This document shows, piece after piece, positions 1 through 64,000 of a stretch of DNA of 64,000 nt. Within the stretch, counting starts at the first letter, position 1, and each line of letters opens with the position of its first letter. Position numbers and translations under genes: made by a program. The stretch lies in the NCBI GenBank assembly GCA_010093485.1, contig MU001493.1, positions 2,592,937-2,656,936 on the forward strand, in the 5' to 3' direction. This stretch comes from Karstenula rhodostoma CBS 690.94 (Eukaryota; Ascomycota; Dothideomycetes; Pleosporales; Didymosphaeriaceae). The notes under the pieces are model-generated. The model did not search any database. It was not told where the DNA came from and saw nothing but the letters and a program-made list of their open reading frames with translations.

Positions 1-186
1 CAGGCTGCGCTCCAGGCGTTGCAGGAAGAGATGGGAGGGACGCAGACTGAAGCTGGTGCGCAGAAGGATGGTACTGGTGAAGTGGACGATGCTTCGGCAG
101 CACTGCATGAGGCCAGCTCGGAGCCACGGTCACAACCCGAGTCTCGGACGAGCCGCGTGCCCGATTACACCAAGTTCCACATCTAG
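1..186 (+). CDS. 3' end of an unidentified gene (partial)
   Basis: Frame 1 is open from the first base to a TAG at 184-186 and encodes the last 61 residues of a protein whose start lies outside the window. The tail is hydrophilic, rich in Gln, Glu, Ala and Ser, and looks like a coiled-coil or disordered C-terminus ending in a short Arg-Val-Pro-Asp-Tyr-Thr-Lys-Phe-His-Ile sequence. I do not recognise the family. It converges with the GH1 gene on the other strand, with only 36 bp between the two stop codons. Confidence 0.55.
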   Translation, partial: QAALQALQEEMGGTQTEAGAQKDGTGEVDDASAALHEASSEPRSQPESRTSRVPDYTKFHI

Positions 187-222
187 GCCCTTTACCTACT
201 CTCAAGCTATACCTTTGTCCGC

Positions 223-2036
223 CTACCTCGCAATCAAATGCCCAAAGTACTCCCTCATGAATGTCGCGCTCCGCTTCGGATACCGCGTCTTCTCCTCACT
301 CTCAAAATCCACCCACGTCACCCCAAACCGATCCGTATACCCCTTCGCCCACTCCCAGTTATCCAGCAGCGTCCACCCAAAATAGCTCCTTATATCCACA
401 CCATCTTCCTTGACTGCCCTCGCCAGCTCGCCCACATATGCGCGATAGAAGTCAATCCTGTGCACGTCGTTGAGCACGTCGTCCCCCGGGGGCGCCGACA
501 CGTGCTCGCCGCGCGCCGTGGTACCATTCTCTGTCACGAAAATGGGCGTGTGGTATCGGGCCCAGATCCAGCGCAGCAGCGCGGCGAAGCCCCAGGGAGA
601 GGTGCGCAGCCACTCTGTATCCGACTCTGCGCCGCGGCTCACGCCCTCGCTGTTGGTGTCGGACCACGCGAGGTTGCCCTTGTGGTCTTCGGGCGGGATC
701 GGCTGCCCCGGGGGTACTGCGTCGCGCACGAAGAAGGCCGTGTACGTGTTCATGCCGTAGAAGTCGCTGCTGCCGTTGACGAGCTTCTTCTCAGCCGGTG
801 AGAAGGTCGGGAGGCGCGCGCCGAGCTGGGCGCGCATGCTGGCGGGGTAGTCGCCTGGTCCGAAGACGGGGTCTGCGAACCATGCGATCTCAAACTCGAG
901 CGCGCGCTGGGCGGCGGCGATGTCGGCGGGGGAGCTGGCGTCGTAGGGCGCCGACCAGTTCCCGCTGAGGGTGATGCCAATGGTGCCGTGCTGCGTCGGT
1001 GCAAACTCCTCCTTGTACATGCGATAAACCTGCGCGTGGGACAGCAGCTGTGTATGTCCGACCTGCCTCGCGCTCAGTCAGTCAACAAAACCAGCTCGAA
1101 ACGAGCAAGCAAGTAAAACGCGGCAACGCACAATCCACGGCTCCGTGCTCGTATCCCCCTCGCTGTACTTCGCGCGGTCCGAACTCCTATTCGGCGCGTG
1201 CGCACCCCCCGCGTAGCCCGCCAGCGCATACACGCCCGGCTCATTGTACGTGATCCAGTGCCCTACTCTGTCGCCGAAGCGTTCGAAGCACACGCGAGCA
1301 TAGCGCACAAAGTCAGGGATATATCTCCCGGGGTCCAACATGCTCTTATACCTCTCCTCCAGCGCCTGCGGGACGTCCCAGTGGAACAGCGTGACAAACG
1401 GCGTTATGCCCGCCTTGAGTAGCTCGTCGATCAGATCCGAGTAGAATCCCACCCCGGCTTCGTTGACCGCGTCGTCTTTCCCGCCCAGGGGGATGATGCG
1501 GCTCCACGAGAGACTGAAGCGGTACGCGGTGACGCCGTAGCGCTTCATGAGGGCGACGTCGTCGCGGAAGAAGTCGTAGGAGCGGCATGCGTCGTCGGCT
1601 GTGCTGCCGTCGACGACGCGACCCGGCGTGTGCGCGAGCGTGTCCCAGGTGGAGGGGCCTTTGCCGGCGGTGGACCAGGCGCCTTCGATTTGGGGCGCGG
1701 CGGTTGCGTAGCTGGGGGGTTTATTTAGCGGGATGGGTTGGACGGTGGGAGCGGGTGCGGTAGGGTTGCGTGGTTTGGAGGTGGAGGGTGTGATGTGAAG
1801 ATCCGGGGTACGCTACGCTTGAGGGTACAATTGCATGCGTGGACACATGATGGTGCCTCAGTGATGTGCAAGAGAATACGAAAAATACATGATGGATGTT
1901 GTGGGGTTCTGAAGTGATGCAGGTGCAGGCGCGGGCGGGGGATAGAGTGAAGATGTACGTACCCCCAGAAGAAGTCCTTCCCCAGCGAGCCTTTCAGTCC
2001 GGCTTCCGGCGAATCGTCAAAGTCAAAGTCTGCCAT
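223..2036 (-). CDS. GH1 beta-glucosidase, intracellular
   Basis: A three-exon gene (exons 1963-2036, 1132-1711, 223-1062) gives a 497-residue protein, the usual length for fungal GH1. The N-terminus has the GH1 opening (Asp-Phe-Phe-Trp-Gly-Tyr-Ala-Thr-Ala followed by Gln-Ile-Glu-Gly-Ala). The acid/base Glu is in Thr-Tyr-Asn-Glu-Pro (about E182) and the nucleophile in Val-Thr-Glu-Asn-Gly (about E396). GH1 enzymes hydrolyse beta-linked glucosides or galactosides with retention. There is no signal peptide, so the enzyme is probably cytosolic. The start is the ATG at 2036; an upstream in-frame GTG at 2063 is unlikely. It lies downstream of, and on the same strand as, a sugar transporter, which suggests hydrolysis of imported oligosaccharides. 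Confidence 0.93.
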
Positions 2037-2771
2037 GTCTACAGCCAGCGTCGAGAATCTCACAAGGAAAGAGTATCCGCATCACACATGTAAAGAAGCT
2101 CTACATCATTGTATACCCATGCCGTTGGAGGAACTCGCTTAGCGTGGGGAATGGTGCTGGGATAGGAGGATCCGCAGCATGCATGCATCCCGGGGGAATT
2201 ACGACCGACGGCCGGGAGAGAAGATGCGCTGGCAGGATGCAGCAGCTGTACGGGTAAAAGACAGGATGAATTGCGGTGGTGGCGTACGCTCAGCCGCTCA
2301 GACACGGCTCGCTGTGGTCATCTCTGCCGGTCGCGTAGGGGGAGTAGGGCCGCTAAGGCGCGGGAGGTGAATCAGCGCTGGAGGTGGCATGTCGGTGTCT
2401 CGTGACTGTTCGAGAAATGGACGAACTGTCTGGATTGACAGGAGTCAAAGTGTAGTGAGGACGTCAAAAGATATCACGGACATATGTGTAGGGGAGTATA
2501 AGCTAGAAATTGAGATCTGACCCTTTTGATCGGATCGAAGTAGGTTTTTGCTTTGATACAGTTCTACTTGCTGTGGAAGTCTCGGGAGCATACGCTGGGA
2601 GTCATGGAAAGCAAAATCGTTAGTTCATGTCAATTTCATTGAAACAACAGCAGAGTACGACTAGATGAGCGCTGGTGGAGTCGACCTATCCGAATGCCCT
2701 TGAGACGCCATGTTTGCAATGCTTTCCCCTCTCCAACACTCCTTCCTCGATACTCTAACACCAGTGAACAA
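2037..2771. other. Intergenic gap, GH1 promoter region
   Basis: About 735 bp separate the MFS transporter stop (2772) from the GH1 start (2036). The short ORFs here have no coding character that I can recognise. The stretch should contain the GH1 promoter and the transporter 3' UTR. I see no repeat or RNA gene. Confidence 0.5.
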
Positions 2772-4602
2772 CTATTTACCAGATACTTCCTCAATGACAC
2801 CATGCTCATTCTCCACCCGCGCCTCGCGATCCATCTTCGCCTGCTCTTCCTTCCCCTTCTGGATCAGCCTGCACAAAGTTAGCGACATCCACACCAACAC
2901 TCTTCATCTAGACGACTTACAGACTCATCTTCACAGGCTGAATCCCCGGCGTCTCGAAGATACTATCGATCTCCTCCAAGCTAAGATTCGCCGTCTCAGG
3001 GAAGATAAAGTACGACAGCCCGAGCTGGATGGTGTTGTACGCAATGTACACAACCCAGATTTTATACCCCACTTTTTCGATACCAATGCTGATGCCGTAT
3101 GCCTCCACCACACCGCACGCGCCCTGGATCAATCCGTAAAGGCCCATACCCTTCGATCGCAGGTTCAGTGACAGAATCTCGACCGGGTATAGATTGTGCA
3201 TAGTAGCGATGAACGTCGCGCTGAAGCACTGGAACATGAACATCCAGAGGATAGTAAGTCCAGCGGTAGCCTTGGAGGGAGACACGTTGTAGCGCCAGGA
3301 GGTGATGATGGCGCAAGTCTGCATGGCGACGATGGTGATGAGGCCGGCGAAGATGAGCGTGCGGCGCTTCCAGAAGTCAATGATCCAGGAGCCGAGGAGC
3401 GTAAATATGGTGTAGGTGATTACGAGGCCGAGGTTTATGCCGAGTTGGGGGATCTCGTCGTGGATGCCGATGGTTTCGAGGGCGGGCGTGAGGTCTGGGT
3501 GTGTTAGTTGTGTTATGTCTCGTATAGGTTGAGATGGATAGCCGAGGGTGGACTTACAGTAACTGACGATGCCTCCACCATTCCAAGATTGGAATGCACT
3601 GTACAAGATCAAGACTAGGAGTCGATAGCGGACAACCTTTGTGAAAAACACAGCAAAGTTCCAGCTCTGCTTGAAGCCTGTCCGCGTGCTCTCCAAGGAT
3701 TCCTCAATCTGAGCTACGACCATGCCGACAATAGGCTCGTCGGTAGACTGGGAGGTCGTTTGGTACTTGGCGATCACCTCTTTGGCTTCTTGGATCCGGC
3801 CTTTCTTAACGAGGTAACGGGGTGATTCCGGGATTGTGAAGTAGATCAGGACGACAACAATGGCAGGGAAGATGGCCTCGAGGAGAAGCGGGATACGCCA
3901 CGCATTGTTGCCGGGCATTTGGCTGAAGCCGATGAGTGCGGCGTCCATGATGATAGAGCCGATGTGGAACGTTGCGCCCATGATACCGACCAGACGGCCT
4001 CGAAGGTGGACTGGTGCGATCTGTAAGGTGTTGTCAGCTTGACGTTTTTGGTATTGGAGACGTGAACTCAAACGCACCTCAGCCATGTACTGCGGACTAC
4101 AGCTAGCCACGAGAGTCGAACCAAAACCCAAGATAAATCTTCCGGCCATGAACATCGGCATGCCATTGGCCAAACCCTGCAACAGTGCAGCTAGAATCGT
4201 CAACGCGTTGCCTACAAACATGGTACCTCGTCGTCCGATGACATCGCTCATGGCCAGAAACGGACTACCCACGATAGTACCAATCCGCATCAGCGCATTG
4301 AGCGTCGCAAAGGTGCTTCCCGCCGTGCCAAAACCGAAGTAATCATGCCATGAATCAAAGGCATTCAAACCACCAATTACTGCCCAGTCAACGCCATAGC
4401 CGCTTTGGTTGCACAGCTGGATGAACATAATGAGGACGATTCGCAAACCGGTGTTTGACCAGAACTTCAACGCTTTGGCGGATTCCTTCTGCAAGTTCTC
4501 TTCTGAGATGCGCTGGACGACGACTTCTTCGACATGGACGTCGGCTTTGGCGTGCACGGCTGGGTCATGTCCAAAAGAGCGAATTTGTTCTGGTTCTGCC
4601 AT
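2772..4602 (-). CDS. MFS sugar transporter (sugar porter, lactose permease/hexose-like)
   Basis: Four exons (4078-4602, 3558-4020, 2921-3494, 2772-2868) encode 552 residues. Introns 1 and 2 (57 and 63 nt) are multiples of three and free of stops, so a naive ORF reads through both. The last intron removes an apparent early stop at 2917. Sugar-porter signatures are present: Gly-Arg-Arg-Gly after TM2-3, Pro-Glu-Ser-Pro-Arg-Tyr-Leu-Val at mid-protein, and Phe-Pro-Glu-Thr-Ala-Asn-Leu-Ser-Leu-Glu-Glu-Ile at the end of the last TM. Twelve hydrophobic segments are expected. It is a plasma-membrane proton/sugar symporter by family; the substrate cannot be read from sequence. It sits between GH1 and GH95 genes, suggesting oligosaccharide import. 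Confidence 0.93.
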
Positions 4603-5061
4603 GTTGATGCAGGGCTGTATGTACGATATTCAGTCGTACGCTTGAGAATAGAGATAACAATGGAGAGACCCTGCGAAGCAAGAAGGCGACTGTCTCCAAG
4701 AATAAGAGTCTCGAAGCCTTTCATAACTCCCATCCAAGCTTCCCGTTCAGTGGTTGGATGCACGACTCACGTGCCCTGTTGATCGCGCGTCTATCCCGCA
4801 GAGACGACCATATGCCCCATGTAACTCATGCATCCCCATAAATTATTCCATCCACTAACTGTCTCTGCCGCCTCTGCGAACCCGGTTTATATTTTTCCGT
4901 GGGAGTTCGAGGCCCCAGCGAAAGCTTCCTTTCACAATCCTGCTCGAGCCGACGTTGATGATCGAAGGAACGGTTGGGTCACGCACATCACGCCCCCCGC
5001 ACGCACATCACGCCCCGCACGACCCCAGCTCCCCATATTTCTGGGGTAGGTTCTCGTGGTA

Positions 5062-5301
5062 TCCCGGGAACATGTGGTTTTCTGATTGTTGACTCGAACT
5101 ACAAAGTAGTGTCCCGTAAAGTAATAGACAAACATAGATATAGACTGCCGTCTAAAAGTGATATAAAAGGAAGCGTTGTAAGCGGATAAACAAGGTTAGG
5201 CAAGGCTTGGCGGCCCGCTATAAAACCTCAGGACACGATCGCTTTTTCTTGTTGGGACAGGTATATGTGCCGCAGCGCTGCCTGTCCTCTCCCGGGAACA
5301 T
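5062..5301. repeat. Direct-repeat-bounded segment around dispersed repeat copy 1
   Basis: The 12-mer TCCCGGGAACAT occurs at 5062-5073 and again at 5290-5301, in the same orientation, bounding a 216-bp segment. The segment starts 3 bp before the dispersed repeat and near its end carries a short inverted repeat (GGACAGG at about 5255, CCTGTCC at about 5280). This could be a target-site duplication around a small non-autonomous element, but the length and the lack of clear terminal inverted repeats leave the class open. Confidence 0.4.
5077..5207. repeat. Dispersed repeat, copy 1
   Basis: This 131-bp block matches 49829-49952 almost base for base in the same orientation, apart from two small gaps and about five transitions. 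It has no ORF of note. Four of the five transitions read as CpA to TpA (or TpG to TpA) changes in this copy relative to copy 2, the pattern of repeat-induced point mutation. It is probably part of a transposable element; the family was not identified. Confidence 0.75.
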
Positions 5302-5463
5302 ATCACTTCATCGACATTATCAGTTCATGCCATTTTTATCCCGTTGTGCAAATTCGTAGGTCAATTTCCCTTCTCCTGGTCCATCCTTCGTATGCATAAC
5401 ACAACCTTCCATACTCATGTATGGTGGATTGACCCTGCTTAGCTGTCCCATCCTAGACAAGCA

Positions 5464-7868
5464 ATGTTGCGCTACCACGACCCCGCACACAAGTCCGACT
5501 GGGAATCTGCCCTCCCCATTGGTAACGGGCGTCTTGGGGCGATGGTGTACGGCGGGGTGCACACCGAGACGCTTCGCCTAAACGAAGAAAGCGTGTGGTA
5601 CGGCGGCCCTCAATCCCGGACGCCCAAATCCGCCGCACATCTACCCCGGCTGCGAGAGCTAATACGGAAGCGCGAGCATGCTGAGGTGGAGAAGCTGGTG
5701 AGAAAGAGGTTTCTTGCGAGGCCGAGGAGCGCAAGACATTATGAGCCGTTGAGTCAATGCTACCTTGAGTTTGAACACGGCGAGGAGTTTGGGGGTTATG
5801 AGAGGACGCTGGATTTGGAGAACGCGCAGGTGAAGGTGGAGTATAAGGTTGGTGAGAACCATGTCAGAAGAAGCTACATTGCGAGCTTTCCTGATTCGGT
5901 CATCGCGATTCACGTCGAGGCGGAACAGCCAGTGCGCTTTTCTGTAAACTTGTCGCGCATGAGCGACAAATGGTACGAGACAAACGAGTTTCTTGACTCG
6001 ATTGTTGTCCGCGAGGGAATGGTAGTCTTGCACGCCACGCCTGGAGGTGAAAATAGCAACAAATTATGTATGGTGGCAGGTGTACACTGCCAGGACGCGG
6101 CAGGAACAGTCGAGATCGTTGGAGCCTCGCTGGAAATCACGTCCACAGACGCACTCATCGTCCTCGGAGCATCTACATCGTATGAGCCAGACATTAACCT
6201 AGAGCAGACCGCTATACGCAGAGTCTCTCAAGCACTCCAATATTCACCCGGTGCACTATGGGCCCGGCACCGAAGCGACTGGCAAGATATCTACGGAAAA
6301 CAATCATTACAATTGCGGTAAGTCACATCACGACACTTGAATAACCATCTTTAGAACCTAATCACATACGTAGTTCGAGATCCGACGACAACAACAACAA
6401 TTCAAAGCCTACCCCCGAGCGCCTCAAGGATCCCAACGACGTGGGCATCATCGCTCTCTACCAAGCCTACGGCCGCTACCTCCTGCTTTCGAGCAGCCGC
6501 AACACTGACCGCGCTCTCCCTCCAACCTTGCAGGGGATATGGAATCCTTACTTCTCTCCGCCCTGGGGCGCAAAGTATACCATCAACATCAATCTCCAGA
6601 TGAACTACTGGCCTGTCAACACGGGCAACCTCTCCGAGTGCCACATGCCCCTATTCACGCTCCTGCATCGTCTCGCCATCAGCGGGAAAGATACGGCAAG
6701 AGACATGTACGGCTGCCGCGGGTGGTGCTGCCACCATAACACGGATATCTGGGCGGATACAGCTCCTCAGGATGAGTGGATGCCGGCGACGTTGTGGCCG
6801 CTGGGAGGCGCGTGGCTGTGCGTACATATCTGGGAGCGTTTTCTTTTCGATGAGGACATTGAGTTCCTGAAGTGGATGATCCCCGTGCTGCAAGGTTGTG
6901 TGGAGTTCCTGCTGGATTTCCTGATCGAAGACGAGAAGGGCGAGTGGTTGGTGACGAGTCCATCTCTTTCGCCCGAGAACACGTTTGTGGATGGGAAAGG
7001 CAGGCGAGGGATTCTCTGCGAGGGTTCGACGATGGATATCGCTATTGTCAGAGACGTGTTCAACGGCTTCCTCAACAGTTTCAGAAAACTGCGTGTGCCG
7101 CAAGCTCTCCAAGGCCTCGCCGCAAAGGTCCGAACTGCAATTCCAAGACTGCTGCCTCCAACTATAAGCCCCATGGAAGGCACGATTCGAGAATGGGGTT
7201 TCAACGCTTACACCGACGCCGAGCCCGGCCACCGCCACGTCTCGCACCTCTACGCCCTCTACCCCGGCTCGAGCATCACACCCTCCTCCACACCTACCCT
7301 CGCCGCCGCCGCACTCGCGACCCTCGAGCACCGCATCTCTCACGGCGGCGGCCACACTGGCTGGAGCCGCGCCTGGCTCATCTGCTTCTTTGCGCGGCTC
7401 CGCAAGCCCGTGCAGTGTCTCGAGAATATCCGCGCGCTGTTGCGCGACAGCACGGTGCCGAATATGATGGATTCCCATCCGCCTGTGCAACTAGACGGGA
7501 ACTGGGGAGGCTGTGCAGGGATTCTGGAGTGCCTTGTGCAGTCGCACGAAATGGCGGTAAGACACGGGGTAGAGGTTAGAGTGATTAGGCTACTGCCTGC
7601 GTGCCCGAGGGAGTGGAGTTCGGGGAAGTTGAGGGGGGTTAAGGCGAGGGGTGGGTTTGAGGTTGGGTTTGAGTGGGAGGATGGGGTGGTGAAGGGGTCG
7701 GTTAGTGTGAGGAGTACGTTGAGGAGTAGTTTGAGGTTTGCGACGATACTTATCGTTCATCGATGTGGAGATGGCGATGGTGCGGATGGTGTGGAGCACT
7801 CGATTGTAGGGATTGGCGATCACGAAATATCCACGGAAGGTGGCAGCGTGAGTAGCGTGATGCGATAA
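5464..7868 (+). CDS. GH95 alpha-L-fucosidase/galactosidase-like enzyme
   Basis: Two exons (5464-6317, 6374-7868) give 782 residues, the usual size of a GH95 core. The N-terminal domain opens with the family signature Ala-Leu-Pro-Ile-Gly-Asn-Gly-Arg-Leu-Gly (about residues 16-25). The (alpha/alpha)6 barrel has Asn-Ile-Asn-Leu-Gln-Met-Asn-Tyr-Trp, a Ser-Pro-Glu motif and Gly-His-Arg-His-x-Ser-His-Leu-Tyr. By analogy with the Bifidobacterium enzyme AfcA, N356/N358, E486 and D659 match the catalytic Asn pair, acid and Asp. GH95 enzymes are inverting and remove terminal alpha-1,2-linked fucose or galactose. There is no signal peptide. The C-terminal tail after about residue 710 is weakly conserved. 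It is divergent from the MFS transporter. Confidence 0.88.
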
Positions 7869-8043
7869 GTCTTTTTCAGCGCTACGACGAATCCCTCGTG
7901 TATAGGGTTGAATGATTATATGCTATTACAATGTGTATATGGGTGGTCTGACGGGCGGCAACGGAATGCAAGCGCCAGAGAGCAGCAGAAAAGAGAAGAG
8001 AAGTCCGGCATCCTATAAGCAAGGGCTATAGTACACAAGAATA

Positions 8044-11000
8044 CTAACGATCGAGCGCTTGTGCTTGACACTATGATCCATGTTAGCAAATTCGTGAAAC
8101 GTACCCGGCGGGTGCTACTACTCACCATCTGGTAATAAACTCCCCTCTTCCTCAACAAAGCCTGATGGTCTCCCTTTTCCAGCACCTTACCACTTCCAAG
8201 CACGAAGATCACATCCGCCTTCTGGATCGTCGCCAGGCGATGCGCGACGGCAATGACCGTGCGCCCGCCTTCGCCCGCAGCCCGTTCAATCGCCTCTTGC
8301 ACCAGCCTCTCGCTCTCACTGTCCAACGAGCTCGTCGCTTCGTCGAGTAAAAGGAGTTTGGGACGCCGTAACAGAGCACGCGCGAGCGAGAGACGCTGCT
8401 TCTGGCCACCGGACAGCGACATGCCCTTCGGCCCAAGCCGCGTCGCATACCCATCCGGCAACGACGTGATGAACTCGTGGATTTGTGCATCGGAACATGC
8501 AGCCTGGATGTCCTCATCCGTCGCCTCGTCCACGCTCAGAGCGATGTTCTCCCTGATAGTGCCCTCATACAGCGTCGGCTCCTGGCTCACAAGACTTATG
8601 TTCTGGCGATACTCATCCGGATCCAGCGTCGTGATGTCTTGCCCATTGAACTCTACTTTTCCCGACGTGGCGTCGTAGAAGCGCTCGAGAAGGGAGATGG
8701 TGGTCGATTTGCCGCAACCTGACGCGCCGACTAGAGCGGCGAATTGACCGGGCTGTATAGAGATGTTGAGATTGTTGAGGACGGGAGTGGGACGGGACTG
8801 ATAGGCGAATTGCACGGAGCGGAAGTCGACGGCGACGCCGGAGGGTGAAGGCTCGATGGGTGCGTAAGTAGGAGGTGGGGCGTTGCGCGAGGGACGCATG
8901 TTGAGAATTCGATTTGCAGCGCCGGTGGCTTGGGCGATGTCTGGGGATACTGTCAGTTTGGAATTCGGGCTCTCGCGGATGGAGGACATACTTGGCGCGA
9001 AGGAGAACCACATGCCTGCTGCGACAGCGCCTTGGACGATGGCCATGTTAATCACGAAGAAGTCGGTTATGGTGTATTCTCTAGAGGCTAGTAGGGTTCC
9101 GCCGTACCTATGAGAGTCAGTGATGACCTATCGAAGCACAGCACGGAGGTGCAAAAACCACAGGATATGGGAGTCTTACCAGAAGGTCAGCGCCATACAT
9201 CCTAGCTCAACACTGTCCGAAGCGGCAAAGACAACTGTTCCAAACTTCGCATCATTAAAAGCCTTCTTTACGTGGGACTGCAGCAGCGTCTCGTATCGGT
9301 CGCCAATCATGTCCTCCATGATCAGTGACAGGACTGTCCTAAAAGCTCCCACAGCCTCAGTACCAAATTGCGAGCTTTGTTCGAATACAGTCGCATTCGT
9401 CTGTTCGAACTTCTGCTCGATGCTGAGGCGCAAGTATCCCCCAGCGAGAATTGGCGGTAGAGCGGCGAAGAGGCTAACGAGAGATAGCTTCCACCCATAC
9501 ACGAACGCAATGATGGTGGACCCAACCAGATTGACAACAGCAATGGCTGCCATAGACATTTCGGTGCTCATGAGTTGCTGGAGCTGCGTTGCGTCACCGC
9601 TTACTCTTGATGTCAATGTTCCAGCCGAATGACCTTCACGATCGAAGAACGGTATGCGCTGTCGTATCAAGTTGTTGAGATACTCTTGTCTGTAGAAACG
9701 GGTGATTGCGATGGAAATCAAGTGTGTGCAAAAGCCAATAGCGAAGTACGCGACTCCGACGCCAGCAGCTTCGACGCCGAACATGCCGGCCCAGAAATAT
9801 CCCTTATCCACGAAGGTTTGGCCACTCAAGGTAAACACTTGAATGACGTTGGCAAAAACGTAGGCTTGAATGGGGTAAACAGCCCCAGCGCCGAGAATCC
9901 CCACGAAGGTGAACAGGTATAGGATAGTGTGGTGACGTTGTTCGAGAATCATACGCCCGCCGCTGCTCAAAAAGCTCTTGTCAGTCCGCTCAGGCTCGTC
10001 TTTTGATGCCGGGCGTTCGTCTTCTGTTTCCACGATTTCGGATTTTTCGGTCTCAGCGGTCGTCGCTTTTCGCAGCGGTGCACCCTCAAGCTCTTCTTCG
10101 TCTGCTTCCATAGCGAGACTCTGAGCGTAAACAAGACCATGATAGACACCGTCTTCAATCTCAACGAGTTCGTCGTGGGTGCCTTGCTCAACGAGTTTGC
10201 CTTGTCGCATCACTATGATCTTATCCGCGCGCTTGATAGTTGACAAACGGTGGGCAATGACGATCGTCGTTCGGTTCTTCGAGACACGGTCCAAGGCTTC
10301 TTGCACGATTCGCTCTGTACGAACATCAATCGCACTGGTCGCCTCGTCAAGAATCAAGATGGGTGGTTGCTTGACAATACTTCTAGCGATCGCGATCCGT
10401 TGTCGTTGTCCACCTTCATACATGCGATTAGTGTGTGTTAACTCCTTGCATAGTCTCGATCCTAGGCGAACTCACCGGACAACTTGATGCCACTCTCGCC
10501 CACCATGGTTTCATAACCTTGCGGCAGCCTGTCTATGAATTCATCTGCGTAAGCTTCTTTGCAAGCTTCCTTGACCATCTTCATCTTTTCGTCTTTCGAC
10601 AGATCTTGCCATTTTGTTCCACAGAGGCCAAACGCGACGTTGTTGAAAAGGGTGTCGTTGAAGAGAAATGGTTCCTGTTGCACAAGCCCGATCTGGGAGC
10701 GCCACCATTTGAGGTCAACCTGGCGAAGGTCTGTGTTACCATTCCGCACAGTGCCTGTACACGTGTTGGGTCCTGTGAATCAATTAGAATGAGCGATTAC
10801 CCTGCAAAATGTCCCAACGGAGGGCGACTCACCGAGGTCGATTTCCTCTTCTTCCTCGTTGGACTTGGTTGAATTCTTGTCCTTGTTCTTGTCTTTCTTC
10901 TTGACCTTCGTCTTCTTTGTCTTCTCGTCCTGAACTGGGTCTTGTCCTAATAGGTCTGCTGGTTCCGAGTCCTCCGTTCTGTCCTTGGTCACTTCTATGG

Positions 11001-12596
11001 CGATAGTGCCTGACAGGTCGTACCAGCGTTGTATGAGACCAACAATAGTGCTTTTACCGGAACCCGAAGGGCCAACAATAGCGGTGACCTTCCCAGCATC
11101 GAATGTAGCGTTGAAACCATCGAGAATCTGCACATTCGGACGGCTCGGGTACGAGAAGGCAACATTCTCAAACAGTATGGCTTGCTCAGCGGAAACGTCC
11201 GGTTCTTTCAGACCGGAAATATCGGGCACCGGGAAGTCGATAGTGGCGAAGATCTCAGTGGCAGCGGTAGCGGCTTTCGTTATGCCTATGAATGGGGCAG
11301 CTATGCGCCCAATCATCATGACCGCAGTCATCACAGAGAAGAGAACCCTGCATAGGTCAGCACAGTCGAAAAATTTGTCAATAATTGAAGGAGATGACAG
11401 TGCGCCGTGTTCACTTTCCGACTATGAAAGTATGAAAGTGGCGACTTACACGACAATGTCTCCGATGTTTGAAGTATGTCCGTGCGCGTACTGCCGCACT
11501 CCGAACCAAAATGTGAGCCCAAATGTCCCGTACATCGCCATCATGGATGGAGCCATCACTAGGCCCATCCAAGGGGAGATCTTTCTGCCCTGCTTCTTGG
11601 CCTGGTCCAAGAGCACTTCATGCTGCTTGGCTAGTTTTGCCTGCGCGCCGAACGCCGCCACGATGCGAATTGAGGAGAATATTTCGTATGCTACCGCGGA
11701 GGCTTTCTCGAGGATCTGCTCTGTAGCCTTGGCTTCTCGCATGAGCGGTGGAACTATAATTCCATACGTGACGAAGATGAAGGGGAGCGAGATGCTGGCA
11801 ATAAGAGTGAGGAGCGGCCCCTTGACGAACGCAACAACGTAAAGCCCTATTGTGAAGGCGAGTGATTGGAAGAGTAGAGCGAGCTGTTGCGAGATACCGA
11901 GTTGTATCGTGTTCGAGGAAGTGGTGATACGCGTCGAGACTTTACCGGGTGAGATCTGTGAGACGTCGCCGGTGGTCAGTATACGGTTCTATCAATCGAG
12001 CTGCGGAAGTACTTACAGTGTCAATCACGCTTACGGGTTGCGCGAAGGTCGCCCTAAGGTAGGCTAGTCGAAGCGCAGCACTGATTCGAAGTCCACTGAT
12101 CCGTACAGTGAACATGGAAATGTAAGACAGGACGAACTTCGCTATGAATAGATAGACGATGTATAAAGCCTGCTTGTTGACTTCTGACATGAATTCCTGT
12201 TTCGTCACAGTAGAATTGGGGAGAAAGTAGTCTGTAAAGTGGCCAACGAGCTGGCCAAAGACTATGTTCATCAGAGGCATTGCAATTCCTGCGCCGATGG
12301 ATGTGATAACGCAAAGCAACAGGAGAAAAGCGTCCAGCTTCGTGCCATAGGTGAAAACTCGCTGAGAGCGTGAGTGAGATGAAAACCAGCGTTCGACATG
12401 CGCTTACGAAATAGTTCCCCAATCCAGCGTCAGCTTTCTTCTTCTTCGTCAGGCCATCAGGTCCATCAGTCACAACAACTTCTGGCGAGTTGTTCTTTTC
12501 CACTGCTGCCTCCTCCACTAGCTGAATCTGCTCTGCAGGATTCTGCGCGACTGCCGTGGATGGAGGTGGCAAATGAACATCTTTGTCGACACTCAT
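8044..12596 (-). CDS. ABC-B full transporter (multidrug/Pgp/Ste6-like)
   Basis: Nine exons (12408-12596, 12017-12361, 11450-11955, 10833-11347, 10476-10772, 9180-10413, 8992-9107, 8126-8940, 8044-8070) close in phase to 1347 residues. The layout is TMD-NBD-TMD-NBD. NBD1 has Walker A Gly-Pro-Ser-Gly-Ser-Gly-Lys-Ser, and its Leu-Ser-Gly-Gly-Gln signature is split by the intron at 10475. NBD2 has Gly-Ala-Ser-Gly-Cys-Gly-Lys-Ser and Leu-Ser-Gly-Gly-Gln. Both show Leu-Asp-Glu-Ala-Thr-Ser Walker B motifs. A Lys/Glu-rich hydrophilic insertion of about 50 residues lies in NBD1 before the Q-loop. The 27-nt last exon supplies the usual short basic C-terminus. By family it is an ATP-driven exporter of drugs, lipophilic peptides or toxins; the substrate is unknown. 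Confidence 0.95.
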
Positions 12597-13521
12597 CGTG
12601 AGTGGATTGAGATGGGGTTTCCAAGTGTGTCAACTATTGTCAGTGTAGCAATGCCATGAGCGCCGGGCGAGGGTGAGGAAACTTGTTGATGCCTGGGGAA
12701 GTTGCGCGTTACAATGCTTGGTCGGAGAATACGAGATACGACAGCCAATTGACTTCGCAACGGTCACCAAATTAGGTAGTCAGCGCGTCACGGCGTGACG
12801 ATCGGAGGAGAGGCTTGCACTTCGCGTCTGACATTGGCATCGCATGCAACTCACTTATATCCCCTACCCTATAAGTAAACGAGCAGATGGAAACGATCGA
12901 CGCTAACTCCGAAAGGAGCGATGAAGTGCGAGGTTCCGTGCGCAGCCTCTCGTTCGGGCTACGCAGGACCCCAGCTCCAGGCACCAGCTTTGGCCTCGCA
13001 GGATTTCGACGCAAGGAGACTTCCTGCCAGTGTTGCAGTCATTAAGAGTCATACGCCACGCAATCTGAGCTCGTGGGTCCTATTGAGGACGTGAACTGCG
13101 AACCGCCAGCGGCCAAGTACGGGTAATACGCTAAACGAGCGGGTGCCAAGCCATCGGCCCTCGGAAGCGTATCGGGCCGCCGTGTGTTTACTTCATCGCC
13201 GCCAACTCTCACACCACACCGCACTTGGCACTCACGGCTTCCCATCTCGCCCGTAATTTCGCCCACCAGGCGCGGAAGCTGATGACGCCAAGTTGTTTGC
13301 AACATCACACACAGGTAATGCAGGAGTCGATTGCAGGTGATGCGCTTGCCTGTTTGGGTGAATCTCTTGGCCAAGCATGAAACCCACCAACACCGCGCAA
13401 TTCCAAAAGGCGCTCGCGTGTGCTTTCTGCATTCAACTGGCGCGTTTGACATTTCCAATAACCACACATTAATATTGGCATTTCGCTTACTAATGTCATC
13501 CGCTGTGTAGGAACGGAGCCA
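12597..13521. other. Intergenic gap with two divergent promoters
   Basis: These 925 bp lie between the ABC transporter start and the F-box-like gene start, which point away from each other. Short ORFs on the minus strand (for example 13042-13467) have no recognisable domain. I see no repeat or RNA gene. Confidence 0.45.
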
Positions 13522-15006
13522 ATGAATGAAGAAGCCATGTCTCTCTCAAGTTCTTCGTCGGGCACATCGTCCCATAGGCTGACATGCTCGCTCTCCCCCA
13601 AAAGGCCCCAGTACCTACTCATCTATCCGCCGAATACGCTACCCGGACTTCCCAAGGAGCTGATCCAGATCGTCGCCAGCTATCTGCCACCCCATGGAGA
13701 AGCACTGCTGGCTCTCACCTGCAAACAAATGCTTCACACTCTCGGTGCAGGCTCATGGGACATACTCCCTAACTTGCTCTACGAACGCAAGATGTTTATG
13801 CACCTGCTAGAACGCGATCTTCCAGAGTACTACGCGTATAACTATCATCTGAGGCGCAAGCTCTCCGACAGCTACCCCTCCAACTTCGCGGAGAACTCAA
13901 AGCGTCATTACACGACTGATGTCGGCTGGCTGCTTCCGAATAATCGCTTCGGGTACGCGGTTCAATGGTCGCACGTTGTCTTTGCTCTGAGGGCAGAAGC
14001 TTTCGGCGCCTCATATGGCATACCCTTAGATGCATTTGACTACGACGCAGACCAGCGTAGCGATTACCTTGGTACAGGGGGTCCGGGACCGAATAATGTG
14101 CGGCTGAGTGAACCCAACCACGACTCCACGATAGTCAAGCATTGCAAGGAGCTCATGATGTTCGAGAAGTTCAAAGATCTCACGATGTTCAACCACCTCA
14201 AACAGTACATACAAGGGCGCTCTAACCGTTGTCCCCCAAACGACGTGCAATTGCACTTGAGCGCTCGCGCTCGGATTACGTCTGGCCACCTGATACTTCG
14301 ATGCATCTACACAGCCTCGAGCAAGAGCCGCTCTACCAACCTGGGTGATTTAAATTACTTGCGGCTGAAAGTCTGTGGGTAAGCTGCGCTGAGTGAATTT
14401 GCCTTGTTTCTGATGAGAGCGTGAGGTGATCTAGATAGGTCCAAGGTTTCCACTCTCGAGATATCAGTCTAATGCAAGTTGGCCTTGACACAATCATAGA
14501 CTAACAAATACAGTCACATCAGCACCACGGAACGTGATGACATCTGGGCCGATTATGTTTTCATGTGCTGGGCCAATGAGCTTGCCTCGTCGCCTCGGCC
14601 AGTGGACTCCATCACGACTGCCAACACTGTGGCTGGATCGTCGGGTGAAGGTGAAGGTGAAGGTGCCAAAGCAGTTGCAGGAGAACTCGAGACCACTACA
14701 GATGGGCTGGGGGCGAATGCTCTCGCCCGCTACAGTGCCCAGTGTACCTACTGCTTCACTGAATACACCGTGCAGGAAGTCATCCGGGAACCGTACAATA
14801 GTATCGAAGTCGTCGTCTGGCATGATCTCGGGAGCGGCAAGTCCAAGGATGGCGTCTTTTGGGAGAAGCCTGTACACTGGCAGACATTTATCAGCAGGAA
14901 AATGAGCCATCCCCGTAGTCCCTGGTCCAGGCGCGCCCGCAGTATTCGCAACGCCTTCGAGTATGGAGACGGGTCTCGGCTTTACTTTCCGAACCCCCTA
15001 TTGTAG
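13522..15006 (+). CDS. F-box-like protein, function unknown
   Basis: Two exons (13522-14378, 14514-15006) give 449 residues. After a Ser-rich start, residues about 38-75 read Leu-Pro-Gly-Leu-Pro-Lys-Glu-Leu-Ile-Gln-Ile-Val and continue to a Leu-Thr-Cys-Lys-Gln motif, an F-box-like pattern used to bind Skp1. The rest resembles the 'zinc-binding-like' substrate part of many uncharacterised fungal F-box proteins: a Tyr-Cys-Phe-Thr-Glu-Tyr segment and an aromatic C-terminal block. A Gly-Glu-rich low-complexity stretch lies at about 14637-14670. The intron is 135 nt, longer than most here. The substrate is unknown. Confidence 0.7.
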
Positions 15007-15418
15007 CCCCCGCTACCTCTCAGTGGTCCTCGGCGTTGGTATCATGATTAGCACGAGATCGGGTGAGACAACATGCCTTTCGAGCGTTGCAACTTCTCTG
15101 GGCTGACATATAGTAGAGAGTATTCGACTGCCACAATGGGCTAGACTTCGAGGGGGTTCATCCCCGATAACGCAGGCTAGAGATACTCCTCGCGCCCCGT
15201 CGACTAGGAGACGGATCTTAGGGAGGGTAGCACTCTAATGAATCAATTCAAGTTCAAGCTTTTGACGAGTCCCGTAGCTTCTCGCACTCAATTTTCCCAG
15301 AGCTACATCTTCCCATCTTCCGAGACATGGTGTTGGCAACTTCGTCGCCCATGATACTTTCTACCCACGCCTCTGCCAAAAACTGCCATCCACTCTGTCC
15401 TCTTCTTTCTCGAACATC

Positions 15419-15727
15419 TTACGTTGTCCTGAGGTCCACTGTCCAGAGCGAACATTGGAGCACCTCGCTGCCGGTTTCTGGTTCCAGACGCAACAGACGG
15501 ATGCTCGTACCTCTAGGCAAGGATATGTGTTCGTTAGGATCCAGAGCAAGGCGGGTTAGCATGTCTTTCAGCCTTCTAGAGAAGTCGCCGTCTTCCCATG
15601 GTTCGCGGCAGTCGACACGGAGCTGGGGTATCGCGACGTGCTGAATTGTATACTCAGCTCACAGTAAGGAGCCTTTTGAGCTTTAAAGAAGACGATATCG
15701 GCGACTGCATACTGGTTTGCCGTCCAT
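15419..15727 (-). CDS. Small gene or remnant with HET-protein-like N-terminus
   Basis: Two exons (15713-15727, 15419-15652) joined by a 60-nt intron would encode about 82 residues. The C-terminal half reads Ser-Ile-Arg-Leu-Leu-Arg-Leu-Glu-Pro followed by a polar strand ending Val-Asp-Leu-Arg-Thr. This resembles the lead-in of fungal heterokaryon-incompatibility (HET) proteins, just before their Tyr-Glu-Ala-Leu-Ser-Tyr-x-Trp-Gly motif. That motif is not found downstream to 15007, so this may be a decayed HET gene. It could also be a spurious ORF. Confidence 0.28.
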
Positions 15728-15794
15728 GGTGAGGGAAGGACTATCTATGGATTTTATTATAGGCTTCTGGCCGCTGCTCTGCTTATTTCCGCCG

Positions 15795-16007
15795 CTATGC
15801 CGTCCACGGATGACGGATATAAGACAGGACAAAGAACGGTGCGTTCTCGATAGGCATGCGCTTGGTTCCCTGGGTGAACGCATTCGCTTCGGTATTTGGT
15901 GGGGCAATGACCGAGTAAAGTGTGGCGCAGGTGGCTGTGTAGTCTTCCGTGAGCCTCTGCGTCGCATCGCTCAGCGCATTCAGCTCCACGGGCAACCAAA
16001 CGCGCAT
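15795..16007 (-). CDS. Short uncharacterised ORF
   Basis: A 70-residue minus-strand ORF starting with an ATG at 16007. Its composition (balanced, with Pro-Val-Glu-Leu and Ala-Pro-Pro-Asn-Thr-Glu segments and little repetitiveness) looks more protein-like than the surrounding shadow ORFs. I recognise no family. It may be an upstream exon of the HET-like remnant next to it or a gene fragment; no convincing splice join was found. Confidence 0.22.
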   Translation of the reverse strand: MRVWLPVELNALSDATQRLTEDYTATCATLYSVIAPPNTEANAFTQGTKRMPIENAPFFVLSYIRHPWTA

Positions 16008-16231
16008 AGCTCAGCCGCACTTTCCATTAATCATGCTGCGGCTCGGGCATCACCGAAGGCCCAAGTGACAGGTGGTGCTTCCTCCCCTGCTGACACACGC
16101 CGCACGTCTTACTTTAAAGCCGTGTGCCTGTCCAACCCCTCCCCCGCCATCAGCTCCCGCTACTCTCCGCCCCTCGACCCTTTCTATTCTTTCACCTCCA
16201 CGACACCTCACAGAAGTCTGCGACCGCCAAC

Positions 16232-17120
16232 ATGAGCAGCTACGATTACTACGGCGGCGACGGCTCCCACAACCAGCACCCGCCGCAACAGCAGTATGGC
16301 CAGCAAGGGCAAGGCCACAACTACCCCCCTCAGCAACCGGTGTACGGCCAGCAGCCGCACGACCAGTATGGCCAGGGGCAGGGCCACTACCTTCCTCAGC
16401 ATGAGCAGCAGCATGTAAGTGCGATCACTCCCTGGTTACTGTTCGCATGTTAATGCTCTTCAGAGCCCCTACCCGCCAGCGCAATCGCCGTATCAGCCCC
16501 CACAGCAGGGCTACGGCGCGCCACCCCCGGGTGACTACAACCAAGGCTACGACCAAAACCGCGGCCATTCTCCCTACCCTCCGCAGCAGCAGCAGCACTA
16601 CGGTGCGCCGGCACAGCAAGGATACGGTGACCAGGGCTACGGCCAGCACCAGCCACAGCAAGGTCAATACGGCCAACACGACCAGTACGGCCAGGGCCAG
16701 TATGGGGCGCCCGGAGGTCCAGGCGGCCCTGCAGAGGGCGATCGCGGTCTCGGTTCCACGTTGATCGGCGGCGCGGGCGGCGCATTCCTGGCGAACAAGA
16801 TGGGCGGCGGCGTCTTGGGCACTGTTGGCGGCCTTGTGGCAGGTGCTGTAGGCGCGAACATGATCTCGGACAAGCATGACAAGAAGTAAGCTGACACTGC
16901 GACTGCACATGTCTGAGTAGTACTAACGCATCGCCGCAGGAAGGATAAGAAGCATAAGAAGCACGGCAGCGGCTCCAACCACGGCGCCGCATACGCTGGC
17001 AGCGCCGGATTGGGCGGGCTGTATGCCGGCAGCCATGGCAGTGGCCACAAGAAGCACAAGAAGCACAGGTCGAAGAGCCGGGGTGGATCCAGCTCGTCGT
17101 CGAGCAGCGATTCGGACTAG
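16232..17120 (+). CDS. Gly/Gln/Tyr-rich protein with glycine-zipper domain
   Basis: Three exons (16232-16414, 16464-16885, 16940-17120) give 261 residues. Residues 1 to about 165 are low-complexity, rich in Gln, Gly, Tyr, Pro and His with repeated Gln-Tyr-Gly-Gln and Gln-Gly-Tyr-Gly units, and look disordered and prion-like. A glycine-zipper segment of about 45 residues follows ([10 protein letters not shown], then Gly-Gly-Leu-Val-Ala-Gly-Ala), which may insert in membranes or self-associate. The tail is basic (Lys-Lys-His-Lys-Lys-His) with a Ser-rich end. Such proteins are common in filamentous fungi, often annotated as glycine-rich or annexin-like, without a defined function. Confidence 0.82.
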
Positions 17121-17429
17121 GCTGGCTGTGCTTTCGTTCCTGAGGTACAGTGGCTACTGGCGCCTCAGCCCGTGTTGAAATCTTTCTCGTTGTCTCTAGT
17201 TCGTGTATTGTTCACTGTTTTGTTGGGAGTCAATTGATGCCTTCGCACGGGGGTAGTCACCTCCGATCACGACGCCCTGCGATGTGGTTGTAACGAGTAA
17301 TGAAAGCTTTTGATAAGATTGCCAAGAGTAGGCAAGTCCATGTCTGTGATGCTATAAAGAATCTCGAAACAGCGCCTGGTTGTGTTGTATCACCTCCTCG
17401 CTGTTACTATTTCCATTTGCTTCTTCCGT
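17121..17429. promoter_or_regulatory. Gap with probable EMW1 promoter
   Basis: A 309-bp stretch between tandem genes. A TATA-like CTATAAAG lies at about 17352-17359, roughly 75 bp upstream of the EMW1-like ATG. Otherwise it should hold the 3' UTR of the glycine-zipper gene. Nothing else was seen. Confidence 0.35.
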
Positions 17430-20333
17430 ATGACTAAAGCGGCTAGCGCGCCACCGCCTAATTTTCTCCACCATCAAATACATGGTGCCCAACGCGCGAT
17501 ACTAGACAACTCGCAATATTTTCAGGATTCAAAAGATATAGCAAGAATGGGAGACGTCTTCCTTGAATACTTCCGGAGCGCTCTGCCCGAAGAGCTTGCC
17601 AGCGTGCTCGGAGACACTCTGAAAGCTGTTGAAAGCGGAGATTTTCTGACTGTACTCCAAAAGCCCGAAGTTCAAATTCTACTAGGCCACCAGCACGACG
17701 ACAGCACGCGAAGTGCTCACCTCAAGGATTTCCCGTCGTGGAGTGATTATATTTCCCACCGGTTGGGTTTGATTCTGTCAAATGGAAGCGGGGATACCAG
17801 TGTTCCGATCGAAGAGACGCCTGCCTACCGCCAGAACCTGTTCTTCCTGGCGGCGGTGGCCGCGCTCTATGCCTTCCTGCAGTCTAGTGTCACGGGTCCT
17901 CCTCTTCCATTCACTTCGGCTGAAGTCTTGCTTCCTGAAGATGTCGCATCGAGTACCACAGCACTGAGCAAGCTGAAAGCAGATCTCGTTGCCTCTCTTA
18001 GTACGGATGGCGTCGCAGCGTACACCCTGACACCTAACGTGGAGCTTTTGTGTCTCGCTGAAACCATCCTGGTCTCCCCGCCAATTCAGAAATATGTGGA
18101 GCACTCGTTCTGGGCCAGACTGCGAGTGAATTTCATCCACCAGCGGTTGCTGTCGGAACCGACACCCTCGCTGCAGAAGGCTATCTACGATGACTTGGCA
18201 ACGGTCGAACGCATGATCCTTTCTAGGTCTCGAGAAAACGAAGCTAAGGATCTGCATGTTCATTTCTTGTTGGAGCGAGCAGCTATCCATACCCACCATG
18301 GCTTCGACAAGAAAGCGAGAGCCGATCTTGACCAGGCAACTTCGGAAAGAGCATTCGAGTTCGCTCTGACTGGTATGATGGGCAAGAGGACAAAGTTCCA
18401 GCAGAAGGACACCAGCCAACTTTTGGTATTGGCACGCAGCGCAGGTTCGGACACAACCGCAGCACCCGGGGAAACAGCGTCGAAGCCCAAGGCTCTGGAT
18501 TTGAACGACGATACTTTGCATGAGTCGATATCCTTCACGAAGTCTGCGCCGACTGAAATTCAGAACGAATCTTCGCTACCGACTAGTCTTGCTTCTCTGG
18601 ACCCCGAGAACCAACCTAAACTAGATCCCTTGGACTCGGTCATCCTTCTCGAGTTGGCCTCTTCCATCACTAATACTAACCCAGCAGACGGTATTACAAG
18701 AGAGGAGACAATCCCGTACGCTACGCGAGTCTTGGAGGGTGGGAGCTCGAACTGGCAGGTCTATACACAAGCGTTGCTGGTTCGGAGTCGCATTGAGGGT
18801 TACAAGTCCCGAACCATGGAACGAGGACTTCTCCAGTTGCAGGCCCTTGTAGACCAGGTTATTGCGGACACCTCGGGCCAAGCGACCACGGACGCGGAAA
18901 CTGGTGTTCAGGTGACCTCATTCCTTCCAAAGGCACAGGAAGGAGAATCCGCACCAGTCAACGAGCGCCTAAGATATGTTTTCTCGCTATGCTCTCCCTC
19001 ACGCTGGGAGTTGGAAGCAGAGCTTGCCTCCCGATGGGTCAGCCTTGGCGGACTGCGGACTGCGCTTGAGATCTACGAGCGCTTGCAGATGTGGGCTGAG
19101 GCCGCGTTATGTTATGCTGCGACCGATAAAGAGGACAAGGCCAAGCGCATCATTCGACGGCAGCTGTTCCACGCAACGAACGGCGACGACCAGGCGGCAG
19201 ATATCGACGAGGAGAAATGGGAGGGCGCAGAACGCGATCCGCCTCCTGGAGAAGCTCCACGACTATACTGCATTCTGGGAGATATTGACCAAGATATAGC
19301 CATGTACAAGAAGGCGTGGGAGGTCTCGGGCAAGCGATATGGTCGTGCACAACGCTCGATGGGTCAGCGACACTTTTCACGGAAAGAGTACGCGGAGGCT
19401 GCAGAAGCGTATGAATTGTCTCTAAAGATTAACTCTCTCAATCATCCTGCTTGGTTCGCATTAGGCTGCGCATATCTCGAGCTCCTACGTTTCAAAGACG
19501 CAGTGGAGGCATTCTCACGCTGCGTCCAGCTCGACGATCAGGATGCAGAAGCCTGGAGCAACCTCGCCGCAGCCCTGTTGCACCTCCGACCAAAGATCTC
19601 ATCAAACGAAGACGGCGAGGTCTCCGAAGCCCAAGTCACCAACCACCCGCGCACCGATGCCCTCAAAGCCTTCAAGCGCGCCGCTGCCCTCAAGCACGAC
19701 AACTACCGCATCTGGTCCAACGTGCTCGCAGTCGCGGGCTCGACGAAACCTCCCTCGTGGCCCGACGTCGTCAACGCGCAGCGCCGCATCTGCGAGATCC
19801 GCGGTGAAACCGACGGCGAGCTGTGCATCGACGACGAGCTGCTCGAGCTCCTCGTGCGCCACGTCGTCCAGACCGACGGCGGCTTCGACATCAGCAAGCC
19901 TGGGCTCCCCCGCCTCGTAAACGAGCTCGTCGAGAAGCATATCAAACCGCTGATCACGGTGTCGCCGGCGCTGTGGACGACGCTCTCTACGCTCTACATG
20001 CACAGCAACCGGCCGAGCTCGGCGCTGGAGTGCCACGAAAAGGCGTGGCGCGCGGTAACGAGCCAGCCGAACTGGGAGAGCAGGACGGAGAAGGAATGGG
20101 ACGGCGTAGTGCAGCAGACGGTGGATCTGGTGGATGCGTATGAGACGCTGGGGCCGAGGGAGCGGACCGAGGGGCTGGCGGCGGGGAGTGGGGAGCTGGT
20201 GGCGAAGGATTGGAAGTTCAAGGCTAGGAGTGCGGTGAGGAGTGTGATGGGGAAGGCGAAGGAGGCCTGGGAGGATAGTGCGGGGTGGGAGAAGCTCAAG
20301 GAGCGGCTGGATGAGCTTAAGAACAGCGAGTGA
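17430..20333 (+). CDS. EMW1: TPR protein of the EMW1/TTC27 family
   Basis: A single long exon from the ATG at 17430 gives 967 residues; the frame is open upstream to a GTG at 17382, but the ATG is preferred. The central to C-terminal part has tetratricopeptide repeats with family-typical wording: Tyr-Glu-Arg-Leu-Gln-Met-Trp-Ala-Glu-Ala, Ala-Trp-Phe-Ala-Leu-Gly-Cys-Ala-Tyr-Leu and Ala-Glu-Ala-Trp-Ser-Asn-Leu-Ala-Ala. EMW1 (yeast) and TTC27 (animals) are conserved, essential in yeast, and linked to cell-wall integrity and secretion. They act as adaptors rather than enzymes. Strong G/C third positions near the 3' end create long antisense shadow ORFs, which I discard. Confidence 0.88.
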   Translation: MTKAASAPPPNFLHHQIHGAQRAILDNSQYFQDSKDIARMGDVFLEYFRSALPEELASVLGDTLKAVESGDFLTVLQKPEVQILLGHQHDDSTRSAHLKDFPSWSDYISHRLGLILSNGSGDTSVPIEETPAYRQNLFFLAAVAALYAFLQSSVTGPPLPFTSAEVLLPEDVASSTTALSKLKADLVASLSTDGVAAYTLTPNVELLCLAETILVSPPIQKYVEHSFWARLRVNFIHQRLLSEPTPSLQKAIYDDLATVERMILSRSRENEAKDLHVHFLLERAAIHTHHGFDKKARADLDQATSERAFEFALTGMMGKRTKFQQKDTSQLLVLARSAGSDTTAAPGETASKPKALDLNDDTLHESISFTKSAPTEIQNESSLPTSLASLDPENQPKLDPLDSVILLELASSITNTNPADGITREETIPYATRVLEGGSSNWQVYTQALLVRSRIEGYKSRTMERGLLQLQALVDQVIADTSGQATTDAETGVQVTSFLPKAQEGESAPVNERLRYVFSLCSPSRWELEAELASRWVSLGGLRTALEIYERLQMWAEAALCYAATDKEDKAKRIIRRQLFHATNGDDQAADIDEEKWEGAERDPPPGEAPRLYCILGDIDQDIAMYKKAWEVSGKRYGRAQRSMGQRHFSRKEYAEAAEAYELSLKINSLNHPAWFALGCAYLELLRFKDAVEAFSRCVQLDDQDAEAWSNLAAALLHLRPKISSNEDGEVSEAQVTNHPRTDALKAFKRAAALKHDNYRIWSNVLAVAGSTKPPSWPDVVNAQRRICEIRGETDGELCIDDELLELLVRHVVQTDGGFDISKPGLPRLVNELVEKHIKPLITVSPALWTTLSTLYMHSNRPSSALECHEKAWRAVTSQPNWESRTEKEWDGVVQQTVDLVDAYETLGPRERTEGLAAGSGELVAKDWKFKARSAVRSVMGKAKEAWEDSAGWEKLKERLDELKNSE

Positions 20334-20804
20334 ACGCGCTTCGTACAAAGCGGCAGGTGAGGCATCGAGGTCGTAGGTAGACTCGCCAAAGCAGCGATCA
20401 TGCAACCTAAAAGTTAACGTCCTTTACTGTTAGATGCTCAGACGATAAGACAAGTCGACGTCGCCTTAGCGTCATACGTCGTCGTTCAGGAGGAGACGCG
20501 CTGCCCACTTAGCCGTTCACAACCTCTCCAGCGCTTCCAGCGGTCGAGCTTACACCACTCCCGCCTTCCCACGCATGCAGGGCGTCCGCTTACTCCACCG
20601 CTTATTCCAACCCACACCACGTAACACCCCCCACCACCCCTCTACCTCAAACATTCCCCAACCCCCCTCTAATCTACAAATATACATCTCCCTCCCTCCC
20701 CATAAATACGTGCTCTTACCCACCCCACTAAAACCAACCTCACCTCAAACCAACCACCATTCCCTCCCCCCCCCACGCTTCCCCCCACCTCCCTCACCCC
20801 CTCT
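20334..20804. other. C-rich low-complexity gap
   Basis: From about 20600 the plus strand is strongly C-rich and G-poor (runs such as CCCCCCCC near 20766). It precedes the CMD-like pseudogene and may contain its decayed first exon, but no reliable reading frame could be followed. Confidence 0.4.
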
Positions 20805-21346
20805 TAACAGTCCTCCCTCGCCGACGCCTCCGCAGCAGTAACCACCACCTTCGGACCCGGCATCCAACTCCAAAACGCCCACGACAACCTCCTCAGCCCC
20901 TTCGGCCCGCTCTCCTACACACCCCACATACTCGCCCCCTACCTCGCACTCGCCCTCCCCATAAACACCACACCGCACCTAACCCCGCACTCGCACTCCG
21001 CGCAAGCACGAACTCGCCATCCTGGCCACCACGAGCGTCACGCGGAGCAGCTTCGTAGCGTATGTGCATTGGAAGGCTGGGGTAGCGGCGGGGCTGGGGG
21101 AGGGGATGTTGGAGCAGCGCTTGAGGGGGGGAGGTGGCTAGGTTGGGGGCGAGGGAGGAGGTTGTCTATAAGCTGGGACTGGAGCCGGCGAGGGGGTATG
21201 GGCAGGTTGGGGTTTAAGGGGCGGTTGGGGAGGTGGAGAGGGAGGGGGTGAGTGCTGTGGCGCAGGTTGTGGGGGCGTATTTGTTGGCGGCGGTGTTGGT
21301 TGGGGTTGTGGGGGTTGAGGCGCCGGTGGAGGGGGAGGGGGGTTGA
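20805..21346 (+). pseudogene. Broken carboxymuconolactone-decarboxylase/AhpD-like gene
   Basis: Conceptual translation recovers one CMD-like protein spread over several frames. Frame 0 (about 20809-20999) has Asn-Leu-Leu-Ser-Pro-Phe-Gly-Pro-Leu-Ser-Tyr. Frame 1 (21001-21138) has Glu-Leu-Ala-Ile-Leu-Ala-Thr-Thr-Ser-Val-Thr-Arg-Ser, the CMD core helix region. Frame 2 (21131-21346) has Glu-Val-Ala-Arg-Leu-Gly-Ala-Arg and Glu-Gly-Val-Ser-Ala-Val-Ala-Gln-Val-Val. Frame switches fall near 21000 and in the G-run at 21123-21131, and a TAA lies at 21215. The family includes small alpha-helical decarboxylases and peroxidase-like proteins. The breaks could be true decay or homopolymer sequencing errors. 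Confidence 0.5.
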
Positions 21347-21470
21347 ATGGTAGAGGTAATGAGGGGGGGTGATGAAGTCTGGGCTGCAGATGTGGTAGAC
21401 TATGACGATGACAAACTACTTGCTCTACAGATCTATCTGATAACGCACGCCCTATACATGTTATGTTACA

Positions 21471-22712
21471 CTATACATAGCCCTTCCCGCACCACCTCTC
21501 CACTCCCATCCCTAACGCACTCCCTACCCCCCAGCTCCCTAGGCAACCCACCACCCCTACAACACAGCTCTTCACCACACTCCCCGCCCCCCACCCATCC
21601 ACCGCACACTGCACGCCCACGACAACAGGTCCATGCACCAAAAACGCCGCATAGCCCCACCTTGCCACATCCACTTCCCACCCTTCCCGCCCAAGAGCAA
21701 CGCTCCACTTCCTCTTAGCCCAGTCCCCCTCGCCGAACAAGCGTAGCAGCGCGACGCAAATCAGGAATACGAGTGTTTCGTTGAAGACAGCGTACCACGC
21801 AGCGAGGATGTTGAATCCGCCGAGCAGATCCGCCTCGCGCCTCATAAACAGGAAGGTAAACGTAAAGGCCGTGTAGATGGTAACGAGAAGGACGGCCAGC
21901 ATGGTGCGGACAGCTGTGAGCGCGCGCGGGACCCGGATGCTAAACCGTGGGACGAGGCGGTGGAGCTCTGTGCGCAGCGCGCGGTGCGCATAGATGCCGG
22001 TCGCGTAGTAGACGATATACTGCGGGAGGAAGCCCACGTCGACGCCGAGCGGGGTGAATGTTGTGCCGATGGGCCAGCGGGTGCGGAGGAGGAAGGTAGC
22101 TAGTGCTGAGGCGGCGAGGGCGGAGAAGATGTAGCGGTCGTGGAGATGGGAGATGTGCGGTTTTTGGGTTTCGGTCTTGGCTGGGGGTTTCGCTTCTCGG
22201 GTGTCGTCCTGCTTCGTCTGGGGATAAAAGGTGAATGCGAAGACGAGATCGAAGACGAGGACGACGCCCACGTACCACACTGGGCCCCGCGCCCCTCTCA
22301 CACCTACCCCCTTCGCTGCGGTCCTTCTCACTGCGTATCGCCACCCCGCGCCATCCCGAACCACCGCGATGATCCCTTCCACAAACCCCGCCACAAAGAT
22401 ACTGTACACAGCACACGGCACGCCCAACTTCATCCCCTTCTCCTTTAGAAACACGCGCCTGCCCCGCTTCTCAGCGGCCATGGCGGAGAAGTAGCCCGAG
22501 ATGAGGAAGAACAGCGCCATGGAGAACGTTTGGTTGATGATGTTGAAGAGGATGAGCACGATCGTAGAGAGATCTGCCTCTGCGGAAGGGGAGTTGGGAG
22601 AGGGTTCGTACGGCCAGGAGCCGAGGCCGCTGTAGGGGATAGATGCATGGTGGAGGATTACGAGGACGGTGAGGAAGGTGCGGAGGTTGTCGAGGGAGTG
22701 GGTTCGTGGCAT
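21471..22712 (-). CDS. Acyltransferase-3 family membrane protein
   Basis: A single exon from the ATG at 22712 gives 413 residues (an upstream TTG at 22766 is not needed). The start Leu-Asp-Asn-Leu-Arg-Thr-Phe-Leu followed by His-His-Ala, then Phe-Phe-Leu-Ile-Ser-Gly-Tyr-Phe, is the classic acyltransferase-3 pattern (OAC/NolL/OatA-like), and about ten hydrophobic helices follow. Members move acyl groups onto sugars, lipids or small metabolites at a membrane. A hydrophilic Lys/Thr-rich loop lies at about residues 185-205. The substrate is not predictable. It faces the C-rich pseudogene region. Confidence 0.85.
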   Translation of the reverse strand: MPRTHSLDNLRTFLTVLVILHHASIPYSGLGSWPYEPSPNSPSAEADLSTIVLILFNIINQTFSMALFFLISGYFSAMAAEKRGRRVFLKEKGMKLGVPCAVYSIFVAGFVEGIIAVVRDGAGWRYAVRRTAAKGVGVRGARGPVWYVGVVLVFDLVFAFTFYPQTKQDDTREAKPPAKTETQKPHISHLHDRYIFSALAASALATFLLRTRWPIGTTFTPLGVDVGFLPQYIVYYATGIYAHRALRTELHRLVPRFSIRVPRALTAVRTMLAVLLVTIYTAFTFTFLFMRREADLLGGFNILAAWYAVFNETLVFLICVALLRLFGEGDWAKRKWSVALGREGWEVDVARWGYAAFLVHGPVVVGVQCAVDGWGAGSVVKSCVVGVVGCLGSWGVGSALGMGVERWCGKGYV

Positions 22713-23088
22713 TGTAGCTGCGATGGGAGAGGGATGAGGGGAAAATGGGCGGGTGGGGATAAACAAGGTGTTTGGGAGACCTCCATGTTTTTCTTTCTTT
22801 AGATGGGCGTGTATTATGTCGAAACTGGATGCCTAGTTGGATTGTGCGTACAGTAACCTCACTGGCTTGGAGGCCTAGCGTCGGGCTAAGACGGGAGGAT
22901 GGGAGGATTATAGGGTTAGCAGAGACGTTTTTTGTATATAAATTATGCAAGCTGATTTTTGTAAACCTGGGAGATTACACCCGCAAAGACCTCACGCTAG
23001 GTTTCCGAGCCGGGGGAGGGACTGTACATCGCGACTAGCGTTCCCGAAGCGGAAATGTATACAACGCACGCCTAAGCCTCAGCCTCGC
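22713..23088. other. Intergenic gap
   Basis: These 376 bp lie between the acyltransferase start and the gamma-tubulin complex gene stop, both on the minus strand. The stretch should contain the acyltransferase promoter. A fairly AT-rich part lies at 22900-22980. Nothing else was recognised. Confidence 0.4.
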
Positions 23089-25902
23089 TCACACCGCGCT
23101 CTGCGAGAAATACGTGTTCATCTCGAGCAACACGCCCAGCCTCTCCATCGTATCTTCTTCTGCCGTGCCCTTCCCCTTGCCGTACCCTTTCTTCCCCGTC
23201 AACTGCCTGCACACGTTCAGGAACACTTTAATCTTCCCTCGGAGCTTGAGGTACATATCCTTGACATTGTCTTCGACATTGGTTTCGGGATTCTGTTTCT
23301 TCGCGAAGAGAAGGATGAGTTCGAAAATCTCCTCGATAAGCGCCATAACTTTGCGCTGGCGCCGGCGAAGTAATAGTGAGAAGAGTATGCTGTCGAGACA
23401 CTTCTCGTGGGCGTCGCGGATGGCAGCCAGACCTTCCGTGACGCGGACTCCGATCTCGTTCGCTGCGTCTTCTTGGGCGAGACGGTGCTCGAGAGTAGTC
23501 ACGTAGGATTGGAAGGCATCCCAGTGTTCTGCTATGCCGGTTTGGAAGATGTAGGTTGACAGCGCGGTGACGAAATGGTGCGCTTCTGTTCTAAAGCAAC
23601 GAGAGTCTGAATCCGGATATTGACGCGGTAGGTGCGCAATCACGAAGATCATACGCAAGATTCGCAGCAGGAATCTAAAGATGTAGTCGTACTTCTCTAA
23701 TGCGACGGAAGTTATAACCAAATTTAATGGGCTTGGTGGCACGTATTGAAGGCGCAAAAAGTCGAGTGCGTACAATCCATACGGATCCATAACCTTCTCC
23801 ATCGCGGACTCGTCGAGCTGGCGAACGGCAAAGTTGAGCTGACCAGGAAGTTCGTTGTTATCGCGTCCCGGTGCCGGTGCCGTGTTGGTATCCTGCGTAG
23901 AATTGTACAGTGCAGATGAGAAGTAGCTTTCACTGAGCAGGCCCATTAGGGCCAGCCGTAATTCGGAACTGGCTGGCGGCCAGCTTTCGCGAGAGCCTAA
24001 CTGCAGTCCCATGTGAACCCCACTTCTCATTTGGCCCTTGTGTCTTTCGGCACTCTCACGGTCAGGATCAAAAAGAGCTGAAGCTAGGCCGGACGAAAAT
24101 ACGCCGTCACCGAAAAGGTGGTACTGCCGTTGCAGCGCAAGATGTAGACGAAGCTTGTGCGAACGGAAAAAGAGACGCACAGTGGTCGCATTGACCAGCT
24201 TCGCTTGTGCTGATAGAAGAGGTCCAAAGGAAAGCGTGGAAGTTATCGAGAGCGGTGGTGAGAAGGTGTTGGTGCCCGCTGAGTAAGACCCTTCGTGGCC
24301 CTGGAGCACTCGTTCTGTCAAAAGCTTCAATTCGTCGGGGAGGTCACTTAGCAGCTGCTTGGGTAAGCCATCAAGCAGTCGCATGGAGTCTTGGAGACAT
24401 TGCTCATGGTCCGTGGGCTCGTCGGTTTGCTGAGAAGAGCTGTCTTTGACAACGGTGATCATGGCTTTCTGCTTCGGTGAACCGCTCGAGAACTCCAGTA
24501 TCGCTTTTCGAAGCTCTTCCTCGTATGCCTTCGCTTTTTTCGAAACAGTCTCGATATCCTTCCAATCAAACTTCCACTCAAGTGGTGGCGATTGTACGGC
24601 AAACTTGTGCAGCGATGCCAGTGGGTGGTCCGGATGATGATGTTTCAGAAATCGAAGAGCGTTGCCGGTTTCAAATATAGTATTGCCATCCTCAGGACTA
24701 ACAAATCCAGGCATCAACTCGGAGCGGAACACGTATTCGGTAGGTCCTTGGTGCTCCGGATTGTCATTGACAGCCACGAACCCGCCTCGATCTGCGAATG
24801 GGACGGTCTCCTGCTCTTGTCGGATGCCGACCCACTCGCTCAACAGGTCAATGCTTGGCTCTGCAACTTGGCGCAGGATCTGGCATGACAATTTGCGGAT
24901 GTAGCTGTCTCCCTCCTCGGCTTCCAGAAGACGGTGGTGGATCAGTGAAGAAAGGTGTTGGTTGCTTCTCGCATGTTTCACAGCATCAACTGTCTGCGCA
25001 ACATGACTCAATATGCCCCGTGGTTTGGCGAAGAGGTGCTGTAGCTGCAGTATAGATCTGATGTTGTTGGACTGACGACCAAGATGTTCTTCGAAGGTGG
25101 ATAGCAGGCTCGAGACGGCCGTTGCCAGGGCTACTCTCGCCGGTATAGAGTCAGCCGAAGCAAAAGTGCGCTCCACGAAGGATCGGAGGTAGAGGAAGGT
25201 ATTTCCGGTACGGACGAACTGGTTGGTGATGCTCTGGGCTGTCCGAGGACTGACCCCAGAGGCTCTTCCATCTGCTATGGCGGGCTCGAAGGACCGCGAT
25301 TTCGCATTGAAGGAAAACAGGATGGAAGATCGTCCCAGACCCAGATTCCACAGAGACTCCAGCAGCACATGGTCCTTGACAACCCGTCCAGCGGCGGTCT
25401 TGGCATGGTCGTGAACGAGAGCTGCGTCGAAGGCAGCCGGACCAGACTCTGTTATATACGGGGTATTTCGTTCGACGTGCTCTGGATGTTCGAACGACTC
25501 CCATGTGAAAAAGGTTACGTCTTTCTTTGCAGGGCCTAGATCCAAGGCAACTTGCCAGACATCCTCCTCTTGCGCCGGCGGCGGGGTGTCGATGGATATG
25601 GAGGCTTCATCGGAGCTGTCGAGCTCGGGAAGCGGTCCGAACTCGAACGAGTCAATGTCAGGCAGCCGCAGCTCCTGTTCGAGAGGCTTCTTGGGCGCAT
25701 ACGGATGGTCGAGCTTTATTTGGGGCACTGCACCCGGTTAGCAGGGCACAACGCGTGAAAGCGACACGCGACGAGACTTGCCGTCGAGCTGTATGGGCGC
25801 GAACAGCGACGTCTCGTACGTCGCAGGGTCCTCAAAGAAGGACGACGCCTTCCAGAGACGATCCGTCGCAAAGGCGTCATAGCCGTCGCCATGGCCATCC
25901 AT
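23089..25902 (-). CDS. Gamma-tubulin complex component (Spc97/Spc98 family, GCP5/6-like)
   Basis: Exon 1 (25782-25902) and exon 2 (23089-25727) give 919 residues. The long ORF starts at a GTG, so the true start lies in the short upstream exon, which begins Met-Asp-Gly-His-Gly. The only donor that fits phase and consensus is GCAAGT at 25781, a GC-AG intron of 54 nt. Two GCP grip domains are suggested: an N-terminal region with Phe-Leu-Tyr-Leu-Arg-Ser-Phe-Val-Glu, and a C-terminal one with Arg-Leu-His-Leu-Ala-Leu-Gln-Arg-Gln-Tyr and Glu-Lys-Tyr-Asp-Tyr-Ile-Phe-Arg-Phe-Leu-Leu. The family nucleates microtubules at spindle pole bodies. The subtype (GCP4, 5 or 6) is uncertain. Confidence 0.85.
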
Positions 25903-26036
25903 TGGAGTGGGTTGCGCAGCGAGCAGCAGCGGTGGAAGGGCCCGGCCTCGGCATGACGCCAAACCGCCAGCCCTGCGCTTTCCCCAGAAGCGCTGCACGA
26001 CGACGACGACGACGACACCACCACAACCGCCCCACG
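25903..26036. promoter_or_regulatory. Compact bidirectional promoter (gamma-tubulin complex gene / EAF7)
   Basis: Only 134 bp separate two divergent start codons. The EAF7 leader carries a (GAC)n/(CGA)n tract at about 25997-26016. The genes must share core promoter DNA. Confidence 0.5.
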
Positions 26037-26944
26037 ATGCCGCCGCGCAAGAAAGCCAAGGCCAGCGCCGCGTCGACGCCCCTCGCCGACGTGCAGCCCA
26101 AGACGCCGCAGGACGCGGGCCCGACGGCGGAGCAGGAGCAGCTCAACGACGCGTGGGCCGACGAGCAGGAGACGCAGCTGTTCAAGAGCATGATGAAGTG
26201 GAAGCCGACGGGTACAGCCACGCTCGTCAGTCCGGGAAGGACGAAGGTGCGACATGCTAATCGACCCCCGCAGGCATCCACAAGCACTTCCGCATCATCT
26301 CCATCCACGCCGACCTGCGCTCGCATGGCTTCGCGGCCGACGACACTCCGCACACGCGCATCCCCGCCATCTGGAGCAAGGTCGCCTCCCTGTACGACCT
26401 GCGCGCCTTGGACGAGCGTGAAGACGCCTACACCTTCAGCGACGACCCCGACCCGCTCGACCCCGACGAGGCCCTAACCATCCCCGACTTCGAGCTGCCA
26501 GAGGACGAGTTCGGCGCCATGGTCTGGGAGCGACGCTTCCACGGGCCCGACTCCGAGGCCTCTTCGTCCCCACCCACGCTCGCCACCGACGACGAGAAGC
26601 TGCTCTACGTGCCGGACATGGGCCTGTTGAAGGACCAGCCCGACGGCATCCTGTCACAGCTGACCGAAAGCGCAGCAGAGGCAACCCCCGCGTCCAAGAG
26701 AGGCAAGGGCACGCGCCCAACCAAAGGAGCTGCCAAGGGTGCGAAAACAGCCAGGGGCCAGGCTGCAAAGAACACCAAAGCTCAGTCTGCCGTGTCCGAC
26801 TCTGCAGAAGAAGAGGAAGACGAGGACGAGGATGAAGAGGAGTCGAGCTCTGAATCCGAAGAAGACACCGCTCCCAGCACCCGCAGGACGAACCGAAACA
26901 AAGGCAAAGCGCAGCCAGCACCGAAAAGGACGCGGAAGAGGTGA
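26037..26944 (+). CDS. EAF7: EAF7-like subunit of the NuA4 histone acetyltransferase (CT20 family)
   Basis: Two exons (26037-26211, 26274-26944) give 281 residues. The conserved part (about residues 30-145) has Gln-Leu-Phe-Lys-Ser-Met-Met-Lys-Trp-Lys-Pro, Gly-Ile-His-Lys-His-Phe-Arg-Ile and Ile-Trp-Ser-Lys-Val-Ala-Ser-Leu-Tyr-Asp-Leu, followed by a Phe-x-Leu-Pro-Glu-Asp-Glu-Phe box. These are hallmarks of the EAF7/MRGBP (CT20) family. The N-terminus is a short basic stretch. The C-terminus is disordered, with basic Lys/Ala repeats, an acidic Glu/Asp run and a final basic tail. Its role is in the NuA4 acetyltransferase, together with EAF3 and EAF5. Confidence 0.9.
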
Positions 26945-27905
26945 ACACCGTCATTCCAGTTTGACAAACACCGGACAACTGCATGCACACGCGTCTTGAA
27001 CTATACGAAATGGCTGTGGACGGTGCCAGGTCGTCACTCGCAGCCCTCCTGGATTGGTGTACGCCCGCACGCCGGTGAAGGGTTCAGACCTCCGGTTATT
27101 CGACAAAGGGTCCGCTATGGCTTAGGGATTGAATGCAGGGCCTGCTTTCAGTGTTCCTCCCACCCACGGGAAAGCCATGGACATGTTTCTCCATGTCCTG
27201 GGTCAGGCCTTGCAGAGGTGCTCTATGGGATAATGTTGTTAAGCACTAAGCTTTCTGCGTCAGTCTGCTATACCCTCAGTTCGTAGATGGTACCAAGCCA
27301 TCAGACGTTGCTTGATCGGCCCAGGGTTGGGCCTGACCCAAGCTTTGCAGTTGCCTAAAGCGACAACCTCAAAAACAATGTGAGATATTAACATAGTAGA
27401 TATACGTCTATGTCCGGTACACCAGATGTGCGCAGCTGGCACAAACTCACTCAGGGCCGTCAGACGGCTGCACAGTATTCCGCCGAGCGGCGTCCTCACA
27501 AAAGTTTCCTGCTCTCAACTACGCTTTGCTCAGGCGGTCGAATCTCCATGCTGGAACGGGCTTGGAGCTTCCCCCTGAAAGTGTGCAGCGTTCACTTGGA
27601 AGGCTGTCCGTTTCTGCAACGGTGTTTCTTTAGCTTCGAGTCTTACGTTGGATCCCGGAAAATGCTAAACGCATGGAACGTGAAGTTGGACTCGCTCTTA
27701 CAGCTATTGGCGCGCTAGCCAGCTAGCTACAAAAACCTCGGCACCTCGGTTCCCAAACAGGAGAAAAACAAATTCCAAGTCTTGCCACTACATACGCATA
27801 TTGTCACCCCTGCCTACGTGATTTGTTCCCTTTCACCACCACACCACTCCTGTACCCAGCTGCAAATCCAATCCGTCTCCCAAATCCATCTTTACTCACA
27901 CAGCC
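26945..27905. other. Intergenic gap, no gene seen
   Basis: These 961 bp lie between EAF7 and the MAPEG gene. An ORF at 27410-27718 has no family resemblance. I looked for tRNA-like B boxes and saw none. The last 130 bp are pyrimidine-rich, as is common just upstream of fungal start sites. Confidence 0.45.
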
Positions 27906-28449
27906 ATGTTCGACACCATCAACCTCTCCATCGCCTCCCTACCCTTTACCCTCCTCCTCTCCGCCCTCCCCCACTGGTACACCATCTACCTGGCGACCTC
28001 CCAAAAAGTCCAAGGCGGCTGGACAAACCAGAACCCGCGCGCCTTCGTCGCGCGCCTGAACGCCAAAGCCGCCAGCGGGAAGAAGCTGAGCGATGTCGAA
28101 GAGACGATCCTCAGGGGCCAGGCTGCGCAGCAGAACGGGTTCGAGTGGTGGGGCGTGTGGGGTGTCGCTGTTGTATGTCATGTTTCCACTTCCATCTACC
28201 CTTTAAATTTCCGAAGGACGTGTGCTGATGAGGGCGCTCCGGGCATAGGTGTTTGGCTATCTGATGAAGGAGCCCAAGGCGAGCATGGATTATTACACCA
28301 TGGTTCATGTGGGGGCGCGGATCGCGTATAACTTTCTCTACCTGACCACGAGTCGGAGGAGGAGCAGTCTTTTGCGCACTGCTGCGTTTCAGGTGGGGTT
28401 GTATCCGGCGGTGGCGATTATGTGTCGCGCGGCGAAGGTGCTGGCGTAG
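27906..28449 (+). CDS. MAPEG-family membrane protein
   Basis: Two exons (27906-28172, 28249-28449) give 155 residues, the normal MAPEG size. Four hydrophobic helices are visible. After helix 1 comes the family segment Arg-Ala-Phe-Val-Ala-Arg-Leu, then Gly-Gln-Ala-Ala-Gln-Gln-Asn-Gly-Phe-Glu; helix 3 contains Val-His-Val-Gly-Ala-Arg-Ile-Ala-Tyr. MAPEG proteins are trimeric ER or microsomal enzymes that use glutathione (microsomal GST, leukotriene C4 synthase types). The exact reaction in fungi is mostly unknown; detoxification is the usual guess. Confidence 0.85.
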
Positions 28450-29505
28450 GTTGGGGTGGAGAGGGTTGAGGTTGGAGGGGGTTTTGTGTGTATGGTTTGT
28501 AAAACAATCAATGTTGGCGCGAGCTATGTACCCTTTATTACGTCCTGATTCCGCGCCAGTGTCACTAGGTCGGATAATCTGGATTGTATAATAAAGGCAT
28601 GTCTTCCCTCGTGCTTCTACTAGATCTAACCGGATACGACAAAACCCCGCTAGTATCTACCCCGGGGTTGAGTATCTCCACGGGTATCTCGTGCATTATG
28701 GATATCAGGTTGATCCCAGGTCTTTGGTGTCGTGGTGGTTGCGCAAACGAAAGTACAGGGTCGTCGTACCGCGGTTGGCACGCGGATGGCTTGTGTATCG
28801 GCGTCGTGCCTCTCAGATTAAGCTGTGGCGTAATAACTGCCCGTGTACGAGGGTAATCCTGCGGCACAGAAGTTGGCTCGAAGGTGGGAAGTATGTGCGA
28901 GCGATTGTCGTGAGGGGGTGAGTGGAAGGATGCAGCTGCGCTTGAGAGATGTTGTGCGCGTGAGTGGCTTGGTTCGGGGTGAATAGCAGGTCCGGTGCAA
29001 GGCAAAGCCGACGCCATGTGCTCTTTCTCGCTCTGTGACATGCTGAAGCATAGGCCATGCTTTCTCGGGCTGTCACGGTCTCTATCGAGATTCCACATCC
29101 GCTGCCGTTTGCTGGTAATCACGAAAGACCCAAGCCTCGCCATATTTAGTTCGTTGCATATCATACAAACCCTTTCCCGCATTTCGCAAATGGCTTGCCC
29201 GAACCATACCAATTGCCAGTGCGTGACCGTTGCTGTGCACCGTTCGCCCGCACTTTCCATCGGTCGCACGGCAAACACCCTTCACCCGTCGCACCTTCCG
29301 CACCGGCCAGCCAAACGCCAGACGTCAAATTGCCTCTTCTTGTGCCCACTTCTGGATCTTCATAGTTTTCAACCACGCTCGCTCGACCACGACTTGCGCA
29401 TCTTGAATCTTCGCGTTTCTTGACTGCATATTCTTTCGCCTTGGACGTCTTCGACGACACAGCCTCCGCTTGCACCTCGAATTGTCCACGTCGCCGAACG
29501 AAGTT
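28450..29505. other. Intergenic gap, no supported gene
   Basis: About 1.06 kb. A 237-codon minus-strand ORF (28565-29278) spans much of it but lacks an ATG start, domain or protein-like composition. The plus strand just before 29506 should be the promoter and leader of the secreted protein gene. Confidence 0.4.
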
Positions 29506-29907
29506 ATGAAGCTCACCATCTTCCTTACCCTCCTCACTCTCGCGGGCCTTGGTCTCGCCGCGCCGACGGTCCACGAGACAGACCGCGACATCGCCATCTC
29601 CAAGCTCTTGTCCCGCAGCTCAGCCACCGACTGCGACGAGTGCAACGAGCACCGCAATAACTGTCTCAGGGTATACCGTTACCCAGCAGTATGCAGATGC
29701 AGGGTGCTAACAGCTGTAGTACGGCGTCGGCGACAAGGGTTCTGGCGAATGGCGGGTCTGCGACTCTTACGTGTGCCGCAAGTACGACGTGAGCTACCTC
29801 CTGCTGCTCGGTTAGTATCGGGGCTGATGTTGAGTGTGAAGTGCCGCAGCTGTGGCGATGAGTTCAACTGCGATAACGCCAACCTTACTATGCCGCCGGG
29901 CTGGTAG
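29506..29907 (+). CDS. Small cysteine-rich secreted protein (effector candidate)
   Basis: Three exons (29506-29670, 29720-29788, 29842-29907) give 99 residues. A clear signal peptide runs from Met-Lys-Leu-Thr-Ile-Phe to a cleavage region near Ala-Ala-Pro (about residue 20). The mature part has eight cysteines, an even number that fits four disulfides, mostly spaced Cys-x2-Cys-x6-Cys and later Cys-x4-Cys-x4-Cys-x2-Cys-x5-Cys. The third exon uses an AAG acceptor; the nearby CAG acceptor would shift the frame and lose the last cysteines. No known fold was recognised. In plant-associated fungi such proteins are often apoplastic effectors or antimicrobial proteins, but function here is inferred only. 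Confidence 0.72.
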   Translation: MKLTIFLTLLTLAGLGLAAPTVHETDRDIAISKLLSRSSATDCDECNEHRNNCLRVYRYPAVCRCRVLTAVVRRRRQGFWRMAGLRLLRVPQVRRELPPAARLVSGLMLSVKCRSCGDEFNCDNANLTMPPGW

Positions 29908-30193
29908 ATGAGGTCTCGAACCATCACGCTGTGCCACTGCTTGATTTGGGGAGTATTGTCAGGAGTTGTGATCTTGAGCTGAGGGGCTTATAGAACCGAT
30001 CTATGAGCCGGAATGGGCGGGTTCCTGAGCGATACTATCTGACGGGTTTCCATTGGGATCATAGTTTAGGGTTCGTTTGGCGTCTGGTCAGTCTTAGGGA
30101 ATATACCGCCATGATCGGGTTCTTTCTCTGTTCACTTGACTGTGTTTCCCGAGGTCGACTTCCTTTCTGCCACTGACCCGACACTACATCTCC

Positions 30194-31980
30194 TCACAGC
30201 CTCGCCTTCGCCTTCTCCGCCCACTCCCCCTTCTCCGCCCTCTCACAAACCTCCTTGATAACCCCCGCCGCCCACTCATAGTCTTCAAGCTCAAGATACA
30301 CCTGCCCACTCATCCTAACCCACCACCGCCCATCATAAAACATGGACTGCAAATACGTCTTGTAGTCATCAATCCACACCCTGCCCATCCAGTTCCAGAT
30401 GGCAATCCCAACCTCCCCCTCCTCCAGCCCCGCCTGAGTCCCAATCTCAAACATCCTCTTATTATCCAGCGGCAGCGCCACATTCGCCATGCAGCACCTC
30501 GTCAGCGTCTGCGTCTCATTATCCAAGACCTGTGTCCCCAGGATCTCAGCCATGCGCTTGGCCCCGTGCTTCGCGAGCGTCTGGCAGTAGCGCATGATGG
30601 CGTCTTCGCCGCCGATGGAGGCGCGCCATTCGAGGGCCGCCGGGACGCAGAGGTAGGGCGAGGTGTCGAGGGTGGCGGTGAACTCGAAGTTGAGCTCGAA
30701 AAGGGATTTCGGGGCGTTGGAGGAGGGCAGGGGGGTGGGGGGTGCGGTGAAAGAGGGTGTGGGGCACGGGGTGAAGCCGTGGGAGGTGGGGAGCGTGGAG
30801 CGGATGAGGGGTTGGTTGCGGAGGGGGACGTGGAAGATTGCGCAGCCGCGCGGGACGTGGAGCCATCTTTACAGCGTTAGCGGGTTACGCATTTTATTTC
30901 AAGGGGTGGAAAGGGGGAAGGACGTACTTGTGGCAGTTCGTGATGAAGAAATCCGCATCCAGGGCTTTGAGGTCCAGCGCTACATGACCTATCCCGTGCG
31001 CGCCGTCGATCAGACTCAACACCCCCTTCTCGCGACATAGCTGCGTGATGCGTTCGAATGGCAGCCGTACGCCGGGCATGCTAACCACGGTGTCGAAGAC
31101 GGCGACTTTCACCTTGCCGCCTGCCTTTTCAATTTCGTCAATCTTGGACGCGAACGCAGAGACTAGCCAGTCGTCTTCCACGGGGAACGTGTACTCTATC
31201 TTTGCGGCCTTGGCGGGCGTCGTCTCGGTGATGTAGGCGACGCTTTTCTCGCACGCGCCGTAGATGGAGGCGCTGTAGAGGATGTACTCGTTGGGGGCGA
31301 AGGTGAGATTGCGGAGGACGGTGTCGACGCCCGTGGTGGCGTTGGGGACGAAGACGAGCTCAGAGGTGGGGACGTTAAGGTACTGTGGGCTGTCAGCCTT
31401 TTCTTGTCCTATCTCCAAAGAAGGGCAAAATGAGTGGGAGGGATCGGAGCGTGGGGTGGGGTGGAGGCGGTAAAGTTAGGGGAAATACCTTTGACAGTGC
31501 CTGCCGGCTTTCGTCGTTGCGTTTGGGGTACTGGTAGCGGATGAAGTCGTCTGTGCGGGCTTCTTGGGCGTCTTGGAAGGAGCGCAAGACGTCGCGAACG
31601 GCGCGGGGGTAGGTGCCGAAAGCACCTGGTGGAATAGTCAGTGATGCAGTTCATGACGACTTCGAAAGTTGTCGACGTTTGTTGGAGGACACTCCATTCT
31701 CTAGGCCAGGGAGCATGGGTAGGAAGGAGAATCCTCGGGCGCAAAGAAGACCGAAAGGTGATGGGTAAGGGCGAGCAAGAAGTGGTATATCCACCCCAAA
31801 AGCACACATGCTCGAGAGAAGCAAGCAGCAAAGCCTCTCTCATGCACATGAACAAGATAACCGTGACTCACCGTGGTTCAAATTCCTAAACCCTTCCTCG
31901 AACAAAAACTCCTTCCTCAATTGCTTCCCAAATCGTCCTCCATTCTTCGTCTCCAAAAGCTCTTTCGCATCCGACGTCAT
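30194..31980 (-). CDS. Class V aminotransferase-fold PLP enzyme (LolT/Egt2-like)
   Basis: Four exons (31872-31980, 31489-31625, 30928-31382, 30194-30866) close in frame to 457 residues. The N-terminus has Phe-Leu-Phe-Glu-Glu-Gly-Phe-Arg-Asn-Leu-Asn-His-Gly-Ala-Phe-Gly. The PLP site follows: Asp-Gly-Ala-His-Gly-Ile-Gly-His, then Asn-Cys-His-Lys-Trp with the Schiff-base Lys at about 234, split by an intron. This is the class V group that includes isopenicillin-N epimerase-like enzymes, LolT and hercynylcysteine sulfoxide lyase (Egt2). The exact substrate is not known; a C-S lyase or a secondary-metabolite role are both possible. No biosynthetic partners are adjacent. Confidence 0.85.
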
Positions 31981-32612
31981 GATTGTGTAGATATTTTCAC
32001 TGCAGTGTCTGATTGATGCAGCTTCAGAGTTCGACAAATGCTGAATGTATATGCAATTGGACGGATGAGTCAAACATACGGAATGCGGGTATCATGCTCG
32101 CGATGCCGGCATGACTGTTACCGATATCGAAGGGCGTAATGTGTCGTCTTAGGAAAGCGAATTAGCCAATGAGGGGCGCGCACTAGGCGGCTAACCCCGG
32201 AAATGTTTGCAAAATTCCACGGTACGCGGCAGCATCTGTGCAGCGATGCAAGTTATACGAACTGCGGGGACGAACACTGCTTGGTGGATTATCCGGATAT
32301 TTTTCTATCGGCTACTGTCGGTTAAGCCGTTTCTAATGTTGATAACCTACAGTTCCAGTTCCCTCCTGCCCATTGCGAAAATAAGTCCATCGCCAGGATG
32401 TCCAGGACACGCCCGCACTCATGGTGAGCTGTGAACGTACCTGGGGAAATTATGTACACAAATATTGGTATAAAAAAAAACGAAATGAATGGCTGGCATC
32501 CCAGAACCTCACACAGCACACATGCATCGGTGAACAGCAAACACTCCAAACAGACATGGGGAAGATAGGAAAGGGGATATCGTGGTTCTTTTAAAAGGGC
32601 ACTGTGATGATT
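31981..32612. other. Intergenic gap
   Basis: These 632 bp lie between two minus-strand genes. The stretch should hold the aminotransferase promoter; an in-frame upstream ATG at 32073 exists but gives an unlikely N-terminus. A run of nine A lies at about 32472. Nothing else was recognised. Confidence 0.4.
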
Positions 32613-33677
32613 CTAGATTGTGCGCATGTTCTTTGCAACCTCGTTCTTCACCCGGCGGCGGTACTGTTCACGGAACTGGATCCGGCCATGGGTGCCGAGG
32701 CCGACAACGCTGATGAAGCTTACGGCCCAGACGAGGGTGACGATGAGACCGGCCTTGGTGACTCGCGAGTCAAGAGTTTGACCTGGTACTACGAAGGGCG
32801 CTGCGCTTTGCACGGCGGCGGAGGCTGAGGCCTGGGCTGCGGCATCGGTGCCTGTTGTAGCTTGCTTGGCGAAGACACCGTTCACAAAGGACGCCTCGGT
32901 AGAAGAGAGGGTGGCTTTGACGTCCTGGCCGGAGGTGGGGTTTTTCGCAGAGAGCTCAATCTGCGGGATCAGGAGAGGTTGGAGGGTGGCTCTGAAAGGA
33001 GGTCAGCGTCGTGGCAGTGCAAACTGTAGCAAGGCTACTCACTGTGTCATGGCTGTACCCATCAAGTTGCTGTTGATCTTGCCAACATACATGAGCACCT
33101 TGAGCTCTTGTGGGGCAGCGGCCTGTCGTTCCACGAGGCTCCTCTCCTTGATTGGTGGGTACGAAATGTCGAGGATGTCGCGCTTCGCAAAAGTTACATC
33201 GGTACTCTGCACAGTAGCACCCAAGTACGACAGCGCCATGCTAACATCGGCAGCAGAAACACCAAGCCAAGGATTGATCGGTGCTGAGATGTTGTACATT
33301 CGAAGTTCGGCCTGGAAGATACCGGTCTGGTTGTCGAGGAAAGGCAGGTTGTAACACACGGCGATACCACTGGGGTTCGATGCCTGGCCCTTGAGTACGG
33401 TGAGCGCAGATCCGCACGCGGCCTTGGTCTGCTCCTCCCATTTTGCCAGATCTGCCTTGGCTGCGTCTCCCGAAGCCGGTGTCGTTGAGATTTGCGGGGC
33501 GGACTGCGCGCCGTTGGCATCTTGTCGTCTTGTGAGAGTGGCCATGATATCCGCATCCCGTCGGAGCATGTCCTCGACATGGTCGCCGCGTTTGAAGAGA
33601 GCGTTCACTGTCGGAGCCTTGGCAGATGCATAACCGGCGAGCATCAAGCCGCCCACGATAGCGTTGCTGAAGAGCAT
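32613..33677 (-). CDS. Signal-peptide, single-TM fungal protein of unknown function
   Basis: Two exons (33043-33677, 32613-32991) give 337 residues. It has an N-terminal signal peptide (hydrophobic core about residues 5-18, Ala-Ser-Ala site), a lumenal or extracellular part with two cysteines around residues 85-110 and N-glycosylation-type Asn-x-Thr/Ser sites, and one transmembrane helix near the C-terminus (Gly-Leu-Ile-Val-Thr-Leu-Val-Trp). A basic cytosolic tail of about 30 residues follows. This is type I topology. I do not recognise a named domain; the pattern matches conserved uncharacterised proteins of filamentous fungi. Confidence 0.75.
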
Positions 33678-35426
33678 GGTGAATGGAAGGATATTAGATA
33701 GGCCTGCTGATTAAAGATGGTATGCGAAGAGGGAGACCGTCGTCGCCGGGCTGGCCAGCAGCGGTTGCAAAAGGAGGGTGGTAAGAATAGAAGGTGAGTA
33801 GGGAAACAAAGAGTGAGGACGAGGAGTCACGAACGGCCGAGGAGAAACCGGCTCTGCATGGGAGAGGTGCAATGGCGGTGCCGAGACTAAGAAAAGTGGA
33901 CGGGCAACAGCAGCGGTAGAATGACGAGGCCCCGGTCGCAGACGTCCGTTCACGAACTCACAATGGCGTGAGGGTCGAGGGGAACCAGACTCGCAGAGCA
34001 GCACCAAGGCAGGAGCCGTGATTCAGTATTGCAGCGTCGAGACGGGTGCGACGCACACGAGACGGGTGGCGGGGACATGGTTATGCGTGGGCACTCGATG
34101 AGGCGAAGATAAAGCTTGATCTAGTAGGGTGAAGGCTAAAGTGCTAGCGGGAGGCTCCTTGCCAACCATGCTGTGGCGCATCTGGGACGAGGAACGGGCG
34201 GGAGCATTGACGAGGGTGGTGTCTTGAGACAATTGGTGTTGAGGTCTGGAGCGAGGGAGCATGCGCGAAGCAAGGGGCGCTTCACGAGGCCTGCGCTTCG
34301 CGTCGGTGCCCAATGGGGACGCGGCAGCCCATGCCGAGGGCCAAGAAGCGACACCTCCTGGAGTTTCACCATGCAAAATGCAAATGGCGAGAGTCTTCAC
34401 CCGCCGTCCTGTCAGGCTGTCACGACTCCCGACTCACGACGCACGACTCATAGCAGAAGGCGGCCAGCGCCTCGTCGCCACATGGCGTGAACCACTCGTG
34501 ACCGGCCGCTGGAGAGGCCTCGGAGGCTCGCGGTCGAGAGGCGCGCACACCTTGACGTACATACTTACATACATACCCACCGTGTAGGCGTTACGCCGCA
34601 CACCTGCATCCGCCATCTGGACCGCCCGTCCAATATTCCCCGGCGCCTACCCACCCAAAGATGCCAGCCAAAGGCCCCATTGCCGCTGCCAGTCCCCGGA
34701 TCTGAGTTGTTCCCTGCCGGCCGTGGCGGTGAGCGTGTGACGCACAGCATCGCGCTGTCACGCCCCCCGTATCTACCTGCACGCAGCATCACATCATCTC
34801 TTGTCGCCGGCGTCTTCTTCATCGAGTCCGTCACCCGTCCAGGCCTCCTCGGGACGGCGCGCTCGTCAGCCGCCGCGATGATCTGGCACCACACGAGCAC
34901 TCGTGCCCAGGGCGGGCTGCGAACTCGCGCAGAAGGATGGACGTTGCGAGCGCGAGGCGACTCTTAGAGCGACACGTTGCATGCATGGTGCTAGCCCTTT
35001 GCATTTGCCCAACACCCCATCTCAGGCTTATATTGTAAACCGCTTCCAATACGGTCCGGAGCGCAGCCAACTAATTGCCAGCACATCAGAAGCCTTTGCG
35101 CGTGTTGTGGACACAGCCTTGTCCTGCCCCAGGAACTCGGGAGAGACCGCGGCCTTGGCCTGATGACGCTCCGAACATACATCTACCTACGCTGGGCTGC
35201 TGGGTGCTACCTACTTTCACTGCTGAATCCCACGTTCCCCCTCTTTTGCTGATATGCGTCTTTTGTTCCTTTTTGCGCACCAGCGTGGGCTTTCAACTGG
35301 CTCATACCACCAATAGCCACCCTCCACCCCCGCCCATCTGCACTCCCACGCGCTCGCGCCTCTTCGCCCGCCGCTCATTGACCGGTTGCCACTCACCTGA
35401 CAGACGGGCTCTTGACTCTTGCAGCA
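33678..35426. other. Long divergent intergenic region
   Basis: About 1.75 kb separate the head-to-head TM-protein and pseudokinase genes. Many overlapping ORFs of 60-125 codons exist on both strands with mutually inconsistent frames and no domain, which is typical of GC-rich non-coding DNA. It should contain both promoters and a long 5' UTR for the pseudokinase gene. Confidence 0.4.
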
Positions 35427-37421
35427 ATGCAGCACAACCCCAATTCACCATGGCGGACACCCGCGTCGGATTATGCCAAACCCTCACTACAACACACCGT
35501 ATCTATGGTGAATCTACACGATGAGCCTAATTGGTACACCCGGGGTCCCTCCTCCCCCACGGCCTCCTCGGCCTCTTCGTGTACTAGCCGAAGCGCAACC
35601 CCAACGAGTGCCAATACGAAGAATCCGTGGTCTCATGTCATGAACAGTCCCAGTTCGACGTATTCGGATCAGTCAAACTCGACTTATTCAACCCAATCTA
35701 CCAATTCTCCCAAACACAGCCCCGACCGCACTCCACAGCATACGAGCCGCGCCACTACACCCACACCGATCGCACCTCAGCCGCTAAGGCCTATCAACGC
35801 TGTTGCCGGATTTGTGCCCATGTCGCCACCGCCCACGTCCTCTGGGGAAGCCTTCAGGACTGGGGACTACCCGAGCTCACCCATCTCGAGCTTTCCTGGA
35901 TCCCCAAATCCCTACCGCCAACCATCTGTGCCCTTCTCCCCTTTGGTCAATGGTTTCATCAATACGCCCTTGCTATCTGCACAAGGGCAGTCCCTCTCCG
36001 GGTGGTTCTATGAGCTCGCGAGTAAGCAATTTACAGACAGGGCCATGGTTCGAAAGGTGTGGCAGTGGACCATATCGAACCCGAAACTGGCTATACTACT
36101 AGTCGTCTGCGATGATGCGGCCTCATGGCGTCAAGCAGCATTCTTCGACCTTAGAGATGAGAGTCTCCCATTCCCCGAGGATCGACTACAGGGTATTGTC
36201 TCAGACCCTCAGCGTGTCGTTGACGAGCAGTGGAGGGCAACCGCGAAAGAATTGCCCCTGACAGGCACACATGTGGACTTTGGATCTCGTGAAACAGTTC
36301 CCTTGCAACACATCAACCTTGTTCGGACCTCTAGAGGCTCCGAGAAGAGCGTCGACCGTGTTCGAATGTTAGGTAATGCCGACGACCAGATCTACATCCG
36401 GAAACGTTTTGTGATCACGCGATCCAGCCAGAAGGCGTCCCTGCTGGAGCAGATAAACAAGTTCAAGGCGTACGACCACAAGAACATAGCGAAGCTGCTG
36501 TGTTCGTATGCCCAACCAAGTCATGTCGGGATCCTGACCACCCGGACGCAGCATACGTTGGATGACTATCTCGGCGTACAAGCATCAGATCAAAGCAGGG
36601 CCAAGCTGATTGTAGACTGGATGTATGACCTAGCGCATGCGCTGGATTATCTCCACTCGCAATCGATATGCCATCGTAGCATCCGACCGAGGAAGATCCT
36701 CATCGAAGGATCCCGAGTCTTTCTTGCCCCATTCGGCATTGGCACCAGCAATGACAGCCATAGTCCTACCGTACCTGGGCCCCAGCGGCTGGACCAGATC
36801 CACACATACTTTCAGGACCAAACATACATCTACGCTGCACCCGAAACGTTGCTTTCACGGGGGAAGCGCTACTCGGACGTGTTCTCGCTAGGATGCGTTT
36901 TCCTATCCATGATCACAGTGGCCCAGGGACATTCGCTGTCCCGATTTGCGCAGTACAGAGAAGGCTCGTCACAGGATGCCTCCTTCCACAATAACCTAGA
37001 TCGAGTCGCATCGTGGCGGAACCGCCTCCAGGCGATGACAAACTCCGGGCAACGCAACGGCATGCTCGGTTCAGGCCGCAAAGTGCGCCAGCTCAAGTCG
37101 GAGGCCGAGTGGCTCGAGATCATCGAACAGATGATCAAGCCAAAGTACCAGGAACGCGTCAAAATCGCAAAGGTTGTACATAACTACGGCACGGGAAAGA
37201 CGATAGGCGTACGCAGGAGAAGCCTCGACGGCGGAGGCTACAGTGGACAGGTGGGCGCTGCGCTGGGTTTGGCCAACTCCAACACCGCCAGTGGAGTTGC
37301 ATCCGGAAGCAACGGATTCGGGCATGCGAGCGGAGCCGGCCAGAAGCCCGAGCTGAGTGTTTTCGACGGCTATTTCCAGCAACAGCAGCCGCGACGTTTC
37401 GAACCAGCTGGGATTTGGTGA
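35427..37421 (+). CDS. Pseudokinase with long disordered N-terminus
   Basis: The ATG at 35427 gives 664 residues in one exon; the frame stays open to a TTG at 35412. Residues 1-190 are Ser/Thr/Pro-rich and disordered. From about residue 300 the fold is kinase-like: Ile-Tyr-Ile-Arg-Lys-Arg-Phe as the beta-3 strand, Leu-Asp-Tyr-Leu-His-Ser-Gln-Ser-Ile-Cys-His-Arg-Ser, and Tyr-Ala-Ala-Pro-Glu with Ser-Asp-Val-Phe-Ser-Leu-Gly-Cys-Val. The catalytic-loop Asp is replaced by Ser (His-Arg-Ser, about residue 418) and the DFG motif reads Pro-Phe-Gly, so phosphotransfer is unlikely. It probably acts as a scaffold or allosteric partner. The C-terminus is a Gly/Ser-rich tail. The gene name is not recognised. 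Confidence 0.8.
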   Translation: MQHNPNSPWRTPASDYAKPSLQHTVSMVNLHDEPNWYTRGPSSPTASSASSCTSRSATPTSANTKNPWSHVMNSPSSTYSDQSNSTYSTQSTNSPKHSPDRTPQHTSRATTPTPIAPQPLRPINAVAGFVPMSPPPTSSGEAFRTGDYPSSPISSFPGSPNPYRQPSVPFSPLVNGFINTPLLSAQGQSLSGWFYELASKQFTDRAMVRKVWQWTISNPKLAILLVVCDDAASWRQAAFFDLRDESLPFPEDRLQGIVSDPQRVVDEQWRATAKELPLTGTHVDFGSRETVPLQHINLVRTSRGSEKSVDRVRMLGNADDQIYIRKRFVITRSSQKASLLEQINKFKAYDHKNIAKLLCSYAQPSHVGILTTRTQHTLDDYLGVQASDQSRAKLIVDWMYDLAHALDYLHSQSICHRSIRPRKILIEGSRVFLAPFGIGTSNDSHSPTVPGPQRLDQIHTYFQDQTYIYAAPETLLSRGKRYSDVFSLGCVFLSMITVAQGHSLSRFAQYREGSSQDASFHNNLDRVASWRNRLQAMTNSGQRNGMLGSGRKVRQLKSEAEWLEIIEQMIKPKYQERVKIAKVVHNYGTGKTIGVRRRSLDGGGYSGQVGAALGLANSNTASGVASGSNGFGHASGAGQKPELSVFDGYFQQQQPRRFEPAGIW

Positions 37422-38751
37422 GCGGTTGACGTGCATTAAACACAACATCTCGGCATCATCTCCCTCCGGTCGGCGAAGCGAAACATTCTCGTCTAAACAA
37501 ATCCTCGAAACTTTTCCCATCAAGCAAGAACAGCGATCGGGCTTCCATACCCCGGATCCCGCGCGCTGCATTCCATTCCATTTCATCTCCTTCCCTTTCC
37601 CATGTTGGGTCGGCATCTGATACCCCCTTCCAGCATCTCTTTTCTCTCGATCGTCACCATGCTAGCTAGACGAACACAGACAGCACGAAGCTATGATTGC
37701 ATAGGCAGGCAGACATACGGCAGCATCACACACACGCAACATACCGCACGTTTTTTTCTACATCCCACGACCCACTGGCGTACTAATCGGCGCAGAACCT
37801 GGGATATTACACGCATGCAGACCATCGGGTCTGTTTCACGCAGCGTTTTTATAGATAGAAAGTAACCTTTTGACAATGTTGGCTGTGCGTACCGGTGAGG
37901 ATGCTGGGAGATGTGAAGGAAATACCCTGCATTGTACATGTCACGGCTCCCTCCATCAACATCCCCTACCTATTTACCAACCACTGCCCAACGTCCCACG
38001 CACACCACCCCGCCATCAACACCCCACGCTTTCTGTCCTCTCCAACGCGCGCGTTGATGTCCATCGCTACTGCTACTCATATTTCTGGTAGTAGGCTAGG
38101 ATTCGAATACATAGCGCGCACGCTACGTCGTGAAGGTCGCTTGTGCGGATGATACACTCCAGCGCTCTTTCGCGGGAGACGTGGACGGCGGAGGGACGGC
38201 CGCTGCTCACGAGGGTATGTGTAAAGAGGCTAGAGAGTAGCAGGGGACGGGGCGTGTCTCAGTAGATGCGTGGTGTTGGTACGCTCTACCAGCTAAGGGG
38301 GACGCGGTGGAGCACTATGTGGGCGTTGAGGCAAGAGGAGAGGAGCTTAGAGATCTGCTTCTATGCGTCATCCTCCCTATAGGGCGATTTTGATGACGAT
38401 TCGCAGGAAGGAAATCCCCGGACTGGGATAAACGGTGCGACTGGTCATAGTCAATGATGCTATTTCTACACACGGATTCCCGAATGGTATCCCTATGATG
38501 TGATGTGACATATGGTACATGGTACAATGGCGTTGACGCCTCTTCCTTCGCTCGCTGCAACCTGGACACTAATCGTACGTAGCCCTTCATGCGTTTGCCT
38601 CCCCCTCGACCCTCTTCGTTTTCTCTTTTCTCATCGCTCTCCAACCTCCTGTCTTGAAAAATACACAGCCGAAGAAAATTGTCCTCCCTCCATGCATGCA
38701 TGCCAAAGCGGACCCAGAATAACTCCAAAGTGTGGTTTGTACAGCGGCCTC
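37422..38751. other. Intergenic gap between convergent genes
   Basis: About 1.33 kb lie between the pseudokinase stop and the mL44 stop. It should hold both 3' UTRs. ORFs at 38315-38728 (minus) and 37895-38152 (plus) have no domain. Nothing further was seen. Confidence 0.4.
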
Positions 38752-39987
38752 TTATACAATGACTTCACCGCAGTCGACCATGTTCGGCTTCCACTTGGTC
38801 GTGTCCAGCTCGCCCTCGGTGCTGCTCGGGACGGTGACGTCGAGTGGTTTGTAGAGATACCACGCCTTCAGGGCTGCTGCTGCTGCGCGGAATCTCGCCT
38901 CTTCGAGCGAGGACCCGGCTCCTTCTCCAAGCTTGTCCTTTCCGCTGTAGATGCCCACCACGAACACGGGATGTCTGCTCAAACGACCGGTTTCTGAGAT
39001 CAGGCGAGCAACCGGGGCTTCGAAGCCTTCTCTTGCGCAGAGACGTGACAGATCGCGGGTGGGAGTGCGGAAGTCGAACATCTCGGATAGATCGAGATGT
39101 CGGCTGAGGAAGTGGCTCTTGAAAAACCGCTTCACCAGGGGTGCTCCGAGATGCAGGTGTAATGATCCCACCAAGGCACGCACAAATGACTGCGCAGCCT
39201 CCTCCATCGGTACCGGCACGGATGCCAAAGAGTGCGGGCTCGGCGGCGCGTTGGGGGAGCCGAACTCGTCTGTTGCAACGATCCTGTGTGTTTGGGTGAC
39301 GTTCCACTTCCACGGCACTTGCTTCTTCAATGCCGCGGGAATCCCCTCTCCAGGTCTCAATCGCTTGAACTGCAGCAGCCCGGGCTCTACCTCGCCTCCT
39401 GGCTCCGCGGCGGCCTCGATGCCCCATTCGCTAGCAATGATAGCCAAGGCTCTGGGTCCAACGTATGCGTTCTGTGCAGCAAACACAACCTCCATGGGGA
39501 GGCGAGGGTAGTTGCAGAGCAGATGTTCGGCGGTGTAGTAGCCAAGGAGATTGGCCCCGAGGACGGATAGGGAGGCATTGTTGAAGGCGGGATCAGGGTC
39601 GGCGGAAGGGTGTATCAGCGTGCGGGCGAGCGTCTGCAGAGGAAATCGTTGGGGCAGCGATAGCCGTGCGCGGAGGGCTGAAAGCTTTGTTGATTGTAAT
39701 GCCTCGTAGGGATGTGGTGATGGCATGTACTCCGGCTTGACATGGCGATGGGGTCTTCGTGACGGGCCTCGTATCGTCTCCGTCGTCGCCGCGGGCGTTT
39801 CTATCTCGATCTGCTGCCCCCCAAATTCTTCAACGGCGGCGGTCGTCTGGAAACGCGCTTGTATCCTGTGATTATGGGGCGCGATGGTCCTGTGCAGGGC
39901 GGCAGCATAGGGACAGAGCGGGCGGCGCGCAGCACTCGGGGCCAGCGAGGAGGGAGTGGCACATGACGATATGCGTATTCGCTTCAT
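38752..39987 (-). CDS. MRPL3: Mitochondrial large ribosomal subunit protein mL44 (RNase III-like)
   Basis: A single exon from the ATG at 39987 gives 411 residues; upstream in-frame codons to 40266 lack a better start and overlap the neighbouring promoter. The N-terminus is Arg/Ser/Ala-rich with few acidic residues, a mitochondrial targeting peptide ending near Ala-Arg-Phe-Gln-Thr. The middle is a degenerate RNase III domain (Leu-Gly-Ala-Asn-Leu-Leu-Gly-Tyr-Tyr-Thr-Ala-Glu-His-Leu). The C-terminus is a double-stranded-RNA-binding domain with Ala-Arg-Phe-Arg-Ala-Ala-Ala-Ala-Ala-Leu-Lys-Ala-Trp. This is the mL44/MRPL3 layout, a structural protein of the mitoribosome without nuclease activity. 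Confidence 0.88.
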   Translation of the reverse strand: MKRIRISSCATPSSLAPSAARRPLCPYAAALHRTIAPHNHRIQARFQTTAAVEEFGGQQIEIETPAATTETIRGPSRRPHRHVKPEYMPSPHPYEALQSTKLSALRARLSLPQRFPLQTLARTLIHPSADPDPAFNNASLSVLGANLLGYYTAEHLLCNYPRLPMEVVFAAQNAYVGPRALAIIASEWGIEAAAEPGGEVEPGLLQFKRLRPGEGIPAALKKQVPWKWNVTQTHRIVATDEFGSPNAPPSPHSLASVPVPMEEAAQSFVRALVGSLHLHLGAPLVKRFFKSHFLSRHLDLSEMFDFRTPTRDLSRLCAREGFEAPVARLISETGRLSRHPVFVVGIYSGKDKLGEGAGSSLEEARFRAAAAALKAWYLYKPLDVTVPSSTEGELDTTKWKPNMVDCGEVIV

Positions 39988-40212
39988 TAATGACACAACG
40001 GAGAGGAAAGGGAAAATTAAGAAGAGGACCGAAAGAAGCGCGACGCAATTGGGCTGTCGTGTGTCTCCTGGAGCGCTGGCGTGGAATAATTGTTCGCGCT
40101 CTTTTGTTCTTGGCACCTGCGCTAGCCGCAACCGCAACCTCACGCCAGAGCTCCGACGACGCCTCGAACCTCGAACCCACACCTCCACACCTCCACAGCA
40201 CAACGATTCACA
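39988..40212. promoter_or_regulatory. Bidirectional promoter for two mitochondrial genes
   Basis: These 225 bp separate the start codons of mL44 and a small mitochondrial-type membrane protein. A CTCCGACGACGCCTCGAACC stretch near 40150 is GC-rich. Sharing one promoter would favour joint expression of respiratory-chain-related genes; this is an inference from arrangement only. Confidence 0.45.
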
Positions 40213-40581
40213 ATGGGCGGCGGAGGAAAGATCCCGTAAGAGCGGCGTGCCAATGCCTTGTGCCATGCACTACTGACCTGCTGCTGCCCAGGTACCCGAA
40301 GCACGTCTGGTCGCCGGCCGGTGGTTGGTATGCCCAACCCGCAAACTGGAAGGCCAACACCTTTGTCATGGGCGCCGCGCTTGCCAGCATCGTCGGCGCC
40401 GCCTGGATGCTCAGCGCAAATCTCGAATACCGCGACAAGATGCCTCAGGAAGGCCGCTTCTTCCCCAGCCGATAGTACGCGTGCCTACGTCCACGCACCT
40501 GACCCGACGCAACGCTAACCATGACCCAGCTGGAGCAAGCAGATTATCGAACACGAGCGGAGAGTGAAGGAGGAGAAATAG
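40213..40581 (+). CDS. Small single-TM protein, probable complex I accessory subunit
   Basis: Three exons (40213-40235, 40292-40474, 40530-40581) give 85 residues; the first exon is only 23 nt. The N-terminus reads Met-Gly-Gly-Gly-Gly-Lys-Ile-Pro-Tyr-Pro-Lys-His-Val-Trp-Ser-Pro-Ala-Gly-Gly. One hydrophobic helix follows at about residues 30-48, then a charged tail with Phe-Phe-Pro-Ser-Arg-Tyr-Trp. This conserved fungal protein resembles small inner-membrane accessory subunits of NADH:ubiquinone oxidoreductase, possibly the NDUFB4/B15 type. That identity is from memory of the pattern and is uncertain; the gene itself is well supported. Confidence 0.75.
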
Positions 40582-40640
40582 ACGGCCAGAGGGCAACGGT
40601 GGGCCGGCGGAGGAGCACCAGCGACATTTGCTAGAGCATA

Positions 40641-41798
40641 TCATGGCTGTACATATCTACCCAGCCTTTCCTTGAATTCTGAAAGTCTATCTTCGACACG
40701 AACACCGTTCCAAGTTTCCTCGCCCTGTGGAGAATGCGAAAGCGTGGGCGTGCCGACCTGTTCAATGGCGAAGCTTGCCGAGATAGCGCCCCATATAGCG
40801 GCCTCCTCGATGTTTTGCAGCCCCGAAGTACAGCTGCCTCTGACTAACCCCACAGCTAAACCGCCGAGGAAGCCATTGCCTCCGCCGGTAGGGTCAACTA
40901 CATTACCCGCTCGTTGATGGTAGGCAGGCAACCACTTTCGGGACCCTTGATGAGCGACAAGGCAGCCGTCTTTACCAGCCCTCACAACGACACCGCCTTT
41001 GCCGTCTGCGCCAATACCATTCTGTAGCCACTGATCACAGAGTCCCTCGATCAAGCGGTAGTTCACATGGTCCTTGCTGTTGGTGTCTCTTGCAAAGAAG
41101 CCACCGAGCTCAGCATGATTGGGACTGACGCAGTCAACAAGTTTAAGCGCTTTCAAGCAGGTAGGCAACTCTTGGGCAATGCAGAGATCAGGCACCGGCT
41201 CCCAGACGAATAGTGGACGCGGCGATTGCGGGTGCCCGGACTGGTTGCGCAATGCAAGAATGTTCTCCACTAGCTCGATGCACCGCAGTGGAGAGCAGAT
41301 GAGATGGAAAGACTTGGACCAGAGCAGCTGCGTGTTTGCCAGTGCATGGTGATCGAGACGCAGTTTGGGGGTCGTGTAACGGAAGGCTGCAACATCAGTA
41401 TGCGCCCAACCCGCAGCTCGGTCAATGGTACCTCTATGTTCGTTTTCGCCATATCCATTCCACCCACGAGTGGTCAGGCGATCGGGCGTGTCGCGCATGA
41501 GAACACCAGTGTCCCAACTGGCAATCGTGTCTCGCAGCGCAGCGGGGAAGTCTGAGCCGCAGTCGACTATCCATCCCACCGCTTTGGACCGTGGGGGCGG
41601 AGAGAATATGCGCGCACCCAGCGCTGAGTACGCACCGGCCCCGCCGAGGATTTCCTTCACTGGCGGCTTGGGTGGTGCGAACTCGATCTCATCTAAAACA
41701 TATTAAACATTGGCCACAAGCGGCGACACGGTGCTTCAAGTACCAATGATGAACATGCCCAAGGTGCAGAAGTCCATGTGCTCAGCCGCTTGCGCCAT
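40641..41798 (-). CDS. Mak32-like PfkB family carbohydrate kinase
   Basis: Exon 1 (41744-41798) and exon 2 (40641-41692) give 368 residues. The long ORF starts inside the gene; the 55-nt first exon supplies the start Met-Ala-Gln-Ala-Ala-Glu. PfkB features: Leu-Gly-Gly-Ala-Gly-Ala-Tyr-Ser-Ala-Leu-Gly-Ala-Arg near the N-terminus, Ser-Pro-Asn-His-Ala-Glu-Leu mid-protein, and the signature-2 region reading Val-Asp-Pro-Thr-Gly-Gly-Gly-Asn-Gly-Phe. The usual catalytic Asp of Gly-Ala-Gly-Asp is Asn here. The sequence fits the Mak32 branch, named from yeast MAK32 (needed for L-A virus propagation). Substrate and activity are unknown. Confidence 0.82.
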
Positions 41799-42140
41799 GG
41801 TTGCGGTCCGTGTAGACAGGCTCAGCGCTGTAGAGGAGGGCGCTGACGCATGCACGTCGACTGGCGGGCGCTGGGGAAGCAGCGGCTTGGCACCGCTAGC
41901 ATGGTAATCGATGGTCCAGGACCCCAGGTACCCTTTCTGATGCCGCCCGCGATTGAGCAAACACTTGAACACGCCGCACAGTGCATTCGCGCACAGATTC
42001 TCGTACCACGCACCTATTCCTAACATCGAAGTCTTCTAGAAGGCAAGCGCCGGTGCATCATACCTGCAGCTACCCGCCCCGAACCCGCGACCGAGCTGCC
42101 CCTTCTCTGGCTGCGAAGAGAGCATCCGCACAACGGCAAC
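41799..42140. promoter_or_regulatory. Bidirectional promoter (Mak32-like kinase / CAP)
   Basis: These 342 bp separate two divergent ATGs. Short ORFs on both strands are not credible. Nothing further was recognised. Confidence 0.4.
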
Positions 42141-43940
42141 ATGGCACAAACGGGCATGCACAACCTGCAAACCCTTATTAAAAGGTCAGTCACGGACGTC
42201 TCTCCATGCTTCCCCACCAGGTGCAAACATGGTGGACAAGACCATCCTCGGCCGCTCAGGCACCGTGGCGCTGCGAGGAGCTAGACTGACGGCTGCGCTC
42301 ATCAGGCTCGAAGCTGCCACCAGCAGACTCGAGGACATAGCATCCACCTCGGTCGGATACGATGCGAGCGCCCCCGACGGAGCCCCCGCACCCCCATCTG
42401 TCGCCGCCGGCGCTGCAACGAGCGCCGCGCCCCCAGCAAAAGCTGCCGAGAGCTTACCCCCCTCCGTCGAGGCATTCGATGCCATCATCAACGCCGACCT
42501 GAAGCCGTGGCTGGAGCTGAGCAGCAAGTTGGGCAACGTCATCGATGGCCAGGCCAAAGCTGTCCAGCAAGCCTTCACGGCGCAGAGAGACTTGCTCTTC
42601 ATTGCGGCCAAGGCGAAGAAGCCGGACATCTCTACGAACACAGAGATTCTGAAGCATCTGCAGGCTGCCATAACGGAGGTCGACGAGATCCGCCAGGGCA
42701 ACCGTGACCGCGCGCTACAAAACCCATTGACCATGGTGGCCGACAGCGCCTGGGCGTTGGGCTGGGTCACGGTCGAGGGAAGCCCCAAGCCGCACGAGTA
42801 CCTCAACGAGCTCTTCGGTGGTGCTCAGATGGCTGGAAACAAGGTCCTCACTGAGCACAAGGACGGGTAAGCAATGGAGTCCCCGTTGCATCTGGACACG
42901 TCTGACATATGTAGCCCGGACAAGACCTACGCCGAATGGGTCCGCGCATACTACAAGCTATTCAAGTCACTCTCCGAGTACGTGAAGAAGTTCCACACTT
43001 CCGGTGTCGCCTGGAACAAGGACGGCATCGATGCGAAGGAAGCCGCCCAGCAAATCAAGAACGGCTCGACTGCTTCGGCCGCAAACATCCCCCCACCCCC
43101 TCCACCCCCTCCAGCTGGAGGAATTCCTCCGCCCCCCGGTCCTCCTCCGCCACCAGGCCCACCCCCATCAGGCGGTCTGCCTCCGCCGCCGTCAATTAAG
43201 AAAGCGCCTGCGGACATGGGCGCCGTGTTCGATGATCTGAACAAGGGCGAGGCGGTCACAAAGGGCCTTAAGAAGGTGGATCCAAGCCAAATGACACACA
43301 AAAACCCTTCACTACGAGCTACCGCGCCCGTGCGCAGTGACAGTAATGGGTCACTGAGGAGTAAGAGCCCTGCGCCTCCGGGCAAGAAGCCAAAGCCCGA
43401 ATCGATGCGGACTAAGAAGCCGCCGAAGAAGGAGCTGGACGGCAACAAGTGGATAATAGTGAGTGCATAAATCATCATGATCAATCACACATGTTAATGT
43501 ATCTTCAGGACAACTTCGATAGCCCAGGCGAGATGATCGAAATTGAAGCTGAAATCAACCACTCTGTCCTCATCTCACGATGCAAGAACACCACCATACG
43601 CATCAACGGCAAGGCGAACGCCATCTCCATCGACAACTCGGAGAAGACGTCCATCGTCATCGATTCCTTAGTCAGCTCGGTGGACGTCATCAAGTGCCCC
43701 AACTTCGCTCTCCAGGTCCTCGGCACTCTCCCAACGCTGCTCCTTGACCAGGTTGACGGCGCCAGCGTGTACCTGAGCAAGGACTCCCAAAACACCGAGA
43801 TCCTTTCCAGCAAATCCTCAAGCGTTAACATCAACCTGCCGAGCGAAGATGATTACGTGGAAACTCCTGTACCGGAGCAGATCCGGACGTACATCAAGGA
43901 CGGCAAGCTGGTGAGCGAGATTGTAGAGCATGCTGGATAG
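42141..43940 (+). CDS. SRV2: Adenylyl cyclase-associated protein (Srv2/CAP)
   Basis: Four exons (42141-42184, 42306-42866, 42915-43458, 43509-43940) close in frame to 526 residues, the usual CAP length. The N-terminal coiled coil that binds adenylyl cyclase reads Arg-Leu-Glu-Ala-Ala-Thr-Ser-Arg-Leu-Glu-Asp-Ile. The helical folded domain has Pro-Trp-Leu-Glu-Leu-Ser and Trp-Val-Thr-Val-Glu-Gly-Ser-Pro-Lys-Pro. A poly-proline region follows (about 43089-43191, profilin/SH3-type ligand), then a WH2-like part. The C-terminal CARP beta-solenoid has Ile-Asp-Asn-Ser-Glu-Lys-Thr and Val-Pro-Glu-Gln. CAP recycles cofilin-bound actin and links Ras/cAMP signalling to actin. Confidence 0.95.
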
Positions 43941-44858
43941 GTGGTCTCCGGTGTAGCATTTGTAAGATGTAAATGTAGAGCTTGACGCTGGGATGTATTG
44001 AATCGAGATCACGATGCATTGGGTGGAGTCTGACGTGCTTCGCTGTCGCATTTGTGGCCAGCTAGCGGACTGTTGTTTTGAATGCAGCTTGATGTCTTTA
44101 TCATCTAGTCTATATTGTATCGCAATATTGATCTTCCGTTCGGTGTGTGAATCGCATCTCATCCAGAGTTCTGCCGTCCGTTCAAAATACTACCCTAGTG
44201 TTATGAGGGTTTGTCTTCCTAGTATAGTAAATAGGTGCCTGATGTTGGCGACAGGACTACCGCTCAACCCGGGTTCCTGGTGGTGGTGGTGCTGCTGCAT
44301 ACATGCCACGTTTTTCAAGCACTTGCTATACTGAATCATCGATGTATACCGGAGTAGAAGTGGAGTTCAACTTCGATGGGGTTTCTGTAGTCGTGCAGTA
44401 TACAAGGAGGACCAAATAAGGTTTAGCTCTAGAGCGCTCGCTAGCTCGAAGTGATATAAATCCCAGAGAAACGCCTGGACACGCATGCGTTGATATGTCG
44501 ACAATGCCCCGGAGCCCTGGTTTCAAGCCACCACGCGCGTTCCCCGCTCATGATAGAAACAATCTGAAAATTTGGATATCACGCATCTCAACTGCGAGCT
44601 CAAGCATCCCTCGGATCCACACTCAGACATCACTCGCAGCACGAAAAGACATGATCTCTCCAACACTCCCAATCCAATTGCCTATCCCCATATACTACAT
44701 ACACACCTGACTACCATCCACCCAGTTACAGGCGATCAAAATAGGTACCACAGAAACACTGAAGCTTATTACATCCACCAGGGTGCACAAACTGTCCCGG
44801 ACTCAAGATGGAGACGCAGTCGCCATCTGGGTCCGGGGGGAGAAGCTGGATGGCTTCT
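43941..44858. other. Intergenic gap between convergent genes
   Basis: These 918 bp lie between the CAP stop and the repeat-precursor stop. A (TGG)n tract sits at about 44279-44291. No coding region was recognised; it should contain both 3' UTRs. Confidence 0.4.
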
Positions 44859-45745
44859 TTAGTTGCCCTTGCGGCCCTTGTGATGGCGACGCTGGTTCTT
44901 CTTGCCTCTTCCCTTGTGGTGACGACGTTGGTTCTTCTTGCCTTTTCCTTTGTGATGGGGCGCTCGGGCTTCAACTGCTGCGTCGTCCTCGGCATCGTCT
45001 GCGGCATCGACGTCAGCATCGTCAGCAGCGTCGTCCGCGGCGTCGTCCTCAGCGTTGTCTTCGGCGTCGTCTTCAGCCTCGGCTTCGCGACGGTTCTGCT
45101 TTCTACCCTTGTGGTGGCTAAGTGGAAAGTCAGCGAGATGGTTACTTGGATGATAAGTGGGTAGAAGTTATCATCTCAGCTATAACAGCAGAGACGCCAA
45201 CTTCGCCCTATGGCACCACGTACGGGTCACGAGTGTCGATCTCGACGGCACGGTTCTGCTTGCGCCCTTTGTGGTGACTAAATGGAAAGTCAGTGAGATG
45301 GTTACTTGGAGGACAAGTGGGTAGAAGTGATTGTCTCAGCCATGATAGCAGAGACACCAACTTCATCCCATGGCACCACGTACGGGTCACGAGTGTCTAT
45401 CTCGACGGCACGGTTCTGCTTCCTGCCTTTGTCTGAATACTGGTCAGTCGTTGAAATGCATTGGCAACGACAATGGCAGGTTACTGACGATGAGGATCAC
45501 GTGCTTCAACCTCGACTTCGCGACGGTTTTGCTTTCGGCCCTGTTGGCAATTAGTATATGCTGAAAGAGCAAGAATCTGGATCTCATACCTTGTGGTGAG
45601 GGGACCTCGCATCGATAGCGATGTCGGAGACGCTTCCGCTCACGACGTTACGGGCAGCTACAGCAGCAGCGCTCTTGCTATTGTCGCCGGTAACGACGTA
45701 AGCACTGGTGGCTCCGAGAAGGAGGGCAACGATAGCGAATCTCAT
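44859..45745 (-). CDS. Secreted repeat-peptide precursor with duplicated exons
   Basis: Five exons (45590-45745, 45489-45540, 45384-45432, 45224-45277, 44859-45117) close in frame to 189 residues. A signal peptide starts Met-Arg-Phe-Ala-Ile-Val-Ala-Leu-Leu-Leu-Gly. Then come four copies of Pro-His-His-Lys-Gly-Arg-Lys-Gln-Asn-Arg with spacers such as Ala-Val-Glu-Ile-Asp-Thr-Arg-Asp, each copy starting at or across an exon boundary. A Glu/Asp/Ala-rich acidic block of about 37 residues follows, then three further His-His-Lys-Gly units separated by Gln-Arg-Arg. Dibasic Arg-Arg sites followed by Glu-Val or Glu-Ala dipeptides recall Kex2/Ste13 processing. Exons 3 and 4 and their 106-nt introns are near copies. 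It lies about 1.1 kb from a UstYa-like gene. Function unknown; a processed or metal-binding secreted peptide is possible. Confidence 0.78.
45118..45383 (-). repeat. Tandem exon-intron duplication inside the precursor gene
   Basis: Intron 3 (45278-45383) and intron 4 (45118-45223) are both exactly 106 nt and near-identical, sharing the donor GTACGTGGTGCCAT and the branch-to-acceptor end CTGACTTTCCA. The attached exons differ at only a few positions. The unit of duplication is about 155-160 bp (exon plus intron). Most differences are transitions. Confidence 0.85.
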
Positions 45746-45888
45746 GATGAAAGAAGTCTAGCCTGTGTAAAAGAAGGTAACGAAGATAGTGGTCCTGCCG
45801 GATGAAGCTAATGAGGGGATGAGAGTGAATGAGCAGATTTGAGTACGATCAACGCCTACCGAGATGGCCTGACCGACTGACGGAGGGG

Positions 45889-45894
45889 TTTATA
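45889..45894 (-). promoter_or_regulatory. Probable TATA box of the repeat-precursor gene
   Basis: On the minus strand the sequence reads GATATAAACC, with TATAAA at 45894-45889, about 145 bp upstream of the ATG at 45745. Spacing is reasonable for a short leader. No experimental support. Confidence 0.4.
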
Positions 45895-46865
45895 TCATGG
45901 CCTTCCCTCCCGTTAGGCTGAGCAGCTGTCATCGCTTGTACTCCTGAGACGCGACACGAACGCAGAACGCATTGACACCAACCTCCAAACGAGCCTCAGG
46001 ACCAGTACATACGCACTTGCACTGCCGGCCTTGTTCAAGACAAGGCCTTTACATCCGTCAGGGGAGACAGGCAGCGCCTCGGAGCCAGACGAAGCGGGAT
46101 TCATGTTTCCAGTGCCGACACTGGAGGGTAACATTGGCTGGGCACGCTCCTTTTCGGGTGCAGGTCGGTACGAACAGCTGGCGATTCAGCAGGAACATGC
46201 ACAAGAATGAGCATCAACCTGTCGCTGTAGCCACATGCTGGCAATGCTGCTCATCGGGATCGTGTGTCCCAGTCCATATGCTGAAACAAAGCTTGTCTGC
46301 TGTTTCAGTCGTTGATTGGTCGCCAGTGGCGCATGCAAGATGCCGCTGTAGCATATGGGCAGGATGGACGCCGTCTTGGAAAAGTTGTGTCACCTGTTCG
46401 GTGTCAGGATGGTTGTCGGAGCCCCGTGTGCACGATCGCCAAGGTCACAAACAGTGGTGCGGAACGTTGAGATTCAAGACATGATTTAGCGCGCTTTTTC
46501 AAACATACTCGCTCCACCCACCAACCACGCGTCCGCGGAACAGCAGCGGAAATGCTTGTGTACGGCTCGTCTTGCCTTGCAAAGCTTAGCTTGCATTGCG
46601 TTGCCTCGTGAGCTTCACCTCTCCGCAACGCAAAGGATGGCTGCACCACTCGGAGCGATGCCGCGCTCAGGGTTAAACAATGCGCGTCACTGTCTGAGAT
46701 TCTCGCTTTTTCTATGCTCCGCCTGTTCTGCCTGACATCCTCATCCTGCATTCTCACTCTCCAGCGTTGACCGCATTCTTTCTGTTTCCTTCGCAAGTCG
46801 CCGGCCGAATCTAGTATAATCTGTTTCTATTCTACCTAATACCCCTTTGAACTTCGATTCGCACG
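45895..46865. other. Divergent gap between precursor and UstYa-like genes
   Basis: The two start codons point away from each other across about 1.1 kb (45746-46865), so upstream control elements could be shared. ORFs at 45972-46484 (plus) and 46404-46796 (minus) are not convincing. The last 150 bp are pyrimidine-rich, as in fungal promoters. Confidence 0.4.
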
Positions 46866-47763
46866 ATGCAGCCCAACACCGCCAACGCAGAGAAGCAGAC
46901 ACAAGACGATGTCGAGTACGATGACTTCAGCTCGCAGGATGGCGAGACGACGTCGTTTCTCAACAGGAATCACATCAAAGAAACCGCGAGGAGGAAGGGC
47001 ATGACTTGCCTTCTGCTGGCCAATCTCTTCGTGTTTTCCATGTCCGCGTTGACATTGGTCTGCGCTGTCTACTCTCAAAAATCGCAGTCCACCTACTCCG
47101 CAGCGAGACTAATGGACGAATTTGGAGTCTTCTGTACGTCAAGCAGTCCCAGCGCTTTCAGTGCTCGGCTAACCTCTGACAGCGCCGGCTATGAACATTG
47201 TCGAATACAAGGAAGTCGACTTCAAGCTCCCCAGCCCTGTCAACTCCTCCAAGTACGTTGGTGTGTCTCAGGAGGTCAACAACGCATGGTTAGACATTGC
47301 GTACGTTCCCGACCAGATGGTCTCTGTGGACGACTTCCCCAAACTCAAGAAGTCTATGGACTCCCTCAAGGTCTCTGATCCCAAGTCCGACGAGACGGGA
47401 TATCGTGTGGGTCTCGAGGTCTTCCACCAGCTGCAGTGCCTCAATCTCTTGAGGATGGCGACATACCCGGAGCACTACACGAAGCTCCAGTCAGACGAAA
47501 CCAGCAAGCCCGAAGAAGTGCGAGCATACCTAGGTAAGTAGTTTTTAGTTAGCTTGTAGTGAACGCAGGCTAACATCCTTCGAGATCACTGCGTAGAGGT
47601 CCTCCGCACTAAGCTGATGTGTGCGTCCGATGTCAGCGTCTTCACCTACCACGCCATGCCTGACAAGCAGGCGGCGTTACCCGACTACGATTCAAAACAT
47701 GTCTGCCGAAACTTCGACAAGATCAAGCAATGGGCAACAGACAATGCGGTGCCGGCTTTGTAG
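46866..47763 (+). CDS. UstYa/DUF3328-like membrane protein with altered HxxHC motifs
   Basis: Three exons (46866-47133, 47183-47533, 47585-47763) give 265 residues. An acidic cytosolic N-terminus is followed by one TM helix (about residues 45-68), as in UstYa proteins. The conserved parts include Tyr-Val-Gly-Val-Ser-Gln-Glu-Val-Asn-Asn-Ala-Trp and Phe-His-Gln-Leu-Gln-Cys-Leu-Asn. A C-terminal Asp-His-Cys-Val-Glu-Val-Leu-Arg follows, leading to Leu-Met-Cys-Ala-Ser-Asp. In active UstYa-type oxidases of dikaritin RiPP pathways both motifs read His-x-x-His-Cys; here the first has Gln for the second His, and the second lacks the first His. It may be a divergent or non-catalytic member. It is flanked by two secreted-peptide genes. 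Confidence 0.88.
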
Positions 47764-48472
47764 ACGTGTGGAGCACGATCATATCGGAGACGCTGCACAT
47801 AGCCCACGGAAGAAGGTGGCATGGAATAACGTAGCCGAACGGCTTATTTGATACCCAACCATCAATACACTGAGAATTTCTTACCATCTCTTGCATCTGC
47901 TACCAACCTGTCCGCCCCGCTCACTTGTCTCCTTTCCACTTCTCCACACTTACGTTGCTCATGCATCATTTATTCCTGGAATCTAATTCCTAACCATCAC
48001 CCACAATCTACGTTTCTCGAAGCGCGAATGCTGCAGGCCAAGCTGTTTGAACCGCACTTGGCGTTTAGCAGGCACGTTTCACGCATGGCATATTGACAAA
48101 CGTCTCAAGGAACCCGGACGCAACAACATCTTAGTAGAACCGTGCGCGTGGATACAAGTCCTCGGATGTTTGCTGCCCGGGCTTGTCGCTCGCACTGTGG
48201 ATGGAATGACGAAAACAACACGCATAAACATGGTTTTTTTTTGTTCGGTTCTTGGAGTCTTGGTAGGAGGGGACGGAAAGGGCAGACACCGAGCATCAAG
48301 CTGACACGCCGAGGTTAGGGTGGGGACGCATCACTGCTCATGAGTTTGTGCAGGTAGATTTGTTTCAATTATCGTTTTCTCTTCCTCCCAAACCCGTTGT
48401 AAGTTTATGTACAGCTGCCAAATTCGTTCAAAGGAGGGTGCGGCGTCTTGTAGACAACTTTGTGTCTGTTTT
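47764..48472. other. Intergenic gap between convergent genes
   Basis: About 700 bp lie between the UstYa-like stop and the six-cysteine protein stop. It is pyrimidine-rich at 47880-48010 and has a T-run at 48233-48241. No gene was seen. Confidence 0.4.
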
Positions 48473-48960
48473 TTAACACTACGCGGGTCAGTGACGCCTA
48501 CACAACCATGTGTGGATTCGTGCAGTGCGGGTCCAGGAATAACACCGTGGGCAACTTACAGCCAGCGTGGGCGATGCGCAGCCACCCTGCGCTTGATGGA
48601 AGCAAGCAATATTCAAAAAGTATTTGTACTCGCACAACTGCATGCGTCAGTCCATGGGCTTCAATCCCGCCGTACGCTCGTCTTCTCTTCATATTCTCCT
48701 TGCCCGTAATGCTCGCTTTGTTCTTGACTCACCTCCTTAGCATTCATCTGTCCGGCCGGAATGATGGGCTGCTGGCAGTTGCACGGCAACTTGAAAGTGG
48801 GCGTGGGCTCCTTGTGGTGGTTGTGATGGCGCGTCCTCGTTGCATTGTCTGTGGGAGCTGCGAGGACGGACGAGAGCGCGGAGGTGACGGCTTCGACCTT
48901 GGCCCATGGGAAGGGCGAGGCGGCGATGGCGCTTGCGAAGACGAGGAGTGCGAATCGCAT
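48473..48960 (-). CDS. Small secreted six-cysteine protein (effector candidate)
   Basis: Three exons (48733-48960, 48560-48637, 48473-48478) give 103 residues. The last exon is 6 nt and adds the final Cys before the stop. A signal peptide starts Met-Arg-Phe-Ala-Leu-Leu-Val-Phe-Ala-Ser-Ala. A pro-region with Ala-Pro-Thr-Asp-Asn-Ala-Thr and a His-rich segment (His-His-Asn-His-His-Lys) leads to a Cys-rich end: Cys-Asn-Cys, then Leu-Cys-Glu-Tyr-Lys-Tyr, Ala-Cys, Gly-Gly-Cys and Ala-Cys. Six cysteines fit three disulfides. The leader resembles that of the repeat precursor 2.7 kb away on the same strand, with the UstYa-like gene between them. Function unknown. Confidence 0.72.
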
Positions 48961-49828
48961 CGTGAGAGTGGGTTGTCGAAACAGTGAGGATCGATGGATT
49001 CTAAAACAGCCTCGCGGCAGTAGACACGATGGGAAAGTTCTGGCACAGGACGCAAAAATGCATCAGCTACGGTGCCTGGCGGCAGATGGTATGTATGTTA
49101 CAATTTCCATTCAGCCTCCATCTAGCGGACCGCGTGGCTCCGCATATAGAGCCAGCACGTCAGCCAGTCTAGTACAGCTTCTCGAACCAAGAGGCCACAG
49201 GCGTGCGTACTGTATATGCGTGGCTTAATATGCGCACATGCGATCGTACATGAGGGAACGAGGATTATGGGTGTTGTTATATGGACCGGATAAAGAGCTG
49301 CATTGCCGAGTCGGGACGGATGATTGGACCACAACGCGCCATTGGATGATTAGGATCTCGGAATACGGCAAGAAGCATATAGAAGGTAGAGAGCTTACTA
49401 GGCATGGCAATGGCAGTTCTTGGAAGGCGCGCTCGTGGATATTGCGCAGTCTAACCCGGGTGTCGCCAACGAAAAAAATATACGAAAATGGCACAACATG
49501 CGGCTACGCCCGATAAAAGTAACTTCAGTACCTATCCCAAGGACCTATGTATACTTTGAAGACGTTGGACGAGCGTGTACTGGTCTTCGTGGGTATGATG
49601 CGATTTTTTGAGCTCATAGATGAATTAATTGTACGTCTGGCGAAAAATAGGAAGTAGACATAAGAGACGAAACGCGGGAACGCTGGCATTAGTCGCCGGA
49701 ATATGAGCACAGAAGTCTGCGACACGAATACAGCATTGCTCTTTTATAGTGAAGAAATATTACTCTAGGGCAACGACTTGTAAGGATAAGGTAGAATTAT
49801 AGGGCTCACATACAGGTTATTTATTATA

Positions 49829-49952
49829 GTTTTCTGATTGTTGACTCGAACTACAAAGTAGTGTCCCGTAAAGTGATAGACAAATATAGACTGCCGTCCA
49901 AAAGTGATACAAAAGGAAGCGTTGTGAGTGGATAAACAAGGTTAGTAAGGCT
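49829..49952. repeat. Dispersed repeat, copy 2
   Basis: A 124-bp match to copy 1 at 5077-5207, same orientation, about 44.7 kb away. Relative to copy 1 it lacks 6 bp in the ATATAG region and 1 bp near the right end. Here the CpA/TpG positions that differ are unmutated, so copy 2 is closer to the presumed ancestor. The left end joins a TTATTATA-rich stretch; no terminal repeats were seen. Confidence 0.75.
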
Positions 49953-50267
49953 GGTGTTTTCGCTGTCACGATTAAAGAAGCAGAACTGATGTTTTTCGGC
50001 GCTTGCTAACTACTGATAAGAACATGTATTGTATGAATCACATAAACCCGATATCAACGCTCCTTCAGCAATGAAGGTTGTCAAATACATACCCATCGCA
50101 ACATAAGTTTCTCGCACGAGAATCGAGGATGCTTTTGCCTTGCTCTGCATGTGGTTAGTCTACCTATTTTTGTTTGGCCACCTTTCGCCGCGTTTCACAA
50201 TTTCTTCGCTTGCAATCCCGTTTTCGGTAATGCCCTCGCCGCTACGAAATACGAGGCCCCTGGTCAG

Positions 50268-50313
50268 ATAGTACCGACCGTACGAAGGTCATAGTACCGA
50301 CCGTACGAAGGTC
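50268..50313. repeat. Perfect 23-bp tandem duplication
   Basis: The unit ATAGTACCGACCGTACGAAG plus GTC occurs twice with no mismatch (50268-50290, 50291-50313). Each unit contains the palindromic CGTACG. It lies about 330 bp upstream of the next gene and could be a duplicated regulatory site or a simple replication slip. Confidence 0.7.
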
Positions 50314-50643
50314 TGAACTTTAGAAGGCCAGGCATCGCAATGTTGCTTTACAGACTGCAGAAATGTTAATCGTTAACAGTTACATCCGTGAAGCGGATCC
50401 AGAGCCAAACTCCGAGCTTCTAGAGCTCGAGTATTACAGTGAACAGCATGCCAGTTTCTACATTCGATGTTTCCTGGACCCAAACGGTGGGGCGATCTAA
50501 GGCTAGCTAGCGCAAGGCGCATATCGCACACCCGGGCGTAAGGGGGGCGTATGCCAGACACATCAAAAGGGTGCCCAATGCCCATCTCGCACGAACATTG
50601 CTTCCTGGGCCTTCACTTTACGCCCAGTCTTTCTTTTTGAGAG

Positions 50644-52918
50644 ATGGCGAACGATGTCTACACTGGTTTCTGGGTCGATTGGGGTAAATCTTGGTCTTGC
50701 TATTGACGATGCATCTTACTAAAAGCAAATAGAGAAGGGTAGATCAAAAGGCGCCACTCTGACTCTGCCACAAGAGCAGGGCTTCGTTCTGGTATCATTC
50801 CTTACACTGTTCGTTCAGTTCTCTGGAGCTTGTTTCTGGCGCGTGGTCTGCTTCATAATACACCAACGCCGCTCGACCACGGCCCCGCGCGACGGCCTTT
50901 TCCAGCAACAGCAAATCATCCTGCGAAATGCGATAACGGCACCGAATGCGCTTTGGAACCTGGGTCGCTCTACATTAGCATGGAGAGGCCATGTTGAATC
51001 GCCATTCCGCCACGCTATGGCTCTCATTCTGATCACCGTCATACACATGTGTTTCTTTGGTGTGGCCGGTCTATTCTCATCGCAAATTGCATCCACAGGC
51101 GGGGGTTCGGCACTCGTCAGATCGGAGGTCTGTGGTTATCCTAAAGAGATATCCAACGTCCGCGCACAAGAGGCGTACAATCTTGGAGGCGACGAGCTTA
51201 TCACTTTCAACTCGGAAGTTTTGCTTGGACGCTTGACGCTGACGAAGAGTGCTACATACGCCCGATCATGCTACAACAACCCTATCGATAGCGGAGCGAC
51301 AGATTGTAACATCTATATCAATACCTATCTCGAAGGCATCAATGCATCAGCAGTTGATAACGCAACGTGCCCGTTCGGAGGAAAATCGTGTGGCACCTCC
51401 AACAGTGTCCGATACGATTCGGGCCATATTTCGAGTAGCAAGCATCTTGGTATCAACTTTCCGGAATCGGAAGATGTCTCGATCAGGAGAGTCACAAGTT
51501 GCGCACCAATCGACAGTGAACAGTACGCTACTGACTGGAAAGCCAATCGCATTGAAGCATTCGGCAAAAAGACCAAGACCAGCGTGCGCTTCTGGGAGTT
51601 CGGACAAGGCCCTTCCGGATGCCGGGCAACAATTCCGCAGAATATGACCGACGATACTACCTTCTGTGTCAGCCAATATCAGAGAGACTATTGGCAGCCG
51701 CCGTATACAGTTCTGTACGTCTCATGGCAAGCAGCATCAAACATTTATACACAGCTAACCTGGATACAGTGCAGTTACCGCCTACGTCGACAACGCGACT
51801 GCCAGCGACTTCAAGCCCATCTCGGATTTCCAACGAGGGGATGCCGACGTAACCTTGATTTCCATTTTCAGCAAAGCCAAATACACGGACGTCGTTGACG
51901 ACCCACTGTTTAATGCTCACAACAACTCGTGGACGGTGGGAAGCAACGCCAAAAACTTCTCCACCCCTACAACCGACCTGTCAGTCCTGGGCTGCGCCGA
52001 GCAATATCAGTTTTGCAATACCGCCAACACAAAGTGCACCAAATTGACGGGTCTTTACGCCGCCTTGAAGACAGTCGAAAACGGCGAGTTGCAACTCTCT
52101 CCACAACAAGCTGCTATATTTCGTGTCATATGGAGAGCAGCATGGGCGATGGTTCTCCAATGGGCCACGACTATTTTAGACAACTCGCTACTGCTCGCGC
52201 AGGATTTCGTCTTCACGATGAAATCGACCACTTCTTCTCCACTACCGCCCAACCAGTGGGTGCAGGAAGCGCACAACCTGCACAACCTATCACTCGCCGT
52301 TCTACAGCGTCGAGTCAACGAATTCTCGTCGCCGGAGAATTTCAATATACGCCCGGGGCTTAATTCTTTGAAACAAATCAATGTGACGACGGACCCGCAC
52401 GAGCTCATCATCTGTCAGCTCCAGAAGATACGCTCAACTGCGCATGTGAGCGTCAGCGTGCTCGGCATGTGCGTTATCCTGGGCGTCGGCTCGATCTTAA
52501 TCCTGCTTGACTGGACGTTTATACAGCAGGTACGTATGCCAAAGCCGACTGTGAAACCACCTAACCTAGGCAGATATTTTGGTTCCGTTCCGTTACCCAC
52601 CTAAGGCAGGCGAAGAAGGCGGATTGGCAGGCAACAGGGGTGTTGCAGCTACATCGACAAGCCTTGGAGGCGAGAGCGGTGGGCCCATGGAACGTGGGTG
52701 ATTACTTGTTTCCAGTTTTGGTAGAGCGGGGGAGGAGCTTCCTCGGGCTGGGTGTGAGACACGACGTCCCCGAGCATGGCAGTTTCCAACGCGAAGGTTC
52801 GGAGTCTAGCTTGAAGGCGCCGGCGGATAAAAGCGGGCAGTACTCGGCCATATCGGAAGAAATAAGCATGGAACCGATGGGCGACCAAAAAGGGAGACGG
52901 CACTATAGTCGTACATAG
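50644..52918 (+). CDS. Large multi-TM fungal membrane protein, MANDVYTGFWVDW family
   Basis: Four exons (50644-50683, 50733-51714, 51770-52529, 52574-52918) close in frame to 708 residues. The 40-nt first exon encodes Met-Ala-Asn-Asp-Val-Tyr-Thr-Gly-Phe-Trp-Val-Asp-Trp, a start typical of a widespread uncharacterised family in filamentous ascomycetes. A TM helix follows at once (Phe-Val-Leu-Val-Ser-Phe-Leu-Thr-Leu), another at about residues 105-130, then a large extracellular domain with about ten cysteines and many Asn-x-Ser/Thr sites. A last TM (Ser-Val-Ser-Val-Leu-Gly-Met-Cys) precedes a cytosolic tail. Function is unknown; some members sit in effector- or metabolite-rich regions. Confidence 0.83.
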
Positions 52919-52943
52919 CTAAACGCCTAACAAAATGTGCCGT

Positions 52944-53939
52944 TTATTCCTTCTTCAAGTCTGGAGGTGGCACAGAGTGTCTTGGGAACTCTTCCTCGCC
53001 CTGGATGTGCTCCATTTTGGTGTCGATTCGATGCATGCAGCTCCATTCGTCCAGGTATAGCTCCTGCACAAGGTTGACACTGCCAAAGAACTTTTCGCCA
53101 ACTCCAGTACCGGGCAATTCAGGATTTACTTTGAACGCTCTGCTGCTTCCATACGAGGAGCTATGGTTCTCGAACCGTTCCAAGCTTCCTATTGCCCATA
53201 CCATGTGTTCATTCGTGATATAGTGCTCCCTCAGCCGCTTGCGACGAATCTGTTTCCGCATTTCGACCTCCGCAAGGGCCCGGGGCATGGGGTAATCATC
53301 TGCCGTCAGATGTTCGCGATTCGCGAGTCGCTTCTTGTTTCTTTCCATGGTCTTCTCGCTCTCGGCTTCCCATCTCGCTCTGAGGAACCGCAAAAGGGCT
53401 TGCTCGCGAAAGAACAGGGTAAGCGTGTGTCGCCAGTTGAACTCAATCTGTCGCGTTGCGATGTCGATGGACAAATCAGAGAGCTCCGTGTCATTGACGT
53501 TACTACCGATTTGTATCGTGTAGTTCGGCATCTCTGGCTTCCATTCCTTGACATTGCTTTCCCATCTCTCCATGATCCTGTTATATTCCTTCTTCATCCC
53601 GCTAGCGATCTCGCTCTTCTTGCGCTGGTCTCGGAAGCAAACTAGTGTCTTTTCTCTGTCACCGTTTTCCAACTTGATTCCAGGCACGAAGCGCGCGAAC
53701 GAGGTCGGGACCTCGGGGCGCTTGCTCTTCCCACCAAGATTGTATTTCTCCAAGTGGAAATCGATATTCATGTTTCGAAGGACGGAGTCGGCAAATACTT
53801 GTTCGGTGTACGCCCTAAAATGCGATGATACGTTTCGGCATACCGTCCAGAGGTGTGTAAGATCGTTGTTGTAGGTGAGGATGCGGATCCACAACTCGGG
53901 CGGGAGTGAAGGACATTGCGGGCTGCGCGTCTCTCTCAT
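52944..53939 (-). CDS. F-box-like protein, function unknown
   Basis: A single exon of 331 residues with an ATG at 53939. Residues about 10-50 read Ser-Leu-Pro-Pro-Glu-Leu-Trp-Ile-Arg-Ile-Leu followed by Leu-Trp-Thr-Val-Cys-Arg-Asn-Val-Ser, an F-box-like pattern. The rest is rich in Arg, Lys and Glu with predicted helices, including a basic stretch Arg-Lys-Gln-Ile-Arg-Arg-Lys-Arg. It may recruit substrates to an SCF ubiquitin ligase. It is convergent with the preceding gene, only 25 bp between stops. No closer identity. Confidence 0.72.
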   Translation of the reverse strand: MRETRSPQCPSLPPELWIRILTYNNDLTHLWTVCRNVSSHFRAYTEQVFADSVLRNMNIDFHLEKYNLGGKSKRPEVPTSFARFVPGIKLENGDREKTLVCFRDQRKKSEIASGMKKEYNRIMERWESNVKEWKPEMPNYTIQIGSNVNDTELSDLSIDIATRQIEFNWRHTLTLFFREQALLRFLRARWEAESEKTMERNKKRLANREHLTADDYPMPRALAEVEMRKQIRRKRLREHYITNEHMVWAIGSLERFENHSSSYGSSRAFKVNPELPGTGVGEKFFGSVNLVQELYLDEWSCMHRIDTKMEHIQGEEEFPRHSVPPPDLKKE

Positions 53940-55463
53940 ATTGGGCTTGTGTCAGTATCGGGTACACACAGCGTGGACCCTCCAGGATCGTGATCGCGAA
54001 GGCGCATTGCAGAACGTTGAGTACTGCTCGGCACACCATCGTGGACGCGCCGAGTGATGACGAAAGCGGCGAGTCATGTCATGATTATGTAACCCAAATA
54101 CATGATTAGGTGGGCCTTCCAGCCCGCGACATTGACCATCATTTACATTCATTTCTTCATCCTCAGCTCTTTTCACAAATGGAGTGTCAGATGCTCAGCC
54201 ACGGCCACGGCCAGTTAGGTGTAAGCGACTACGACGTTGCGAAATGTAGAACGCTCATGGCATCCACGATGCCAACCGCATGGTATGTAGATTTGAACCT
54301 GGACAAAATTCTATGAGTACGAAAGCAGCAACTTGATCTTTAGTGACATGTTGCCCTGATCGGACAACTAAGAGATACTTCGCAGGTCTACCGCCGTCTG
54401 GACACCACGAAGCGCACTGAACCAGTCCCCAGCAAGCAAAAGTTTCGCCATCTCGTATCTCCGATGAGCGTAATGCCGGAGACGATAAGCCATTTCGTTG
54501 CGAAGTTACTGACGTCGCAAAGTACCTCACAGACTTTTGACATGTGCGAAAGGTTAGTTAAGACTGTCTCTGGAAGTGTGGGACAAATAGAAGAGCTCTG
54601 CTACTCCACAGAAGAGCTGTGTGTGCCCAACCGTGATACTCCGGGACATTCTGGACAAAGGGATGTTGCTGATTTGTGTTCCCCAGGTCGTGATCTCACT
54701 CGCTCTGAGCGCATGTCGAGCTTCTCACACTGCACAGAATTGCCCGAATCTTAGATCGCTCACATGAATACGGAACCTCCAATCGGTGGTGCTCATGCCT
54801 TATGGTTGCATTGATCTGGGCATCCGAGTTATTCGCCCTTGGCAGTACTTGTTGAGGAATTTCCGTTTTTCGCACGTCAGTAGCGGCGAGTCCTGACGGA
54901 CAGCAATGATGGTGTGAGACAAGAGATCTGGAACAGAAAAATAACACTACAGGTACTTTACCACGTTTACTTGTTGGTACCAAATACAATTGGGTAAAAG
55001 TATGGCTTGTAAAAGCCGCACTCGCTATGCCTACATGTCGTACAACAGGAGCGTGCCATGTCATGGTAGCTTTCGAGGTTCCAGAAGCACACTATCCGCG
55101 GCGTTTACCTGCTTCCGATGCGACATGCAGGAGGTGTTACTTGGACACAGTATCATACTGCGCTGGTATATTAGCTATGGGCATGGAGAAGTGGTGATTT
55201 TTGTGTACGCTTCTTCCCACCTCTACTTCGCAGCAGTGAAACTTAGATATCGAGGAAGTATACGATTTATCGTCCGACGAAGCAGAACATATGGCATCTG
55301 CGCTAAAGGAAACGCTCTCGAGTGCGGAATGTCGCCCAGAAATCGGCATCCCTTCGTCTTGTTGGACGAGCAACATTCCAGCGCGTCAACAACAGCCTTT
55401 CAAAAGGAAGGGTTATTCAGCCAGGGTCTCAGTCATGGCGATTGGATCTCAATCGTAGTCAAG
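53940..55463. other. Intergenic region with open frame upstream of the M60 gene
   Basis: About 1.5 kb. The reading frame of the downstream peptidase stays open from 54990, but the 158 upstream codons start with low-quality sequence and precede a clear signal peptide, so they are taken as leader. No other gene is credible. Confidence 0.4.
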
Positions 55464-58400
55464 ATGAAATGGAAGATCGGACTTTCCGCTTTCATTCTTT
55501 TCGCGGATAATTCTTACGTTGCAGCCATCGATCATCTCTCAGTTCCCACATCAGATCGGATCGGCCATGTCGAAGAACCTGTTCCAGAGCCATTGCGTCT
55601 TGCAGCCGTATTTATGAAGCACCGTTCGACCACGAAAAGTTCCGTAAAGGCCTCCAGCACTGCAGCAAAAGATCAGCACTCGTCTGGAAGGACACCAACG
55701 TCGAGAAAAAGGGCGACCAGCTCAACCTCTGTCTCAGCCTTGGGCATCAAGGGCACGCCAAAGTCTTCTAGTTTGACCACCAAAGTTACATCGACCGCCA
55801 AAACTCCAGCTTTGCTACGGTCCGTGCCAGAATCAAGTACCAAATCTACTGCGAAACCTACTGCGAAATCCACTGCTAAATCCACCGCGAAATCCACCGC
55901 GAAGTTAACTGCGAAATCAACCGCGATATCTACGGTGAAGATCACTGCCAAATCAACTGCATCAACCTCGAAAATTGCTTCTGTCAACCCACGCTCAAGT
56001 TCGCGGGTGTTCGCAAGCTTTGAGGCCTCATCAAGTCTGGTCCAATCAAGTGGCGAGGGAATTGCCATCTTGGAGGCCCCTTTGACATCTTCTCTTCGTG
56101 TCCAACCTTCTTCAACTAGGAAAGTCAGACGTTCTGCATTATTGAATCGCTCGTCGACAAATGCACAGCAAAGCTCTCCTTCTTCGGCACCACTCCAGTC
56201 TCGCCTGGCCATTGCACTACAGACGGGGAACGAAGGAGGCGTCACCGAGAAGGAAATTCTCAACGCTCTTCCAAATGCGCTGGTTTCACGACAATCGTTG
56301 GGTTACAAGCTACTTCCCAACGATGTTCCTATTACTTGGCTCTTGGATGCGAACACTGCATTTGTAGAAGATCCAGGAACCCTTCAAAACATTATGTTTG
56401 CAAACAAGAACCTTAAGCTTGGCGACTTTCCTAACAACTCCTCTTTAGCTGCTGCCGGATCGGCTCCAGGTTCTGACACGAGAATGGCATACTTCGGTGG
56501 CAATCCTTTCGTTACCAACGATGGAGGCACCTATTATCCCTGGAAACCGGTTAGCAACCCGGGCATGAGGACGTTTAACACAAATATTGTCACCTGGCTC
56601 CTCGGACTGCCCACCGGTACACGTGGAGATGCTATCTCAGCGAAGTCTAATATCATACTATCGGGGCTGAAAGACACTGCCGAAAATTTCACACGCACTG
56701 CACTCTCTCAGTTGTTTCCCAACATCCGCATCAACGGTGGTAGAATTGGGAACAATGTCTGTGATTTTACAGGAAGCAGTAACCCTTGCCTTGAGGGCGC
56801 CAGCCTTCTCATTGTTGGAGATAATCGCAATCCTGGAGATGATGCTGTTGCCAACGCCGTGGTCGGAGCTTACAGGAAAGGTTTGCCACTATTGGTTATG
56901 ACAGAAGACGGCAACTATAGCCCGGATTCTTGGAAGATTACTGAACAGCTAGGCTTGACACTTGGCCAGAATTTCTTTGAGGGACAAAAGGTAATCGACA
57001 ACTCGAAAAAAAGCTATCAAGCCCCTAGCAGTGTCATCCATGACGACTTCCGCACCGACGTTCTGCAAGTACACTCTTCCCTCAGCAACGATCCACTCCG
57101 GCCTTCAGACTACGCAGTGTGCATATCTCGGGACGGGTTGTTGACCCAGACTATACGTATGGGAGAATGCGTGGAATCTCCTCCCAGTGGAGTGGCCGCA
57201 CATGCGCTTCCCTACTTCGGTGCAATCCACAGATTACAGAACGCCATTAACAGTATCTCTTCTAACGGTCTAGATATCTTCAAGACGACCAACGGTGTCA
57301 ACACCCAAACCTTGCGCCTCCTGACTCTTTTGGCCAACAAGATCCGAGTAGGCCCACAGGGCATGTCTACGGACACCGCTGTTGCAATCAAATATCCCAT
57401 CAATACTAGAACCGATGGCGTGGCTGTGACCAGGGCTTTGTTTGCAGATTGGATTGTCCCCATGAGCACAACATCAACTCCGCGAGCCCTGGACTTTGGT
57501 TCCTTGTGGTGCCCCGATAACGTAGTCTACGAAGCGGGCAACTGCACGGCCCCCTCCTTCCCAGGTTTTTCCTCCTATCAGCTGGTCTTGAATTCGACGC
57601 TCAATGACGAGTGGACGTCCACAGGCTACACTCAATACCCTGGTCAAGCGGCCACGATTACACTGACCAACGATCCTGGCATACCTATTGCTGTGAGAAC
57701 GTTTGCAATTCGAAATGCCGATGGCCGCACAGCGGAGTACAGCGCATCAGGAAAGTCACTGTACAATCGTCCCCAGTTTCCTGTCAGCGTTTGGATCCCA
57801 CTGAAACCTGGAGTACCCACGGTGATGAATTCACCCTACGGCGGCCCACTGTATATCAGTTTGTACGGAACAGATTTGACTAGCCCACGGCAAGCATCTT
57901 TCCTATTTCAGAACGTGAGCAAACATTTTGCTGTCCTTGACGCCAGTAGCGACAACGCTCTCAAACAACTGGCTCAAGATCTGATGAAATCGCCAGCGTA
58001 CTGGGTCGACATAAAGGGGTCCGGCTTTGAGCTCCACGTTCCTGCAGGGAAGCTCGCACAGTCACTTGCACCAAGAGGCATAGACATAGGCGTTGGCCGT
58101 AGGGTCTACTACAACACGACCACTACTGGACTTGGCCAGCTTATGATCGACTACAAGACAAGCTGGGCCGAGAGAGAGTATCGCATGGCAGGGCTCAAGA
58201 TCGACAGGGAGCCTATGACAACATCACTGCCTCTCGAGGATCAGCGACTCTGCCAATTTCTCCGGTGGGACTGCATGAATGAGTCTATACATCGCATAAC
58301 TGAGATCCAGCATTTGACCTACGACACGTACGCTGCTTGTGGCCAACTATGCTCAGGGAATCCCATCACTTCCAGTACAGTACCAGCGCCAATCGCTTGG

Positions 58401-59479
58401 GGCGAAGGGCACGAGTTGGGGCACAATCTACAGAGGCAAGCGCTTGATATCTACTGGCCAGACACGAGCTTAGGAAAAGCGTCAGAAGCTATCAATACCT
58501 GGGCCACTTACTCCATACGGAGCACCGAGGTGTCCAACAACATCTTTCCTTACTTCAACCAATGGACATACTTCCGTCTCACACTTCCCACCCGCTTTGG
58601 CACCGGCATAGACGATGGCCCACTGCGTCGTCACGTACGATAATCCACACGACCACTTCTCACCAGGCGCTAACAGACAAACAGGACGTTCAAGATTTCA
58701 CCGTATTGTTCAGCGCACGTCAATCGGCGTATCTGAAGCTGCAGCAGAACGGCCAGAGCGTCGTTCTGGACCACACATGTAAAGTGCTCGGCAGTTTTCC
58801 AATCGGCACCCGCTCCGATATTATGCTTGCAGATGCAGTCTGGGGCACCAACGGCTACGCCGTGAATAATGGCGAGCGCTTAAGCTTCTATATCGCACTC
58901 CCGCAGATTCTACAGGGAAAAACAATGGCAAACAATGTACCTCTCGCCGACGGAAGGAACATATACACGCTCATGTACCAGGCTGCGCGTCTGTTTTCCG
59001 CTTACGCTACAAATGCCGCAACTTGGCAAGCACGTGCGGCCTCCTTGGGGTTGAGTCGCTATGCCTACACCAACGATGCTGTATATGGTGCGGGCAAGAC
59101 AGTTAACGACATGATTGGGAACGACTTCCTGGTTGTGGTGCTGTCACTGATCACTCGCTATGACTTTCGTCCATACTTCGCCGCGCACGGCGTTTTCTAC
59201 ACCTCGCTCGCGAACACACAGGTCCTGGCGAACGCTCCGAGCGGTGGCTACAAGGTCCTAGGATCGCCACATGTGGTGCTGGGAGATCAATATCCAAAGA
59301 CGAACCTAAGTGTGACTCCGGTAGGGGGGGCTGGAGCGTATGTTTCTCGCAACGTTGGCGTGGATATTGCAAACGCGGCGACAACCTGGCCAGGAGCTGA
59401 CAATAATTTGGACGGGGCGCCGGAGAACCTGGTGGGGTTCCATCCGAGGAACTGTCCGGGCGTTACGGTAGGCGCTTGA
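55464..59479 (+). CDS. M60/IMPa-like secreted zinc metallopeptidase
   Basis: Two exons (55464-58634, 58685-59479) with a 50-nt phase-0 intron give 1321 residues. A signal peptide opens Met-Lys-Trp-Lys-Ile-Gly-Leu. A Ser/Thr/Ala/Lys-rich stalk with Ser-Thr-Ala-Lys repeats (about residues 125-170) comes next. A globular N-terminal part (about 265-500) resembles the IMPa-type N-domain. The catalytic region has Gly-Glu-Gly-His-Glu-Leu-Gly-His-Asn (H983, E984, H987) and a candidate third ligand Glu at 1008, 21 residues on, fitting the M60 HExxH-x(8-28)-E gluzincin pattern. The family cleaves O-glycosylated, mucin-type proteins in bacteria. A fungal role in degrading host or competitor glycoproteins is inferred. 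Bacterial origin is possible. Confidence 0.8.
55835..55975 (+). repeat. Coding minisatellite (Ser-Thr-Ala-Lys units) in the M60 peptidase
   Basis: About ten imperfect 12-bp units of the type AAATCCACCGCG encode Ser-Thr-Ala-Lys repeats. The stalk is basic and probably O-glycosylated, linking the signal peptide to the folded part or to the wall. Copy number could vary between strains by slippage. Confidence 0.75.
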
Positions 59480-62400
59480 TGCGTATGATGATGTATGCGT
59501 TTGATTGATTAGCATTATAGTGTCGCAAATCCGCGAGTACATCTTCAGATCGTAACCTTGACACTGCTTCACCTTCGTTCTGACCCGCTCTCGGCAGGGC
59601 TGAGAAGACTGCCAAAATATCCAAGATGGCTGCAAGTTCAGTTCTGTCAAGTCGTGCTTTACCTTGCTTGGCTTGTTCCGTCCTATCTCTGCTCCTTTGG
59701 GTGGGGACGTTGCCGGGCCCAAATGTCCTCGCACGCGATTCTACAGCGTGCGCGAATGAACTGCCTCCCCAGCATTAGCAGTCACACGATCCGGCAAGGC
59801 CCTCAAATAAACCTATTTTGAAATGGTGCAAACTCAAACCAGGTTGCCGTTTTCGTACGAAGACACTGTCGCTGCAAGACACATGCACCACAACGCTTTC
59901 TTCACTATGATGCCCAAATACCGTTTTTCGCCGCTAATATAACGGTCATTCTGCCTGCCTAGGGAGGAACTGCGAACGACGGGCTCGAATGCCGGAAACC
60001 CGATCGACCTCGGGAACCAACCCCAAGCTATCCTTCACCGAGCGACGCCCCAGCCCACTCGCTCGAAGCAGACGTCGTCGCTAGCGGAAACGGTCAAGGT
60101 GGCAACCGCAACCGCAACCTCACCATCAGCAGAGCCTCGATGCAAATCTTCCCCTCCGCGACAAGCCATCCTCGAGCTACTGCAGGGAGAGTCCGGTCTC
60201 TCGAGCGTCAGGCCAGCAACGCAGCATGCTTCCACCCTCTGCTGATCTGTGGTCGCTGTCCAGGTGTGCACTACTGCAGGTACCTGTGGTCGAAATCTTG
60301 TGGCCAGGGCATGTCTCAGAGCAACAAATACTGAGCTGGGAGCTGCTGGCCCCGTGCCCGGCTGCGAGCTTCCGCTTCGAGATGTACATAGATGCAACCG
60401 AGAGGATCGGTTGCTGCTTCAATAGGTAAGGTGAAGCCCCAGATCACGCAACATCGACGCCCCGTTTGGCTTCGCAGATCGGGCTGCAGACAAGTGGGCA
60501 TGGCTTGGCTCGGGAGGGGGCTGCCGAGGGCGTCGTCTGTTGAGGCTAATGGCGCAGGTACCCCCCCTGAGGCACGACTATGACAGTGATGTGCGCTTTG
60601 GGAACAGGGGGGAACATGTGCAGGGCGAGGCCCGATCCCAAGATGGCGACCTCCCATGAAACTCGAGCTGTACTAGGCAATCTTGGGCGATTGGAGAGGT
60701 CGTCCCCGGTCTGCGCGTGCAAGCAGACTGACTGCGGTTCGGTGTGGCCGCGATCGACCTCTCACAAATGCGAGACCGTCTGAAGTACGAGGCAGGTTTA
60801 CCAATACACTGGTCTTGCCGCTCAGTGTCTGTAGCAGCACCAGAGACATTCCACACCACCACCATCACAGCTCGCGTGGTCCCCCCAGCCATGGCCATTC
60901 ATCGTTCGGCCCTCTATCCAAGTGTCTTCCAATCTCCAGTCTTACAGAACAAAACTAGCGTACTCGGGCTTTCATCTGCCTATCCAGTTTGCACACTAAC
61001 CACATCGAGACACGCCCATGTCCGCCACCCTAACCACCCTGTATGCACGCACGATCCCACAAGTAGCATCGAGTTGAACCCAACCCAAGTCCGAAGAGAA
61101 CAGCCTCGTGGAGGGTCTATACTTGGCCCATCCCAGCCATGCCTCGCGCGTCAACTTGAAACGGGGTGTCGTGGCTTGCGTGCTCGTGCTTGTGCTCTAC
61201 CCGAAACGACGCCTTTTCTACAATGTAGGTAGGTATCTATAGCTACAACGTCGCAAACAGGTGACGAATCTTTTTTTTTAGTAGGATCCACACGCAGGTC
61301 ACCGTTTTACTCGTGGCGCCGCGAGCGCAAGTTTACCAAAAGGATAAACAGCTGTCCAGGGCAGACTTTGTTACACAGCAGCAGTCGCACGAGTTGCTGC
61401 TTGCAGTGCGTGTCTGTCATGCAGAACGACTAACCCCGACCTTTAGCAACCAATGCACTTCGATTCGGCGTCTTTCCCGGGGCATCTTTGGCTATCTTCC
61501 GTGGGGGGAGGGGGAGGGCAGCACATCTCCATACGAACTGGTAGGACGATATGCACACACTCGAGGGTGACGACATCTGTGGTGGCTTCGGTGGCCAGAC
61601 GGGTAAATCGTTGCCGAAGGATTCGGCCACTCCCACTCCCACTCCCACCCATCTCGCCAGACCCGAACCAAGTGCGGCAACGTGGCCACGTTCTGGCGCA
61701 GCGACGAGCGAGATCAGCGCTGCCCTACAATGCGGGCACAGGATCATCTTCAGTCGAGATGGTCCTCGCGGGAAGCCGCCGGCCACACGCTTCGGCGCTT
61801 TCGAAGGTCGAAGAGAAGGGTTTGTAGTAGACCATGTCCTGCATTAGGAGAATCCATCGCGCGCGCAATCCTTCTGCCATCTGTAAGCCAAGCTCGCCGA
61901 GGCCGCGAGGTCGCGAAGGCCATCTTCGCACACGCCGAAAGTACGTCGCACTTGCTCGCCCTCGAAGACTCTCCACATCGGTATCGCACAAGCTGGCAGC
62001 CAGCTCCAGCATATCCCGCCCAGCAACCGGGCAAACGGTGTGTACTGTGGGACCGCAGGCCAGGTCCCACCGCTTGGTGGAGGGTGGACGCGGGTCCAAC
62101 GGCTGCGGTTCTGGATGGTGGAATCCCGCGCCGCGACGATGCAGCAAACCCCACAATGTCTACCTACATACACAGTGCCTATAGGCGAGATTGTCAGAAA
62201 AGTCGACGGGGTAGCTGCCGCGTGGACGCAGCAGGGGTCAAGGCAAAGCAAAGCAAAGCACCAAGAACCACGGCTCGGTCGCTCTGCACCATCGCGGCCC
62301 TGCACGTCTCAGTTCCTCAACATCGATGTCGTCGCGATCGCGAGCTGTGGGATCTATCGAACAGTGGTCGCGTGGGGGGAGGAAAACATGACACTCTTGC

Positions 62401-64000
62401 TGAGGCAACGTCGTGAGTGGCTTGCAGCCTTTGCGGGTTTTCTGACTTTGCGTCGTCGCTCCCCACAACACCATGACGGTGCAGCCACAGGCAGATGCTC
62501 CCCACGCGCTACGGTGAGTCTTTGCGGGGGGTTCAAGGTTTCTCCACACGGCGTGCGGTCGCAGGTCCATCATCGCGATGCTGTCGTTGCCAGAACATGA
62601 CGGTGCGTGGCCATGGCATGGCTCTTTCCACGGGATGGGATGGGATGGGAACCATTCCCTGGGCCACACACGATATCAGCGTCTCCCCCACGGCGCGCGC
62701 ACACTGCAGCATGCAGAGCATCACAAGCGTTCCTGTCGTGTTCCATAGTGCGCACAGTGACACTCGACCTCATGCATCGCACGTCTACCCACATCGCAAC
62801 GGCTCAATTCACCCTCGCGCATCGCCGAACACGTGCGCCCACTGGCCTCAGCCAAGCGTGCCGCGACACTCACTTCACCTGCAGCGCACGGCTCGTAGAA
62901 AAGAAAAAGTAATGGTATGCTCCACGACCCGCAGCCTACCGCCAGGTCGACGAGTGTCACCGTTGAGCCGCAGAAGGATGCGATGCGATGCGCTCGCATA
63001 CATGCATCCATCCATCCACACACCTGCACAAGCCGCGTGCGTGCCCGCGGGTAGATGGGAGACGGGTAGAGCAAACGGCTCGTAGGTAGCGCCATCGACA
63101 ATCAGCCATGGCGCGTACGTGCGTACCTACAATATCTACAACAGAAGGAAGCCACCTCCCCCGTGCTCGTCGTTGTGGCGATGCAATGTCACTCCCAGCC
63201 TCCGACGCCTTGCGTATCGTGCCGTCCGTCGGCGTACGTGGGCGCGCAACCTCCCACCTACACAGTACCTACACCTCCCTCCACACCCACCGATGCGTAG
63301 CTACTAGCCCGCGAAATCGGCTCGGTCTTCGCCTATTGCAAACGCTACTTTGGCACAGCGCTTTTCCTTGGCCTGCGCCGTCGTCAATATGCGGGCACGA
63401 TACCAACGGCGTTAGCCCAATATACACGCACGTTTTCCCAGCCAAGGGTGGGAGGGGGCCGCGCGAGGGTGGTGCGTGCGTGCGTGCGGCTCGAACTGCC
63501 TTCTACGACGGGTTAAGTCGCTGTGGTGAGGTTACGCTGTGGCTGATTAGATTGCGGGGGAGGCAATAGATCAATACATCAATAGGTAGGTAGGTAGGTA
63601 GGTAGGCTCTGCCGTGAGGTGGCCCGGCCCGAGGTTGGATTACGCCCGTGCCGCTTTCCATGGGAGGGAGGGAGACGAGCGTGCGGAACGCAGAGGAGAG
63701 ATACTGGATGGTACAACTCGCTAGACGCAGCTTTCTTTGGTGACGCTTGCTGTGGATTGCTGAGGTAGGCGACCTGAGGGGTGAGGTGGGAGGATCGCGT
63801 CACGGCGACGGCGCGCGTGCGTGGGGAGAAGGAACCATTTTCTGACAATGGAAGTGAGACATGGAGACGTGCGACCTGTCTGTCCATCTGTTGGGATGTG
63901 AACGCGGGATGCCATTCCTTCCCATTCCTTCCCATCCCATCTCCCCCAAACAGTGACACGCGCACACCCCTCGACATCGCCAACAGAACAGGTAAACCCC
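59480..64000. other. 4.5-kb region without a supported gene
   Basis: Many overlapping ORFs of 60-240 codons occur on both strands (for example 61682-62416), but none starts with a recognisable domain, signal peptide or consistent splicing, and opposite frames are equally open. The DNA is GC-rich with simple repeats: a T-run at 61269-61278, TGGGA units at about 62634-62650, GCGT units near 63474-63486 and TAGG units at 63583-63606. It may be the long upstream control region of a gene beyond the window, or may contain non-coding RNA. Confidence 0.45.
63583..63606. repeat. (TAGG)n microsatellite
   Basis: Six tetranucleotide units in a row, within the gene-free right end. TAGG/CCTA-type tracts are common between fungal genes and have no known function. 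Confidence 0.8.

Follow-up and report, generated by a model that had tools for sequence, protein, structure and literature searches.

A predicted secreted HHKG-repeat precursor beside a UstYa-like gene with broken copper motifs in Karstenula rhodostoma

Genes at the locus

The 64-kb stretch of Karstenula rhodostoma CBS 690.94 analyzed here, which we refer to as the window, contained a gene for a repeat precursor and a divergently transcribed UstYa/DUF3328-like gene, followed by a small secreted-protein-like gene (Table 1).

Table 1. Positions of the genes and sequence features within the window
Feature	Position	Strand	Details
HHKG repeat precursor gene, 189 aa	45745-44859	minus	exons 45745-45590, 45540-45489, 45432-45384, 45277-45224, 45117-44859
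Putative signal peptide, first ~15 residues	45701..45745	minus	translation judged by eye
Tandem 160-bp duplication	45090..45432	minus	exon 3 + intron 3, exon 4 + intron 4, each exon carrying a single repeat unit; period 160, 2.1 copies, 87% matches
Interval between the two start codons, putative shared promoter	45746..46865		1,120 bp
UstYa/DUF3328-like gene, 265 aa	46866-47763	plus	exons 46866-47133, 47183-47533, 47585-47763
First copper motif	47425..47439	plus	HQLQC in place of HxxHC
Second copper motif	47527..47592	plus	YLDHC in place of HxxHC, split by intron 2
Small secreted-protein-like gene (doubtful)	48488..48960	minus	exon 1 48960-48733; exon 2 start 48586 (6 Cys) or 48637 (8 Cys)

The precursor gene was confirmed, in agreement with the original prediction of a secreted repeat precursor. 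Its 5 exons spliced without internal stops, all 4 introns had GT-AG borders and a CTRAY branch-point sequence 10 to 12 nt from the 3' end, and protein searches identified homologs in several fungal genera. The N-terminus was hydrophobic (MRFAIVALLLGATSA, judged by eye), and a similar start was found in the relatives P0001, P0086, P0087, and P0101. The codon usage score, which was as high in a fraction of 0.06 of random windows, gave weak support, this type of scoring having too little power for small exons. The duplicated exon that had been predicted was found to be a tandem exon-plus-intron unit, with differences at 4 of 49 bases between the exon copies and at 14 of 106 between the intron copies. 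As judged by eye from the codons, none of the exon differences changes an amino acid.

The UstYa/DUF3328-like middle gene was likewise confirmed. The encoded protein matched the Pfam family UstYa PF11807 with an E-value of 6e-51 and 173.8 bits (cut-off 25), 80 proteins were recovered at E<=1e-20, the best of which was 90% identical, and orthologs were conserved in many Pleosporales genera. The fraction of random windows with equally high codon usage scores was 0.03.

The third gene, which had been predicted to encode a secreted six-cysteine protein, is doubtful. Exon 1 was plausible (codon usage fraction 0.02), but the 6 cysteines depended on one splice choice, for which the sole branch-point candidate was located 60 nt away, whereas the alternative acceptor, with a branch point at 9 nt, yielded 8 cysteines. 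Exon 2 was without codon usage support (0.73). No Pfam family matched the protein at E<=1, and a search of the same genome gave no clear second copy (next best E 0.097). Since nothing in these analyses, in which the precursor and the UstYa-like gene were the queries for relatives in other organisms, linked this gene to either of the two, the suggested three-gene pathway was rejected.

Repeat units and predicted cutting sites of the precursor

The translated precursor contained 7 HHKG units, of which the first 4 were copies of PHHKGRKQNR, the unit that had been predicted, followed by PHHKGKGKKNQRR, HHKGRGKKNQRR, and HHKGRKGN. An SP, DP, or AP spacer preceded 5 of the 7 units, and the remaining 2, which were the C-terminal copies, were located directly after RR. 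A total of 4 RR sites were counted by eye, and 22 of the 41 residues in an acidic stretch of the protein were D/E.

The layout of the sites was compared across 28 sequences, consisting of the window protein and all 27 proteins among the precursor-family matches listed, one of which (P0101) was without any site. The set contained 87 sites of the HHK type, which gave 77 distinct contexts. An arginine followed by 0 (24 contexts), 2 (41 contexts), or 4 (11 contexts) residues and then HHK was found in 76 of these, and 13 of the 14 distinct non-empty spacers were built only of X-P or X-A, the exception being a single context with VALEP in P0097. The P4 position of the cut residue was L, I, V, or M in 63 of the 77 contexts, compared to 39 of 154 other arginines (Fisher 2e-16); neither the contexts nor the P value are independent because the repeats are homologous, and the profile was built on HHKG units and favors matches with the same layout. 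Most of the predicted cut sites in the family were single arginines rather than KR or RR, with dibasic contexts accounting for 10 of 77. Another 7 contexts had a single arginine with neither L, I, V, or M at P4 nor a dibasic site; six were of the C-[VA]-R type seen in Mytilinidion/Lophium, and one belonged to P0097.

The motif LxxR is described as an accepted expansion of the Kex2 motif (PMC8528282), X-P or X-A behind Kex2 sites is the signature of Ste13 (PMC6339444), and removal of XA/XP from a KEP has been observed by mass spectrometry in Pichia (PMC9769878). Judged from sequence, the spacer grammar is that of Kex2 followed by Ste13, a dipeptidyl aminopeptidase, and would give an identical new N-terminus, HHKG, each time. 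The K. rhodostoma genome contained one P_proprotein (Kex2-type) match as well as 2 strong and 1 weaker DPPIV_N matches. It is not certain that Kex2 itself performs the cutting, because the published motif has leucine at P4, yet leucine was found in just 29 of the 77 contexts, and the 5 single-arginine sites in the window precursor carry I or V. The mostly monobasic sites and the acidic stretch would also be consistent with a precursor that stays intact and functions as a secreted repeat protein with acidic and basic parts, in the cell wall or directed at a host. We consider this unlikely, as a protein that is not cut would not obviously need spacers of 0, 2, or 4 residues built of X-P and X-A, and both C-terminal copies directly follow RR.

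The UstYa-like neighbor and its possible pairing with the precursor

The double HxxHC motif of DUF3328 proteins is described as a marker (PMC12048977). This motif was broken in K. rhodostoma and its 5 nearest relatives, with half of the copper-binding histidines gone in the window protein. In an alignment of 51 ortholog rows, at least 1 copper ligand was replaced in 15 rows, and one additional row was truncated, while the ortholog P0053 had intact motifs. An AlphaFold2 model of the P. minitans ortholog P0005, which is 90% identical, was based on a 42-sequence alignment and placed the 2 motifs on 2 helices with a mean pLDDT of 79; searches of the PDB gave no fold match at E<=0.001 and no sequence match at E<=1. 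In the relative CctR, alanine substitutions of conserved His and Cys residues are reported to have abolished activity (PMC12435403).

A total of 59 UstYa matches were identified in the 44.3-Mb genome and grouped into 43 loci, and inspection by eye of 20 stretches fetched from around other UstYa loci showed a classical KEP in 9, which supports the view that this genome repeatedly combines a UstYa gene with an adjacent secreted repeat precursor. Furthermore, P0053 and the HHKG precursor P0091 appear to be located on one 21,642-bp JGI contig of another organism, as judged from equal size and source. The only other HHKG precursor in the K. rhodostoma genome, here called the C10 gene, lacked a UstYa match within about 199 kb, which fits with peptides that need no UstYa, yet weakens the pairing. 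Three weak matches elsewhere in the genome were rejected as HHKG paralogs: L007 was a repeat precursor of another kind, its core being WYYKGHQRR, L020 was an acidic stretch, and L019 was inspected over its first 60 bases.

The 2 genes could be neighbors by chance, with the precursor being a KEP and the UstYa-like gene having an unrelated conserved job. The wide conservation of the UstYa-like gene, the 43 loci, and the isolated C10 gene would all agree with this, as would several genera, such as Bipolaris, Alternaria, Exserohilum, and Ascochyta, which have the UstYa ortholog and no HHKG protein among the precursor matches listed, but gene callers can easily overlook small precursors split into several exons. 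A UstYa gene is expected as the immediate neighbor of a given gene in well under 1% of cases, an estimate that assumes ~43 loci and ~14,000 genes, and the apparently shared contig involves the same UstYa ortholog. We regard chance as unlikely. The UstYa-like protein may be an old partner of the precursor, which would agree with the apparently shared contig and with the DUF3328 genes recorded near di-histidine KEPs by Umemura 2020 (PMC7329392).

It has also to be considered that the UstYa-like protein oxidizes or crosslinks the HHKG peptides through His or Lys chemistry rather than Tyr, which would give a modified, dikaritin-like RiPP product. In line with this are the KEPs that adjoin UstYa genes elsewhere in the genome, the intact motifs of P0053 on the contig apparently shared with P0091, and the DUF3328 genes located within 15 genes of 57 of 64 members of type G-3 and 45 of 49 members of type G-8 in the survey by Umemura 2020 (PMC7329392). 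However, the same survey gives similar HH contents with and without DUF3328 (5.7% vs. 3.9%), the C10 gene has no UstYa match nearby, and the predicted peptides have no aromatic residue, an objection already raised in the original prediction, to which the broken motif HQLQC...YLDHC can be added. No second UstYa match was found within the 64-kb window, and none of the 20 flanking ORFs that were scanned, with introns ignored, matched a tyrosinase, P450, methyltransferase, or S41 peptidase. Ordinary UstYa oxidation of the HHKG peptides is unlikely here because the copper motif is broken and typical RiPP genes are missing from the scanned ORFs, and we find a modified product rather improbable.

Relationship to known peptide systems and proposed processing

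The precursor resembles the KEPs surveyed by Le Marquer 2019 (PMC6339444) and Umemura 2020 (PMC7329392) in being predicted to be secreted and having repeated units with Kex2-type sites between them. Le Marquer's definition asks for a signal peptide, for which the hydrophobic N-terminus is a candidate, for at least 4 fragments after KR/RR cuts, to which the 4 RR sites correspond, and for near-identical repeats between Kex2 sites, to which the 7 HHKG units correspond if [LIVM]xxR sites are counted. The sites in these surveys were KR/RR/KK (Le Marquer) and KR/KK/RK/RR (Umemura), whereas those in the precursor family are mostly [LIVM]xxR, and the precursor also differs from KEPs in having one repeat per exon. 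By description of the motif, the precursor also resembles Umemura's types G-8 (#15) and G-3 (#6), which have di-histidine with Pro and a DUF3328 neighbor. Among the 18 genera of G-8, 4 had an HHKG match among the matches listed and 8 had a UstYa match, so that 10 were found in either and 8 in neither; the HHKG precursors and G-8 are possibly the same family, but G-9, with DUF3328 at 0 of 48, also shares genera with our matches, for example Pestalotiopsis. Because G-3 and G-8 already cover di-histidine KEPs near DUF3328 genes, the suggestion of a new class was too strong, and the locus is a variant within this known class of peptide precursors rather than a proven new pathway. The text on G-8 and G-3 mentions no HHKG core, Ste13 grammar, or loss of the copper motif, and the processing grammar and the lost ligands also go beyond the original prediction. 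None of the papers listed in a literature search with PHHKG-type strings dealt with fungal peptides, as judged from titles and abstract openings.

The precursor shares with ascomycete alpha-pheromone precursors the X-P/X-A dipeptides behind a Kex2-type site, which Ste13 would remove. The core is a cationic HHKG here, however, and neither the Dothideomycete cores PYG[LM]P[IV]G nor those with 2 Cys occur in the translation; moreover, the HHKG precursor adjoins a DUF3328 gene, which pheromone genes almost never do. The motif SPPHKT of Le Marquer is a short Pro-His-Lys core in Pezizomycotina KEPs, but has PPHKT where the precursor has PHHKG. Dikaritins (ustiloxin, phomopsin, asperipin-2a, and victorin) also combine a repeat precursor with an adjacent UstYa/DUF3328 gene, and a single DUF3328 is stated to suffice for asperipin-2a (PMC7329392). 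With no Y, W, or F in the HHKG peptides, neither HxxHC intact, and no typical cluster genes among the flanking ORFs scanned, a dikaritin identity is not supported.

We favor, with a probability of roughly 0.6, a secreted KEP that gives 7 HHKG peptides through Kex2 and Ste13, with metal-binding, signaling, or antimicrobial peptides and the UstYa-like neighbor as an old, half-degenerate partner. Kex2 or a similar protease would act in the secretory pathway, cutting after the arginine at the [IV]xxR sites (IDAR, VEAR, and IDTR) and at RR, a Ste13-type dipeptidyl aminopeptidase would remove the X-Pro dipeptide (SP, DP, or AP) where present, and Kex1 would trim basic residues from the C-terminal end. 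The predicted products are 7 short cationic peptides, namely 4 copies of HHKGRKQN and one each of HHKGKGKKNQ, HHKGRGKKNQ, and HHKGRKGN, and the acidic stretches between the units may serve as spacers that balance their charge.

For most KEPs the function is not known (PMC9769878). The peptides probably act through their free His-His end, and binding of copper or zinc outside the cell, a chemical guess from the N-terminal His-His, would be the leading candidate, with receptor signaling and antimicrobial action close behind. To our knowledge, the usual ATCUN site cannot form on X-Pro-His before trimming. It is extremely improbable, though conceivable, that the half-degenerate UstYa binds the HHKG peptides with their 2 histidines filling the missing ligand positions, in which case the enzyme relative and its substrate would share a copper site and the metal-binding N-terminus would be set by Kex2 and Ste13. 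Since half of the copper-ligand histidines have been lost in this lineage, the usual oxidation would not be expected from the neighbor.

The combination of [LIVM]xxR, X-P/X-A, and HHKG provides a testable cutting rule for a peptide family of several fungal genera and predicts exact peptide masses, and surveys restricted to dibasic sites can miss this family. The UstYa orthologs that lack conserved copper ligands offer a natural contrast on the role of DUF3328 proteins in the absence of the copper site.

The HHKG precursor and its relatives

The existence of a repeat precursor with a duplicated exon, as claimed in the original prediction, was borne out in the 44.3 Mb fungal assembly by a five-exon gene model and a tandem 160-bp exon-intron duplication. 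All 4 introns are of the GT-AG type, each with a CTRAY branch point 10 to 12 nucleotides before its 3' end, and exons 2, 3, and 4 each encode about one repeat unit. The duplication comprises exons 3 and 4 with introns included; between the two exon copies 4 of 49 bases have changed, in each case silently when the codons were read by eye, and between the intron copies 14 of 106. In 5 relatives (database proteins P0001, P0086, P0087, P0090, and P0101), apparently unspliced predictions read into an intron at positions judged by eye to be similar, which backs the exon layout and suggests a reason why gene callers overlook the family.

Coordinates of the features discussed (window positions unless another stretch is named)
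Feature	Position	Strand	Description
HHKG precursor	ATG 45745 to stop 44859	minus	five exons, 189 aa
UstYa/DUF3328-like gene	46866-47763	plus	265 aa
Third gene	48960-48488	minus	small secreted-protein-like
Tandem repeat	50268-50313		23 bp, two copies, perfect
Long ORF	54945-58640		weak immunomodulating metalloprotease / M60 matches, all under Pfam cut-offs
Second HHKG precursor of the genome	L024 (G000:C10:477500-486500), about 4510-4084	minus	two HHKG units
Further repeat precursor	L007 (G000:C23), 1396-1839	minus	units PTADWYYKGHQRR

A protein search with the precursor identified 4 relatives among the matches listed, and a five-sequence profile scored against 7,996 candidates recovered at least 27 proteins with E≤10, all 27 of which were retained, including 7 with E >0.001 (P0101 to P0107). 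The named sources among these matches are Mytilinidion, Lophium, Didymella, Parastagonospora, Neocucurbitaria, Pyrenophora, Paraphaeosphaeria, Pestalotiopsis, Seiridium, and Pseudogymnoascus. The HHKG precursors form a real peptide-precursor family. The second precursor, on contig C10, was spliced by eye and resembles P0105 of P. minitans; in its units HHKG follows SLIAR and KR, and the second His-His is interrupted by an intron.

The UstYa-like neighbour and its copper motifs

The predicted UstYa/DUF3328-like gene beside the precursor was confirmed by a PF11807 match (E 6e-51). The 2 genes are arranged head to head with start codons 1,120 bp apart, and the top 5 matches to the UstYa protein, from Paraphaeosphaeria (two), Paraconiothyrium, Didymosphaeria, and Bimuria, are 83% to 91% identical, which places the fungus close to Didymosphaeriaceae. 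The DUF3328 relative CctR is described as a binuclear copper enzyme with the motif HxxHC(x)nHxxHC, the activity of which is abolished by alanine in place of the motif His and Cys (PMC12435403). The corresponding motifs in the window protein are HQLQC and YLDHC. In an alignment of this protein with 50 of 80 matches, all 6 ligands were present in 35 of the 51 rows, while in the window protein and its five nearest relatives (P0005-P0009) motif 1 was without its second His and motif 2 without its first (the second motif of P0008, SQDHC, is perhaps a gene-model error). At least 1 ligand was missing from 9 further rows, and the P0055 row was truncated. These 9 orthologs (P0010, P0014, P0015, P0029, P0032, P0033, P0034, P0047, and P0049) have lost one to four ligand His in different combinations, which suggests repeated loss. 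In 20 stretches around other UstYa genes of this genome, the first motif was intact in 10 of 10 recognised cases and the second in 17 of 18, as counted by a pattern search sorted by eye in which some stretches yielded fewer than two motifs and off-gene rows were dropped. The copper site is broken in the window lineage, and because the identity across genera is so high, we infer that the gene is kept by selection, though not as a normal copper oxidase.

Possible linkage of the precursor and the UstYa gene

We grouped 59 UstYa matches in the genome into loci, 42 besides that of the window, and screened 20 stretches of about 10 kb, covering 22 of the 42, with a script seeking repeated six-residue words, the flagged repeats being judged by eye. 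Classical Kex2-processed repeat proteins (KEPs), carrying aromatic residues and cleavage sites of the KR or KK type, were located near UstYa genes in at least 9 of the 20 (L029, L030, L031, L032, L037, L040, L043, L044, and L048), a lower bound since the script missed the window's own precursor, the units of which are split by introns. The HHKG pattern gave no site in these 20 stretches. The nine KEPs contain Tyr, Trp, or Phe in their units and are candidate dikaritin-type RiPP loci.

These KEPs count in favor of linkage, as do the UstYa ortholog P0053, with both copper motifs intact, and the HHKG precursor P0091, both from JGI and probably on one 21,642-base contig, and the di-histidine KEP types G-3 and G-8, for which DUF3328 genes at most 15 genes away are reported for 57 of the 64 G-3 members and 45 of the 49 G-8 members (Umemura 2020, PMC7329392). 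Of the 18 G-8 genera, 10 are also represented among the HHKG or UstYa matches listed. Against linkage, the other 8 G-8 genera were absent from those matches, type G-9 shares genera with them yet has no DUF3328 neighbours, and HH content overall is nearly the same with or without DUF3328 (PMC7329392); moreover, the UstYa match nearest to the C10 precursor lies about 199 kb from it. The window precursor and Neocucurbitaria P0095 have HHKGKGKKNQRR in common even though the window lineage lost the copper motif, which argues against a copper-dependent role; on the N. cava side the comparison covers the precursor. An old pairing of the precursor and the UstYa gene is possible.

The proposed pathway also included the third gene, which does not belong to it on present evidence. 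In its predicted protein, His-His also comes after an Arg (TRTR-HHNHHKE), but neither the [LIVM]xxR nor the HHKG pattern is present. Pfam scans of 20 window ORFs matched CAP/Srv2, a protein kinase, a pfkB kinase, an RNase III-like protein, a gamma-tubulin complex protein, an aminotransferase, and an acyltransferase; genes typical of RiPP clusters were absent from these 20. No UstYa match on contig C23, which carries the L007 precursor, was found among the matches listed.

Predicted cutting sites and peptides

HHK-type sites numbered 87 in the window protein and the 27 profile matches together, with P0101 yielding none, and they fall into 77 distinct contexts. In 76 of the 77, Arg precedes HHK with a spacer of 0 (24), 2 (41), or 4 (11) residues. 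VALEP is the sole exception to an (X-P/A)n rule among the 14 distinct non-empty spacers (AP, DP, EP, SP, DPAP, DPEA, DPEP, DPSP, EPAP, EPEA, EPEP, NAEP, SPEP, VALEP), and XP or XA directly after a Kex2 site is the signature of Ste13 (PMC6339444). At the fourth position ahead of the predicted cut, 63 of 77 contexts have L, I, V, or M, versus 39 of 154 other Arg (P 2e-16, which overstates independence because repeat units are related by descent). Leu itself accounts for 29 contexts; 10 of the 77 are dibasic, and 8 are neither dibasic nor preceded by L/I/V/M. In the literature LxxR counts as an expanded Kex2 motif (PMC8528282; PMC10942635), and the I or V at P4 of the five single-Arg sites in the window precursor goes one step further.

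The two C-terminal copies in the window precursor directly follow RR without a spacer, and the remaining copies follow R-SP, R-DP, or R-AP; as read from the sequence, both routes would give the N-terminus HHKG. In the reading that we favour, Kex2, Ste13, and Kex1 would free seven HHKG peptides. The genome has 1 P_proprotein (Kex2-type) match and 3 DPPIV_N matches, 2 of them strong. In our own judgement, metal binding via the free His-His end is a tentative first choice of function, with signalling close behind; an antimicrobial role is less likely, and some function other than these three is somewhat less likely still. Both KEP surveys cut at dibasic sites only (PMC6339444, PMC7329392), so HHKG-like families are easily under-counted.
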